In this document: piece by piece, positions 1-49,334 of the stretch
How the letters are laid out: every line of letters starts with the position of its first letter
Position numbering within the stretch: position 1 is the first letter of the stretch
Source of the DNA: Paracoccaceae bacterium
Lineage (GTDB): Bacteria > Pseudomonadota > Alphaproteobacteria > Rhodobacterales > Rhodobacteraceae
Assembly: GCA_020832655.1 (NCBI GenBank)
Contig: JAFIEF010000021.1
Coordinates: 1 to 49,334 of the forward strand
DNA length: 49,334 bases
Direction of reading: 5' to 3'
Made by a program: the position numbers and the translations under genes
Notes under the pieces: generated by a model
Databases searched by the model: none
The model's input: the letters and a program-made list of their open reading frames with translations, nothing else
Told to the model about the DNA's origin: nothing

Positions 1-2
1 TC

Positions 3-1478
3 ATGGCGCTGCGCCAGACCGACCTGAAACAGACGCTGGCCTATACCACGCTGATGGCGCTGGGAACGCTGACGCTGTTTCTGGCCGGCTCCACCGGCTA
101 TGCGATCACGGCGGCGATGACCTTTTTGCTGGTGCATTCGCTTTACAAGGCCGGGCTGTTCCTTGTCATCGGCATTGTCGATCACGGCACCGGCACGCGC
201 GATGCAAATGTTCTGGGCGGGCTGGCGCGGGCCATGCCGATTACCGCAGCGGCGGCGGGGCTGTCGGGGCTGGCAATGGCCGGTATTCCGCCCTTTCTTG
301 GCTTCATCGCCAAGGAAGTCGCCTATGCCGGGGCGCTGGAAATGGCATTTACCTTCTTCGTGGTGATCATGGCGTTCGCTGCCTTTGCGCTGATGTTCGC
401 AGTGGCGCTGATCGTGGCGTGGAAGCCGTTTTTCGGGCCGCAGGGCAAACTGCCACGCGCGCCGCATGAAGGGCCGTGGCCGATGCTGGCAGGGCCGGTG
501 ATTCTGGCGGTGCTTGGTTTGTTGTTCGGGCTGATGCCGGGGGTTGCGGCCTATTATCTGGTTGAACCCGCTGTCGCCGCCGTGATGGGCGCGCCTGATA
601 CGGGTGGGCGGGTGAAGCTCTGGGCCGGGTTCAACCTGCCGCTGCTGTTGTCGCTGCTGACATTCGCGGCGGGCTTCGCGCTCTATCACTTCCACCAGCG
701 CCTGCGCGAGAAGCTGGCGCAGATCGAGGCAAGCGGGCCTGATTTCGATGCAGGCTGGGATGTGCTGCTCGACAAGTTCATGATCGGGGCCAAGGCGCAG
801 ACGCGCTTTGTGCAGACCGGTGTGTTGCGCCACTATATGTTCGCCACCTTTGCTGTTTTCGCGGTATCGGTTCTGGCGGCGGTGATCTTCCGCCCGGTTG
901 GCGGGGCGGGGATGTCCTTTGCCGGGCTGGGGCTGATCGAATGGGGCATTGCGCTGCTGATCGCGATGGGGACAGTGCTGGTGGTGCTGACCTCGTCGCG
1001 GATTACCGCGCTGGTGGGGCTGGGCACTGTGGGGATCGGGGTTGCGCTGATCTTCATCACCTATTCCGCGCCCGATGTCGCCATCACCCAGATTCTGGTA
1101 GAGCTTCTGGTGGTTGTGCTGCTGGCGCTGGCATTGCTGAAAATGCCCAATCTGGACACAACCGGAAAGCAAACCCACCGGCCCTGGGATGCGGCGTTGG
1201 CGGTGCTGGTCGGCGGGGTCAGTGCCTGGGTTCTGCTGCGCGTCACTGATCTGCCCTTTGACCGCCGCCTGACAGATTTCTTCGAAGGCGCAAGCTGGAC
1301 CGAAGCCTTCGGGCGCAACATCGTCAATGTGATCCTGGTGGATTTCCGCACGCTTGATACCTTTGGCGAGATCGCCGTGGTGATCGTGGCAGCACTTGGG
1401 GCGTTCGCGCTGCTCAAGGGCGGAATGAAGGGCGGCACCAACTCCAACACTGACAGAAGCGGGGAGGGCAAGCCATGA
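3..1478 (+). CDS. mrpA: Mrp Na+/H+ antiporter subunit A, C-terminal part (5' end outside window)
   Basis: Largest subunit of the multi-subunit Mrp (Mnh/Pha) cation/proton antiporter in the inner membrane. The visible 491 codons are only the C-terminal half of a protein usually near 800-950 residues. The frame runs in from the window edge, so the first ATG here is an internal methionine. The first ~130 residues are the end of the NuoL-like proton-channel domain, with the stretch AGIPPFLGFIAKE. Around residues 305-385 there is a DUF4040/MnhB-like membrane module, followed by an MbhE-like C-terminal segment that ends in a basic tail. The stop overlaps the mrpB start (ATGA), and six further mrp genes follow in canonical order. 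Identification by family resemblance and context is secure. Confidence 0.95.
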   Translation: MALRQTDLKQTLAYTTLMALGTLTLFLAGSTGYAITAAMTFLLVHSLYKAGLFLVIGIVDHGTGTRDANVLGGLARAMPITAAAAGLSGLAMAGIPPFLGFIAKEVAYAGALEMAFTFFVVIMAFAAFALMFAVALIVAWKPFFGPQGKLPRAPHEGPWPMLAGPVILAVLGLLFGLMPGVAAYYLVEPAVAAVMGAPDTGGRVKLWAGFNLPLLLSLLTFAAGFALYHFHQRLREKLAQIEASGPDFDAGWDVLLDKFMIGAKAQTRFVQTGVLRHYMFATFAVFAVSVLAAVIFRPVGGAGMSFAGLGLIEWGIALLIAMGTVLVVLTSSRITALVGLGTVGIGVALIFITYSAPDVAITQILVELLVVVLLALALLKMPNLDTTGKQTHRPWDAALAVLVGGVSAWVLLRVTDLPFDRRLTDFFEGASWTEAFGRNIVNVILVDFRTLDTFGEIAVVIVAALGAFALLKGGMKGGTNSNTDRSGEGKP

Positions 1479-1897
1479 ATTCGATCATCTTCACAGCGGG
1501 TGCGCGCATTCTGGTGGCATTGCTGTTCGTGTTTTCGCTGTTCATGCTGCTGCGCGGGCACCATCTGCCCGGCGGCGGCTTCATCGGCGGGCTGATCGGG
1601 GCGGTGGCCTTCATCGTCTATTCGCTGGCCCGCGGGCCAGCCGAGGCCAAGGCCGCGCTGCGGCTCAGCCCCGAAGGTATTGGCATGGTCGGGCTGGGCA
1701 TTGCGCTGGCAGCGGGCATGGTGTCGATCTTCTTCGGCGCGCCGCTGTTCACCGGGCAGTGGTATTGGGTTGGCGGCGACAGCTACGAGACCGCGCTGTT
1801 TTCGATCAATTCGGTTCTGGTCTTCGATATCGGGGTCTATCTGGTTGTTCTGGGCGGGATCCTGTCGCTGGCCTTTGCCTTTGAAGAGGAGACCTGA
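1475..1897 (+). CDS. mrpB: Mrp Na+/H+ antiporter subunit B
   Basis: Small membrane subunit (140 residues) of the Mrp antiporter complex, MnhB family. It has four hydrophobic segments and the typical MnhB stretch RGHHLPGGGFIGGLIGA near residues 28-44. It starts at the ATG that overlaps the mrpA stop, which indicates translational coupling, and ends two bases before mrpC. A and B are separate genes here, unlike the fused PhaAB form of some rhizobia, so this is a seven-gene (group 1) Mrp operon. Confidence 0.95.
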   Translation: MNSIIFTAGARILVALLFVFSLFMLLRGHHLPGGGFIGGLIGAVAFIVYSLARGPAEAKAALRLSPEGIGMVGLGIALAAGMVSIFFGAPLFTGQWYWVGGDSYETALFSINSVLVFDIGVYLVVLGGILSLAFAFEEET

Positions 1898-1899
1898 GC

Positions 1900-2274
1900 A
1901 TGGAAAGCCTGACCGCACTCATCGTCGGCATTCTGGTTGCCGCTTCGGTCTATCTGATGCTGGCGCGCAATTTCGTGCGCTTCCTGTTTGGTCTGATCCT
2001 GTTGTCGAATGCCGCCAATCTGGTGATCTTTGCCTCTGGCCGGATGACACCGGGCGCGCCCGCGCTGGTGCCTTACGGGGCCGATGCGCCGCTGGGCGTG
2101 GTCGGCAATGCGCTGCCGCAGGCGCTGGTGCTGACCGCAATCGTCATCGGGTTTGGCCTGCTGGCCTTCACGCTGGCGCTGGCCTTTGAAGCCTATCGCC
2201 GCTTGCAGACGATGGACACAGACAAGATGCGGCTTGCCGAGCCGGAAGAGAGCGACGAGGATATCACGAAATGA
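1900..2274 (+). CDS. mrpC: Mrp Na+/H+ antiporter subunit C
   Basis: A 124-residue NuoK-like subunit with three transmembrane helices and a charged C-terminal tail (ending EPEESDEDITK). The segment RNFVRFLFGLILLSNAANL is typical of the MrpC/NuoK family. In the complex it forms part of the proton-conducting membrane arm next to MrpD. The start lies two bases after the mrpB stop, and the end overlaps the mrpD start by ATGA. The length is normal for the family. Confidence 0.95.
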   Translation: MESLTALIVGILVAASVYLMLARNFVRFLFGLILLSNAANLVIFASGRMTPGAPALVPYGADAPLGVVGNALPQALVLTAIVIGFGLLAFTLALAFEAYRRLQTMDTDKMRLAEPEESDEDITK

Positions 2275-3773
2275 CAAGCTGGCTTCTGGTCATGCCCATC
2301 GCCGTTCCCTTTGCGACGGCGGTGATTGCCTATCTGATCCGGCACAGTGTTGCCGGGCGCTATGTCTCTCTGGCCGGTTCGGTGCTGTCGCTGGTGGCCT
2401 CGATCGCACTGCTGATGGCGGTGCTGGATCAGGGTGTTGTTGCCGCGCAGATGTCGAATTGGGACGCGCCCTTCGGGATTACGCTGGTGGCCGATTATCT
2501 GGGCGTGGTGATGGTGGTGATCACCGCCATCACCGGGCTTGCCACTGCCATTTATGCGCTGGGCGAAATCCCCGAAAGGCTGGAAAAACTGGGGTATCAC
2601 GCGCTGTTCCAGACATTGATTGCCGGGGTGACAGGCGCGTTTCTGACCGGTGATTTGTTCAACCTTTATGTCTGGTTCGAAGTGATGCTGATTTCATCCT
2701 TCGGGCTGCTGGTATTGGGGGGCACGCGCGAACAGCTTGATGCGGGCATCAAATATGTCGCGCTGAATCTGGTCTCGACATTGGTGTTCCTAAGCGGGAT
2801 CGGCCTGCTTTACGGTGTGACCGGCACGCTGAACATGGCCGATCTGGCCGGCGCGGTGGCCGAGGTGGAAGATCAGGGGCTGATCACCGTGATCGCGATG
2901 ATGTTCATGGTGGGCTTTGGCGTGAAGGCCGGGGTGTTCCCGCTGTTCTTCTGGCTGCCTGCCTCCTATCACACGCCATCTTTCGCGGTCTCGGCGGTGT
3001 TTGCCGGGCTTTTGACCAAGGTCGGTGTCTATGCGCTGATGCGCATGTTCACGCTGGTCTTTGTGGGCGATGTGGGCTTCACCCATGAGATACTGATCTG
3101 GGTGTCGGCCGCGACCATGCTGGTGGGGGTTCTGGGGGCGGCTGCGCAAAGCGATTTTCGCAAGATCCTGTCCTTCCACATCATCAGCCAGATCGGTTAC
3201 ATGACGCTGGGGCTGGCGCTTTACACGCCGCTGGCGCTGATGGGGGGGGTGTTCTATCTGGTCCACCACATCATCGTGAAGGCCAATCTGTTCCTTGTCG
3301 CAGGTGTGGCGCGGTTGCAGGCGGGCCATACCGACCTTTATCGCATTGGCGGGCTTTACAAATCCTCGCCCTTCCTGGCGGCGCTGTTCATTGTGCCTGC
3401 CTTTTCGCTGGCAGGCTTTCCGCCCTTGTCGGGCTTCTGGGCGAAATATCTGATCGTCAAGGCCGCGATAGAACTGGACGCCTGGGTGATCGCCTTTGTG
3501 GCGCTGTTCGTGGGCTTGCTGACGATCTTTTCCATGACCAAGATCTGGGGCATGGCGTTCTGGAAGCCGCATCCTGACGGAATTGACCCGACACCCGACC
3601 GCGCGCCCGCGCGCATCCGTGTGCCGATGATGATCCCGATTGTCGGGCTGGCGGCGATGACGGTGGTGATCGGTTTCTTCCCCGAACCCTTCGTGCAGTT
3701 CGCCGAGATCGCCGCCATGCAGTTGCTTGACCCGAGCGACTATGTCACCACTGTTCTGGGGGCGCAAAGATGA
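2271..3773 (+). CDS. mrpD: Mrp Na+/H+ antiporter subunit D
   Basis: A 500-residue NuoN/NuoL-like proton-translocating subunit with about 14 membrane helices. The two charged residues known to be essential in Bacillus MrpD sit at the same numbers here. Glu137 lies in NLYVWFEVML and Lys219 in MVGFGVKAGVFPLFFW. The conserved SDFRKILSFHIISQIGYM segment of the antiporter-like family follows near residue 300. The ATG overlaps the mrpC stop, and the stop overlaps the mrpE start. Nothing is missing, so the antiporter should be functional as far as this subunit shows. Confidence 0.97.
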   Translation: MTSWLLVMPIAVPFATAVIAYLIRHSVAGRYVSLAGSVLSLVASIALLMAVLDQGVVAAQMSNWDAPFGITLVADYLGVVMVVITAITGLATAIYALGEIPERLEKLGYHALFQTLIAGVTGAFLTGDLFNLYVWFEVMLISSFGLLVLGGTREQLDAGIKYVALNLVSTLVFLSGIGLLYGVTGTLNMADLAGAVAEVEDQGLITVIAMMFMVGFGVKAGVFPLFFWLPASYHTPSFAVSAVFAGLLTKVGVYALMRMFTLVFVGDVGFTHEILIWVSAATMLVGVLGAAAQSDFRKILSFHIISQIGYMTLGLALYTPLALMGGVFYLVHHIIVKANLFLVAGVARLQAGHTDLYRIGGLYKSSPFLAALFIVPAFSLAGFPPLSGFWAKYLIVKAAIELDAWVIAFVALFVGLLTIFSMTKIWGMAFWKPHPDGIDPTPDRAPARIRVPMMIPIVGLAAMTVVIGFFPEPFVQFAEIAAMQLLDPSDYVTTVLGAQR

Positions 3774-4249
3774 ATGGTTTTGTGATCAACCTGCTGCTGG
3801 CCATCGCCTGGGCTGCGATGTCGGGCAGTTTCGGCCTGCCGACCCTGGCCACCGGCTTCGTGCTGGGCTTTCTGGGGTTGTGGCTGTCGGCACCCCTGAC
3901 CGGGATTGACCGGCTTTACTTCAAGCGCAGCTACCGGGCCGTGCGGCTGATGCTGTTCTTCTTCTGGGAATTGCTGTTGTCATCGGTGCGCGTGGCGTGG
4001 GATGTCATCCGCCTTCAGCCGCAAAACCGCCCCGCCATCATCGAGATGCCGCTTAGCGTGAAATCGGATTTTGAGATCCTGCTGGTCACCAACCTGATCT
4101 CGCTGACGCCGGGCACGCTGAGCGTCGATGTCACGCAGGACCGCAAGACGCTGCTGGTGCATGCGATGTTCGCCGATGACCCCGATGCGCTGGTGGCGGA
4201 TCTGAAAGGCGGGATGGAACGACTGGTTGCAGAGGTGTTCGAAAAATGA
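3770..4249 (+). CDS. mrpE: Mrp Na+/H+ antiporter subunit E
   Basis: A 159-residue MrpE/MnhE family protein. Two or three N-terminal membrane helices (residues ~1-75) are followed by a cytoplasmic domain. That domain contains the family stretch VTNLISLTPGTLSVDV near residues 107-122. It is coupled to both neighbours by ATGA overlaps. MrpE supports assembly and activity of the antiporter complex. Confidence 0.93.
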   Translation: MNGFVINLLLAIAWAAMSGSFGLPTLATGFVLGFLGLWLSAPLTGIDRLYFKRSYRAVRLMLFFFWELLLSSVRVAWDVIRLQPQNRPAIIEMPLSVKSDFEILLVTNLISLTPGTLSVDVTQDRKTLLVHAMFADDPDALVADLKGGMERLVAEVFEK

Positions 4250-4584
4250 CGGCAACGGATTTTCTGGAACTTTCGATGCAGCTGGGCATGGCGATGATCC
4301 TGCTGGGGCTGGTTGTTGCCTTCTATCGGCTTGCTGCGGGGCCAACCCTGGCGGATCGCGTGGTGGCGCTGGACATGATGACCATCACCATCATCGCCTT
4401 CTGCGCGCTCTCTGCGGTCATGATCGATGATCCGGCGTTGCTGGATGTGGCCATCGTGGTGGCGCTGGTGGGCTTTCTGGCAACTGTGGCACTGGCCCGC
4501 TATGCCGAGCGGCGCTTCCAGCGCGATGGCGAGCGTGGCACGGAAGAGGTGGAACCGCCGCAGAAAGGGGAAAGCGATGCTTGA
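4246..4584 (+). CDS. mrpF: Mrp Na+/H+ antiporter subunit F
   Basis: A 112-residue MrpF/PhaF family membrane protein with three helices. It contains the typical stretch GPTLADRVVALDMMT near residues 31-45 and a charged tail of about 25 residues. It starts at an ATG overlapping the mrpE stop. The stop lies eight bases inside mrpG, so F and G are translationally coupled. Confidence 0.93.
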   Translation: MTATDFLELSMQLGMAMILLGLVVAFYRLAAGPTLADRVVALDMMTITIIAFCALSAVMIDDPALLDVAIVVALVGFLATVALARYAERRFQRDGERGTEEVEPPQKGESDA

Positions 4585-4888
4585 GGTTGTGATCGGTCTG
4601 CTGATCCTTGGCGGCGGGGCGTTTGTGCTGATCGCGGCCATCGGGATTGTCCGCTTGCCTGATCTGCTGACGCGGATGCATGCCTCGACCAAGGCAGGCA
4701 CTTTGGGCAGCCTTCTGATTCTGGCCGCATTGGCGTTTCAGTTCAGTTCGGTAGAGGTGACATCGAAAGTTCTGGCGACAGTGTTCTTCCTGCTGCTGAC
4801 CGCACCGATTGCCGCGCATATGATCGGGCGCGCCTATGCGCGCACGAATGGCAAGGGCAAGCGCTCCGCCCGTCGCGCGGCGAAGTGA
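4577..4888 (+). CDS. mrpG: Mrp Na+/H+ antiporter subunit G
   Basis: A 103-residue MrpG/PhaG family subunit and last gene of the operon. The ATG at 4577 was chosen because it gives MLEVVIGLLILGGGAFVLIA, the normal MrpG N-terminus, and has GGGGAAAG upstream. An in-frame start at 4427 would only read mrpF in another frame. The family stretch GIVRLPDLLTRMHASTKAGT lies near residues 23-42. The end is basic (GKRSARRAAK). A 145-bp gap with a GCGC-rich inverted repeat separates it from the convergent gene downstream. Confidence 0.92.
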   Translation: MLEVVIGLLILGGGAFVLIAAIGIVRLPDLLTRMHASTKAGTLGSLLILAALAFQFSSVEVTSKVLATVFFLLLTAPIAAHMIGRAYARTNGKGKRSARRAAK

Positions 4889-4976
4889 TGATCCGGCGAG
4901 GCGCTGGCGGCGGGCTGCGGCGTTTGTCCCGCCGTCTTGCTGATCCGGTCGCAGCACTGCCCGTCTTGGAAATGAC

Positions 4977-5009
4977 ATCGCGCCCCAGAGGGATAATCCG
5001 GTGCGCGAT
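4977..5009. terminator. Inverted repeat between convergent genes
   Basis: ATCGCGC (4977-4983) is repeated in inverted form as GCGCGAT (5003-5009) around a 19-base loop. The repeat lies between the ends of mrpG and the acidic-protein gene. There is no T-run on either side, so a role in transcript ending is only suggested by its position. Confidence 0.3.
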
Positions 5010-5033
5010 GCTGTCTCGGGGTCGGGGACGTGC

Positions 5034-7340
5034 TCAGCCAGCGGCGTAGCGGCGGGCCTCGTCGGCATATTCCGAATTCTCTGACAGGCGGAAGGTGCCG
5101 CCATCGCCGCGTTCCAGCCGCGCTTCGCGCAGCACGGTGCCGAAGCCGCGCAGCATGTCCTCGCGGCTGACATCGCGGTTCTGGTTATAGGCCAGCACGT
5201 AGCGCACCAGCTCGGCGCGGGTGAATTCGGGCTTGCCCTCGATATGGGTCAGATAGGCGGCGGCGGCCTCGATCTGGTCATCAAGCAGCCATGCATCCAC
5301 ATCATTGGCGAATTTCGTGAATTCCGCAGCGCGCGTGGCGGCGTCAGGGGCAGCAGTTTCGGCGCTTTCCGATGCGAAAGAGGCAACCCGGCGCGGGCGC
5401 ACCTTGCCCTGGGGTGCTGTACTGTCCACCCGCTGTTCCGAAACCAGAACCAGCGGTGCGGCAGTGTCGGGGCGCGCGGCCTGCGGGCGACGACCGCTGC
5501 CGATGGCGACCGGGCGGCGCGGACGCACATGGCCAGTGGCTGGCGCGGCAGCATCCGGTTTGGTGGGGGTAGCTTGCGGTTTCGGGGCGGGCGCGGCCTG
5601 TTGCGGTTCTGCGTCAGGCGCGGGATGGTCAGCTTCGGGCGTCGCAGCCCGAGGCTTTTGCGGTTCCTCGGGCGTGGTTTCGGGCTTCGGCCGGGGCGCG
5701 CTGTCGGCACGCAGCCGCGCGGTGCTGGGTTTCAGCGGTTCGGGCATGTCCAGCCCTTCGCGATACTGCTCGATCTTGCGCGCCTCGGCGATGTCGCGGC
5801 GGCGCGGGCCGGTTGCCTCTTCTTCGGCGCGGGTGGCCGAAACCGCCAGATTCAGATGCTCGAAGGCTTCGCGCCGACGGCGGGTTTCGGCAGTATTCAT
5901 CTGGGTTGACGCAGTCTGCATCAGCCGCTCGGCAGTTTGTTCGGTGTTTTCATCCATCGCATCCGCGCGGGCCTTCATGAAATTCGGATGCTTGATGACC
6001 ACGGCGCGCTCGATCTCGGTCAATTCGTCGATCAAACCCCGTTCGGCGGATTCGGGCAGTCCGGTTTCCCCCAGAACGCTGCGGATCTGCGTGCGCAGTT
6101 GTTCCGTCTCGGACCGATCAAATTCCGAGGCCGCTTTCTGTTCCAGCGCCTCGTCCAGTTCAGCGTCGAAATCCTCGTCGAACACATCTTCGATCAGATT
6201 TTCGGCTGTATCGCTGCGCTGGTCCGGGGCAGGTGCCCGGTCTTCAGCGGCGACAAGCTTCAGCGGTTGGTCATCCTCTGCCTCGGCTTCATCAGCGGCG
6301 CGCTCATGCAGCGTGCCCTCATCGGCGTCACTGCTGTCATCTTCGTCTTCGTCCAGAAACTCGTCAAAGATGCTGGTTTCGTCAGTGGCCGCGTCGACGG
6401 GGGCTTCATCAGGCTGATCATCTTCATCGAACATGTTCGCCGCGTCAGAGGCGCTCGATACAGGGCGCGCGACCAGGGCAGCGGGCATGCTGTCATCGTC
6501 TTCCTGTGCTTGCGGACCGTCAGGCAGATCATCCAGCGCGGCCAGATCGGCATCGTCGAAATCATCCTTCCAATCCACGGGCATCACGGCGGCGTCGGGC
6601 ATGGTTGGGTCGTCGGCAGCCTGCAAGCTGTCATCGGGACGGCCTGCGGCGTCATCAAAGTCAGAGTCGCGGCTGACAGACTGTGCCGCTTCAGCATCGA
6701 GAAGCTGCGCGCGAATAGTGTCTTCGTCCTGCGTGTCGTCTGCCGGGCTGCTGTCTGCCTCTGGCGCGGCGGTCAGGGTGTCACCCATCTCGTGCGGTGT
6801 ATCTGCGGTGTTGTCATCGGCGCTGTCATCGGCACCCGGTTCCGGGGTTTGCGCGGCATCGGCGACAGCGGCGCGGATGCGCGCAAGCTTTTCGCTGATC
6901 CCTTGCGGCGCGACGGCGGCAGCAGCGGCCCCCCCGGCAGTGGCGGCGGCCAGCGCAGCACTTGCAGAGCCGGTCTTGCCCAGCACAGCCTGTTGCGGCG
7001 GCGTTTGCGTGTCCGTTGGCGCTGCGGATTGCGGGTCATGCTGCTTGTGGCTGGCCAGCGCGGCCTCGGCCTGTTCGGCCCCAAGCGGCTGCGGCCGCAG
7101 CACGATGCCGTGTTCCTGCACCCGCGCCTCTACCCGGCGCTGGATTTCCCGCTCGGCGATCCGGTGCAGCATTTCGGTATCCGGGGTCGGCGGCTCGGCC
7201 CCGAAATAGCGGTCATCGGCCGCAAGGTCGCGGAAATACTCGGCAATTGCCTTCATGGTGCCGAATGGTTCGTCGAACCCTTCCAGCGTGCAGGAAAAGG
7301 TGCCATAGGACACAGTCAGAATTCTGTTCGGGCCTACCAT
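5034..7340 (-). CDS. Large acidic protein of unknown function, Rhodobacteraceae type
   Basis: A 768-residue protein I cannot assign to a function. ATG at 7340 ([13 protein letters not shown]) is preferred over the GTG one codon upstream. There are folded-looking ends with a long low-complexity middle. Residues ~1-95 form a compact domain with [20 protein letters not shown] and [12 protein letters not shown]. Next come an Ala/Gln-rich linker and a very acidic Asp/Glu-rich region (~170-400). A charged, probably helical region (~404-540) contains [21 protein letters not shown] Pro/Ala/Lys-rich region (~545-670) leads to a C-terminal domain (~675-768) with [20 protein letters not shown]. There is no signal peptide or membrane segment, so it is probably cytoplasmic. 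From memory, similar N-termini occur in other Rhodobacteraceae as hypothetical proteins. It is divergent from thiN and convergent with mrpG, so there is no operon clue. Confidence 0.8.
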
Positions 7341-7475
7341 CACAGTGCTCGCTTTCTTACCTTTACGCCACCAAGATCGCGGATTACCTGTGCGATTGAA
7401 TGGTCAGACTGGGGTATTTTCATGATCTGATTATGGCCTTTGCTGCGGCATGGTGCCACATTCGTGAAGGGTAAC

Positions 7476-8153
7476 ATGATGGCAGCGCTTGTCCATTCAA
7501 AGCATGGTGTGACACTGGTTGGCGGCGGGCAGATATGTGCCGACCAGCTTGATCGGGCGCTGGCGCTGGCCCCCGATCTGGTCGCCGCCGATGGCGGGGC
7601 AAACTGGCTGCATGATCTGGGAAGGCCGCCCGATGCAATCATCGGCGATATTGACTCGCTGCGGCCGGAACTGCGCAAGGCGCAGGCAGGGCGCATCCAT
7701 CGCATCCCCGATCAGGACAGCACCGATTTTGACAAATGCCTGAACAGCATCCGCGCGCCGCATCTGCTGGCGCTGGGGTTCAGCGGGGCGCGGCTGGATC
7801 ACACGCTTGCGTCGATGTCGTCGCTGGCGCGGTTTGGCTCGGCGCGGGTGATTTTGCTTGGCGCAAGCGATATCTGCTTTCTGGCCCCGCCGCACCTGAC
7901 CCTGCCAATGCGCCCGGATGCGCGGCTGTCGCTGTTTCCGATGGCGCGGGTTTCGGGGCGCTCGCGCGGGCTGCGCTGGCCGATCAAGGGGCTGGATTTT
8001 GCCCCGGACGGGATCATCGGCACGTCAAACCGCGCCACCGGGGGAGTGGTCGAACTGGAATTCGACGCGCGGGGCATGCTGGTACTGTTGGCTGCGGACA
8101 GCTTGCAAGATGTGCTGCGCGCCGTGACCACAGCCCCGGACTGGCCTGCATAG
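7476..8153 (+). CDS. thiN: Thiamine pyrophosphokinase (thiamine diphosphokinase)
   Basis: Transfers pyrophosphate from ATP to thiamine to make the cofactor thiamine diphosphate in the cytoplasm. The 225-residue protein shows the family motifs AADGGAN (38-44), PDAIIGDIDS (52-61) and DQDSTDFDKCL (79-89), which carry the metal- and ATP-binding acidic residues. The C-terminal beta domain has LRWPIKGLDF and GTSNRATGG. ATG at 7476 was chosen because GAAGGG lies about six bases upstream; a second ATG follows directly at 7479. It stands alone, with a 135-bp divergent promoter region shared with the acidic-protein gene. Confidence 0.9.
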   Translation: MMAALVHSKHGVTLVGGGQICADQLDRALALAPDLVAADGGANWLHDLGRPPDAIIGDIDSLRPELRKAQAGRIHRIPDQDSTDFDKCLNSIRAPHLLALGFSGARLDHTLASMSSLARFGSARVILLGASDICFLAPPHLTLPMRPDARLSLFPMARVSGRSRGLRWPIKGLDFAPDGIIGTSNRATGGVVELEFDARGMLVLLAADSLQDVLRAVTTAPDWPA

Positions 8154-8183
8154 CGCGTTGACGCCGGTTGCAGGGGGCGGTGG

Positions 8184-8744
8184 TCAGGCGTCTTTGCCCA
8201 GTTCTTTCGCATGCAGCCAGGCCGCGTGCTGCGGGGCTTTCTTGGTGCGCGACCATTCTTCCAGCATGTCCCATTTCACGGCATCCAGACGCGCCAGAAG
8301 CGCCTGCTCTTCGGGGTCGGGGCAGGCCAGTTCGACGCGGTGGCCATTCGGGTCGAAGAAATAGATCGAGTGAAAGATTGAATGGTCGGTCACGCCCAGC
8401 ACCTCGACCCCATTGGCTTCCAGATGTTCCTTGAAGGCCAGAAGCGTGGCGCGGTCCTTCACCTTGAAGGCGATATGCTGCACCCATTTCGGCGTGTTCG
8501 GATCGCGGCCCATTTCGGGCTTGGTGGGCAATTCGAAAAACGCCAGAACATTGCCGTTCCCGGCATCAAGGAACAGATGCATATAGGGGTCGGGTTCATG
8601 GGTCGAGGGCACATGATCCTCGGCGATCGCCAGCACGAAATCCATGTTCAGCATCCTGGTGTAGAATTCGACCGTTTCCTTGGCATCCTTGCAGCGATAT
8701 GCAACATGATGGATCTGGTCGATTTTCAGGGCTGGCGTGGTCAT
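8184..8744 (-). CDS. VOC-family (glyoxalase/extradiol dioxygenase-like) protein
   Basis: A 186-residue vicinal-oxygen-chelate protein with the paired beta-alpha-beta-beta-beta modules. The likely metal ligands are His12 or His13 (QIHHVAYRCKD), the histidine in WVQHIAFKVKD, and the glutamate in GHRVELACPDP. The fold is shared by glyoxalase I, ring-cleaving dioxygenases and fosfomycin-type resistance enzymes, and the substrate cannot be read from the sequence. ATG at 8744 has AAGAGG about eight bases upstream. It is divergently transcribed from a MarR-type gene, with a palindrome between them. By the usual logic of such pairs, that regulator probably represses it in response to an aromatic or reactive compound. 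Confidence 0.82.
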   Translation of the reverse strand: MTTPALKIDQIHHVAYRCKDAKETVEFYTRMLNMDFVLAIAEDHVPSTHEPDPYMHLFLDAGNGNVLAFFELPTKPEMGRDPNTPKWVQHIAFKVKDRATLLAFKEHLEANGVEVLGVTDHSIFHSIYFFDPNGHRVELACPDPEEQALLARLDAVKWDMLEEWSRTKKAPQHAAWLHAKELGKDA

Positions 8745-8805
8745 TTCTGGCCTCTTGATGCAAGCAATGGATGGCACGGCCTAGCATGATTGCGGCTGTT
8801 GAGCC

Positions 8806-8837
8806 TTGACACAGATCAATTTGTTGCAATTGTAACA
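8806..8837 (+). promoter_or_regulatory. Promoter with overlapping palindromic operator (MarR candidate)
   Basis: TTGACA at 8806-8811 is a perfect -35 element. About 17-18 bases downstream, a weak -10 (TTGTAA, 8830-8835) falls inside a 16-bp near-perfect palindrome, TGTTGCAATTGTAACA (8822-8837; 14 of 16 positions symmetric). The site lies between the divergent VOC and MarR genes and would block the MarR promoter when bound. Size and symmetry fit known MarR operators. The binding assignment is inference. Confidence 0.6.
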
Positions 8838-8866
8838 GTTGCGGTCGAAATCGATAAGGGGCGCAG

Positions 8867-9322
8867 ATGCAGCTTGAAAGTTTTTTCCCCTACAAGCTGG
8901 CGGTCGTGGCCGAGGGCTTTTCGCGGCAATTAATGGCGGTTTACAGCGCCCGGTTCGGGCTGACACGCGAGGAATGGCGCTTGCTGTTCCTGCTGGCGCG
9001 GGCACGGCAGATGGATTCGCTGGAACTGGCGCGGCGTACTACTCTGGACAAGGTTCAGGTCAGCCGCGCTTCGGCCCGGCTGGAAGGCAAGGGGCTGATC
9101 TCGCGTGCGGTTTCCGATCTGGACCGGCGCTTGCGTGTCTACACCATCACGCCTGAAGGGGCAGCGCTGTTCGATCAGGTTCTGCCCGCCGTGCAGGCGC
9201 GCGCATCAGCGATCACCGACCGGCTGACCCAGGCCGAGCGCGCCGCGCTGGAGCGCGGTCTGGCCGCGCTGGAGCGCGCGATTGGCGCCGAGCAATCGGC
9301 CACGGATGCGGCGGCGGAATAA
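8867..9322 (+). CDS. MarR-family transcriptional regulator
   Basis: A 151-residue winged-helix regulator. The recognition region is SLELARRTTLDKVQVSRAS (residues ~46-64), followed by LEGKGLISRAVSDLDRRLRV, the typical MarR wing with its DxRxR-like motif. Long helices at both ends (PYKLAVVAEGFSRQL and the Ala/Glu-rich C-terminus) fit the dimerisation domain. It faces away from the VOC gene and has a palindrome in front of its own start. It is therefore probably autoregulated and the local regulator of that gene. No typical redox cysteine is present, so a ligand-binding rather than thiol-sensing type is likely. Confidence 0.88.
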   Translation: MQLESFFPYKLAVVAEGFSRQLMAVYSARFGLTREEWRLLFLLARARQMDSLELARRTTLDKVQVSRASARLEGKGLISRAVSDLDRRLRVYTITPEGAALFDQVLPAVQARASAITDRLTQAERAALERGLAALERAIGAEQSATDAAAE

Positions 9323-9428
9323 GCGGGTCAGGCCGAGGCTGAATGCCTGCCTTGCGGTGTTATGTCCCGCGACACGCAGCGATGCGGTCGGCGGTCTGGA
9401 CCACAAGCGCGGCGCGCTGGCTGCGCAA

Positions 9429-9752
9429 TTATTCCTGCAGCCGCGCTGTTTCCTGCGTGTGGTCAATCGCCTCGCGGCGCTGGGCGCGCGGGGTCTGGAC
9501 GCGTTCGGTGCAGAACAGCACGGGTTCGCGCGGCCAGGCGCATAGGCGCAACCGTGTGACGCCATCTTGCGCGGGCAGGGTGCGGTAGCCCCTGGCCAGC
9601 GCGTCTTCGGTTTCGGCGATCTGCGCGTCAAGCGCGCGCAATTCGGCTGTAGCCGCGCGTTCGCAACGTTCCTGCGGGCTGGCGCAGGCGGTCAGAAGCA
9701 GCCCCAGCGCGGCAACGGCACCGATGGTGCGCAATTGCCGCGACCCTCTCAT
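9429..9752 (-). CDS. Small lipoprotein downstream of regA
   Basis: A 107-residue predicted lipoprotein. A short basic start (MRGSRQLR) and a hydrophobic stretch lead to the lipobox LLTAC, with the lipidated Cys near residue 22. A charged, helical mature part of about 85 residues follows with three more cysteines (ERCERAA, LRLCAWP, LFCTER). ATG at 9752 overlaps the regA stop (ATGA), so it is translationally coupled to regA. I do not recognise a function. In Rhodobacter the position after regA is usually taken by hvrA, and this is not an HvrA/H-NS-like protein. Confidence 0.75.
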
Positions 9753-10306
9753 CTGGGCGAGCGCTTCGCCAGAATGCGTTGCAAGGTGCGTCGATGCATG
9801 CTTAGCCGTCGCGCGGTTTCCGAAACATTCCGGTCGCATTGTTCATAGACGCGCTGAATATGTTCCCATTTCACGCGATCCGCCGACATCGGGTTTTCGG
9901 GCAGGTCGGGCAGGTCTTCCTGCGATTGCGACAGCAGGGCGCGCAGGATGTCGTTGGCATCGGCGGGTTTCGACAGATAGTCGGTGGCCCCGATCTTCAC
10001 TGCCGCCACAGCCGTTGCAATCGCGCCGTAGCCTGTCAGCACGACAATGCGCGCATCCTCTCGGGCTTCGCGCAAGGCTTCGACCACATCCAGCCCGTTG
10101 CCGTCATCGAGCCGCAGATCAACCACCGCATAGGCGGGCGGGCGGCCCTTGGCGATGGCTTTACCGGCTGCGACGGTCGCCGCGGTTTCGACCTGAAAGC
10201 CGCGCCGCTCCATCGCGCGGGCAAGACGTTTGAGAAATACCTCGTCATCATCAACCAGCAATAGCGACGGGTCAGGACCAAGGTCCAGTTCCTGGGGCTG
10301 TTCCAT
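9749..10306 (-). CDS. regA: Global redox response regulator RegA (PrrA/ActR)
   Basis: Response regulator of the RegB/RegA two-component system, which controls respiration, photosynthesis, nitrogen and carbon fixation genes according to redox state. The 185-residue protein has a receiver domain with acidic Asp20-Asp22 and phospho-acceptor Asp63 ([15 protein letters not shown]), Thr91 and Lys113. A short Pro-containing linker leads to a Fis-type helix-turn-helix at ~156-182 ([20 protein letters not shown]). This C-terminus is close to invariant in the RegA family. ATG at 10306 gives the usual length; a longer frame from 10324 adds six residues. It is preceded by senC on the same strand, with regB divergent beyond that. 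Confidence 0.96.
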
Positions 10307-10387
10307 GTTCAAATGCGCCTCCATCCTTCTCGATATTTAGGCGCGTTCAAGCGAAAGGTCAATTTCCCTTGCCCCCCTCTGGCGATG

Positions 10388-11008
10388 TCACGCCGCATCG
10401 ATGAAGCAGGCCAGCATGTCGGCAACCTGTTCGGGGGACTGGTCACGCCGGATAACATCGACAAAACCATGCCCCGGCAACAGGAAATAGCTGAAGGTCG
10501 AATGGTCGATCAGATAGAAATCATCTTCGGTTTCCTGCACCGCATAATAGACGCGATAGGCGCGTGCGGCCTCGCGCAGCTGTTCCGCGCTGCCAGTCAG
10601 GCCAATCATCTGCGGATGCATGAAACGCACGAATTCGGCCAGAGCCTCCAGCGTGTCGCGCTGATGATCAACAGATACGAAGACCGGCGTTACCTCATAG
10701 CCACGTTCTGCCAGCAGATCGACGGCCTGGGCATTGCGCGCGGTGTCCAGCGGGCAGACATCGGGGCAGAAGGTATAGCCGAAATAGATCAGCACGGGCC
10801 GGTCGGCGAAATCGGCATCGCTAACGGTTTGCCCGGTATGATCCACCAGTTCGAACGGCCCGCCAATAGACCCCGCCCCCCCCGCGATAGAGGTGCCACG
10901 GCATTGGGCGAAGTCCCCCTGATCAGAACGGGTCAGGACCATATAGCCCAACCCCCCGAGCAAAGCCGCCACCAGCCCCGCCGCAATGATTGAATACAGG
11001 CGAATCAT
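10388..11008 (-). CDS. senC: SCO1/SenC-type copper chaperone for cytochrome oxidase
   Basis: Membrane-anchored thioredoxin-fold protein (206 residues) that delivers copper to cytochrome c oxidase and is linked to RegB/RegA signalling in Rhodobacter (PrrC). An N-terminal anchor covers residues ~5-25. The copper site is the CxxxC pair Cys81 and Cys85 in GYTFCPDVCPLD, plus His169 in YLIDHSTFSYFL. ATG at 11008 was chosen because it gives the short cytoplasmic start MIRLYS before the anchor, with GGAGGATGG just upstream. Further upstream codons in frame would precede the anchor with basic junk and overlap regB. Gene order regB-senC-regA is the conserved one. Confidence 0.94.
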   Translation of the reverse strand: MIRLYSIIAAGLVAALLGGLGYMVLTRSDQGDFAQCRGTSIAGGAGSIGGPFELVDHTGQTVSDADFADRPVLIYFGYTFCPDVCPLDTARNAQAVDLLAERGYEVTPVFVSVDHQRDTLEALAEFVRFMHPQMIGLTGSAEQLREAARAYRVYYAVQETEDDFYLIDHSTFSYFLLPGHGFVDVIRRDQSPEQVADMLACFIDAA

Positions 11009-11038
11009 CCCATCCTCCGCGCAGATTGGTCTGCGGCC

Positions 11039-11091
11039 TTGATGTAACACTCTGCGCCGCCTAACAATCCCCCTATGTCGCAACTGTGACA
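11039..11091 (+). promoter_or_regulatory. regB/senC divergent control region
   Basis: The 109-bp gap between the divergent senC and regB starts holds a weak promoter-like pair, TTGATG (11039-11044) and TAACAA (11062-11067), spaced 17 bases. Just downstream is an imperfect 16-bp inverted repeat, TGTCGCAACTGTGACA (11076-11091; 12 of 16 symmetric). In Rhodobacter the same gap is a target of RegA autoregulation. Whether this repeat is a RegA site is inference. Confidence 0.4.
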
Positions 11092-11117
11092 ACTGGACCC
11101 AGCCCAAAGGCATTGCC

Positions 11118-12500
11118 ATGACAGCCCCCACTTTCGGAGAGATCAGCCAGGAACATCGTGGCGAATGGGTGCGGTTGCGCACCCTGACCTATCTGCGCAG
11201 CGTGGCGCTTCTGGGGCAGGTGGTGGCGTTCCTGATCGCCACCATGCTGTTTGACCTGCGCTTTCAGCTGGGGCTGGTCGCGCTGGTGATCGGGGCGACG
11301 GCGTTGTCGATCCTGCTGGCGGTGATGCTGTTTCCGCAAACCCGGCGCCTGTCCGAGCAAGAGGCGATGCTGACCTTCCTGTTCGATATCGCACAGCTTG
11401 GCTGTCTGCTGTATCTGACCGGCGGCATCACCAACCCCTTCGCGCTGCTGATCATGGCGCCGACGGCGATTTCGGCAATGGCGTTGCAGCCGCGCTCGAC
11501 GCTGGTTCTGGCAGGGGTGGCAATCGCCCTGATCTCGCTGGTCAGCCTGGTCTACCAGCCGCTGCGCTTTGCCGATGGCACCATCCTGACCGTGCCGCCC
11601 TTGCTGAGTTTCGGCTTCTGGGCGGCGATCGTGATCGGGATCGTGTTTCAGGCATTTTATGCCCGTCGCGTCACGGTCGAGGCCGATTCGATGGCCGATG
11701 CGCTGCTGGCCGCGCAGATGGCCTTGTCGCGCGAGCAGAAGCTGACTGATCTGGGTGGGGTGGTCGCGGCCACGGCGCATGAGTTGGGCACGCCGCTGGC
11801 CACGATCAAGCTGATCAGTTCGGAACTGGCACAGGAACTGGCCGACCGCCCCGACCTGGCCGAGGACGCGCGCATCCTGACCCAGCAGGCGGATCGGTGC
11901 CGCGATATCCTGCATGCGATGGGGCGCAGCGGCAAGGATGACACCCATCTGCGCCGCGCGCCGCTTGAAGCGGTGCTGCGCGAAGCCGCCGAGCCGCATA
12001 TGGCGCGTGGCAAGACACTGCATTTCCTGCTCGACCCGCGCGACATACATGCGCAGACCCAGCCGATGATCTATCGCCGCCCGGAAATCATTCACGGACT
12101 GCGCAACCTGATCCAGAACGCGGTAGACTTCGCCGCGGCGAATGTCTGGGTTCACGCGCGCTGGGACAAGGACAGCCTGCGCCTGCGCATCATCGATGAC
12201 GGGCCGGGCTTTGCGCCGCAGGTGCTTGCCAGCATCGGCGAGCCATTTGTCAGTGGACGGCGCGATCCCAGCCGCGCCCGGCGTCGGCCCGGCTATGACG
12301 GGATGGGGTTGGGAAGCTTCATTGCCAAGACCTTGCTGGAACGCGCAGGCGCGAGGCTGGAATTTTCCAATTGCGATGGCCCGGTGCGGTCCTTGCCCGA
12401 TGCGCCGTTCCTGCAGGGTGCGATGGTCGAAATTCAATGGCCGCTGGCGCGGATCGCGGCTGACCCGCATGACGCGCTGGCCCCCAATCCGCGTTTCTGA
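11118..12500 (+). CDS. regB: Redox-sensing histidine kinase RegB (PrrB/ActS)
   Basis: Membrane histidine kinase (460 residues) that phosphorylates RegA under reducing conditions. Six membrane helices occupy residues ~25-185. The quinone-binding motif GGITNPF lies at 102-108. The phosphorylated His221 is in AATAHELGTPLATIKL. The redox-active cysteine of the family corresponds to Cys261 in QADRCRDIL. The ATPase domain has NLIQNAVDFA, DDGPGFAP and GMGLGSFIAKTL. All residues known to matter for sensing by quinone and cysteine are present. It is divergent from senC-regA, as in Rhodobacter. Confidence 0.96.
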   Translation: MTAPTFGEISQEHRGEWVRLRTLTYLRSVALLGQVVAFLIATMLFDLRFQLGLVALVIGATALSILLAVMLFPQTRRLSEQEAMLTFLFDIAQLGCLLYLTGGITNPFALLIMAPTAISAMALQPRSTLVLAGVAIALISLVSLVYQPLRFADGTILTVPPLLSFGFWAAIVIGIVFQAFYARRVTVEADSMADALLAAQMALSREQKLTDLGGVVAATAHELGTPLATIKLISSELAQELADRPDLAEDARILTQQADRCRDILHAMGRSGKDDTHLRRAPLEAVLREAAEPHMARGKTLHFLLDPRDIHAQTQPMIYRRPEIIHGLRNLIQNAVDFAAANVWVHARWDKDSLRLRIIDDGPGFAPQVLASIGEPFVSGRRDPSRARRRPGYDGMGLGSFIAKTLLERAGARLEFSNCDGPVRSLPDAPFLQGAMVEIQWPLARIAADPHDALAPNPRF

Positions 12501-12623
12501 CCCGCGCCCCCATGCCGGGGGGGCGGCGTCTATAGTGACACTCGACCAAGCTTGAGCCGTTGGCTGCATTTCGGCTTGGGCAGGGCGCTGGTTGCAGCGC
12601 CTTTGCGCTGTCCGCGCGGGGAA

Positions 12624-12641
12624 GCGGGCCTTCCGGCCCGC
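12624..12641 (+). terminator. Terminator-like hairpin after regB
   Basis: GCGGGCC (12624-12630) pairs with GGCCCGC (12635-12641) across a TTCC loop, about 125 bases past the regB stop. There is no strong T-run. The following stretch GAGAGTATTTGGGGCAAG (12653-12670) resembles a sequence I associate with operon ends in Rhodobacteraceae, but only one copy is in this window. The rest of the 225-bp gap shows no gene. Confidence 0.4.
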
Positions 12642-12725
12642 TACCTTCGGTGAGAGTATTTGGGGCAAGATGAAAGCGAGGCGCGGATGCAGGTTTCATC
12701 TGGCGCAAGCTGATCGGGCACAACT

Positions 12726-13376
12726 CTAGAACGGAACCTTGGACGAGATCGTCATGCCCTGCCCGGTTTCGGGGTGGGTCAGGCGCAGCGATTGCGCATG
12801 CAGCATCAGGCGCGGCCAGTTCAGCGCCTTGCCGCTGGCATAAAGCGTGTCGCCCAGAATCGGATGGCCGATGGCCTGCATATGCACCCGCAACTGATGG
12901 CTGCGCCCGGTCAGCGGCACCAGCCGAAGGCGCGATGTGCCATCTTCATGGCGCAGAAGTTTCCAGTCGGTCCGGGCGGGCTTGCCGGTGTCGTGGCAGA
13001 TCTTCTGGCGCGGGCGATTGGGCCAGTCCACGATCAGGGGCAGATCGACATGCCCTTCCTTCTGGCTGAGCAGCCCATCCACACGCGCGATGTAATGCTT
13101 GCGGGTCTTGCGTGCCTCGAACTGGTGTCCCAGATGGCGCTGTGCGGCGGGGCTGCGGGCAAAGACCATCACGCCCGATGTGTCCAGATCCAGCCGGTGC
13201 ACCAGCAGGATTTCAGGATAGATCCGCGCCAGCCGCGCGATCATGCAATCGGCCTTTTCCGGCCCGCGCCCCGGCACCGACAGAAGCCCGGCGGGCTTGT
13301 CCACGAACACCAGCGCGTCATCTTCATGCAAGATGACGGGTGCGGCATCGGGCGGGGAATAGGCAGGCGCGGACAT
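12726..13376 (-). CDS. rluA: RluA-type pseudouridine synthase
   Basis: Isomerises uridine to pseudouridine in structured RNA. The 216-residue size without an S4 domain fits RluA, which in E. coli modifies 23S rRNA position 746 and tRNA position 32. The catalytic motif HRLDLDTSG (60-68) contains Asp63. The family stretches RKHYIARVDG, PLTGRSHQLRVHMQAIGHPI and GDTLYA are in order. The substrate is inferred from resemblance; another RluA-family target is possible. It ends 12 bases from the exonuclease III stop region on the same strand and may share its transcript. Confidence 0.88.
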   Translation of the reverse strand: MSAPAYSPPDAAPVILHEDDALVFVDKPAGLLSVPGRGPEKADCMIARLARIYPEILLVHRLDLDTSGVMVFARSPAAQRHLGHQFEARKTRKHYIARVDGLLSQKEGHVDLPLIVDWPNRPRQKICHDTGKPARTDWKLLRHEDGTSRLRLVPLTGRSHQLRVHMQAIGHPILGDTLYASGKALNWPRLMLHAQSLRLTHPETGQGMTISSKVPF

Positions 13377-13387
13377 GGGGCCGGGCG

Positions 13388-14176
13388 CTACAGATCAAAA
13401 CTGGCAAAGACCGGCGCATGGTCCGAGGGCTTGTCCCAGCCGCGCACATCGCGCAGGATGCGCGAGCCATGCGCGGCAGCAGAAATATCGGTGCTGGCCC
13501 AGACATGATCCAGCCGCCGCCCGCGATCAGAGGCCGCCCAGTCCCGCGCGCGATAGGACCACCAGGAATAAAGCTTGCCTTCGGGGATATCGGCGCGGGT
13601 GACATCGACCCAGCCGCCTGCCTCTTGCGCGGTGTCGAGATGGTCCACCTCTATCGGAGTATGGCTGACGACGTTCAGAAGCTGCTTGTGCGACCAGACA
13701 TCATCTTCGCGCGGGGCAATGTTCAGATCCCCCACAAGGATTGCGCGTTCAGGGCGCGAGTCGCCGAAATGCGCACGCAATTCGGTCAGGAAATCCAGCT
13801 TGTGGCCGAATTTCTCATTCACCTGCCGGTCGGGGATATCGCCGCCCGCAGGGATATAGCAGTTATGAATGATGACCCCGTTATCCAGCTGTGCCGCGAC
13901 ATGGCGCGCATCGCCCTTGCCGCACCAGTCGATATGGCCTGCATCCTGCAAGGGCAGGCGCGACAGGATGGCAACGCCGTTATAGCCCTTCTGGCCGCGT
14001 GCCGCCCAGTAGCCATAACCCGCATTGGCAAACAGCTCGAAGGGGATCTTGTCGACCGGGCTTTTGCATTCCTGAAGGCACAGCACATCTGGGGCTTCTT
14101 CGCGCAGAAGCTTCAGCACCAGATCGGCACGCAGGCGGACAGAGTTGATGTTCCATGTGGCAAGGGTAAAGGGCAT
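13388..14176 (-). CDS. xth: Exodeoxyribonuclease III (AP endonuclease)
   Basis: Base-excision-repair nuclease of the ExoIII/APE1 family, 262 residues, cytoplasmic. It has the metal ligand Glu36 (LCLQECKSP), GYNGVAILS, the catalytic VGDLNIAP motif and the C-terminal SDHAPVFA with the active-site Asp-His. ATG at 14176 gives MPFTLATWNINSVR, the normal start; the in-frame extension upstream is not conserved-looking. RluA follows 11 bases downstream. Confidence 0.93.
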   Translation of the reverse strand: MPFTLATWNINSVRLRADLVLKLLREEAPDVLCLQECKSPVDKIPFELFANAGYGYWAARGQKGYNGVAILSRLPLQDAGHIDWCGKGDARHVAAQLDNGVIIHNCYIPAGGDIPDRQVNEKFGHKLDFLTELRAHFGDSRPERAILVGDLNIAPREDDVWSHKQLLNVVSHTPIEVDHLDTAQEAGGWVDVTRADIPEGKLYSWWSYRARDWAASDRGRRLDHVWASTDISAAAHGSRILRDVRGWDKPSDHAPVFASFDL

Positions 14177-14257
14177 TGCGGGACTTTCCTGATGGTTCTG
14201 GCCCCTAAATGCATGCCACACGGGGCACAGACAACCCGAAACCGTGCCCACACCCCG

Positions 14258-14282
14258 CCGCCTGCCGGGGGCAGGCGGTTTT
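14258..14282 (+). terminator. Hairpin with T-run on the plus strand
   Basis: CCGCCTGC (14258-14265) pairs with GCAGGCGG (14271-14278) across CGGGG, followed by TTTT. It has the form of a rho-independent terminator reading rightward. Yet both neighbouring genes (xth and the CoaBC-like gene) are read leftward. It may still act as a structural end for the leftward transcript. Confidence 0.5.
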
Positions 14283-14315
14283 CAGCATGACCTTTTCGGG
14301 GCGCTGGCCCCATGA

Positions 14316-15584
14316 TCACTCGGCTGCGAGTTCCCGCACGCCCGGTTCGGCCAGTGCTTCCAGATGTTGGGCAATGGCGGCGGCGATCTGCGGCTTGCCA
14401 TCAATTGTCATGACGCCGCCGCGCGTGACCATCAGCGCACGCTGCTCGCGCCCTTTGGTGTCCTGCCCGCGCGTGGCCACCACCAGCCCGGCGCGGTCCA
14501 GCCGTTTTGCGGCCACGCGCACAAGCTCGTCCTCTGACACATCTTCCAGATACTTGAACGCCACCGCATGCATCTGCGGGGCGGCGTTCATGGCCAGATC
14601 GATCACCTTTTCCGTGGGGCGCAGCGGCAGCATGTAATCGTCAGCCCCGGACACGATCTTGCCCGCCACCATCTGACGCGGGCGGTAATCGGCGACACCT
14701 GCCGAAAACACCGTGGCAAACAGCCCCGATTGCACCCGTTCCAGAACCATGTCGCGATAGGCGTCATAATTGCGGGCAATCGAAAGCTGCATCGGCGCCG
14801 AGGGTCGCCATGCGCCATCGCCCAGCAGCAATTCGGCATCCGCGCCGCGCCATGTCAGCTCTTCGGCAATCGCAGCCCCCAACCGCCCGCGAAAGCGGTT
14901 GACGATGCGGCGCACATTGTCGATTTCCACTGGCGTCGGCCCGGCCGTGACCAGAATGCGCTTGCCCTTCAGCGCCGAGCCCGACAGCGCGCGACCGACC
15001 GCGGCGCACAGCACTGCCGTATCGGGCAGGTTGTGCTTGCCATAAGCATCGCGCGGGGCAATGAAGCGCACGCCCTGCGCGGCCAGCTTGCGCGCATTGC
15101 CGACAAGCTGGGTGTTGTGCATGGAACCATGCATGGTGGGGGCAACCAGAACCTGCGTGCGCCCCTGTTCCATCCGCCCCAGCGCCGAAATCAGCGCCGA
15201 GGTGACAAGCGTGTCGCCAATACCCGCCGCCATCTTGGCGATGGTGTTATGCGTGGCGGGGGCAACCAGATAGGCGTCAAAGGGCGCGTCATCGCTCAGA
15301 TGTTCGGCGCGCCATGTCAGGGCTTCCACCACCTGCCCCAGACAGGCCCATTCCAGCGCATCGCGCGCGACATAGCGCAGCGCATCCGCACTGGCAAAGG
15401 CCACCACATCGGCCCCGTGCCTGCGCAGCCCGCGCGCGATCTGCGGGGCTTTCATCGCGGCAATGCCGCCGGTCAGTAACAGCGCGATGCGCTTGCCTGC
15501 CAGCCTGTCGCTGGCCACGGGCACATCATGATCCCCCATGACCGAAGGCGTCGGCGCCGAGAAATCCCAGTCAAACTGCGTCAT
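14316..15584 (-). CDS. Divergent CoaBC-like flavoprotein of unknown reaction
   Basis: A 422-residue protein with the domain order of CoaBC (Dfp). Residues ~28-190 form an HFCD flavoprotein domain and ~206-422 a CoaB-like domain. FMN-domain landmarks remain: LLTGGIAAMKAP (37-48), His95 in AEHLSD and PATHNT (109-114). The substrate motif PxMNxxMW reads PTMHGSMH (149-156), and the cysteine flap (ACGExGxGR) is replaced by AYGKHNLPD near 180. In the CoaB-like half, the usual DPVRFISNRSSGKMG region reads DNVRRIVNRFRGRLG (222-236). The Lys-rich KIKK region reads GKIVSG. These losses argue against a role in coenzyme A synthesis, which is presumably served by another locus. ATG at 15584 overlaps the stop of the transglutaminase-like gene, so the two are coupled. 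Confidence 0.78.
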   Translation of the reverse strand: MTQFDWDFSAPTPSVMGDHDVPVASDRLAGKRIALLLTGGIAAMKAPQIARGLRRHGADVVAFASADALRYVARDALEWACLGQVVEALTWRAEHLSDDAPFDAYLVAPATHNTIAKMAAGIGDTLVTSALISALGRMEQGRTQVLVAPTMHGSMHNTQLVGNARKLAAQGVRFIAPRDAYGKHNLPDTAVLCAAVGRALSGSALKGKRILVTAGPTPVEIDNVRRIVNRFRGRLGAAIAEELTWRGADAELLLGDGAWRPSAPMQLSIARNYDAYRDMVLERVQSGLFATVFSAGVADYRPRQMVAGKIVSGADDYMLPLRPTEKVIDLAMNAAPQMHAVAFKYLEDVSEDELVRVAAKRLDRAGLVVATRGQDTKGREQRALMVTRGGVMTIDGKPQIAAAIAQHLEALAEPGVRELAAE

Positions 15585-16684
15585 GCGCGGCGTTCCGTGT
15601 CTTGTTGTGCTGGCTCTGCCTGTTGCAGATCCGGGTGATCGGGCGCGACCCATTTCTGCCAGCAGTTCTGCGCGCGGTCCAGCCTTGTGTTCAGCGCCTC
15701 GAACTGCATCGGCGAAAAGCGGGATTTCTTGCCCATCTCCTCGTTCAGATGCTCGGTTACCGGAATGTCGAACACGTCCACGCCATTATAGTCATGGGTC
15801 GGGCTGTAGGGTTTGCCAGTGGCCAGATGCGCAGGCAGCAAATGATCATAGCCTGCGAATTGTTCCAGATAGATGCCCATCGCCTCGTCGGTATAAGAGC
15901 TGTCGGCGGCGTGCCAGCGCCCATCGAGTTTGACGACACCGAAATAATGGCGCACCACAGGGCGCATCAGCGCCAGCCAGGCTTCGGGCATAAGATTGCC
16001 CAGAACCTTCATTTCCATCGGAATCTCGGTAAAGCCGGCCTCCAGCCCGCAGGCGCGCAGAAGCGCGGCTTGCAGATTTGCCTTGGTGGTGCACATCCCG
16101 ACCCCGCGTTCCAGCGTGGTCGAGGCATATTCCTGCCATGTGCCAAAGCGATAGGGCATCACTTGCACGAATTTGAACACGGCCTGTGCGGTTGCTTCCT
16201 CGGTGGTGCGCAGCAGCCGCGCGGCTTGCCGTTCGATCAGCGGATGCTTGAGATTGCACAGCGTTTCGGGGGCGGGCAGATCATCGGGCGGGGTTGCCGC
16301 AGTAAGCGCGCGGGCAGAGGCGTCAAGCGCCGATTCGATGGCCTTGCGCAAGTCCCTGCCAGCCTGTCGTGACAGGCTAGGGGCCGACCTGTCCAGCGAC
16401 CACAGCAGTGCGGGCGCGTCTTTCGGGGTCAGTTCTGACTCGAGTTCGGTGAAGTGACAACCGGGGCTGAGCCAGCCCAGATCATGCAGCAATACACCCT
16501 TGAGTAGAATGTGAAGCCGATCATCGGCTTTGACCTTAAGGCTCTGCCCTGGCAGCAGAATCTGGATGCGCCCATGTGGGAAGGCCAGCGATGCATCGCT
16601 GCCGAGATAAAGCCCTACCAAGCTGTCAAAAAACAGCCTTTCATGTTCGTTTTGGTTAAGTGTGAAATCGAACTTCTGCAGCAT
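15581..16684 (-). CDS. Transglutaminase-like (cysteine protease fold) protein
   Basis: A 367-residue cytoplasmic protein; no signal peptide is seen. The C-terminal half has the transglutaminase-core triad. Cys198 lies in RGVGMCTTKANLQAALLRA, His246 in VVRHYFGVVKLDG and Asp261 in RWHAADSSYTD. Residues 1-~100 form a separate beta-rich region with GRIQILLPGQSLKVKADDRL. The family includes peptidases, amidases and cross-linking enzymes, so the substrate is unknown. Its stop overlaps the start of the CoaBC-like gene (ATGA), implying a shared task. The AT-rich 133-bp region upstream contains a perfect inverted repeat. Confidence 0.75.
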   Translation of the reverse strand: MLQKFDFTLNQNEHERLFFDSLVGLYLGSDASLAFPHGRIQILLPGQSLKVKADDRLHILLKGVLLHDLGWLSPGCHFTELESELTPKDAPALLWSLDRSAPSLSRQAGRDLRKAIESALDASARALTAATPPDDLPAPETLCNLKHPLIERQAARLLRTTEEATAQAVFKFVQVMPYRFGTWQEYASTTLERGVGMCTTKANLQAALLRACGLEAGFTEIPMEMKVLGNLMPEAWLALMRPVVRHYFGVVKLDGRWHAADSSYTDEAMGIYLEQFAGYDHLLPAHLATGKPYSPTHDYNGVDVFDIPVTEHLNEEMGKKSRFSPMQFEALNTRLDRAQNCWQKWVAPDHPDLQQAEPAQQDTERRA

Positions 16685-16783
16685 AACCGGTGTTCCCTAT
16701 TCCCGTTGCCAAACGACAATCCGTGCCATCAGGCGCGCATTGTGCAACCATAGGTTACAATGATGCAGAAATTTCACGATTAT

Positions 16784-16802
16784 TTAACCATTAATTGGTT
16801 AA
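16784..16802. promoter_or_regulatory. Perfect inverted repeat upstream of the transglutaminase-like gene
   Basis: TTAACCA (16784-16790) and TGGTTAA (16796-16802) flank TTAAT in a conspicuously AT-rich 133-bp gap, about 100 bases upstream of the transglutaminase-like start. It is a candidate operator for that two-gene unit. TTAACCAT resembles a CtrA half-site, but the spacing of TTAA elements (3, 4 or 11 bases) does not fit TTAA-N7-TTAA. Confidence 0.45.
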
Positions 16803-16817
16803 CAACCGAAAAAAAGA

Positions 16818-17558
16818 TCATAGTGGGAACAAAGCGACACGCCCTGCCGGTGTCAGCACAAAGATTTTGCGCCCCTCGATTACCACTGCGGTCAGCGGTC
16901 CGTCATAGCCTGCCCGGCTGTCGATATTGACGCGGTTGCGGTAATGCGTCGGCGCAGGAATTGCGGTGTGGCCATGCACGACCAGCGCGCCATGATCGCG
17001 TGTATCCATCAGGAAGGGATCGCGAATCCACAGCAGATCCTGCTCTTGCTGCTGTTCCAGCGGGATGCCGGGGCGAATGCCTGCATGCACGAACAGCACC
17101 TCCCCGCGCTGGTGCAACAAGGGCAAATCCTGCAAAAAGGCGATATCCTGTGGCGGCACGGCGGCGCGCGCATCTTCGCGCACGCGCTTGATATGGAATG
17201 CGGTGGGGCGGAACAGCCCGTAGGACATCAGCGTTGCCGCCCCGCCGACGAGCGGGTGAAGATAGGTGATTTCCGCGTTCATCCGGGGGTCACGCCAGTC
17301 CGGCGTGGTCACGAAGCGTTCGAACAGGCGGTCATGATTGCCCTTCAGCACGATCCAGGGCGCGCCACCGGCAATGCCTTCGCGCAGAAAGCGGATCACG
17401 CCCGCGCTGTCGGGGCCACGATCAACCAGATCGCCCAGATGCACCACCGGCGCGTCCATATCGCGGCAGGCGCGGCGGTCGGCCTCGATCAGCGCATGGG
17501 CACCCTGCAACAGCGCCAACTGGCCGTGGATATCGCCAATGGCGTAGCTGCGCGTCAT
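16818..17558 (-). CDS. PPP-family metallophosphatase (ApaH/serine-threonine phosphatase-like)
   Basis: A 246-residue calcineurin-like phosphoesterase. The metal-binding motifs are in order: GDIHG (8-12), GDLVDRG (42-48), GNHD (73-76) and later FVHAGIRPG and VVHGHT. This set is shared by bacterial PPP phosphatases and diadenosine tetraphosphatases. The size fits the small bacterial type, and the substrate cannot be settled from sequence. There are 61 bases between its start and the serA stop, which contain a strong hairpin, so it is probably a separate unit from serC-serA. Confidence 0.85.
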   Translation of the reverse strand: MTRSYAIGDIHGQLALLQGAHALIEADRRACRDMDAPVVHLGDLVDRGPDSAGVIRFLREGIAGGAPWIVLKGNHDRLFERFVTTPDWRDPRMNAEITYLHPLVGGAATLMSYGLFRPTAFHIKRVREDARAAVPPQDIAFLQDLPLLHQRGEVLFVHAGIRPGIPLEQQQEQDLLWIRDPFLMDTRDHGALVVHGHTAIPAPTHYRNRVNIDSRAGYDGPLTAVVIEGRKIFVLTPAGRVALFPL

Positions 17559-17581
17559 CTCGCCCCCGTCATCTGGCGGAA

Positions 17582-17615
17582 CTGCCTGCCCGAGATCGAG
17601 GATTCGGGCAGGCAG
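17582..17615 (-). terminator. serA terminator hairpin
   Basis: A 12-bp perfect stem: CTGCCTGCCCGA (17582-17593) with TCGGGCAGGCAG (17604-17615), loop of ten bases. It lies immediately after the serA stop on the leftward strand. The T-run is weak, so it may be only partly effective. Confidence 0.6.
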
Positions 17616-17619
17616 CTTG

Positions 17620-19215
17620 TCAGTTCACATCGAATTGCAGCGGGCGCACCTGCCGGAACATGCCCGTCGCGCGCAGCTTGTTCAAGACCGCATCCGGTGC
17701 CGCGTCATCCAGATACAGCAGCGCAATCGCATCCTTGCCCTGATCCGACCGCCCAAGGGTGAAGTTCGCGATATTGACGCCGTTTTCGCCCATCGTCTGG
17801 CCCAGCGTGCCGATGATGCCGGGCACATCATCATTGGTGGTATACAGCATGTGCTGCCCGACCTCGGCATCGATGGTGATGCCCTTGATCTGGATGAAGC
17901 GCGGCTTGCCATCGGAAAACACTGTCCCCGCGATGGAGCGTTCGCGGCTGTCGGTCACGACGGTCAGCTTGATATAGGCATCAAACACGCCCGATTTCCC
18001 TTGCGTGGTGGTGGCAATCTGCACCCCGCGTTCCTTGGCCACGACCGGGGCCGAGACCATGTTCACATCGGGGTTGGTGGCCTTCATGATCCCGGCAATC
18101 ACCGCACAGCCAAGCGCGTCCAGATTCATTTCGGCGACATGCCCGTCATAAAGGATGTTGATCGCCTTGATCGGCTCATCGGTCAACTGTCCGGCAAACG
18201 CGCCCAGATGCGCGGCCAGTTTCAGCCACGGCCCCATGATGCGCGCCTCTTCGGCTGTGACCGACGGCATGTTCAGCGCGTTCTGTACTGCGCCATCCAG
18301 CAGATAGTCGGACATCTGTTCGGCCACTTGCAGCGCCACATTTTCCTGCGCCTCGGTGGTGGATGCGCCCAGATGCGGGGTAACGACAACATTGGGCAGG
18401 CCGAAAAGCGGGCTTTCGGTGGCGGGTTCGACCTGAAACACGTCAAAGCCTGCGCCTGCGACATGACCCGCCTTGATCGCCTCTGCCAGAGCGGTTTCAT
18501 CGACCAGCCCGCCGCGCGCACAGTTTATGATGCGCACGCCCTTCCTGGTCTTGGCAATGTTCTCGGCCGACAGGATATTGCGGGTCTTGTCGGTCAGCGG
18601 CACATGCAGGGTAATGAAATCGGCGCGCGCCAGCAATTCGTCCAGTTCGACCTTGGTCACGCCCAGCTTGGTGGCGCGTTCTTCCGACAGGAAGGGGTCA
18701 TAGGCGATAACTCTCATGCGCAGCCCGACCGCGCGTTCGCAGACGATGCCACCGATATTGCCCGCACCGATCACGCCCAGCGTCTTGCCCGTCAATTCGG
18801 TGCCCATGAAGCGCGATTTTTCCCATTTGCCCGCATGGGTAGAGGCGTTGGCCTCGGGGATCTGGCGCGCAACCGCCATCATCAGCGAAATCGCATGCTC
18901 TGCGGTGGTGACAGAGTTGCCGAAAGGCGTGTTCATTACGATCACCCCTTTTTTCGACGCTGCGGGGATATCGACATTGTCCACGCCGATCCCGGCGCGG
19001 CCCACAACTTTCAGATTGGTGGCGGCGTCCAGAACCTTTTCGGTGACCTTGGTGGCCGAGCGGATCGCCAGCCCGTCATAATCACCGATGACTTCCAGCA
19101 GCTTGTCCTTGTCCTTGCCGATGGACGGGTCAAAGGTGACATCGATGCCGCGGTCGCGGAAGATCTGCACAGCAGTTTCAGACAGTTTGTCAGAGACCAG
19201 AACCTTGGGTGCCAT
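17620..19215 (-). CDS. serA: D-3-phosphoglycerate dehydrogenase
   Basis: Oxidises 3-phosphoglycerate to 3-phosphohydroxypyruvate with NAD+, the first step of the phosphorylated serine pathway. The 531-residue protein is the long form. Its catalytic/NAD domain has the Rossmann motif GAGNIGG (150-156), Arg234 (CARGGLVDE), Glu263 and His281 (TPHLGAST). An intervening ASB domain covers ~320-450, and a C-terminal ACT domain (~455-531) suits feedback control by serine. ATG at 19215 has AAGGAG about nine bases upstream. It follows serC with a 72-bp gap that contains a hairpin, so it is probably co-transcribed. Confidence 0.97.
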   Translation of the reverse strand: MAPKVLVSDKLSETAVQIFRDRGIDVTFDPSIGKDKDKLLEVIGDYDGLAIRSATKVTEKVLDAATNLKVVGRAGIGVDNVDIPAASKKGVIVMNTPFGNSVTTAEHAISLMMAVARQIPEANASTHAGKWEKSRFMGTELTGKTLGVIGAGNIGGIVCERAVGLRMRVIAYDPFLSEERATKLGVTKVELDELLARADFITLHVPLTDKTRNILSAENIAKTRKGVRIINCARGGLVDETALAEAIKAGHVAGAGFDVFQVEPATESPLFGLPNVVVTPHLGASTTEAQENVALQVAEQMSDYLLDGAVQNALNMPSVTAEEARIMGPWLKLAAHLGAFAGQLTDEPIKAINILYDGHVAEMNLDALGCAVIAGIMKATNPDVNMVSAPVVAKERGVQIATTTQGKSGVFDAYIKLTVVTDSRERSIAGTVFSDGKPRFIQIKGITIDAEVGQHMLYTTNDDVPGIIGTLGQTMGENGVNIANFTLGRSDQGKDAIALLYLDDAAPDAVLNKLRATGMFRQVRPLQFDVN

Positions 19216-19254
19216 GTCAGTGGCTCCTTGCAATGAGATGATATTGGGAAGGCA

Positions 19255-19275
19255 GGCGGCCCGTTGCGGGCCGCC
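19255..19275 (-). terminator. Hairpin between serC and serA
   Basis: GGCGGCCCG (19255-19263) pairs with CGGGCCGCC (19267-19275) across a three-base loop, between the serC stop and serA start. There is no T-run after it on the transcribed strand. It may tune the serC:serA transcript ratio or stabilise the upstream part rather than stop transcription fully. Confidence 0.5.
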
Positions 19276-19287
19276 GCTGATAAGCTG

Positions 19288-20445
19288 TCAGGCCGCGGCC
19301 GAAAGTGCTGCGCGCTCTGTGTGATAGGCCCAGGCCAGCCACGGCATCAGCGCTTCGATATCAGCGGTCTCGACCGTGGCACCGCACCAGATGCGCAGCC
19401 CCGCAGGCGCGTCGCGATAGGCGCCGATATCCAGCGCAACGCCTTCGGCTTCCAGCCGCTTGGCGACCGCCTTGGCGAAAGCCGCGCCATCGGTGATGTC
19501 GGGGTCGGTGAATTTCAGGCACACGCTGGTGGTCGAGGCTGTGGCCGGATCTTCGGCCAGATTGGCGATCCAGTCATTTTCAGCGCAGAAACGGTCGATC
19601 ACGGCGGCATTGGCATCGCAGCGCGCAATCAGCGCGGGCAGCCCGCCGATATCGCGTGCCCAGTCCAGCGCCAGCAGGTAATCTTCCACCGCCAGCATGG
19701 AAGGTGTGTTGATGGTCTCGCCCTTGAAAATGCCCTCGATCAGCTTGCCGCCCTTGGTCAGCCGGAAGATCTTGGGCAGCGGCCATGCGGGGGTATGGCT
19801 TTCCAGCCGTTCGACCGCGCGGGGCGACAGGATCAGCATGCCATGCGCGGCCTCGCCGCCCATGACCTTCTGCCATGAAAAGGTCACGACATCGAGCTTG
19901 TCCCAGGGCAATTCCATCGCAAAGGCGGCCGAGGTTGCGTCGCAGATCGTCAGCCCCTTGCGGTCTGCCGGGATCATCTCTCCATTAGGCATCCGCACGC
20001 CGCTGGTAGTGCCGTTCCAGGTGAACACGACGTCAGTGTCATAGTCAATCGCAGCCATATCGACGATCTGACCATAGTCGGCGGTCTTGACCGCTGCGTC
20101 CAGCTTCAACTGCTTGAGCGCATCTGTCACCCAGCCCGCACCGAAGCTTTCCCAGGCGACCATCGTGACCGGGCGCGCGCCCAGCAGCGACCACATTGCC
20201 ATTTCCACAGCACCCGTGTCGGATGCAGGCACAATGCCGATGCGATAATCCGCGGGCACGCCCAGGATCTCGCGCGTGCCGTCAATCGCGGCTTTCAGCT
20301 TTTCCTTGCCGATAGCAGCGCGATGCGAGCGGCCCAACGGGGCGTCAGCCAGCTTGGCAAGCTCGAATGTGGGGATCTTGGCGCAGGGGCCAGACGAAAA
20401 GCGCGGGTTTGCCGGGCGCTTGGCCGGTTGTGCAGTCACAGTCAT
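19288..20445 (-). CDS. serC: Phosphoserine aminotransferase
   Basis: PLP enzyme that converts 3-phosphohydroxypyruvate and glutamate to phosphoserine and 2-oxoglutarate, directly following SerA in the pathway. It has 385 residues and belongs to the alphaproteobacterial type of SerC. The N-terminal stretch is [13 protein letters not shown]. The PLP lysine is Lys193 ([15 protein letters not shown]), with the ring-stacking and Asp region at [12 protein letters not shown] at 20445 has AAGGATACC in front. It is first gene of the serC-serA unit, with a structured leader upstream. Confidence 0.96.
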
Positions 20446-20500
20446 GGTATCCTTCCAGATAATCGCCCTTCGTTGGGGAAGGGTGTCCCGCTGACGCACT
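20446..20500 (-). promoter_or_regulatory. Candidate serC leader RNA motif
   Basis: Directly upstream of serC, the leader contains a perfect 6-bp hairpin: CCCTTC/GAAGGG at 20466-20483, with a six-base loop. An A/T-containing spacer and the ribosome site follow. A conserved serC RNA motif has been described in the same place in alphaproteobacteria, and position and lineage fit it. I cannot check the consensus here, so this is a candidate only. Confidence 0.45.
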
Positions 20501-20602
20501 TACGGCGCCGCAGCCTGCCGCGCAAGACGGAAAATCGCGCCAGAACGTCGCAAACGCATCGTCGGGCGGTCGCGCCCTCCACTATCGGAAACGCGCCCGT
20601 GC

Positions 20603-21886
20603 CTATTCGAATTTGTGGCGGATGCGGCGCACCATCATCCAGACGCCGACGATCACAAAGGGTGCCAGCACCGCCATTGTCAGGGTCTTGGATATTCCCA
20701 GAGGTTCGGTCACGGGCATCACCATATAGGTTGCCAGATTGACCGCGTAATAGCTGATCGCGACCACCGACAACCCCTCGACCGTGTGTTGCAGCCGCAA
20801 TTGCAGATCGGCGCGGCGATCCATGCTTTCCAGAAGCTTCTGGTTCTGGGCCGAGCGTTCCACATCCACGCGCGAGCGCAGAAGCTGGCCCGCGCGCATC
20901 GCGCGTTCGGCCAGCCGCGCCAGCCGCGCCTCGGTTGCCTTGACCGTGCGCATCGCCGGATCAAAGCGTCGGGTCATGAACTCATGCAGGTTCTGGCGCC
21001 CGAAAAAGCGCACTTCGCGCAATACCTGAATGCGCTGATGCACCAGCGCTTCATAGGCTTCGGTCGCGGCAAAGCGAAAGGCGCTTTCCACCGCCATGTT
21101 TTCCAGCTCGGCGGATATGCGCAGCAGCGCTTCCAGCGTTTCGTCAGAGCGCGAGCCGGGCAGGTTCATGGCGCGGGTCAGCCGCGTCAATTCGTCATCG
21201 AGCGCATTCATCGGTTCTGACAGCGTGCGGGCGCGCAACAGCCCCAGCATAGAGGCGGTCTTGTAAACCTCGATCTCGCACAGGCGCTGCACGATCCGCC
21301 CCAGCCTGCGCCCGCCTGTGCCGGGCTTGACGAAAATCGCCATGCGCAGATGTCCTGCATGATCGATGCGGAAATCACTGGCAATCATCGCCGCGCCATC
21401 CAGAACATAGGCGCAGGCCAGACTTTCGGGCACGAACCAGTCCTGCAAGCGATCATCCATGCTGGCATGATCCTCTGGCATGATCTCGATCTGGAACAGG
21501 ATCGAGGCCAGACGGTTGCCGGGGGCGTGCCCCAGCCAGTCATCGGCGAAAACACCAAAGCTGGCCGGATCGAAGGGGCGTTCGGGCAGGCCGGGCCGGA
21601 ACGCGGTATAGGTTACGAATTCGGTGTGGCTTTCCCATTTCAACTGGTGGCGACCCAGCTCGGTCGAATGATGGGTCGCGTCCGGCTTGGGGGGGGGTGC
21701 GCCATGCCGGTCCAGCAGCGCCGTCAGATGCGCCAGATCCGCCGCGCGGTCGCGCTTGGCGGCCTGATGGTCGGGCTTGATCGCCAGAAACACGGCAACC
21801 CCCGGTGCTTGCAGCTTGGAGGGCGGCCGGGCGTGAAGCTCGTTGACAAGCGCGTAGCGGTGCGGATGGTCTTCGATAGGGGGCAT
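20603..21886 (-). CDS. DUF3422 family membrane-anchored protein
   Basis: A 427-residue DUF3422 protein of unknown function. The N-terminus (HPHRYALVNELHARPP) and the stretch SRVDVERSAQNQKLLESMDR (~336-355) are typical of the family. Two membrane helices at the C-terminus (~370-420: VEGLSVVAISYYAVNLATYM and LTMAVLAPFVIVGVWMM) place a large cytoplasmic domain at the membrane. Its start lies 171 bases before the pntB end, beyond a strong terminator, so it is probably its own transcription unit. Confidence 0.85.
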   Translation of the reverse strand: MPPIEDHPHRYALVNELHARPPSKLQAPGVAVFLAIKPDHQAAKRDRAADLAHLTALLDRHGAPPPKPDATHHSTELGRHQLKWESHTEFVTYTAFRPGLPERPFDPASFGVFADDWLGHAPGNRLASILFQIEIMPEDHASMDDRLQDWFVPESLACAYVLDGAAMIASDFRIDHAGHLRMAIFVKPGTGGRRLGRIVQRLCEIEVYKTASMLGLLRARTLSEPMNALDDELTRLTRAMNLPGSRSDETLEALLRISAELENMAVESAFRFAATEAYEALVHQRIQVLREVRFFGRQNLHEFMTRRFDPAMRTVKATEARLARLAERAMRAGQLLRSRVDVERSAQNQKLLESMDRRADLQLRLQHTVEGLSVVAISYYAVNLATYMVMPVTEPLGISKTLTMAVLAPFVIVGVWMMVRRIRHKFE

Positions 21887-22007
21887 TCCAGCGGCTTTCC
21901 GGTCCAGTGCGAACAGCCGCGATCATACGCGCCGCGCTGCGCAGGAAAAGCGCCCAGCTGGCGCACAATAGTACACTGGTAATTCTGCAACAGGGGTGGG
22001 GCAAACG

Positions 22008-22035
22008 AAAACACCCGCCCGGCAAGGGGCGGGTG
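22008..22035 (-). terminator. pntAB operon terminator
   Basis: CACCCGCCC (22012-22020) pairs with GGGCGGGTG (22027-22035) across six bases. On the leftward strand the stem is followed by TTTTCGTTT. This is a well-formed rho-independent terminator 23 bases after the pntB stop. Confidence 0.85.
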
Positions 22036-22057
22036 CACGCTGTCGCGCTGCGCCAGA

Positions 22058-23560
22058 TCAATCAATCATCGGCAACAGACTATCCACCGACGCCTTCGCA
22101 TCGCCATAGAACATCCTCGTATTGTCCTTGTAGAAGAGCGGGTTCTCGATGCCCGAATAGCCGGTCCCCTGCCCGCGCTTGGACACGAAGACCTGTTTCG
22201 CCTTCCACACTTCCAGAACCGGCATGCCCGCGATGGGGCTGTTGGGGTCTTCCTGTGCGGCGGGGTTGACGATGTCATTCGAGCCGATGACGATGACCAC
22301 ATCGGTATCGGGGAAATCCTCATTGATCTCGTCCATTTCCAGCACGATGTCATAAGGCACCTTGGCCTCGGCCAGCAGCACATTCATATGCCCCGGCAGA
22401 CGGCCCGCGACCGGGTGAATGGCAAAGCGCACATTCTTGCCCTTGGCGCGCAGCTTGCGGGTCAGTTCCGACACGCTTTGCTGTGCCTGTGCCACCGCCA
22501 TGCCGTAACCCGGCACGATGATGACACTGTCGGCATCATTGAGCGCGGTTGCCACGCCATCGGCATTGATCGCGATCTGTTCGCCCTCGATCTCTGCCGC
22601 GGGGCCGGTGGTGCCGCCAAAGCCGCCCAGTATCACGCTGATGAAGCTGCGGTTCATGGCCTTGCACATGATGTAGGACAGGATTGCACCCGAACTGCCC
22701 ACCAGCGCGCCGACGACGATCAGCAATTCATTGCCAAGGCTGAAGCCGATCGCCGCTGCCGCCCAGCCGGAATAGCTGTTGAGCATCGACACCACCACCG
22801 GCATATCGGCCCCGCCAATCCCCATGATCAGGTGATAGCCGATGAACAGCGCCAGCACTGTCAACATCAGCAGCATGAAGATTGCCGCGCCGGGGCTGTC
22901 AGCATAGGCCAGATAGAGGCCAGCAAACACCAGTGACAGGATCGCGGCACTGGCATTAAGAGCATGCCCGCCGGGCAGTTTCCTGGCAGCGCTGTCCACC
23001 CGGCCCGCCAGCTTGCCATAAGCGATGATCGAGCCAGTGAAGGTGACTGCCCCGATCCAGATGCCGATCATCAACTCGACGCGCAGAATCGTCACTTCGA
23101 CAGCGGTTTTCTTGCCGATGATCATGGCGAAATCGGTCAGGCTGCGCCACAGCTCATAGGCCGGGACCGACATCAGCCCCTCGGGCTGGGGGAAGGGCAA
23201 GCTGGCCGTGGCGAATGCCTCGGCCACGCGGCCGATTTCCAGATGCGCATTGAAGCCCACCAGCACAGCGGCCAGACCGACCAGCGAATGCATGATTGCC
23301 ACCAGTTCGGGCATCTGCGTCATCTGCACGCGGGTGGCCAATTGCCACCCCACCAGACCGCCAAGCGCGATCAGCACCAGCGACAACCCCCACAGGCCGG
23401 AACCGGGGCCGAACAGCATGGCCAGAACGGCCACGGTCATGCCCGCAATGCCATACCAGATCGCGCGCTTGGCGCTTTCCTGCCCCGAAAGCCCGCCCAG
23501 TGACAGCACGAAGAGAACTGTCGCGACAGCATAGGCCGCAACTGTGAAACCGAAATCCAT
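22058..23560 (-). CDS. pntB: NAD(P) transhydrogenase subunit beta
   Basis: Membrane and NADP(H)-binding subunit of the proton-translocating transhydrogenase, which makes NADPH from NADH at the expense of the proton gradient. It has 500 residues. About nine N-terminal membrane helices carry the conserved [12 protein letters not shown] region. The C-terminal dIII NADP(H) domain starts near residue 340 and has [15 protein letters not shown] (~349-363) and [18 protein letters not shown] at 23560 has GGAGGAG in front. It lies 21 bases after pntA. Confidence 0.96.
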
Positions 23561-23581
23561 TTCTTAACTCCTCCTGCCCGG

Positions 23582-25153
23582 TCAGGATTTCTGGAACATG
23601 GCGAGCATGCGCCGTGTCACCAGGAACCCGCCAAAGATATTCACCGCCGCCATGAACAGCGCGAGCATAGCCATCACCGTGATCAGCATCGAGGTCGAGC
23701 CGATCTGCAACAGCGCGCCCACGATGATGATCGATGAAATCGCATTGGTCACGGCCATCAGCGGTGTGTGCAGCGAATGGCTGACCTTCCAGATCACCTG
23801 GAAGCCCACAAACACCGCCAGCACGAAGATGATGAAGTTGCGCATGAAGGCTTCGGGCGCAACCAGCCCCACCGACAGCACCAGTGCGGCACCGATGGCC
23901 AGCAGGCCAACCTGCTGCCTGGTCTGGGCCTTGAAGGCCGCGATTTCGGCGGCGCGCTTTTCTTCAGCCGTCAGTTCCTTGATCTTTTCCTTGGGCTTGG
24001 CGGCAATCGCCTTCACCTTGGGCGGGGGCGGGGGGAAGGTAATCGCGCCCTCATGGGTGACGGTCGCGCCGCGGATCACGTCATCTTCCATGTTGTGCTT
24101 GATCACGCCATCCTTGTCGGGTGTCAGATCATGCAGCATATGGCGGATATTGGTCGAATAGAGCGTCGAGGATTGCGTCGCCATGCGTGACGGGAAATCC
24201 GTGTAGCCCACGATGATCACACCGTTTTCGGTGACCAGGCGTTCATCCGCAACGGTCAGGTCGCAATTGCCGCCCTTTTCGGCCGCCAGATCCACGATCA
24301 CCGAGCCGGGCTTCATCATCTGGACCATGTCCTCGGTCCAGAGTTTGGGCGCAGGGCGGCCGGGGATCAGTGCCGTGGTGATGACGATATCGACATCGGG
24401 CGCGAGTTCGCGGAATTTCTCCAGCTGCTTTTCGCGGAATTCGGGGCTGGACGGGGCGGCATAACCGCCCGTCTCGGCCCCGTCTGTCGCCGCCTCGTCA
24501 AACTCAAGAAAGACGAATTCCGCGCCCATCGATTCGATCTGTTCGGCCACTTCGGGGCGCACATCGAAGGCCATCGTGATCGCGCCCAGGCTGACCGAGG
24601 TGCCAATTGCGGCCAGACCGGCGACACCTGCGCCGACCACCAGCACGCGCGCGGGCGGCACCTTGCCGGCCGCGGTCACCTGGCCGGTGAAGAAGCGGCC
24701 GAAATTATTTCCCGCCTCGATCACCGCGCGATAGCCTGCGATATTGGCCATCGATGACAGCGCATCCATCTTCTGCGCACGGCTGATGCGCGGGACCATA
24801 TCCATCGCGATGACCGTTGCGCCCTGCGCTTTCGCGGCTTCCAGCATCGCCTCGTTCTGGGCGGGCCAGAAGAAGGAAATCAGCGTCTGGCCTTCGCGCA
24901 GCGCCTTGATCTCGTCCATTTCCGGCTCGCGCACCTTGATGACGACATCCACCGCCTCGCACAGGGCGCGCGCGTCCTTGACGACACTGACGCCGGCCTT
25001 TTCATAGACCTCATCGCTGAAGCCTGCGGCCTGACCTGCCCCGGATTCGACGAAGCAGTCATGGCCCAGCTTCTGGATCTGTGCAGCACTGTCGGGTGTC
25101 AGCGCGACCCGCGCCTCACCCGGTTTGATTTCCTTCAACGCCCCGACTTTCAC
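23582..25153 (-). CDS. pntA: NAD(P) transhydrogenase subunit alpha
   Basis: NAD(H)-binding subunit of the proton-translocating transhydrogenase. This is the 523-residue fused form that joins alpha1 (dI) and alpha2 (membrane helices) in one chain, as in E. coli; many alphaproteobacteria split them. The dI nucleotide motif is VVGAGVAGLAAIGTSVSLGA (172-191). RISRAQKMDALSSMANIAGY (122-141) is the conserved NAD-site loop. Four membrane helices lie at ~410-515. The start is GTG at 25153, with AAGGGGGA nearby upstream. It is first in the pntAB operon. Confidence 0.96.
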   Translation of the reverse strand: MKVGALKEIKPGEARVALTPDSAAQIQKLGHDCFVESGAGQAAGFSDEVYEKAGVSVVKDARALCEAVDVVIKVREPEMDEIKALREGQTLISFFWPAQNEAMLEAAKAQGATVIAMDMVPRISRAQKMDALSSMANIAGYRAVIEAGNNFGRFFTGQVTAAGKVPPARVLVVGAGVAGLAAIGTSVSLGAITMAFDVRPEVAEQIESMGAEFVFLEFDEAATDGAETGGYAAPSSPEFREKQLEKFRELAPDVDIVITTALIPGRPAPKLWTEDMVQMMKPGSVIVDLAAEKGGNCDLTVADERLVTENGVIIVGYTDFPSRMATQSSTLYSTNIRHMLHDLTPDKDGVIKHNMEDDVIRGATVTHEGAITFPPPPPKVKAIAAKPKEKIKELTAEEKRAAEIAAFKAQTRQQVGLLAIGAALVLSVGLVAPEAFMRNFIIFVLAVFVGFQVIWKVSHSLHTPLMAVTNAISSIIIVGALLQIGSTSMLITVMAMLALFMAAVNIFGGFLVTRRMLAMFQKS

Positions 25154-25192
25154 GCGTCGTCCCCCTTTCCTTCAGGTTCGTCGTATTCTGCG

Positions 25193-25358
25193 ATTGCAAA
25201 AAACGAAGTTTTCGGCATCGCGCTTGCATAGCGCGCGCAAGATTATTTCACAAGCGGGCAATAATATTTACGAAGCGTATACTTTTGCATACCGCCTTTG
25301 CTCATGTAACTGCTCTACGATGATGTAAATTTATTTCGATAATACAGGTACTTGCATT
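25193..25358 (-). promoter_or_regulatory. AT-rich control region of pntAB with repeated TTGCAT boxes
   Basis: The 261-bp gap between pntA and the methyltransferase-like gene has no gene and is clearly more AT-rich than its surroundings. TTGCATA occurs at 25224-25230 and 25285-25291, and TTGCATT at 25352-25358. CTTGC...GCAAG forms an inverted repeat at 25223-25240. The pntAB promoter must lie here, but I cannot pick one -35/-10 pair with confidence. Confidence 0.4.
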
Positions 25359-25414
25359 GTATCATGCGGATATCGGGCGCTGTGCGACCTGTTGTCGCCG
25401 CGCCGCAGCATAGG

Positions 25415-25858
25415 CTAGAGCCAACGCCGGGTGCGGGCGAAATAGGCATCTGCCTCTGGCCCGAAGGCTGCGCGCAGGCGTTGTTCCTCTGGTTCGATGA
25501 ATCGTTTGGTCAACACCCACAGGAAGGCAGGCAGCAGCACCAACCCCGTCACCGCCCCCCAGCGCAGCGACATCCCCGCAAGGATCAGCGCATCGCCCAG
25601 ATAGATCGGGTTGCGCGATAGCCGGAACAGCCCGCTGGTGATCAGCACGCCGGGGGTCTGGTGCGGAATGATCGTGCTGCGCGCGCGCCAGAAGGACAGC
25701 GCCGCCCCGCCCAGCAGAGCCAGCCCAAGCAGCAGCAGCGCGGTTCCCGCACCCTGCACCGGCGCAAAGGGCAGAAGCGGCCCGACCAGCCGTGTTTCCA
25801 GCCAGACCAGCAGTATGGTCCCGGCCAGCCAGACAGGCGGGTAATCCAGCTTGCGCAT
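25415..25858 (-). CDS. Isoprenylcysteine carboxyl methyltransferase-like (ICMT/PEMT family) membrane protein
   Basis: A 147-residue integral membrane protein with four or five helices. Its C-terminal half has the ICMT/PEMT-like SAM-binding signature: GLFRLSRNPIYLGDAL (~86-101) and EPEEQRLRAAFGPEADAYFA near the end, closing with RRWL. Bacterial members methylate unknown membrane or small-molecule substrates. ATG at 25858 shares its A with the stop of the rhodanese gene upstream (TGATG), so the two are translationally coupled. Confidence 0.8.
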   Translation of the reverse strand: MRKLDYPPVWLAGTILLVWLETRLVGPLLPFAPVQGAGTALLLLGLALLGGAALSFWRARSTIIPHQTPGVLITSGLFRLSRNPIYLGDALILAGMSLRWGAVTGLVLLPAFLWVLTKRFIEPEEQRLRAAFGPEADAYFARTRRWL

Positions 25859-26259
25859 CAGTTGTGATGCGCCTTCCACGCCGTCAGCCCGCCTTGCAGC
25901 ACCACCACATTCTGCCGTCCCAGCAGCCGCGCGGCCAGCATCGCCTGCGTCGACAGCACCGAGGTATCGCAATAAACCACCACCAACCCAGCCCTGGGGT
26001 AGTCTTCCAGCCGGTCCACGGTTTCGCGCCATTCGATGTTCAGCGCGCCCTCCAGCCCGCTCTCGTCAAAGGCCGCGCTGGAACGAGCGTCAATGAATAC
26101 TGCCTGCGCCAGAATCTCCGGGGTCAGTTGTTCAGGCGTGATGACGCCATCGGCATAGCTGGCAAAGGCGAAATAATCCGCCAGCGCATCGGCAATATCA
26201 TCGGCGCGCGCAGGCAGGCTGAGCGCGGCAGTGATCAGTATGGCAGCAATGAAACGCAT
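25858..26259 (-). CDS. Exported rhodanese-domain protein
   Basis: A 133-residue single-domain rhodanese with a signal peptide (residues 1-~19, LSLPARA before DD), so probably periplasmic. The active-site cysteine is Cys97 in VVYCDTSVLSTQAM. The loop lacks the usual terminal Arg (CxxGxR), so thiosulfate sulfurtransferase activity is doubtful. VLQGGLTAWKAH is the normal C-terminal rhodanese motif. The ribosome site is a strong GGAGGAGG run. It is coupled to the ICMT-like gene downstream and divergent from kynU. Confidence 0.82.
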   Translation of the reverse strand: MRFIAAILITAALSLPARADDIADALADYFAFASYADGVITPEQLTPEILAQAVFIDARSSAAFDESGLEGALNIEWRETVDRLEDYPRAGLVVVYCDTSVLSTQAMLAARLLGRQNVVVLQGGLTAWKAHHN

Positions 26260-26300
26260 CTGTGGTTCCTCCTCCTCGTATCTGCGCTACATTCAAATAA

Positions 26301-26317
26301 TTGCATCTAGATTGCAA
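26301..26317. promoter_or_regulatory. Inverted repeat in the rhodanese/kynU divergent region
   Basis: TTGCA (26301-26305) and TGCAA (26313-26317) flank TCTAGAT, with an inner ATCTAGAT palindrome. It lies between the two divergent starts. It is a possible operator for kynU; the regulator is not in the window. Confidence 0.35.
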
Positions 26318-26386
26318 GCAGACTCTGCTCTTGACCTTGGCGCGGCAAGGCCGCACCGATATCCGATCTGCCGATGGAGGAACCAG

Positions 26387-27580
26387 ATGACCGATTTCAC
26401 TGCCACCCGCGCCATGTTCGACCTGCCAGAGGGCGTGATCTATCTGGATGGCAATTCGCTGGGGCCGCTGCCGCGCGGGGTGGCCGCGCGGGTGGGACAG
26501 GCGATCACGGATGAATGGGGTCAGATGCTGATAACCGGCTGGAACCGGGCGGGCTGGATCGATCTGCCCGCGCGGGTGGGCGACCGGATCGGGCGGCTGA
26601 TCGGGGCGGTGCCGGGCAGTGTGACAATGGGCGACACGCTGTCGATCAAGGTCTATCAGGCGCTGGCCTCGGCGCTGGAGCTGCGCCCTGAGCGCCGCGT
26701 GATCCTGTCCGATACCGGCAATTTCCCAACGGATCTGTATATGGCCGATGGGCTGTGCCGCACGCTGGGGCCGGATTACGCGCTGAAGACCGTCGCGCCC
26801 GAAGCGGTCGAGGACGCCATTGACGACAGCGTCGCCGTGCTGATGATCACCGAGGTGGACTATCGCACCGGGCGCAAACATGACATGGCCCGTCTGATCG
26901 CCAAGGCCCATGCGGCGGGCGCGCTGGTGGTGTGGGATCTGGCGCATTCGGCAGGCGCGATCCCGGTAGATGTGACCGGCGCGGATGCCGATTTCGCGGT
27001 AGGGTGCAGCTACAAATACCTCAATTCCGGCCCCGGTGGCCCCGCCTTCATCTATATCGCGCCGCGACTGGCCGAACAGGTGCGCCCTGCGCTGTCGGGC
27101 TGGCTGGGCCATGAAGCGCCGTTTGCCTTTGATCTGGATTACCGCCCCGCTCGCGGGGTGGAGCGTATGCGCGTGGGCACGCCGCCCATTCTGCAACTGG
27201 CCGCGCTTGATGCTGCGCTTGATGTCTGGGAGGGCGTGGATATGGCCGCGCTGCGCGCGCGTTCACTGCAATTGCAGCAGATCTTCATCGACAAGGTCGA
27301 GGCAGGCTGCCGCGATCTGATCTTTGCCTCGCCGCGCGACGCGGATCAGCGCGGTTCTCAGGTCAGCTTCCGCCACAAGGAAGGCTATGCCATCATTCAG
27401 GCGCTGATTGCCGAAGGTGTGATCGGTGATTTCCGCGCCCCTGACATCCTGCGCTTTGGCTTCACGCCGCTATATCTTTCGCCCGAGGATGTTGCCCGCG
27501 CCGCCGAAATTCTGTGCGATGTGATGGCCCGGTCGCGCTGGGACCGTCCCGAATTCAAGGCCCGCGCCAAGGTCACCTGA
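26387..27580 (+). CDS. kynU: Kynureninase
   Basis: PLP enzyme of tryptophan catabolism that cleaves kynurenine to anthranilate and alanine. It has 397 residues. YLDGNSLGPLP (19-29) is the typical N-terminal motif. The PLP site has Asp184 and His187 in WDLAHSAG, and the Schiff-base Lys210 in GCSYKYLNSGPGG. GMATPP-like substrate contacts appear as RMRVGTPPILQL. ATG at 26387 has GGAGG about seven bases upstream. No other kynurenine-pathway gene is adjacent. Confidence 0.95.
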   Translation: MTDFTATRAMFDLPEGVIYLDGNSLGPLPRGVAARVGQAITDEWGQMLITGWNRAGWIDLPARVGDRIGRLIGAVPGSVTMGDTLSIKVYQALASALELRPERRVILSDTGNFPTDLYMADGLCRTLGPDYALKTVAPEAVEDAIDDSVAVLMITEVDYRTGRKHDMARLIAKAHAAGALVVWDLAHSAGAIPVDVTGADADFAVGCSYKYLNSGPGGPAFIYIAPRLAEQVRPALSGWLGHEAPFAFDLDYRPARGVERMRVGTPPILQLAALDAALDVWEGVDMAALRARSLQLQQIFIDKVEAGCRDLIFASPRDADQRGSQVSFRHKEGYAIIQALIAEGVIGDFRAPDILRFGFTPLYLSPEDVARAAEILCDVMARSRWDRPEFKARAKVT

Positions 27581-27624
27581 CGCGCCAATGCCAAGGCTTG
27601 CGCCAGATTTCGCCCGAATTCTGC

Positions 27625-27630
27625 TATAGA
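27625..27630 (+). promoter_or_regulatory. Possible -10 element before the flippase gene
   Basis: TGCTATAGA around 27622-27630 looks like an extended -10. The upstream TTGCGC (27598-27603) is too far away (21 bases) to be a convincing -35. This is the only promoter-like signal in the 111 bases between kynU and the flippase. Confidence 0.25.
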
Positions 27631-27691
27631 AAGCCCCGAAGTGACGTAATTCTTGCAGCCTTGTGCGGCAGTCAGGCAGAGTGGATCGCTT

Positions 27692-29047
27692 ATGGATCAC
27701 AGTTTGCAGCCCAAAGCTTCTCTGGCCGCCCGGCTTGGCCGGGGGACGGTATTGACGGGCGGAAATTTCGTGGTGGGGCAGGCGCTGCGCTTCGGGTCGA
27801 ACCTGATCCTTGCGCGGCTTTTGTTCCCCGATGCGTTCGGGCTGATGGCGCTGGTCACAATGATCCTGTTCGGGCTGACCATGCTGTCGGATGCGGGCAT
27901 CCAGCAATCCATCATGCAGCACCGGCGCGGCGATGACCCCGGTTTTCTGAACACCGCCTTCACGCTCAATGCCGCGCGCGGTGTCGTGCTGTGGCTGCTG
28001 AGTGCGGCGCTGGCATGGCCCGCTGCTGCCTTTTATGACGCGCCGGAACTGTTGGCGGTGTTGCCGATCTGCGGCGTGACGCTGTTGTTCAACGGGCTGA
28101 CGCCGTCGCGCATCTTTGCCTCTGAACGCCATATCCGGCTGGGGCGGATCATGGCGATCCAGCTTTCGTCGCAATTTGCCGGGATCGTGCTGATGATCGC
28201 GCTGGCATGGGCGACCGGCAGCTATTGGGCGCTGGTCTGGGGGGTGGTGTTCACCGGTGCGGTCAAGCTGGCGCTGGAATGGCTGTGGTTTCCGGGCCGG
28301 ATGGACCGGCTGCATTGGGAGCGCGCCGCCGCGCGCGATCTGTGGCGCTTTGGCGGCTGGATCATGTTGTCATCCAGCTTCGGTTTTCTGCTGGCGCAGG
28401 GCGACCGGGCGATACTGGGCTATTTCTTCAGCCTCGAACAGCTTGGGCTTTACAATATCGCGTGGTTTCTGGCCGCAGTGCCGGTGCTGCTGGCCAGCGC
28501 GCTGAACGAGAAGATGCTGATCCCCGCCTATCGCGAGACATTTGAATCGCAAGATACCCGCGCGCCCCAACGCCTGCGCCGCATCCGGTATGGCGTCAGT
28601 GCAACTGTGCTGGGCCTGCTGGCAGCAATGGCGCTGCTGGGGCCGTGGCTGATCGGGTTCCTCTATGATGACCGCTATCTGCAATCGGGGCCGATGATGG
28701 TACTGATTGCCTGCGCGCTGATGCTGCCTGCGATCAGCGAAACCTATGGCCCGGCCGCGCTGGCCAAGGGCAATGCGCGTCCGTTCTTTCGCGTCACCGC
28801 GCTGCGCGCGATCGTGCAAAGCTGCCTGTTTCTGGCCGGGTTCCTGCTATGGGGTTTGCCGGGGGCGCTGGGCGGTCAGGCGCTGGCTGCGCTTCTGGTC
28901 TATCCCGCCATTGCGCGGCTGGCGCGCGACAGCGGGGTCTGGGACAAGCGCCATGACGCGCTGTTCTTTGCCATCGCGGCGCTGTTGATCACCACCGCGC
29001 TTGCCCTGCATGGTCATACGATCCGGCCATTGCTGCTGCTGTCCTGA
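27692..29047 (+). CDS. Oligosaccharide flippase (Wzx/polysaccharide transport family)
   Basis: A 451-residue membrane protein with about 12-14 helices, of the MOP superfamily (Wzx type). The N-terminus LTGGNFVVGQALRFGSNLIL and the segment LARLLFPDAFGLMALV are characteristic. QGDRAILGYFFSLEQLGLYN (~248-267) is the central family motif. It would flip lipid-linked glycans across the inner membrane. No glycosyltransferase lies next to it, so the glycan is unknown. ATG at 27692 gives a normal length; 13 more upstream codons are open but not needed. Confidence 0.88.
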   Translation: MDHSLQPKASLAARLGRGTVLTGGNFVVGQALRFGSNLILARLLFPDAFGLMALVTMILFGLTMLSDAGIQQSIMQHRRGDDPGFLNTAFTLNAARGVVLWLLSAALAWPAAAFYDAPELLAVLPICGVTLLFNGLTPSRIFASERHIRLGRIMAIQLSSQFAGIVLMIALAWATGSYWALVWGVVFTGAVKLALEWLWFPGRMDRLHWERAAARDLWRFGGWIMLSSSFGFLLAQGDRAILGYFFSLEQLGLYNIAWFLAAVPVLLASALNEKMLIPAYRETFESQDTRAPQRLRRIRYGVSATVLGLLAAMALLGPWLIGFLYDDRYLQSGPMMVLIACALMLPAISETYGPAALAKGNARPFFRVTALRAIVQSCLFLAGFLLWGLPGALGGQALAALLVYPAIARLARDSGVWDKRHDALFFAIAALLITTALALHGHTIRPLLLLS

Positions 29048-29192
29048 CACCGGGCGCTGGCCTGGCGTGGCGGCGTCTGCCCCCAGCCGCCCGCAGCGCG
29101 TGTCGCGTGCTGCGTTTGCAGAATATCAACTCTTCGATTGTTTTCTCATCTGCGTCCGCCGCGCCAGAAGGCGCATGATTCGGAGAGGCCAG

Positions 29193-29957
29193 ATGCCCAA
29201 GCCGCGCCTTGCGCACCATTTTCAGTGCCGTTCACGGATTGGTCCGGCGATGATCGGCGTGGTGCTGGGGCTGTCGGGTGCCATTGCCACCGCTGCGCCC
29301 ATGACCCAGAGCGCCGAGCAGTGCATCAAGGCCGGTGCAAATGCCGCGCAGGCGCTGGGGGTGCCGCTGGATGTGATGCAGGCGATTGCACTGGTGGAAA
29401 CCGGGCGCCGCATCGCAGGCCAGATGCAGCCCTGGCCGTGGGCGGTGCATGCGCAAGGGCAGGGCCATTGGCCTGCCACACGCAGCGACGCCAAGGCGCT
29501 GATCCGTGGCGCGCTGGATCAGGGGCAGCGCAATATCGATATCGGCTGCTTCCAGATCAATTATCACTGGCACCGCAATGCATTCCCGACGCTTGACGCC
29601 ATGCTCGACCCGCAAAGCAATGCCGATTACGCCGCAAGGCTGCTGCGCGGGCATTATCAGCGCCTCGGGTCATGGCGCGCGGCGGCAGGGGCGTATCATT
29701 CCCTGACCCCGCATCTGGCGCAAAGCTATCTTGCGCGGTTTGATGCGCTGCGCCCCTCTGCGCCCGGTCCGCGCCGCGCTGTTCCTGCGCCGCCACCACT
29801 GCCGCCGGACGTCACTCCCCGCGCAACCCGCTATGCATTGTTGCAGGCCAGCAGCGGCGGCGCGCTGGGGTCACTGGTGCCGCAATCCGCGCTGGAAGGC
29901 GCGCCGCCGCTGCTGGACATGGCGCAGGCACGCGCGGGGTTGGGGGCGGCCCCATGA
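29193..29957 (+). CDS. Lytic transglycosylase upstream of flagellar export genes
   Basis: A 254-residue SLT-type muramidase. The signal-like N-terminus ends near ATAAP (residues 32-36). The catalytic Glu is probably Glu69 in VMQAIALVETGRR, followed by the SLT motifs DIGCFQINYHWH and WRAAAGAYHS. A Pro-rich stretch (~195-215) joins a short C-terminal tail. ATG at 29193 follows GGAGAGG; an ATG at 29175 is an alternative. Its stop overlaps the flhA start (ATGA). It therefore very probably opens the peptidoglycan for flagellar assembly, comparable to SltF of Rhodobacter. Confidence 0.85.
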   Translation: MPKPRLAHHFQCRSRIGPAMIGVVLGLSGAIATAAPMTQSAEQCIKAGANAAQALGVPLDVMQAIALVETGRRIAGQMQPWPWAVHAQGQGHWPATRSDAKALIRGALDQGQRNIDIGCFQINYHWHRNAFPTLDAMLDPQSNADYAARLLRGHYQRLGSWRAAAGAYHSLTPHLAQSYLARFDALRPSAPGPRRAVPAPPPLPPDVTPRATRYALLQASSGGALGSLVPQSALEGAPPLLDMAQARAGLGAAP

Positions 29958-32038
29958 AGCTTGATATGCGCGCGCTGTTCAGCCCCACCATCCTGCTGGC
30001 TTTGGCGCTGATGGCGGTGATCGTGATGATGGTGCTGCCGGTCCCGGCCTGGCTGCTGGATCTGGGACTGGCGGCCAGCTTCGCGCTTGCCATCCTGATG
30101 TTCACGGTGACGCTCTTTATCCAGCGCCCGCTTGATTTTTCGATCTTCCCCACTGTGCTGCTGGCCTCGCTGATGCTGCGGCTGTCGCTGAATGTGTCCT
30201 CGACCAAGCTGATCATCGGCGAAGGCCATACCGGCACCCATGCCGCTGGCGGGGTGATTCAGGGCTTTGCCAGCTTTGTCATGTCAGGGTCGATCTTTCT
30301 GGGCATGGTGATCTTTCTGGTGCTGCTGATCGTTAACTTCATCGTTATCACCAAGGGCGCGGGCCGCATGGCCGAAGTTGGCGCGCGTTTCGCGCTGGAC
30401 GGGATGCCGGGCAAGCAACTGGCGATTGACAGTGACATGTCCGCCGGTGCCATCGACCACGCCGAAGCCAAGCGACGGCGCGAAACCGAACAGGCCGAAA
30501 CCAATTTCTACGGCTCGTTGGACGGGGCGTCGAAATTCGTCAAGGGCGATGCGATTGCGGGGCTGCTGATCACGCTGCTGAACCTTGTCATGGGGCTGGT
30601 CAATGGCACGCTGATGCATGGCATGACCCTGGGCGCCGCGTTCGAAACCTATGCCATCCTGACTGTGGGGGACGGGCTGGTCAGCCAGATCCCGGCGGTC
30701 ATCATTTCTATCGGCGCAGGGCTTTTACTGGCGCGTGGCGGGGCCAGCGGGGCCACGGACAGCGCCATATTCGACCAGCTTGGCCGCCACCCTTCGGCAT
30801 TGGTTACCGTGGGGCTGCTGATGGCGCTGTTTGCCTTCGTGCCGGGGCTGCCGTTTTTGCCCTTCGTCATTGGCGCGGCGGTGCTTCTGGGGCTGGCCTA
30901 TTGGGCCGGAACCCTTCAGGTGCGCGCAAAAGCCGCCGCTCAGACCCCCGAACCGGCAGAGCCATCGCCCCCCCGGCACAGTATCGCGGATGATCTGGAT
31001 CTGGATGAAATCCATGTCCAGTTCGCCCCCGATCTGGTGCCGATGGTGCTTGACCCCGCGACCGGGCTGGATGCGCGCATCTCCTCGATCCGGTCGCATA
31101 TCGCGCGCGGCTTCGGGCTGATCCTGCCCGAAATCCGGCTGACCGATGACCCGGCCTTGCCCGAAGGAAGCTATGCCATCCTGATCCACGGTGTCGAACA
31201 GGCCCGCGACAAGCTGCGCCCCGGCAAGGTGCTGGCGCTTCTGGGCGATGGTGATCAGGACGCGTTGCGCGGCGAGGATGTCGCCGAACCCGTCTACAAG
31301 GCGCCGGCGCGCTGGATCGATGCGCGCCATCAGGAAGATGCGGCGATATCGGGTGTTACGGTGGTCAATCCGACAGAGGTTCTGGCCACCCATCTGCTGG
31401 AAGTGCTGAAAGTGAATTTCGCCCGGTTGCTGACCTTCAAGAGCCTCAACCGCATCCTGGATGAACTGACGCGCCTGTCCGACCCGGTGCGGGCCGAGGC
31501 CAACAAGCGCCTGCTGAACGAGCTGATCCCGGAAAAGGTTTCGCTGGAAGTGTTGCTGGCCGTGCTGCGGCTGTTGCTGGAAGAGCGCGTCTCGATCCGC
31601 AACCTGCCGCTGATACTGGAAGCCATCGCCGAAATCCGTGGCCTGACCCAGAACCCCGAAGCGATTTGCGAGCATGTGCGTCAGCGTCTGGGCTTCCAGC
31701 TTGTCGCGCCGCTGAAGCGCGCCGACGGTACCTTGCCGCTGATCCAGCTTGCGCCGGAATGGGAACAGACCTTTTCCACCTATCAGCTTGCAGGCGATGG
31801 CGGCACGGCCGATGTCGCCCTGCCGCCAGAGGATTTTTCGCGCCTGACCAAGGCTGTGGCCGAACAGCTTGGCACGCTTGCCGCGCGCGGCGAGACCCCG
31901 GCGCTGGTAACGTCGGCCCAGCGGCGGCGCTTCCTGCGCACCGTGCTGTCGGCCAAGGGGCTGGCCGCGCCGGTGCTGTCATATGAAGAAATCGGGCTGG
32001 AGGCACGCCCCGCCCTGCTGGGGACGGTGGCGGCATGA
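29954..32038 (+). CDS. flhA: Flagellar biosynthesis protein FlhA
   Basis: Core of the flagellar type III export gate, 694 residues. Eight membrane helices in the first ~330 residues include the conserved loop RLSLNVSSTKLIIGEGH and the FHIPEP region with GRMAEVGARFALDGMPGKQ. A linker of ~30 residues (AAAQTPEPAEPSPPRHS) leads to the large cytoplasmic ring-forming domain, with LTFKSLNRILDEL and ISIRNLPLILEAIAE-like segments. It overlaps both neighbours by ATGA, giving one operon with the transglycosylase, fliR and flhB. Confidence 0.97.
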   Translation: MKLDMRALFSPTILLALALMAVIVMMVLPVPAWLLDLGLAASFALAILMFTVTLFIQRPLDFSIFPTVLLASLMLRLSLNVSSTKLIIGEGHTGTHAAGGVIQGFASFVMSGSIFLGMVIFLVLLIVNFIVITKGAGRMAEVGARFALDGMPGKQLAIDSDMSAGAIDHAEAKRRRETEQAETNFYGSLDGASKFVKGDAIAGLLITLLNLVMGLVNGTLMHGMTLGAAFETYAILTVGDGLVSQIPAVIISIGAGLLLARGGASGATDSAIFDQLGRHPSALVTVGLLMALFAFVPGLPFLPFVIGAAVLLGLAYWAGTLQVRAKAAAQTPEPAEPSPPRHSIADDLDLDEIHVQFAPDLVPMVLDPATGLDARISSIRSHIARGFGLILPEIRLTDDPALPEGSYAILIHGVEQARDKLRPGKVLALLGDGDQDALRGEDVAEPVYKAPARWIDARHQEDAAISGVTVVNPTEVLATHLLEVLKVNFARLLTFKSLNRILDELTRLSDPVRAEANKRLLNELIPEKVSLEVLLAVLRLLLEERVSIRNLPLILEAIAEIRGLTQNPEAICEHVRQRLGFQLVAPLKRADGTLPLIQLAPEWEQTFSTYQLAGDGGTADVALPPEDFSRLTKAVAEQLGTLAARGETPALVTSAQRRRFLRTVLSAKGLAAPVLSYEEIGLEARPALLGTVAA

Positions 32039-32826
32039 CCCCAGAGATGTTCGACAGCATTGCCGCGCTGGTCGCCTTGCATCAGGCCCATCTTATGGTG
32101 GGTTTTGCCGTGTTCCTGCGCGTGGGCGCGATGATGGCGCTGCTGCCCGCCTTCGGGGAAATGGTCGTGCCGGTGCGGGTGCGGCTGGCGGTGACGCTTG
32201 CCTTCACGCTGGTTGTCACCCCGGCCGTGGCCCCTGCCTTGCCCGAACTGGTCCTTGCCCCCGGCCCGTTGCTGACATTCGTGATGACCGAGGCGCTGGC
32301 AGGGCTGGTGCTGGGCGCGGGGTTGCGGCTGTTTGTGATCGTGTTGCAGACGGCGGGCACGATTGCCGCGCAAGCGACCTCGTTGTCGCAATTCATTGGC
32401 GGCGCGGGGGCGGACCCGCAACCGGCAATGGCGCAGCTTCTGGTCATGGCCGGGCTGGCGCTGGCGGTTATGGCGGGGCTGCATGTGCGGCTGGCCGAAC
32501 TGCTGATCCTGTCCTACAGCCTGTTTCCCGCAGGCCAGTTTCTGCCCGGCAGCGATCTGGCCGATTGGGGCAGCGCGCGGGTTGCGCATGCGTTTCGGCT
32601 GGCCTTCACGCTGGCCATGCCCTTCGTGATCCTGTCGCTGGTCTATTATGTGGCGCTTGGGGCCATCAACAAGGCGATGCCACAGCTGATGGTGGCCTTT
32701 GTCGGTGCCCCCGCGATCACATTTGCAGGGCTGGCGCTGCTGTTCCTGACCGCACCGCTGATCCTGCCGATCTGGCAGCAGGGGTTCCACAGCTTCATCG
32801 CTGACCCGACAGGGCGTCTGCCATGA
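32035..32826 (+). CDS. fliR: Flagellar biosynthesis protein FliR
   Basis: Export-gate membrane subunit of 263 residues with about six helices. The conserved FliR stretches are FLRVGAMMALLPAFGE (~23-38) and the cytoplasmic loop around AQATSLSQFIGG. It follows flhA and precedes flhB with four-base overlaps. FliP and FliQ, the other gate components, are not in this window. Confidence 0.95.
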   Translation: MTPEMFDSIAALVALHQAHLMVGFAVFLRVGAMMALLPAFGEMVVPVRVRLAVTLAFTLVVTPAVAPALPELVLAPGPLLTFVMTEALAGLVLGAGLRLFVIVLQTAGTIAAQATSLSQFIGGAGADPQPAMAQLLVMAGLALAVMAGLHVRLAELLILSYSLFPAGQFLPGSDLADWGSARVAHAFRLAFTLAMPFVILSLVYYVALGAINKAMPQLMVAFVGAPAITFAGLALLFLTAPLILPIWQQGFHSFIADPTGRLP

Positions 32827-33914
32827 GCACCGAGGAACAGCAGGACGGCGAAAAGGAATTCGAGGCCACGGAACAGAAGCTGGCCGAGCAGCGCCGCAAG
32901 GGCGAGGTGCCGCGCTCCACCGATCTGAACACGGCGGCCGCGTTTTTCGGGCTGCTGATCGCCGGGGTGGTGGCCGGGCATGACAGCCTTCTGCGGCTGG
33001 GCGATCTGGGCCTGGTGCTGCTGGCCCACCCGGAAGAGTTCTCTGCGCTGCTGGCCATGCGCGGTCAGCCCGTGATCGGGGGAATTATCGGCCATGTTGC
33101 ACTGGCCGCCGCCCCGCTTTTCGTAATCCCGTTTCTGGTGGTCTGGGCGATGCTGTTTGCGCAGCGCGTGGTGATCTTTGCCCCCGAAAAGCTGAAACCC
33201 AAGACCTCGCGCATCTCGGTGATCAGCAATGCCAAGAACAAGTTCGGGCGCAACGGGCTGTTCGAATTCGCCAAAAGTGCTGTAAAGCTTGTCATCATTT
33301 CGACTGTTCTGTGGCTGTTCGTGATCCAGAACATGGCCCTGATCATCGGCAGCATGCAGCTTTCACCCGGCCCCGCAGCGGGCGAGTTGATGGCACTGCT
33401 GCTGCGCTTTCTGGCGCTGGTCTTTGTGGTCAAGCTGGCGGTTGGCGGGGTCGATTTCTTCTGGCAGCGCGCCGAACATATGCGCCGCAACCGCATGTCG
33501 CGCAAGGAAATGCGCGACCAGATGAAGCAGAGCGAAGGTGACCCGCATGCCAAGGCGGAACGCCAGCGGCGCGGGCGCGAGATCGCCGCCAACCGCATGC
33601 TTGATGCCGTGCCGGATGCCAGCGTCGTCATCGTCAACCCGACGCATTATGCCGTGGCGCTGAAATGGGCACCCGGCGATGCGGGTGCGCCCATTTGCGT
33701 GGCGCGCGGCACGGGCGAAATTGCGGCCCGCATCCGTGAACGCGCCGAGGCGGCGGGCGTGCCGATCCGCTCTGATCCGCCCACGGCGCGCGCGCTTTAT
33801 GCCAGTGTCGATCTGGGGGCCGAGGTGCAGCCCGAGCATTACGCCGCCGTCGCTGCCGCCATCCGCTTTGCCGAAACCATCCGCGCCAAGGCGCGCAAGG
33901 GGCGCTGGGCATGA
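32823..33914 (+). CDS. flhB: Flagellar export switch protein FlhB
   Basis: A 363-residue export protein that switches substrate specificity from rod/hook to filament. The first ~30 residues are typical (ATEQKLAEQRRKGEVPRST), then four membrane helices follow. The autocleavage motif NPTH is at 272-275 (VVIVNPTHYAVALKW). DPPTARALYASVDLGAEV closes the cytoplasmic domain. It overlaps the small downstream gene by ATGA. Confidence 0.96.
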   Translation: MSTEEQQDGEKEFEATEQKLAEQRRKGEVPRSTDLNTAAAFFGLLIAGVVAGHDSLLRLGDLGLVLLAHPEEFSALLAMRGQPVIGGIIGHVALAAAPLFVIPFLVVWAMLFAQRVVIFAPEKLKPKTSRISVISNAKNKFGRNGLFEFAKSAVKLVIISTVLWLFVIQNMALIIGSMQLSPGPAAGELMALLLRFLALVFVVKLAVGGVDFFWQRAEHMRRNRMSRKEMRDQMKQSEGDPHAKAERQRRGREIAANRMLDAVPDASVVIVNPTHYAVALKWAPGDAGAPICVARGTGEIAARIRERAEAAGVPIRSDPPTARALYASVDLGAEVQPEHYAAVAAAIRFAETIRAKARKGRWA

Positions 33915-34231
33915 GGGATCGCGCGCGGCTGAAACATCTGGCAGCGCTGGCCGAGATGCAGAAAAAACATGACATGGCCCGGCTGAAAAAGCTGGCCCAG
34001 CGGCGCGAGCAGACGCGCCAGAAGGTGGCCGAGCTGTCAAAGCCCCTGGCCCTGGCCGAAGACCCGGCGCTGTTCGTCGCCCGCCAGCGCCATGCGCAAT
34101 GGGCGCAGCAGCAGCGTTTGCGGCTGAACCATGCTCTGGCGCTGCAAACCGCCGATATGCTTGAACAACGCCGCAAATCCGCCAAAAGCCTGGGCCGCGC
34201 GGATGTTCTGGCACGGCTGCTGCGCAGATAG
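33911..34231 (+). CDS. Small coiled-coil protein, possible FliJ-like flagellar chaperone
   Basis: A 106-residue, strongly basic, almost entirely helical protein with heptad-like spacing (HLAALAEMQKKHDMARLKKL and LQTADMLEQRRKSAKSL). It overlaps the flhB stop by ATGA and is last in the flagellar unit. Length, charge pattern and position suggest a FliJ-type export chaperone/stator, but sequence similarity is not recognisable by eye. The next gene is convergent across a 126-bp gap with no other feature. Confidence 0.65.
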   Translation: MRDRARLKHLAALAEMQKKHDMARLKKLAQRREQTRQKVAELSKPLALAEDPALFVARQRHAQWAQQQRLRLNHALALQTADMLEQRRKSAKSLGRADVLARLLRR

Positions 34232-34357
34232 GGCGCGGGTATGTGTGCGGCCTGTCCAGAATGTCCTGCATCCCATCCGGCCAGCCCTGCCCGCGCCAAG
34301 GCTACCAAGCCCCATGCGCGGCTTATGTCACTTGGCGCATCGGCAGGCCCGGTTGCG

Positions 34358-35062
34358 TCAGCACCCGTCCAGCCAGAGCACAAGCTCGGGCAGGGGGGCA
34401 AGGCTGGGCAGGGCGCGAAAACGCGGATGGGTCAGGGGCGGTTCGGCAAATTCGACTTCCCATTCCAGCCCGTGAGGCACATGCACGCCCCAGCCCCCCG
34501 CCATGATCGGCGCGACCACATCCGAACGCATCGAGTTGCCCACCATCAGCGCCGCTTCCGCCCCGTCGCCGTGGCGCGCGAAGATATCGGCATAGATCGC
34601 AGGCGTCTTGTCGGACACGATTTCGACCGCGTCGAACATCTCGCCCAGGCCCGATTGCGCCAGCTTGCGTTCCTGATCCAGCAGATCGCCCTTGGTGATC
34701 AGCACCAGCCGGTGGCTTGGCGCAAGCGCTGCAATGGCGGTTTCGGCATGGGGCAGAAGCTCGATCGGGTGGCGCAGCATTTCTTGCCCTGCCGCCAGCA
34801 ATTCTGCGATGACGCGTGCGGGCACGCGCTCCTCGGTCACGTCGATGGCGGTTTCGATCATCGACAGCACGAAACCCTTGATGCCGAAGCCATACTGCCC
34901 CAGATTGCGCCGCTCTGCCGCCAGAAGCCGCGCCATCAGCGTCTCGCGGTCGGTGTAATCGGCCAGAAGCGTGGCGAAATGTTCCTGCGTCAGGCGAAAG
35001 AAGCGCTCATTATGCCAAAGCGTGTCATCTGCGTCGAAACCGATTGTGGTGATGCGGGTCAT
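34358..35062 (-). CDS. HAD-superfamily hydrolase
   Basis: A 234-residue haloacid dehalogenase-type phosphatase. Motif I is [12 protein letters not shown], with nucleophile Asp10 and Asp12. Motif II is LVLITKGD, and motifs III/IV lie around VSDKTPAIY and [10 protein letters not shown]. The helical cap between motifs I and II is C1-like. The substrate is unknown. It is divergent from clpS across 105 bases. Confidence 0.85.
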
Positions 35063-35167
35063 CTGCGGCCAGCCTTCGCGGGGTCAGAGGGGGTTTTCTG
35101 CGCGGTCAGTTACGCTATATTGCCCCGATACAGGGTTTTTGACGCTTGCACAAAGGCTGTCGCACGC

Positions 35168-35509
35168 ATGATCAGGGCACCGCTTCTTTCGGGCAAGGGC
35201 ACCGATGGGCCAGACAGCGATGACGCTGTCGTCACCAAGACGCGCACCCGCACCCAGCGTCCGCCGATGTACAAGGTACTGCTTCTGAATGACGACTACA
35301 CGCCGATGGAATTCGTGGTCCATGTGCTGGAACGCTTTTTCGGCATGTCGCATGCAATGGCCTTTGACATCATGCTGACTGTCCACAAGAAAGGGGTGGC
35401 CGTGGTCGGCGTCTTTTCGTATGAGGTGGCTGAAACCAAGGTGGCGCAGGTGATGGATTTCGCGCGCCGTCATCAGCACCCGCTGCAATGCACGCTGGAA
35501 AAGGAATAA
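35168..35509 (+). CDS. clpS: ATP-dependent Clp protease adaptor ClpS
   Basis: Adaptor of 113 residues that hands N-degron substrates to ClpA/ClpP. The N-degron pocket is formed by [17 protein letters not shown] (38-54), the metionine-rich helix [14 protein letters not shown] and the region [16 protein letters not shown] at 35168 gives the normal short disordered N-terminus; the reading frame is open much further upstream but only antisense to the HAD gene. ClpA is not adjacent here. It is followed after 15 bases by the methyltransferase gene. Confidence 0.95.
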
Positions 35510-35524
35510 GGCGCAGCGCGCCCC

Positions 35525-36598
35525 ATGACCCAACCCCCCCCTGTCCTTCTGGCCGATCCGGCCCCGCGCGCGGCGCGGCTGACCCTGGCCCTTGCCGAAG
35601 GGCTTGTGCTGCCCGATGGGCCGCTGCTGGTGCTGCGCCCGCGCGCGGGCGAACGCTTTGATCCGATCCCGCGCGACCGGCTGCGCATGGTGCAGGGCTT
35701 TCGGCCTGATCATGACGCGCTGGCGGCGGCTGGCTACAGTGTGGCGCAGGCGGTGGATGATCGCCCCGCCGCCGCGGTCATGGTCTGCCTGCCACGCGCC
35801 AAGGCGCAAGCGCTTGACCTGATCGCGCAGGCCGCGCGCCATCCCGGCGCGCAGCTGGTGCTGGTGGACGGGCAGAAAACCGATGGCATCGAGTCGGTCA
35901 TCAAGACCTTGCGCGCCCATGTCACAATTGGCGGCGCGGTGTCCAAGGCGCATGGCAAGCTATTCTGGTTCGACCCGCGCGGCGCCGATCTTGCGGCGCT
36001 TGCCGCCAACGCTGTGATCATCACCGACCCGGCGCTGGGCCGCTTTCAGACCTCTGCGGGGGTGTTTTCCGCCGATGGCATCGACCCCGGATCGCGCCTT
36101 TTGGCGCAGCATCTGCCCGACAGGCTGCCTGAAAGCGTGGTCGATCTGGGCGCGGGCTGGGGCTATCTGGCCGCAGCGGCGCTGGCGCGCAAGGGGGTGG
36201 CAAAGCTGCATCTGGTCGAGGCAGAGGCAGAGGCGCTGGCGCTGGCGCGCGCCAATATCCCCGACCCGCGTGCCGAATTTCACTGGGCCGATGCCACCCG
36301 CTTTGCCCTGCCTGACGCGGCGGGTGGCGTTATCATTAACCCGCCCTTTCATACCGGCCGCAAGGCGCGGCCCGAACTTGGCATCGCCTTCATCCACGCA
36401 GCCGCGCGGCTACTGGTCCCGACCGGCGATCTGTGGCTGGTCGCGAATCGGCATTTGCCCTATGCAGACACGCTGGACGGGCTGTTTCGCGATGTCGATC
36501 TGCTGGCCGATGCGGGCGGGTTTCGGGTCTGGCATGCGCATGGTCCCAAAAGCGCCAGGGCGCGGCAAGTGGCAAGAACAGGACGGACACGCAGATGA
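35525..36598 (+). CDS. RsmC-like class I SAM-dependent methyltransferase
   Basis: A 357-residue protein with the two-domain layout of RsmC, the 16S rRNA G1207 N2-methyltransferase. The degenerate N-terminal half has no clear SAM motif. The catalytic C-terminal half has VVDLGAGWGYLAAAALARKG (~205-224), LVEAEAEAL and the base-methylating motif NPPFH (~275-279). rRNA is the likely target, but family members with other targets exist. It lies 15 bases after clpS, and its stop overlaps the SDR gene. Confidence 0.82.
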   Translation: MTQPPPVLLADPAPRAARLTLALAEGLVLPDGPLLVLRPRAGERFDPIPRDRLRMVQGFRPDHDALAAAGYSVAQAVDDRPAAAVMVCLPRAKAQALDLIAQAARHPGAQLVLVDGQKTDGIESVIKTLRAHVTIGGAVSKAHGKLFWFDPRGADLAALAANAVIITDPALGRFQTSAGVFSADGIDPGSRLLAQHLPDRLPESVVDLGAGWGYLAAAALARKGVAKLHLVEAEAEALALARANIPDPRAEFHWADATRFALPDAAGGVIINPPFHTGRKARPELGIAFIHAAARLLVPTGDLWLVANRHLPYADTLDGLFRDVDLLADAGGFRVWHAHGPKSARARQVARTGRTRR

Positions 36599-37416
36599 GC
36601 TATTCCATTTCCGGCAAGACCGCGATTGTTACCGGGGCCGCGAACGGGGTCGGGTTGGCGATTGCGCGCCATTTCGTTGATCAGGGCGCGCGGGTGGTGC
36701 TGACCGACCGCGATGAGGCCAAGCTCAAATCAGAAGTCGCCAAGATGTCTGGTGCAGATGATCACGCGATCTTCTTTGCCGGTGATCTGCGCGAAAGGCT
36801 GACCCGCGCCAATCTGATTTCCGCCACGGTAGATGCGTTTGACAAGGTCGATATCCTTGTCAATGCCACGCGTCAATGCATGGCCTCGGACCCGCTGGAT
36901 GACCAAAGCGATGCAGTGGAATTGTCGCTTCAGCAAAACCTGCTGGCCAGCCTGAAGCTCAGCCAGTTCGTGGCCAAACGCATGATCAAGCAGGCCGAGG
37001 CAGAGCAGTCGGGCACCGAGGACAAGCGCAAGGCGGTCGGCTCTATCATCAACCTGTCCTCGATTGCCGCGCGGCGCAGCCAGCCCGAATTGATGGCCTA
37101 TTCCATCGCCACGGCCGCGCTGGACCAGATGACGCGGTCAATGGCGATTGCGCTGGCGCAATCGCGTATCCGCGTGAACGGGGTCGCGCTTGGCAGTGTC
37201 ATGAGCGCGAATCTGAAAGACCAGATCCACGCCAATGACGAATATCGTGCCCGGATCGTGGCGCAAACCCCGATGGGGCGGATCGGCGCGGCGTCCGAGG
37301 CGGCAGAGGCAGTGCAGTTTCTGGCCTCGGATGCGGCGGCTTTCATGACCGGCCAGACCATCACCATTGATGGCGGGCGCACCTTGCTGGACCCTGTCGC
37401 CGTGCCCGCGCATTGA
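36595..37416 (+). CDS. Short-chain dehydrogenase/reductase-fold protein lacking the catalytic lysine
   Basis: A 273-residue SDR-fold protein. The cofactor motif TGAANGVG (13-20) and the helix-4 Asn (QQNLLAS) are kept. The catalytic region has Ser155/Ser156 and Tyr169, but the YxxxK motif reads YSIAT: the codon at 37111-37113 is ACG (Thr173) instead of Lys. The NNAG motif is also altered (VNATRQC). A classical SDR reaction is therefore doubtful; a binding or altered role is possible. ATG at 36595 overlaps the methyltransferase stop, so the two genes are coupled. The C-terminal FMTGQTITIDGG is typical. Confidence 0.82.
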   Translation: MSYSISGKTAIVTGAANGVGLAIARHFVDQGARVVLTDRDEAKLKSEVAKMSGADDHAIFFAGDLRERLTRANLISATVDAFDKVDILVNATRQCMASDPLDDQSDAVELSLQQNLLASLKLSQFVAKRMIKQAEAEQSGTEDKRKAVGSIINLSSIAARRSQPELMAYSIATAALDQMTRSMAIALAQSRIRVNGVALGSVMSANLKDQIHANDEYRARIVAQTPMGRIGAASEAAEAVQFLASDAAAFMTGQTITIDGGRTLLDPVAVPAH

Positions 37417-37459
37417 GCAGGGCAGCGCGCTGCCCCGGCATTGGGACATGGCTGCGGGC

Positions 37460-37526
37460 TTGACTCTGCGCGGATGCGGGACTAGACGGGCCGAATAACC
37501 CGGAAGTTGCCAGCTTCCGGTCTTTG
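37460..37526 (+). promoter_or_regulatory. Candidate ffh promoter followed by a hairpin
   Basis: TTGACT (37460-37465) with TAGACG (37483-37488) at 17-base spacing is a plausible promoter for ffh. About 12 bases downstream lies a perfect 7-bp hairpin, CCGGAAG/CTTCCGG (37500-37520), followed by TCTTTG. The hairpin may end the clpS-SDR transcript or act in the ffh leader. No 4.5S RNA gene is visible in the 207-bp gap. Confidence 0.4.
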
Positions 37527-37623
37527 TCATTGGGGCAAAGATCGCCACCCGCCAGCGCGTTGCGCCCGTGGGTGCAAAACCGCTATGCAAGCCCCATATC
37601 GCGGGGCGCAAGGAGAGACGCGC

Positions 37624-39108
37624 ATGTTCGAGAATCTGTCCGAACGCCTGTCAGGGGTCTTTGACCGGCTGACCAAGCAGGGCGCGCTGTCCGAAGACGA
37701 TGTGCGCGCTGCCCTGCGCGAAGTGCGCGTGGCGCTGCTGGAAGCCGATGTCTCTTTGGCGGTGACGCGCGATTTCATCAAGCGGGTGCAGAAAAAGGCC
37801 ACCGGCGCGGCAGTGACGAAATCGGTCACGCCGGGGCAGCAGGTGGTCAAGATCGTCCATGACGAACTGATCGCCATGCTGGAAGGCGAAAGCGACCCCG
37901 GCGCGCTGAAGATCGACAACCCGCCCGCGCCGGTGCTGATGGTGGGTCTGCAAGGTTCGGGGAAAACCACCACCACGGCCAAGCTGGCGCGTCGACTGAA
38001 CGAACGTGACGGCAAGCGCGTGCTGATGGCCAGCCTTGACACCAACCGCCCGGCGGCGATGGAACAGCTTGCGATCCTGGGCACCCAGATCGGCGTCGAT
38101 ACCCTGCCCATCGTCAAGGGCCAGTCGGCGGTCGATATCGCCAAACGCGCCAAGCAGCAGGCCATGCTGGGCGGCTATGATGTCTATCTGCTGGACACCG
38201 CAGGGCGGTTGCATATCGACGAAGTGCTGATGGACGAAGTGCAGGCCGTGCGCGACGCGGTCAGCCCGCGCGAAACCCTGCTGGTGGTCGATGGCCTGAC
38301 CGGGCAGGATGCGGTCAATGTCGCCGCCGAATTTGACGGCAAGGTGGGTGTGACCGGCGTGGTGCTGACGCGGATGGATGGCGACGGGCGCGGGGGGGCC
38401 GCGCTGGCCATGCGCGCGGTCACCGGCAAGCCCATCCGCTTTGTGGGTCTGGGCGAAAAGACCGATGCGCTGGAAGTGTTCGATCCAAAGCGCGTGGCAG
38501 GCCGCATCCTGGGCATGGGCGATATCGTGGCGCTGGTGGAAAAGGCGCAGGAAGTGCTGGAGGTCGAGCAGGCCGAACGCATGATGAAGCGCTTCCAGAA
38601 GGGTCAGTTCAACATGAACGACCTGAAGGGCCAGCTGGAACAGATGCTGAAGATGGGCGGCATGCAAAGCGTCATGGGCATGATGCCGGGCATGGGCAAG
38701 ATGTCCAAGGCCGCCGAAGCCGCAGGTTTTGACGATTCGATGCTGCGTCGTCAGATCGCGCTGATCAATTCGATGACCAGGAAGGAACGCGCCAACCCCG
38801 CTATCCTGCAAGCCAGCCGCAAGAAACGCATCGCCACGGGCGCGGGCCTGGAAGTGTCAGAGCTGAACAAGCTTCTGAAACAGCATCGCCAGATGGCCGA
38901 TATGATGAAGAAGATGGGCAAGAAGGGCATGCTGAAACAGGCAATGGGCAGCATGTTCGGCAAGGGCGGTGGCGCTGACGCCATGCCCGACCCCAGCCAA
39001 GTGGACCCCAAGGCAATGCAGCAGGCCGCGCGGCAACTGGGTGGTCTGCCCGGCATGGGCGGCGGCGGGCTGCCCGGTGGCCTGTCCGGGCTGATGAGGA
39101 AGAAATGA
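37624..39108 (+). CDS. ffh: Signal recognition particle protein Ffh
   Basis: GTPase of the signal recognition particle that directs membrane proteins to FtsY and SecYEG. It has 494 residues. The N domain is followed by the G domain, with GLQGSGKTTTTAKL (108-121), the RPAAMEQL region, DTAGR and TRMDGDGRGG. The Met-rich M domain (~300-494) ends in a Gly/Met/Lys-rich tail. ATG at 37624 gives MFENLSERLSG, the normal start, with AAGGAGAG upstream. Chorismate mutase and rpsP follow, a conserved order in this lineage. Confidence 0.97.
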   Translation: MFENLSERLSGVFDRLTKQGALSEDDVRAALREVRVALLEADVSLAVTRDFIKRVQKKATGAAVTKSVTPGQQVVKIVHDELIAMLEGESDPGALKIDNPPAPVLMVGLQGSGKTTTTAKLARRLNERDGKRVLMASLDTNRPAAMEQLAILGTQIGVDTLPIVKGQSAVDIAKRAKQQAMLGGYDVYLLDTAGRLHIDEVLMDEVQAVRDAVSPRETLLVVDGLTGQDAVNVAAEFDGKVGVTGVVLTRMDGDGRGGAALAMRAVTGKPIRFVGLGEKTDALEVFDPKRVAGRILGMGDIVALVEKAQEVLEVEQAERMMKRFQKGQFNMNDLKGQLEQMLKMGGMQSVMGMMPGMGKMSKAAEAAGFDDSMLRRQIALINSMTRKERANPAILQASRKKRIATGAGLEVSELNKLLKQHRQMADMMKKMGKKGMLKQAMGSMFGKGGGADAMPDPSQVDPKAMQQAARQLGGLPGMGGGGLPGGLSGLMRKK

Positions 39109-39163
39109 CCGCGCCTGCAGGGTATCCCCGGCTGTCGCGCCTGCACAGGAAAGGGCCAGTGGC

Positions 39164-39460
39164 ATGAGTGACAACACCACCCGCGCCGCAGCGCTGCTGG
39201 CCGATCACCGCGACAGCATCGACCGGCTGGATGCGATCCTTGTCTATACGCTGGGTGAGCGCTTCAAGCACACTCAGGCCGTGGGCCGCTTGAAGGCGGA
39301 ACACCAGCTTCCCCCGTCCGACCCTGCGCGCGAAGAACGCCAGATCGAGCGGCTGGAATGGTTGGCCAAAGAGGCCGATCTCGACCCGGAATTTGCCAAG
39401 AAATTCCTGAATTTCATCATCTCGGAAGTGATCCGTCACCATGAGAGATTGCAACGCTAG
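39164..39460 (+). CDS. Chorismate mutase (AroQ type)
   Basis: A 98-residue, all-helical monofunctional chorismate mutase that turns chorismate into prephenate for phenylalanine and tyrosine synthesis. The helix-1 motif RDSIDRLDAILVYTLGERF carries the active-site Arg. KAEHQLPPSDPAREERQ holds the second set of binding residues. ATG at 39164 has AGGAAAGGG upstream. Its place between ffh and rpsP is unrelated to function but common in Rhodobacteraceae. Confidence 0.92.
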   Translation: MSDNTTRAAALLADHRDSIDRLDAILVYTLGERFKHTQAVGRLKAEHQLPPSDPAREERQIERLEWLAKEADLDPEFAKKFLNFIISEVIRHHERLQR

Positions 39461-39517
39461 AGACAGCACCGAAAATGACGGCCCGCCCGTCACACGCCAT
39501 CTGAAGGAGAAAACGAC

Positions 39518-39871
39518 ATGGCAACCAAAATCCGTCTGGCCCGTGGTGGGTCGAAAAAGCGCCCCTTCTATTCGATCGTCGCCGCCGATACGCGCATGCC
39601 GCGCGACGGGCGCTTTCTGGAAAAGCTGGGCAGCTATAACCCGCTTCTGCCCAAGGACAGCGAAGACCGCGTCAAGATGAATGTCGAGCGCGTCCAGCAC
39701 TGGCTGGATCAGGGTGCCAAGCCCACCGACCGTATCGCGCGCTTTCTGGAAGCTGCGGGTCTGCGCGAAAAGGCCACCCGCGCGAATCTGAAAAAAGCCG
39801 AACCCGGCAAGAAGGCGAAGGAACGCGCAGCGGAAAAAGCCGCCAAGGCCGAAGCGGCGGCTGCCGAATAA
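39518..39871 (+). CDS. rpsP: 30S ribosomal protein S16
   Basis: Small-subunit ribosomal protein of 117 residues. [20 protein letters not shown] is the S16 N-terminus, and [12 protein letters not shown] follows. The C-terminus has a ~35-residue Ala/Lys/Glu-rich extension, as in other alphaproteobacteria. The ribosome site AAGGAG lies about nine bases before ATG. The usual rimM-trmD-rplS genes do not follow; a strong terminator does. Confidence 0.97.
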
Positions 39872-39909
39872 GCCGTGCTGTTCAGGCCCGAAAACTGAAT
39901 CGGAAACTG

Positions 39910-39936
39910 AAAAGGGGCGCGGTTGCGCCCCTTTTT
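39910..39936. terminator. Bidirectional terminator of rpsP and secA
   Basis: AAAA, then GGGGCGC (39914-39920) pairing with GCGCCCC (39925-39931) across GGTT, then TTTTT. The A-run on one side and T-run on the other let it work for both converging genes. Confidence 0.9.
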
Positions 39937-39967
39937 CGATGTCATGCATGTGGTGCGCGCGTGCCGG

Positions 39968-42658
<2,691 letters not shown>

Positions 42659-42743
42659 TTCTGCTGTCACCTTGTCCGTCGGATGTCGCGGCCTGCCGGT
42701 CGGCCACTGAAGAAATCGTCATCTGGTCCCGGCATGGCCGGGG

Positions 42744-42772
42744 TTGTCGGCATAAGCTGGCTTGCCTAGAAG
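42744..42772 (+). promoter_or_regulatory. Candidate promoter for the parvulin gene
   Basis: TTGTCG (42744-42749) and TAGAAG (42767-42772) are separated by 17 bases, in the 223-bp gap between the divergent secA and parvulin starts. Four of six consensus bases are met in each box. Confidence 0.35.
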
Positions 42773-42881
42773 GGCAGATGAACCACACCGCCCAAGCACA
42801 GTTGAACCAGTCAGCGATGTAATGGGCGGTCTGAAAAGTGTCAACGATGCGCAACCGCGCGCACCAACAGGAGCAGTCAAT

Positions 42882-43739
42882 ATGAACCGTTTTTCACGCC
42901 TTGGGGGCATTCTTGCCGTAACGCTGGCACTGTCTGGCCCCGCAACCGCGCAGGAAGACCCCAGCCTTGCGACTGTTCTGGCCACGGTAAACGGGACCGA
43001 GATCACGCTGGGCCATTTGCTGGCCGCGCAGGGCGCGCTGCCCGAGCAGTTCCGCGAGATGCCCGCCGAGGCGCTGTTCGAGCCGCTGATCGAGCAGTTG
43101 ATCGAACAGACCGCGCTGATGCAGGCGGCACAGGACGGGCTGAACCGCCGCGAACAGATCACGCTGGAAAACGAACGCCGCGCCTTCATCGCCAATGCCG
43201 CGCTGACGCGGGTGGCAGAGCAGGCGCTGACCGATCAGGCCATCGACGAAGCCTATACCGCCTTTGTCACCGAATTCGACGGGCGCGAGCCGACGCCGGA
43301 ATACAATGCCTCGCATATCATTGTCGAAACAGAGCAGGAAGCGCAGGCGCTGCGCGAACAACTGGATGAAGGTGCCGATTTCGCCGAACTGGCGCGCGAG
43401 CATTCGCTGGACGGGGCGGCGGCCAATGGCGGATCGCTGGGCTGGTTCGGCCCCGGTGTCATGATCCCCGAATTTGAACAGGCGGTCGAGGCGATGGAAG
43501 TCGGCGAATACAAGGGGCCGCTTCAGACGCAGTTCGGCTGGCATCTGGTGTTGCTCAATGACACGCGCATGTCGCAAGCCCCCGCGCTGGAAGAAGTGCG
43601 CGAGGCGCTGGAGCAAGGTATTGTTCGCGAAGCCGCCGAGGCAGAGCTTGCCCGCGTCACCGGGACTGCCGATATTGCGCGCAGCTATGACACGCTGGAC
43701 CCTGAAGTGCTGCGCCGCGCGGACCTGCTGGACGACTGA
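42882..43739 (+). CDS. Periplasmic parvulin-type peptidyl-prolyl isomerase
   Basis: A 285-residue exported foldase. A signal peptide covers residues ~1-24 (LALSGPATAQ before ED). A SurA/PrsA-like helical N-domain with GTEITLGHLLAAQGALP follows. The PpiC domain at ~143-224 has ASHIIVETEQEA, GGSLGWFGPGVM and FGWHLVLL. ATG at 42882 has AGGAG about nine bases upstream. It would help exported proteins fold after SecA-driven export. Confidence 0.92.
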   Translation: MNRFSRLGGILAVTLALSGPATAQEDPSLATVLATVNGTEITLGHLLAAQGALPEQFREMPAEALFEPLIEQLIEQTALMQAAQDGLNRREQITLENERRAFIANAALTRVAEQALTDQAIDEAYTAFVTEFDGREPTPEYNASHIIVETEQEAQALREQLDEGADFAELAREHSLDGAAANGGSLGWFGPGVMIPEFEQAVEAMEVGEYKGPLQTQFGWHLVLLNDTRMSQAPALEEVREALEQGIVREAAEAELARVTGTADIARSYDTLDPEVLRRADLLDD

Positions 43740-43810
43740 TCGCGCCAGGTGTAACGTCGCGCCCATTGCAGCCCGGTCCGGGGACCGGGCGCGTTCAACG
43801 GGGTTTTCGG

Positions 43811-45184
43811 ATGGGTGCGAAAAAGAAGCTGCGCAAGCGCGTGAAGTCACTGAAAGCGCAACTGGAAAGCGTGATCAAGGTAAAGGTCAGGGATGTTGCT
43901 GCACCTGCTGCGGCAACCCCGGATATGTCGGCACCTGCTGTGCCCGCCGCGCCGCTGGTCTCTGCGCTGGCACCAGCTTCCTTTCCTGATCTGCCGGTGA
44001 TTGCCGGGGTCAGCTTTGCTGCGGCTGCTGCCGGGGTGCGCTATCAGGGCCGCATGGATGTGACGCTGGCGCATCTGGCCCCCGGTTCGGTTCTGGCGGG
44101 GGTGTTCACCCGTTCGGCCACGCGCGCCGCCTCGGTGCTGGATGCACAGGCCAAGATCGGCGGCGACGGCACCGAAGGGGCGGCTATTCTGGTCAATTCC
44201 GGCAATGCCAATGCCTTCACCGGGGGCGCGGGCGCTGAATCGGTGCGCCAGATTTGCGCCGCGCTGGGCGACAGGCTGGGTTTGCCGCCCGCGCGCGTCT
44301 TCACCGCCTCGACCGGCGTGATCGGCGAAGCCCTGCCACATGAACGCATTACCGCCGTGCTGGATGATCTGGCGGCAAATCTGGCCGGAGATGCCCTGCC
44401 CGATGCCGCCCGCGCGATCATGACCACCGATACCTTCCCCAAAGGTGCCTGCGCCACGGTCGAGATAGAGGGCGCGAGCGTCCAGATTGCGGGCATTGCC
44501 AAAGGCTCTGGCATGATCGCACCCGATATGGCGACGATGCTGTCCTATATCTTCACGGATGCGAAAATCTCGCGCGCAGCGCTGCAAGCCATCCTGTCGC
44601 GCCAGACCGAGCGCAGCTTCAACAGCATCACCGTTGATAGCGATACCTCGACTTCCGATATGGTGCTGGTGGGGGCCACCGGCCGCGCGGAAATGGAACC
44701 GATCACCGACCCGGCCAGCGATGCCGGGATGCGCTTTGCCAAGGCGCTGGGCGCGGTGATGCGCGATCTGGCGCATCAGATCGTGCGCGATGGCGAAGGG
44801 GCCACGAAATTCATCGAAGTCAGCGTCAGTGGCGCGCGTTCGGATGCCGATGCGCGCAAGGTTGCCTTGGCCATCGCCAATTCACCGCTGGTCAAGACCG
44901 CCGTGGCAGGCGAAGACCCCAATTGGGGCCGGGTGGTCATGGCCGTGGGCAAATCCGGGGCAGAGGCCGACCGCGACCGCCTGTCCATCCGCTTCGGCCC
45001 CCATCTGGTGGCCGAGGCCGGGCAGGTCGCGGCCGATTATGATGAAGCCACATGCGCGACCTATATGAAGGGGCAGGAACTGGTCATCGCCGTGGATCTG
45101 CACCTTGGCGTCGGCACCGCCACAATCTGGACCTGCGATCTGACGCATCGCTATATCGACATCAACGCGGATTACCGGTCGTGA
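43811..45184 (+). CDS. argJ: ArgJ (glutamate N-acetyltransferase/ornithine acetyltransferase) with N-terminal extension
   Basis: Bifunctional enzyme of arginine synthesis that recycles the acetyl group from acetylornithine to glutamate. From ATG 43811 it has 457 residues. The core starts near residue 56 (APASFPDLPVIAGVSF). The autocleavage site, with Thr as nucleophile, is in KGSGMIAPDMATML. SNSITVDSDTSTSD-like and DPNWGRVVMA segments are normal. The first ~45 residues form an unusual basic helix (KKKLRKRVKSLKAQLESV) plus an Ala/Pro-rich linker. ATG at 43925 would give the ordinary length but has no clear ribosome site. Its stop overlaps mutT (GTGA). Confidence 0.92.
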   Translation: MGAKKKLRKRVKSLKAQLESVIKVKVRDVAAPAAATPDMSAPAVPAAPLVSALAPASFPDLPVIAGVSFAAAAAGVRYQGRMDVTLAHLAPGSVLAGVFTRSATRAASVLDAQAKIGGDGTEGAAILVNSGNANAFTGGAGAESVRQICAALGDRLGLPPARVFTASTGVIGEALPHERITAVLDDLAANLAGDALPDAARAIMTTDTFPKGACATVEIEGASVQIAGIAKGSGMIAPDMATMLSYIFTDAKISRAALQAILSRQTERSFNSITVDSDTSTSDMVLVGATGRAEMEPITDPASDAGMRFAKALGAVMRDLAHQIVRDGEGATKFIEVSVSGARSDADARKVALAIANSPLVKTAVAGEDPNWGRVVMAVGKSGAEADRDRLSIRFGPHLVAEAGQVAADYDEATCATYMKGQELVIAVDLHLGVGTATIWTCDLTHRYIDINADYRS

Positions 45185-45579
45185 AAACAGTTCTGGTTTC
45201 GGCGGTTGCGCTGATCGATGCCGATGGGCGGGTGCTGCTGGCGCAGCGCCCCGAAGGCAAGTCTATGGCAGGGTTGTGGGAGTTTCCGGGCGGCAAGGTC
45301 GAACCCGGCGAAACCCCCGAAGCCGCGCTGATCCGCGAATTGCATGAAGAGCTGGGCATTGACACATGGGCAAGCTGTCTGGCGCCCTTGACCTTCGCCA
45401 GCCATTCCTACCCGGAGTTTCATTTGCTGATGCCGCTATTTGCCTGCCGCAAATGGCAGGGCGATCTGCACCCGCGCGAAGGGCAGGCGCTGAAATGGGT
45501 GCGTCCCGCGCAACTGCGCGACTATCCGATGCCGCCCGCCGATCTGCCGCTGATTCCCATTCTGCGCGACTGGCTGTAG
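45181..45579 (+). CDS. mutT: 8-oxo-dGTP diphosphatase (MutT, Nudix hydrolase)
   Basis: Cleans oxidised dGTP from the nucleotide pool. The 132-residue protein has the Nudix box at 38-60, GGKVEPGETPEAALIRELHE followed by ELGI, with the REx2EE metal ligands in place. EFHLLMPLFACRKWQG and LKWVRPAQLRDYPMP are typical of MutT. The start is GTG at 45181, overlapping the argJ stop; a longer frame is open inside argJ but lacks similarity. Confidence 0.92.
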   Translation: MKTVLVSAVALIDADGRVLLAQRPEGKSMAGLWEFPGGKVEPGETPEAALIRELHEELGIDTWASCLAPLTFASHSYPEFHLLMPLFACRKWQGDLHPREGQALKWVRPAQLRDYPMPPADLPLIPILRDWL

Positions 45580-45715
45580 CCCCGCGCGCCCTGCGCTGTG
45601 TCGCTTGGCGCAACAATCCGCGCGATTGCAGCGCGATTGGCATGAAATCCAGAACCGTCATGGCAGAAGCGGTGCAAAATCATGTCAGAATTATGGAAGG
45701 CTTAATGCTTCTGCA

Positions 45716-45743
45716 TTGTGATCAGGCGCGAGACTGACATAGT
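45716..45743 (+). promoter_or_regulatory. Candidate promoter for the 45-residue gene
   Basis: TTGTGA (45716-45721) and CATAGT (45738-45743), 16-base spacing, lie 63 bases before the small gene. Each box has four or more consensus bases. The rest of the 227-bp gap after mutT shows no gene. Confidence 0.4.
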
Positions 45744-45806
45744 GAATGCAAGAAACATGCAGCAGGGCAGGTCAAGGCAGACCTCTCCGGTTGAAAGGAA
45801 GCCCCG

Positions 45807-45944
45807 ATGATCCGCACCATTCAGATTGGCAAGCACATCTCCGCGCAAGGCGTCGTCGTCAAGACGCTGGGCAACGGAATGATTGTCATTCGGGCAGGCA
45901 AGCAAATGCTGACTGGCCGCCCGATCTCCAGACGTGTTGCCTGA
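45807..45944 (+). CDS. 45-residue basic protein, unrecognised
   Basis: A short gene of 46 codons including the stop. It has a good ribosome site (GAAAGGAAG) about six bases before ATG, an upstream promoter candidate and a strong terminator 26 bases after the stop. The protein starts MIRTIQIGKHISAQGVVVKT, has a short beta-like pattern (GNGMIVIRAGKQMLTGR) and ends RRVA. It is basic and has no signal peptide or membrane segment. The alternation of hydrophobic residues suggests a small beta-barrel or beta-hairpin. I do not recognise it with certainty; small proteins of this look occur in Rhodobacteraceae as hypotheticals. Confidence 0.7.
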   Translation: MIRTIQIGKHISAQGVVVKTLGNGMIVIRAGKQMLTGRPISRRVA

Positions 45945-45969
45945 CCACCAACGCGTATTTCTGCTCAGG

Positions 45970-45998
45970 ACACCCTGACCGCAAGGTCAGGGTGTTTC
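45970..45998 (+). terminator. Rho-independent terminator after the 45-residue gene
   Basis: An 11-bp perfect stem (45970-45980 with 45985-45995) across a GCAA tetraloop, followed by TTTCC and TTT. It is well placed to end the short transcript. Confidence 0.85.
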
Positions 45999-46077
45999 CA
46001 TTTGTGCGGACCGGACGCCATGCACTGGGTTCGCGTGGCAATCGCCCCATGCGGCACGCGTTCCGGCGGGGGCTGCA

Positions 46078-46106
46078 TTGACATTCCCCCGCTTGCTCTA
46101 ACATGT
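46078..46106 (+). promoter_or_regulatory. Candidate topA promoter
   Basis: A perfect -35 TTGACA (46078-46083) lies 74 bases before the topA start. The -10 is not clear: TAACAT (46099-46104, 15-base spacing) or ACATGT (46101-46106, 17-base spacing). Confidence 0.5.
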
Positions 46107-46156
46107 AGGGCCACCCCGGCGCGCGGCGCAGGGCAGGAATTGCATTGAGGGAATAT

Positions 46157-48751
46157 ATGGCAGTCGTCGTCGTCGAATCGCCCGCCAAGGCCAAGACAAT
46201 CAACAAATATCTGGGCAAGGGGCATACGGTTCTGGCCTCTTACGGCCATGTCCGCGACCTGCCGCCAAAGGATGGTTCGGTCGACCCCGAGCATGATTTC
46301 GACATGAAATGGGAGGTGGCGAGCGATTCGCGCAAGCATGTGCGCGCCATTGCCGAGGCGCTGAAGGATGACCCCGAACTGATCCTGGCCACCGACCCTG
46401 ACCGCGAGGGCGAGGCGATTTCATGGCATCTGACCGAGGCGCTGGCCAAATCGCGCGCGCTGAAGAAAACCACCCCGGTCAAGCGCGTGGTGTTCAACGC
46501 GATCACCAAATCCGCCGTGACCCAGGCGATGGAAAACCCGCGCGAGGTCGATATGCCGCTGGTGCGCGCCTATCTGGCGCGGCGCGCGCTGGATTATCTG
46601 GTGGGCTTCAACCTGTCGCCGGTCTTGTGGCGCAAGCTGCCGGGGGCGAAATCGGCGGGCCGCGTGCAATCGGTCTGTCTGCGCCTGATCGTCGAGCGCG
46701 AGATGGAGATCGAGGCCTTTCGCGCCCAGGAATACTGGAGCGTCACCGCCGGTCTGACCACCCCGCGCGGGCAGGAATTCAGCGCGCGGCTGGTCGCGCT
46801 GGCGGGCAGGAAGCTCGACAAGTTCGACATTGCCACCGCCGAAGCGGCGGAACTGGCGGTGCAGGCCGTGACCGCGCGCGATCTGACGGTGACTTCGGTC
46901 GAGGCCAAGCCCGCCAGCCGCAACCCGGCGGCACCCTTCATGACCTCGACCCTGCAGCAGGAAGCCAGCCGCAAATTCGGCATGGGGGCCAAACAATGCA
47001 TGAGCACCGCGCAGCGCCTGTATGAGGCGGGTTATATCACCTATATGCGGACTGATGGCATTGACATGGCGCCCGAGGCCGTGATGGCCGCGCGCGATGT
47101 GATCAAGGACCGCTATGGCGCGGAATATGTGCCCAAATCCCCGCGCATGTACAAGAACAAGGCCAAAAACGCGCAGGAAGCGCATGAATGCATCCGCCCC
47201 ACCGACATGGCTGCCAGCCCCGACCGGCTGAAGCTGGCCGATGCCGATCAGCGCAAACTTTATGATCTGGTCTGGAAACGCACCATCGCCTGTCAGATGG
47301 AAGCAGCGCGGCTGGAACGCACCACGGTTGATATTGGCGACCGCGACGGGCAGGTGGGCTTGCGCGCCACTGGGCAGGTGGTGTTGTTTGACGGCTTCAT
47401 GAAGGTCTATGAGGAAGGCCGCGATGATGTCGTCGATGAAGATGACAAGCGCCTTCCCGGCATGGCGCAGGGCGACAAGCTGGCCAAGCGCAGCGTCACG
47501 CCAGAGCAGCATTTCACCCAGCCGCCCCCGCGCTATACCGAGGCCACGCTGGTGAAGCGCATGGAAGAACTCGGCATCGGCCGCCCCTCGACCTATGCCA
47601 GCATCGTCACCACAATTCAGGATCGCGGCTATGTCACCAAGGACAAGAACCGCCTGATCCCCGAAGACAAGGGGCGGTTGGTGACGATCTTCCTGACCAA
47701 TTACTTCCGCCGCTATCTGGAATATGACTTCACCGCCGATCTGGAAGCGCAGCTTGATGACATCTCGGCCGGATCGCGCGATTACAAGGATGTGCTGGAC
47801 CGCTTCTGGCGCGATTTTTCAGCGGCGATTGCCGAAACATCCGAATTGCGCATCACCGAAGTGCTGGAAAAGATCGACGAGGTTCTGGCCCCGCATCTTT
47901 ACCCGCCCCGCGAAGATGGGGGCGATCCGCGCCTGTGTCCCAAATGCGGGGCAGGGCGGCTGAACCTGAAGACCGCGCGCTCAGGGGGCGCCTTCATCGG
48001 CTGCAACAACTACCCCGAATGCCGCTATACCCGCCCGCTTGCGGGCGAGGATGACGGCAATGCCGAACTGGCTGGCGATGGCAAGCTGCTGGGCCATGAT
48101 CTGGGCGATCCGATTACCCTGCGCACCGGGCGGTTCGGCCCCTATGTGCAGCGTGGCGAAGCCACCAAGGATGACCCCAAGCCCCCCCGCGCCTCGCTTC
48201 CCAAGGGCTGGTCGGTCGACGGGATGGATCTGGAACGTGCGGTGATGCTGCTATCCCTGCCGCGCGCCATCGGCCCCCATCCCGATGATGGCGAGGTGAT
48301 CGAGGCCGGGATTGGGCGCTATGGACCCTATGTCAAGCATGGGCGCAAATACGCCAATCTGCCCGAGGTTGATGAGGTCTTTACCATCGGCATGAACCGC
48401 GCGGTCGAGGTGCTGGCAGCCAAGCCCGACCGTGGTCGCGCGGCGGCGGCGGAACCGCTGAAAGTTCTGGGTGCGCATCCTGACGGGGGCGATCTGGCGG
48501 TGATGAAGGGGCGCTACGGGCCTTATGTCAAATGGGACAAGATCAACGCCACCCTGCCCAAGGATATGGAGCCTGACACCATCACGCTGGATCAGGCGAT
48601 CGAGTTGGTGAATGCCAAGGCGGCCAGCAAGGGCAAGCGCAAGGCACCGGCCAGGAAGGCTGCGGCAAAGAAAACGCCCGCCAGGAAAACCCCTGCAAAG
48701 AAGGCATCCGCCAAGAAGGCAAAGCCGTCAGCTGATGACGCGGCCGAATAG
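46157..48751 (+). CDS. topA: DNA topoisomerase I (type IA)
   Basis: Relaxes negative supercoils. It has 864 residues from the ATG at 46157, which has GAGGG upstream; a TTG four codons earlier is less likely. The TOPRIM domain has VVVESPAKAKTI and DPDREGE (80-86). The active-site tyrosine is Tyr296 in GYITYMRTDG. The C-terminal half has a four-cysteine zinc finger (CPKCGAG ... GCNNYPEC), then three RxGPYV repeats (TGRFGPYVQ, IGRYGPYVKHG, KGRYGPYVKW). A Lys/Ala/Pro tail (~830-864) probably binds DNA. Confidence 0.97.
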   Translation: MAVVVVESPAKAKTINKYLGKGHTVLASYGHVRDLPPKDGSVDPEHDFDMKWEVASDSRKHVRAIAEALKDDPELILATDPDREGEAISWHLTEALAKSRALKKTTPVKRVVFNAITKSAVTQAMENPREVDMPLVRAYLARRALDYLVGFNLSPVLWRKLPGAKSAGRVQSVCLRLIVEREMEIEAFRAQEYWSVTAGLTTPRGQEFSARLVALAGRKLDKFDIATAEAAELAVQAVTARDLTVTSVEAKPASRNPAAPFMTSTLQQEASRKFGMGAKQCMSTAQRLYEAGYITYMRTDGIDMAPEAVMAARDVIKDRYGAEYVPKSPRMYKNKAKNAQEAHECIRPTDMAASPDRLKLADADQRKLYDLVWKRTIACQMEAARLERTTVDIGDRDGQVGLRATGQVVLFDGFMKVYEEGRDDVVDEDDKRLPGMAQGDKLAKRSVTPEQHFTQPPPRYTEATLVKRMEELGIGRPSTYASIVTTIQDRGYVTKDKNRLIPEDKGRLVTIFLTNYFRRYLEYDFTADLEAQLDDISAGSRDYKDVLDRFWRDFSAAIAETSELRITEVLEKIDEVLAPHLYPPREDGGDPRLCPKCGAGRLNLKTARSGGAFIGCNNYPECRYTRPLAGEDDGNAELAGDGKLLGHDLGDPITLRTGRFGPYVQRGEATKDDPKPPRASLPKGWSVDGMDLERAVMLLSLPRAIGPHPDDGEVIEAGIGRYGPYVKHGRKYANLPEVDEVFTIGMNRAVEVLAAKPDRGRAAAAEPLKVLGAHPDGGDLAVMKGRYGPYVKWDKINATLPKDMEPDTITLDQAIELVNAKAASKGKRKAPARKAAAKKTPARKTPAKKASAKKAKPSADDAAE

Positions 48752-48829
48752 GCAATCCCGCGCGCGGTGGTTGACTTCGCTGCAACGCCGCGTCAGACAT
48801 TTCGGACGAACAGGGATAGGAGTGACATC

Positions 48830-49334
48830 ATGAAGAAAGTCTACGGCTCTGCCGCAGAAGCGCTTGACGGGCTGTTGTTCGACGGCATGACCATTGCCGC
48901 CGGGGGCTTTGGTCTGTGCGGTATCCCCGAATTGCTGATCGACGCGATCCGCGAGGCAGGCACCAAGGATATCACCATCGCCTCGAACAATTGCGGGGTG
49001 GATGATTTCGGGCTGGGCGTGCTGCTGAAAACCCGCCAGATCAAGAAGATGATGTCGTCCTATGTCGGCGAGAATGCCGAATTCATGCGCCAGTATCTAA
49101 GCGGAGAGCTGGAACTGGAATTCAACCCGCAAGGCACGCTGGCCGAGCGCATGCGCGCAGGTGGCGCGGGGATTGCGGGCTTCTATACCAAGACCGGCGT
49201 CGGCACCGTGATTGCCGAGGGCAAGGAACACAAGGAATTCGGCGGCGAGACCTATATTCTGGAACGCGGCATCTTTGCCGATCTGTCCATCGTCAAGGCA
49301 TGGAAGGCCGACACCACCGGCAATGCGATCTTCC
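48830..49334 (+). CDS. scoA: 3-oxoacid CoA-transferase subunit A (3' end outside window)
   Basis: The first 168 codons of a CoA-transferase alpha subunit, the type that moves CoA from succinyl-CoA to acetoacetate. The glycine-rich motif [15 protein letters not shown] (~23-37) binds Co[19 protein letters not shown] and [15 protein letters not shown] are family stretches. ATG at 48830 has GGATAGGAG in front. The B subunit would be expected just beyond the window. A TTGACT at 48771 may be part of its promoter, as the gap to topA is 78 bases. Confidence 0.92.

Follow-up and report, generated by a model that had tools for sequence, protein, structure and literature searches.

The HFCD peptide decarboxylases EpiD, MrsD, CypD and TvaF have no CoaB half and act on precursor peptides. 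The streptococcal CoaB (TIGR02114; 2gk4) is, in 2gk4, a chain of 232 residues without a fused CoaC, which reads KISS at the KIKK site and keeps the TxE motif. The bifunctional CoaBC, or Dfp (TIGR00521; structure 6tgv), is a validated antibacterial target, according to the accessible part of PMC12172042. In AtHal3a, the flap Cys and the Asn of the PxMNxxMW motif are required for decarboxylation, and in yeast the activity is split between Hal3, in which the active-site His is kept and both Cys and PxMNxxMW are absent, and Cab3, a second subunit that bears the Cys (accessible part of PMC9604783). For the CoaB step, roles have been assigned to Arg207, Asp281 and the K-x-K-K motif of the M. smegmatis protein (accessible part of PMC7794376).

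Here we describe a CoaBC-type flavoprotein, FL, together with the transglutaminase-like protein, TG, encoded beside it. FL is probably an alternative bifunctional CoaBC that does without the catalytic cysteine, with TG regulating it or feeding its pathway. Both genes lie in the window, that is, the whole stretch of 49,334 nucleotides analysed from a Paracoccaceae bacterium (contig JAFIEF010000021.1), where the two reading frames have the lengths, strands and ATGA overlap reported in an earlier, sequence-only reading (Table 1).

Table 1. Position of FL, TG, their parts and the neighbouring genes in the window
Feature	Coordinates	Strand	Remarks
FL, CoaC-CoaB-type flavoprotein	14316..15584	(-)	422 aa
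FL N-terminal extension with GDHDV	15513..15572	(-)	residues 5-24; family-specific
FL CoaC-like FMN domain	14985..15506	(-)	residues ~27-200; Pfam and structural matches
PTMHGSMH	15117..15140	(-)	FL residues 149-156; replaces PxMNxxMW
YGKHN	15030..15044	(-)	FL residues 181-185; replaces the catalytic-cysteine flap
FL CoaB-like domain	14349..14978	(-)	residues ~203-412
TG, transglutaminase-like protein	15581..16684	(-)	367 aa; stop overlaps FL start (ATGA)
TG N-terminal domain	16280..16663	(-)	residues ~8-135; degenerate cyclic-nucleotide-binding-type fold
TG catalytic domain	15716..16267	(-)	residues ~140-323; triad C198-H246-D261
Conserved genes upstream of TG in the genus	16818..20499	(-)	three genes; names presumed from sequence
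phosphatase-like (presumed)	16818..17558	(-)	
serA-like (presumed)	17620..19233	(-)	
serC-like (presumed)	19288..20499	(-)	

Pfam recognises in FL a Flavoprotein domain (E 4.1e-20) followed by DFP (4.3e-24). The first of these (PF02441, residues 31-158, 72.4 bits against a cut-off of 22.7) and a PATxNT-type FMN motif, with A110 and T111 in 92/92 family members, place FL among the HFCD flavoproteins. Its structure, predicted with high confidence, is best matched by full-length CoaBC, and the CoaC half has structural matches in EpiD, AtHal3 and human PPCDC. Against the NCBIfam CoaBC model TIGR00521, FL scores 184.5 bits, below the cut-off of 219.7, which three of seven other FL proteins exceed (L119, L131, L145) and four do not reach. 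When FL is compared with canonical proteins from its own bacterial family, identity over the matched stretches is mostly 30-39%. The motifs on which the sequence-only reading was built (PATHNT, His95, PTMHGSMH, AYGKHNLPD and NRFRGRLG) are all present.

An alignment of 92 FL and 67 canonical rows shows how consistently the active site has been exchanged. The column of the PxMNxxMW Asn holds His152 in every FL row and Asn in every canonical one; H156 is likewise invariant in FL. No FL row has a Cys in residues 176-190, whereas 66/67 canonical rows carry one within the stretch aligned to FL 174-190; the FL flap has instead G182 and K183 (92/92 each) and N185 (90/92). The active-site His of the CoaC half (H95) is common to all rows of both groups, as are R225, D299 and K309 of the CoaB half, while F343 is also invariant in both; the equation of FL residues with the M. 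smegmatis numbering is our own matching. K309 is the first lysine of the KIKK motif, so that the earlier claim of its loss does not hold for this residue but does for the last one, which FL never keeps (S or T in 92/92); the middle position is K in only nine of the 92. FL further differs from CoaBC in having V, A, S or T for the E of the GTxE motif, K326 for D, and the extra N-terminal segment, in which D18 (92/92), V21 (90/92) and H19 (72/92, R in the other 20) are conserved and the corresponding canonical columns are mixed or gapped. The use of MHG[ST]MHN or TGGIAAMK as search peptides for 80 of the FL loci makes the invariance of the two His partly a product of the search; both are still present in the 45/92 rows that lack MHG[ST]MHN.

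In a quick tree with some long branches, 58 FL and 26 canonical rows form two groups (SH-aLRT 100), and FL falls outside the canonical CoaBC clade. The claim of the sequence-only reading withstands this check, as a position inside that clade would have counted against it. The FL profile separates the groups without overlap over 90 loci (408-539 bits for FL, 55-144 bits for canonical proteins); after later rows were added, the lowest scores were 387 and 49 bits, respectively. Within the family, position 371 is Thr in all 31 FL proteins of the TG-linked proteobacterial clade, against Asn in 54/55 FL rows without an adjoining TG and in 62/67 canonical rows, and to judge from this exchange the CoaB half of the TG-linked clade may be altered. 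The CoaB Asn N229 is replaced by Ser or Thr in 17 of the 55 FL rows without an adjoining TG.

The sequence-only reading took the loss of these motifs to mean a different reaction, a claim that the distribution of FL does not support. Of 27 FL genomes chosen for diversity from the 80 loci (genomes reached through loci come with no stated completeness), 19 have no DFP-domain protein besides the one that carries these motifs. A scan for CoaC-type domains in 17 of these 19 found FL alone in nine and one extra protein in eight, in each case UbiX; a canonical Cys-bearing CoaC was found in none of the 17. CoaE, which acts at a later step of CoA synthesis, was found in 17/19 FL-only genomes and in 20/22 of all genomes searched, the two FL-only genomes without a match being G537 and G552. 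In such CoA-making genomes, FL is the only candidate for this step. Among 146 cyanobacteria, 130 are canonical by score (155-249 bits, 33 of them examined with the FL profile), 12 have FL (all confirmed, one being the centre of the draw), one has a fragment and three have neither. FL and canonical CoaBC occur together in none of the 146, FL replacing the canonical enzyme in those 12.

The genus of the window provides a further line of evidence. The second, canonical coaBC that the sequence-only reading suggested searching for was found, complete, in the window's own genome, and FL is distinct from it; on this second refuting condition, too, the claim of that reading stands. Six of the ten FL-positive genus genomes, by contrast with the FL-negative ones, keep only the CoaB half at the coaBC locus, both halves being present in 25/25 FL-negative genomes with one match. 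At the six loci, tblastn with canonical CoaC found nothing beyond 15-18 residues (E above 1), and a whole-genome search at E 0.001, which detected an isolated fragment of canonical CoaC (69 bits) in genome G156, found no canonical CoaC elsewhere in the six. An apparent CoaB-only case without FL (G019) was rejected, as the gene is cut by a contig end. All six CoaC-less genomes belong to one clade, the Roseibaca clade, and therefore count as one event, or at most two with the Acidobacteriota genome G538, in which FL is the only CoaC-type match beside a CoaB-only protein. For the same reason, the Fisher test (6/10 vs 0/25, p 1.3e-4) is set aside as evidence.

Because FL is the sole DFP protein in most of the genomes sampled, replaces the canonical enzyme in Cyanobacteria and accompanies the loss of CoaC in the genus, the genomes indicate that it very probably acts as a phosphopantothenoylcysteine decarboxylase that has no catalytic cysteine. 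The altered motifs look like another way of carrying out the same reaction. The CoaC half would use FMN and the His95 common to both groups to convert 4'-phosphopantothenoylcysteine to 4'-phosphopantetheine, the invariant His152, His156 and Lys183 taking the place of the canonical Asn and flap Cys, and the GDHDV segment perhaps joining this site. Against this stands the fact that the very Asn and Cys required in AtHal3a are absent from FL. In lineages with FL alone, the protein probably performs both the CoaB and the CoaC steps; in the proteobacterial clade to which the window belongs, every examined genome of which has a canonical CoaB half, it may act mainly as CoaC.

The complete canonical CoaBC in the window's genome means that FL could do something else there. 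FL might be a paralogue that, like EpiD, MrsD or TvaF, acts on the cysteine of a peptide or small molecule, with TG making or cleaving the amide bond of that substrate, which is the view of the sequence-only reading. The loss of the canonical substrate motifs, the structural closeness of the CoaC half to the RiPP decarboxylases EpiD, MrsD, SpaF and TvaF, the linkage to TG and a canonical DFP protein alongside FL in seven of eight TG-linked genomes (the eight being G000 and seven others) are all in its favour. We nevertheless regard it as unlikely, given that FL-only genomes lacking any other CoaB or CoaC have these motifs too, that within the genus canonical CoaC was deleted only in FL carriers, and that the CoaB half of FL is complete. 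An amide-bond role for TG, already proposed in the sequence-only reading, is a guess.

That TG and FL form a bypass, with a Cys-free CoaBC that stays active under oxidation or inhibition of the canonical enzyme and with TG serving as a stress switch or to inactivate an amide inhibitor, would agree with the patchy second copy beside canonical CoaBC, with the missing flap Cys and with the existence of the CoaBC inhibitor CJ-15,801 (accessible part of PMC12172042). It cannot be the only role, since FL is the sole enzyme in many genomes, and the loss of CoaC in the Roseibaca clade suggests constant use there, which leaves this a rather improbable account. Hardly probable at all is that FL, where canonical CoaBC is present, functions solely as part of a mixed oligomer that combines its His95 with the canonical Cys and Asn. 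Yeast Hal3, which FL resembles in its kept His and missing Cys and PxMNxxMW, offers a precedent with Cab3 (accessible part of PMC9604783), and a canonical partner does occur in the window's genome; yet the Cys-bearing subunit that yeast needs has no counterpart in the 17 FL-only genomes scanned, nor in the six genomes reduced to CoaB, whether at the coaBC locus or, at E 0.001, elsewhere.

Other explanations were rejected. Conservation of FL over about nine phyla, as judged from record titles, with the pair in several groups, speaks against a chance or frame artefact, and the fixed altered residues, together with the better conservation of FL (74-84% identity, against 40-68% for TG), against a decaying pseudogene. 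FL is neither a UbiX flavin prenyltransferase (TIGR00421, 12 bits against a cut-off of 108.9) nor a plain RiPP decarboxylase (CypD, 20.4 against 215 bits). PADLOC gave no match for FL or TG as a defence system. Phage or plasmid cargo was dismissed, with no FL relative in viral contigs and no TG match in plasmids; FL matched 53 records of the plasmid collection, all under 60% identity (26-35% among the 30 matches listed). A literature search, with most subscription journals outside its coverage, found neither a CoaBC family lacking the Cys nor the TG-FL pair in any title or abstract.

Returning to FL as a Cys-free CoaBC, we tentatively suggest, as a possibility rather than an expectation, that phosphopantothenoylcysteine decarboxylation has two active-site solutions, the His/His/Lys form running CoA synthesis in parts of Cyanobacteria, Planctomycetota, Bdellovibrionota, Acidobacteriota and Thiotrichaceae and being wired, in several lineages, to a TG with an ancestral cyclic-nucleotide sensor. 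As FL appears to decarboxylate without the Cys and PxMNxxMW, in free-living and endosymbiotic bacteria alike, the family tests what the chemistry needs, and inhibitors or annotations built on the canonical CoaBC site could miss it. In the Roseibaca clade, where the CoaC half of the canonical enzyme is gone, the function of FL can be tested directly.

The tightly linked two-gene unit recognised in the sequence-only reading is real. In the genus of the window, 10/37 genomes carry the pair and 27/37 neither gene, so that TG and FL are together in all ten genomes with either one; the order serC-serA-phosphatase-TG is kept in the nine other pair-carrying genomes, and the 4-base overlap occurs in 18/33 TG-FL loci. 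A first scan of genome contigs with TG as sole query gave no match. An order-wide search matched 86/390 genomes. Scores at the level of an orthologue (E 4e-74 or better) came from just seven of them, three within the genus and four outside it; the remaining matches have 44 bits or less. The RNase D gene beside planctomycete FL was discarded as a TG relative (hhalign probability 0.2%).

TG itself is more than the transglutaminase of the sequence-only reading, which missed its N-terminal cyclic-nucleotide-binding-domain fold. The Cys198-His246-Asp261 triad is intact, as that reading stated, and invariant in alignments of 13, 32 and 30 rows. Pfam Transglut_core matches TG with 26.9 bits (cut-off 23) and all 30 family members at E 0.1. 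The N-terminal domain belongs to its family by fold and not by sequence, since PF00027 has no match in the window's TG at E 1; it matches four of the 30 family members at E 0.1, and the cyclic-nucleotide-binding Pfam domain was matched in two distant orthologues. The two parts thus have the folds of CRP-type cyclic-nucleotide-binding domains and transglutaminase-like cysteine hydrolases (3r6s; 3isr), but their combination differs from both. TG would combine a transglutaminase-like enzyme with a domain that once sensed cyclic nucleotides, and we propose for it a role in the regulation or supply of the FL pathway, regulating FL or feeding its pathway being most likely. Its linkage points to an unrecognised partner of CoA synthesis and, if true, a TG with a cyclic-nucleotide sensor would add a new level of regulation or catalysis to that pathway. 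The window's TG lacks a stretch that its orthologues in KSB1 and Thiotrichaceae have, and two TG orthologues gave weak Pycsar-type matches in PADLOC, located inside the cyclic-nucleotide-binding stretch.

In the window, the transglutaminase-like gene (TG) and the flavoprotein gene (FL) share the bases ATGA, the stop of TG and the start of FL. FL is homologous to CoaBC, with the Pfam Flavoprotein domain (CoaC half) followed by the DFP domain (CoaB half); its score with the NCBIfam CoaBC model, 184.5 bits, falls short of the cut-off of 219.7. Three of seven FL proteins tested (L119, L131 and L145) score above this cut-off and would therefore be named CoaBC. The window's genome (GCA_020832655.1) holds a second DFP protein on contig C105, a canonical CoaBC with PAMNVRMW and ACGEFGPGR intact, as the sequence-only reading of FL as something other than the standard enzyme had implied, and a third Flavoprotein-domain gene on contig C29, a UbiX candidate. 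Our literature search, covering titles and abstracts, found nothing on the altered FL site or the TG-FL pair; a Microcystis transcriptome paper has coaBC among its listed genes (PMC11705957).

Judged by sequence, FL forms a separate family. In a tree of 84 proteins, built by a quick method and with some long branches, a branch with full support divides the 58 FL rows from the 26 canonical ones, FL thus falling outside the canonical CoaBC clade. Scores against an FL profile did not overlap among 90 loci (408-539 bits for FL vs. 55-144 for canonical proteins); with later rows included, the minima were 387 and 49, respectively. In the same tree, the FL on a contig of a Gracilibacteria MAG (L125) grouped closely with that of the cyanobacterium Hydrococcus (L124); the contig is probably misbinned.

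In an alignment of 92 FL and 67 canonical rows, H95 was invariant in both groups. The Asn column of PxMN held His in 92/92 FL and Asn in 67/67 canonical rows, and H156 and K183 were present in all 92 FL rows, although 80 FL loci had been retrieved through the peptides MHG[ST]MHN or TGGIAAMK, which favours the His pair. Forty-five of the 92 FL rows lack MHG[ST]MHN yet have both His, and the 11 rows from a cyanobacterial DFP search that used neither peptide show the same residue pattern. No FL row has a Cys within residues 176-190, whereas the aligned stretch contains one in 66 of 67 canonical rows. FL also has a peculiar N-terminal segment (D18 in 92/92, V21 in 90/92). According to a review of Hal3, the two half-reactions in AtHal3a require the His, the Cys and, within PxMNxxMW, the Asn and Met (PMC9604783). 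In the CoaB half, R225, D299, K309 and F343 are invariant in FL and canonical rows alike. The proposed loss of the KIKK lysines therefore does not hold for the first Lys, K309, and holds for the rest, the middle Lys being found in 9/92 rows and the first alone being kept. K326 is present in 92/92 FL rows, at a column with Asp in 67/67 canonical ones. A CoaBC structure paper describes contacts of the K-x-K-K lysines and of Asp281 with CTP or its metal, and few bacterial exceptions to K-x-K-K (PMC7794376).

Among 27 FL genomes chosen for diversity from the 80 loci, FL was the only DFP-domain protein in 19. A Flavoprotein-domain scan of 17 of these, including two titled as complete chromosomes (L145 and L147), found FL alone in nine and one further protein in eight, UbiX in every case. 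CoaE was present in 17 of the 19 FL-only genomes and in 20 of the 22 genomes searched, G537 and G552 giving no match. Among 146 cyanobacteria, the DFP protein scores as canonical in 130 genomes (155-249 bits), and in 12, one of them the centre of the draw, a protein of FL type takes its place (99-116 bits; all 12 profile-confirmed). One genome (G591) has a DFP fragment, three have no DFP protein, and none has both types, G631 having an extra 21-bit fragment. Of 99 Planctomycetota genomes, 94 encode a DFP protein. In the centre genome (G548), FL is the only one, and G774 holds a candidate FL by score and size.

In six of the ten FL-carrying genomes of the window's genus, G151, G152 and G176 among them, deletion has reduced the canonical coaBC to its CoaB half (see table). 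The upstream gene is the same at all six loci, and a dut-like gene comes next in the four inspected. The CoaC half of the window's CoaBC, used as query, matched nothing at these loci save two scraps of 15-18 residues in one. Beyond these loci, a whole-genome search gave no canonical CoaC in the six, although it picked up an isolated CoaC piece (69 bits) in a different genome. Both canonical halves occur in the other four FL carriers and in 25 FL-free genomes of the genus; of the remaining FL-free genomes, one carries the halves on separate contigs and the other gave no match. The six genomes form one clade in both trees, and one event is therefore indicated. An Acidobacteriota genome (G538) likewise has CoaB alone, with FL elsewhere in the genome as the sole Flavoprotein-domain match.

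Coordinates of the gene pair and of stand-alone CoaB genes
Feature	Locus	Positions	Strand	Remark
TG, 367-aa transglutaminase-like protein	window	15581-16684	minus	
FL, 422-aa CoaBC-like flavoprotein	window	14316-15584	minus	
Stand-alone CoaB	L303	3094-3738		in place of coaBC
Stand-alone CoaB	L304	3134-3805		in place of coaBC
Stand-alone CoaB	L305	3124-3795		in place of coaBC
Stand-alone CoaB	L306	757-1428		in place of coaBC
Stand-alone CoaB	L307	3363-4007		in place of coaBC
Stand-alone CoaB	L308	3372-4043		in place of coaBC
Stand-alone CoaB-type protein, 255 aa	L315	2413-3180		Acidobacteriota G538

Genomes with FL as sole DFP protein, the cyanobacterial replacement and the CoaC deletions point to a role of FL in CoA synthesis, the simplest reading being that FL supplies the decarboxylase. 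FMN would oxidise the cysteinyl group of phosphopantothenoylcysteine, CO2 would then leave the oxidised substrate, and the ene-thiol would be reduced without a cysteine, for which the candidates are His152, His156 and Lys183, perhaps together with the N-terminal segment. Of eight TG-linked genomes, all but one (G533, a Thiotrichaceae MAG) also have a canonical DFP protein, as does each of the ten genus genomes that carry FL; FL without an adjoining TG is the sole DFP protein in 18 of 20 genomes. Residue 371 is Thr in 31/31 FL of the proteobacterial TG clade and Asn in 54/55 FL without an adjoining TG, as in 62/67 canonical rows. Where alone in a genome, FL would perform both the CoaB and CoaC steps; in the window's clade it perhaps performs mainly the CoaC step.

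TG and FL form a unit, and the coupling proposed from the sequence alone was borne out. The same 10 of the 37 genus genomes carry both (in G174, TG is broken across two contigs) and the other 27 neither, so that all 37 have both or none. Across 390 genomes drawn from the order, 86 matched TG at E 0.001, seven of them with orthologue-like scores, three of the genus and four elsewhere in the family; in all four of the latter FL adjoins TG. The FL alignment, run against the genome collection, gave 151 relatives, and at 33 of the best 80 loci TG immediately precedes FL in the same orientation, 18 of these pairs overlapping by 4 bases. Going by record titles, the linkage is present in Rhodobacteraceae, Saccharospirillum, Burkholderiales, KSB1 and one Thiotrichaceae bacterium, and in Rubrivivax FL is linked with a distant TG. 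A TG-profile scan of 32 FL genomes matched in 17, with seven above 200 bits, all adjoining FL, and the rest at 62 bits or less. The order serC-serA-phosphatase-TG (the first three being putative gene names) is maintained in the nine other pair-bearing genus genomes, FL following TG directly in eight; in G174, FL and the TG end lie on the second contig. Outside the genus, the flanking genes tested gave no match but one distant serA. A putative role of TG would be regulation of FL or provision of its substrate.

In two TG orthologues (L119:6748-7998 and L123:6704-7993), the transglutaminase-like domain is fused to a cyclic-nucleotide-binding domain that looks intact. In Candidatus Thiomargarita nelsonii (L126; L282), only a short TG remnant precedes FL (a 78-aa open frame, 61.6 bits), and the gene therefore looks broken or the assembly faulty. 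In Rubrivivax albus (L167), the FL branch is very long and the TG upstream of it is shorter and distant, perhaps a transglutaminase-like gene that was recruited separately. At 13 planctomycete loci, such as L155:6733-9963, an RNase D-type gene (assigned by a Pfam check on one of the 13) lies directly upstream of FL, with no TG, and at ten planctomycete loci a small metallophosphoesterase-type gene comes next after FL.
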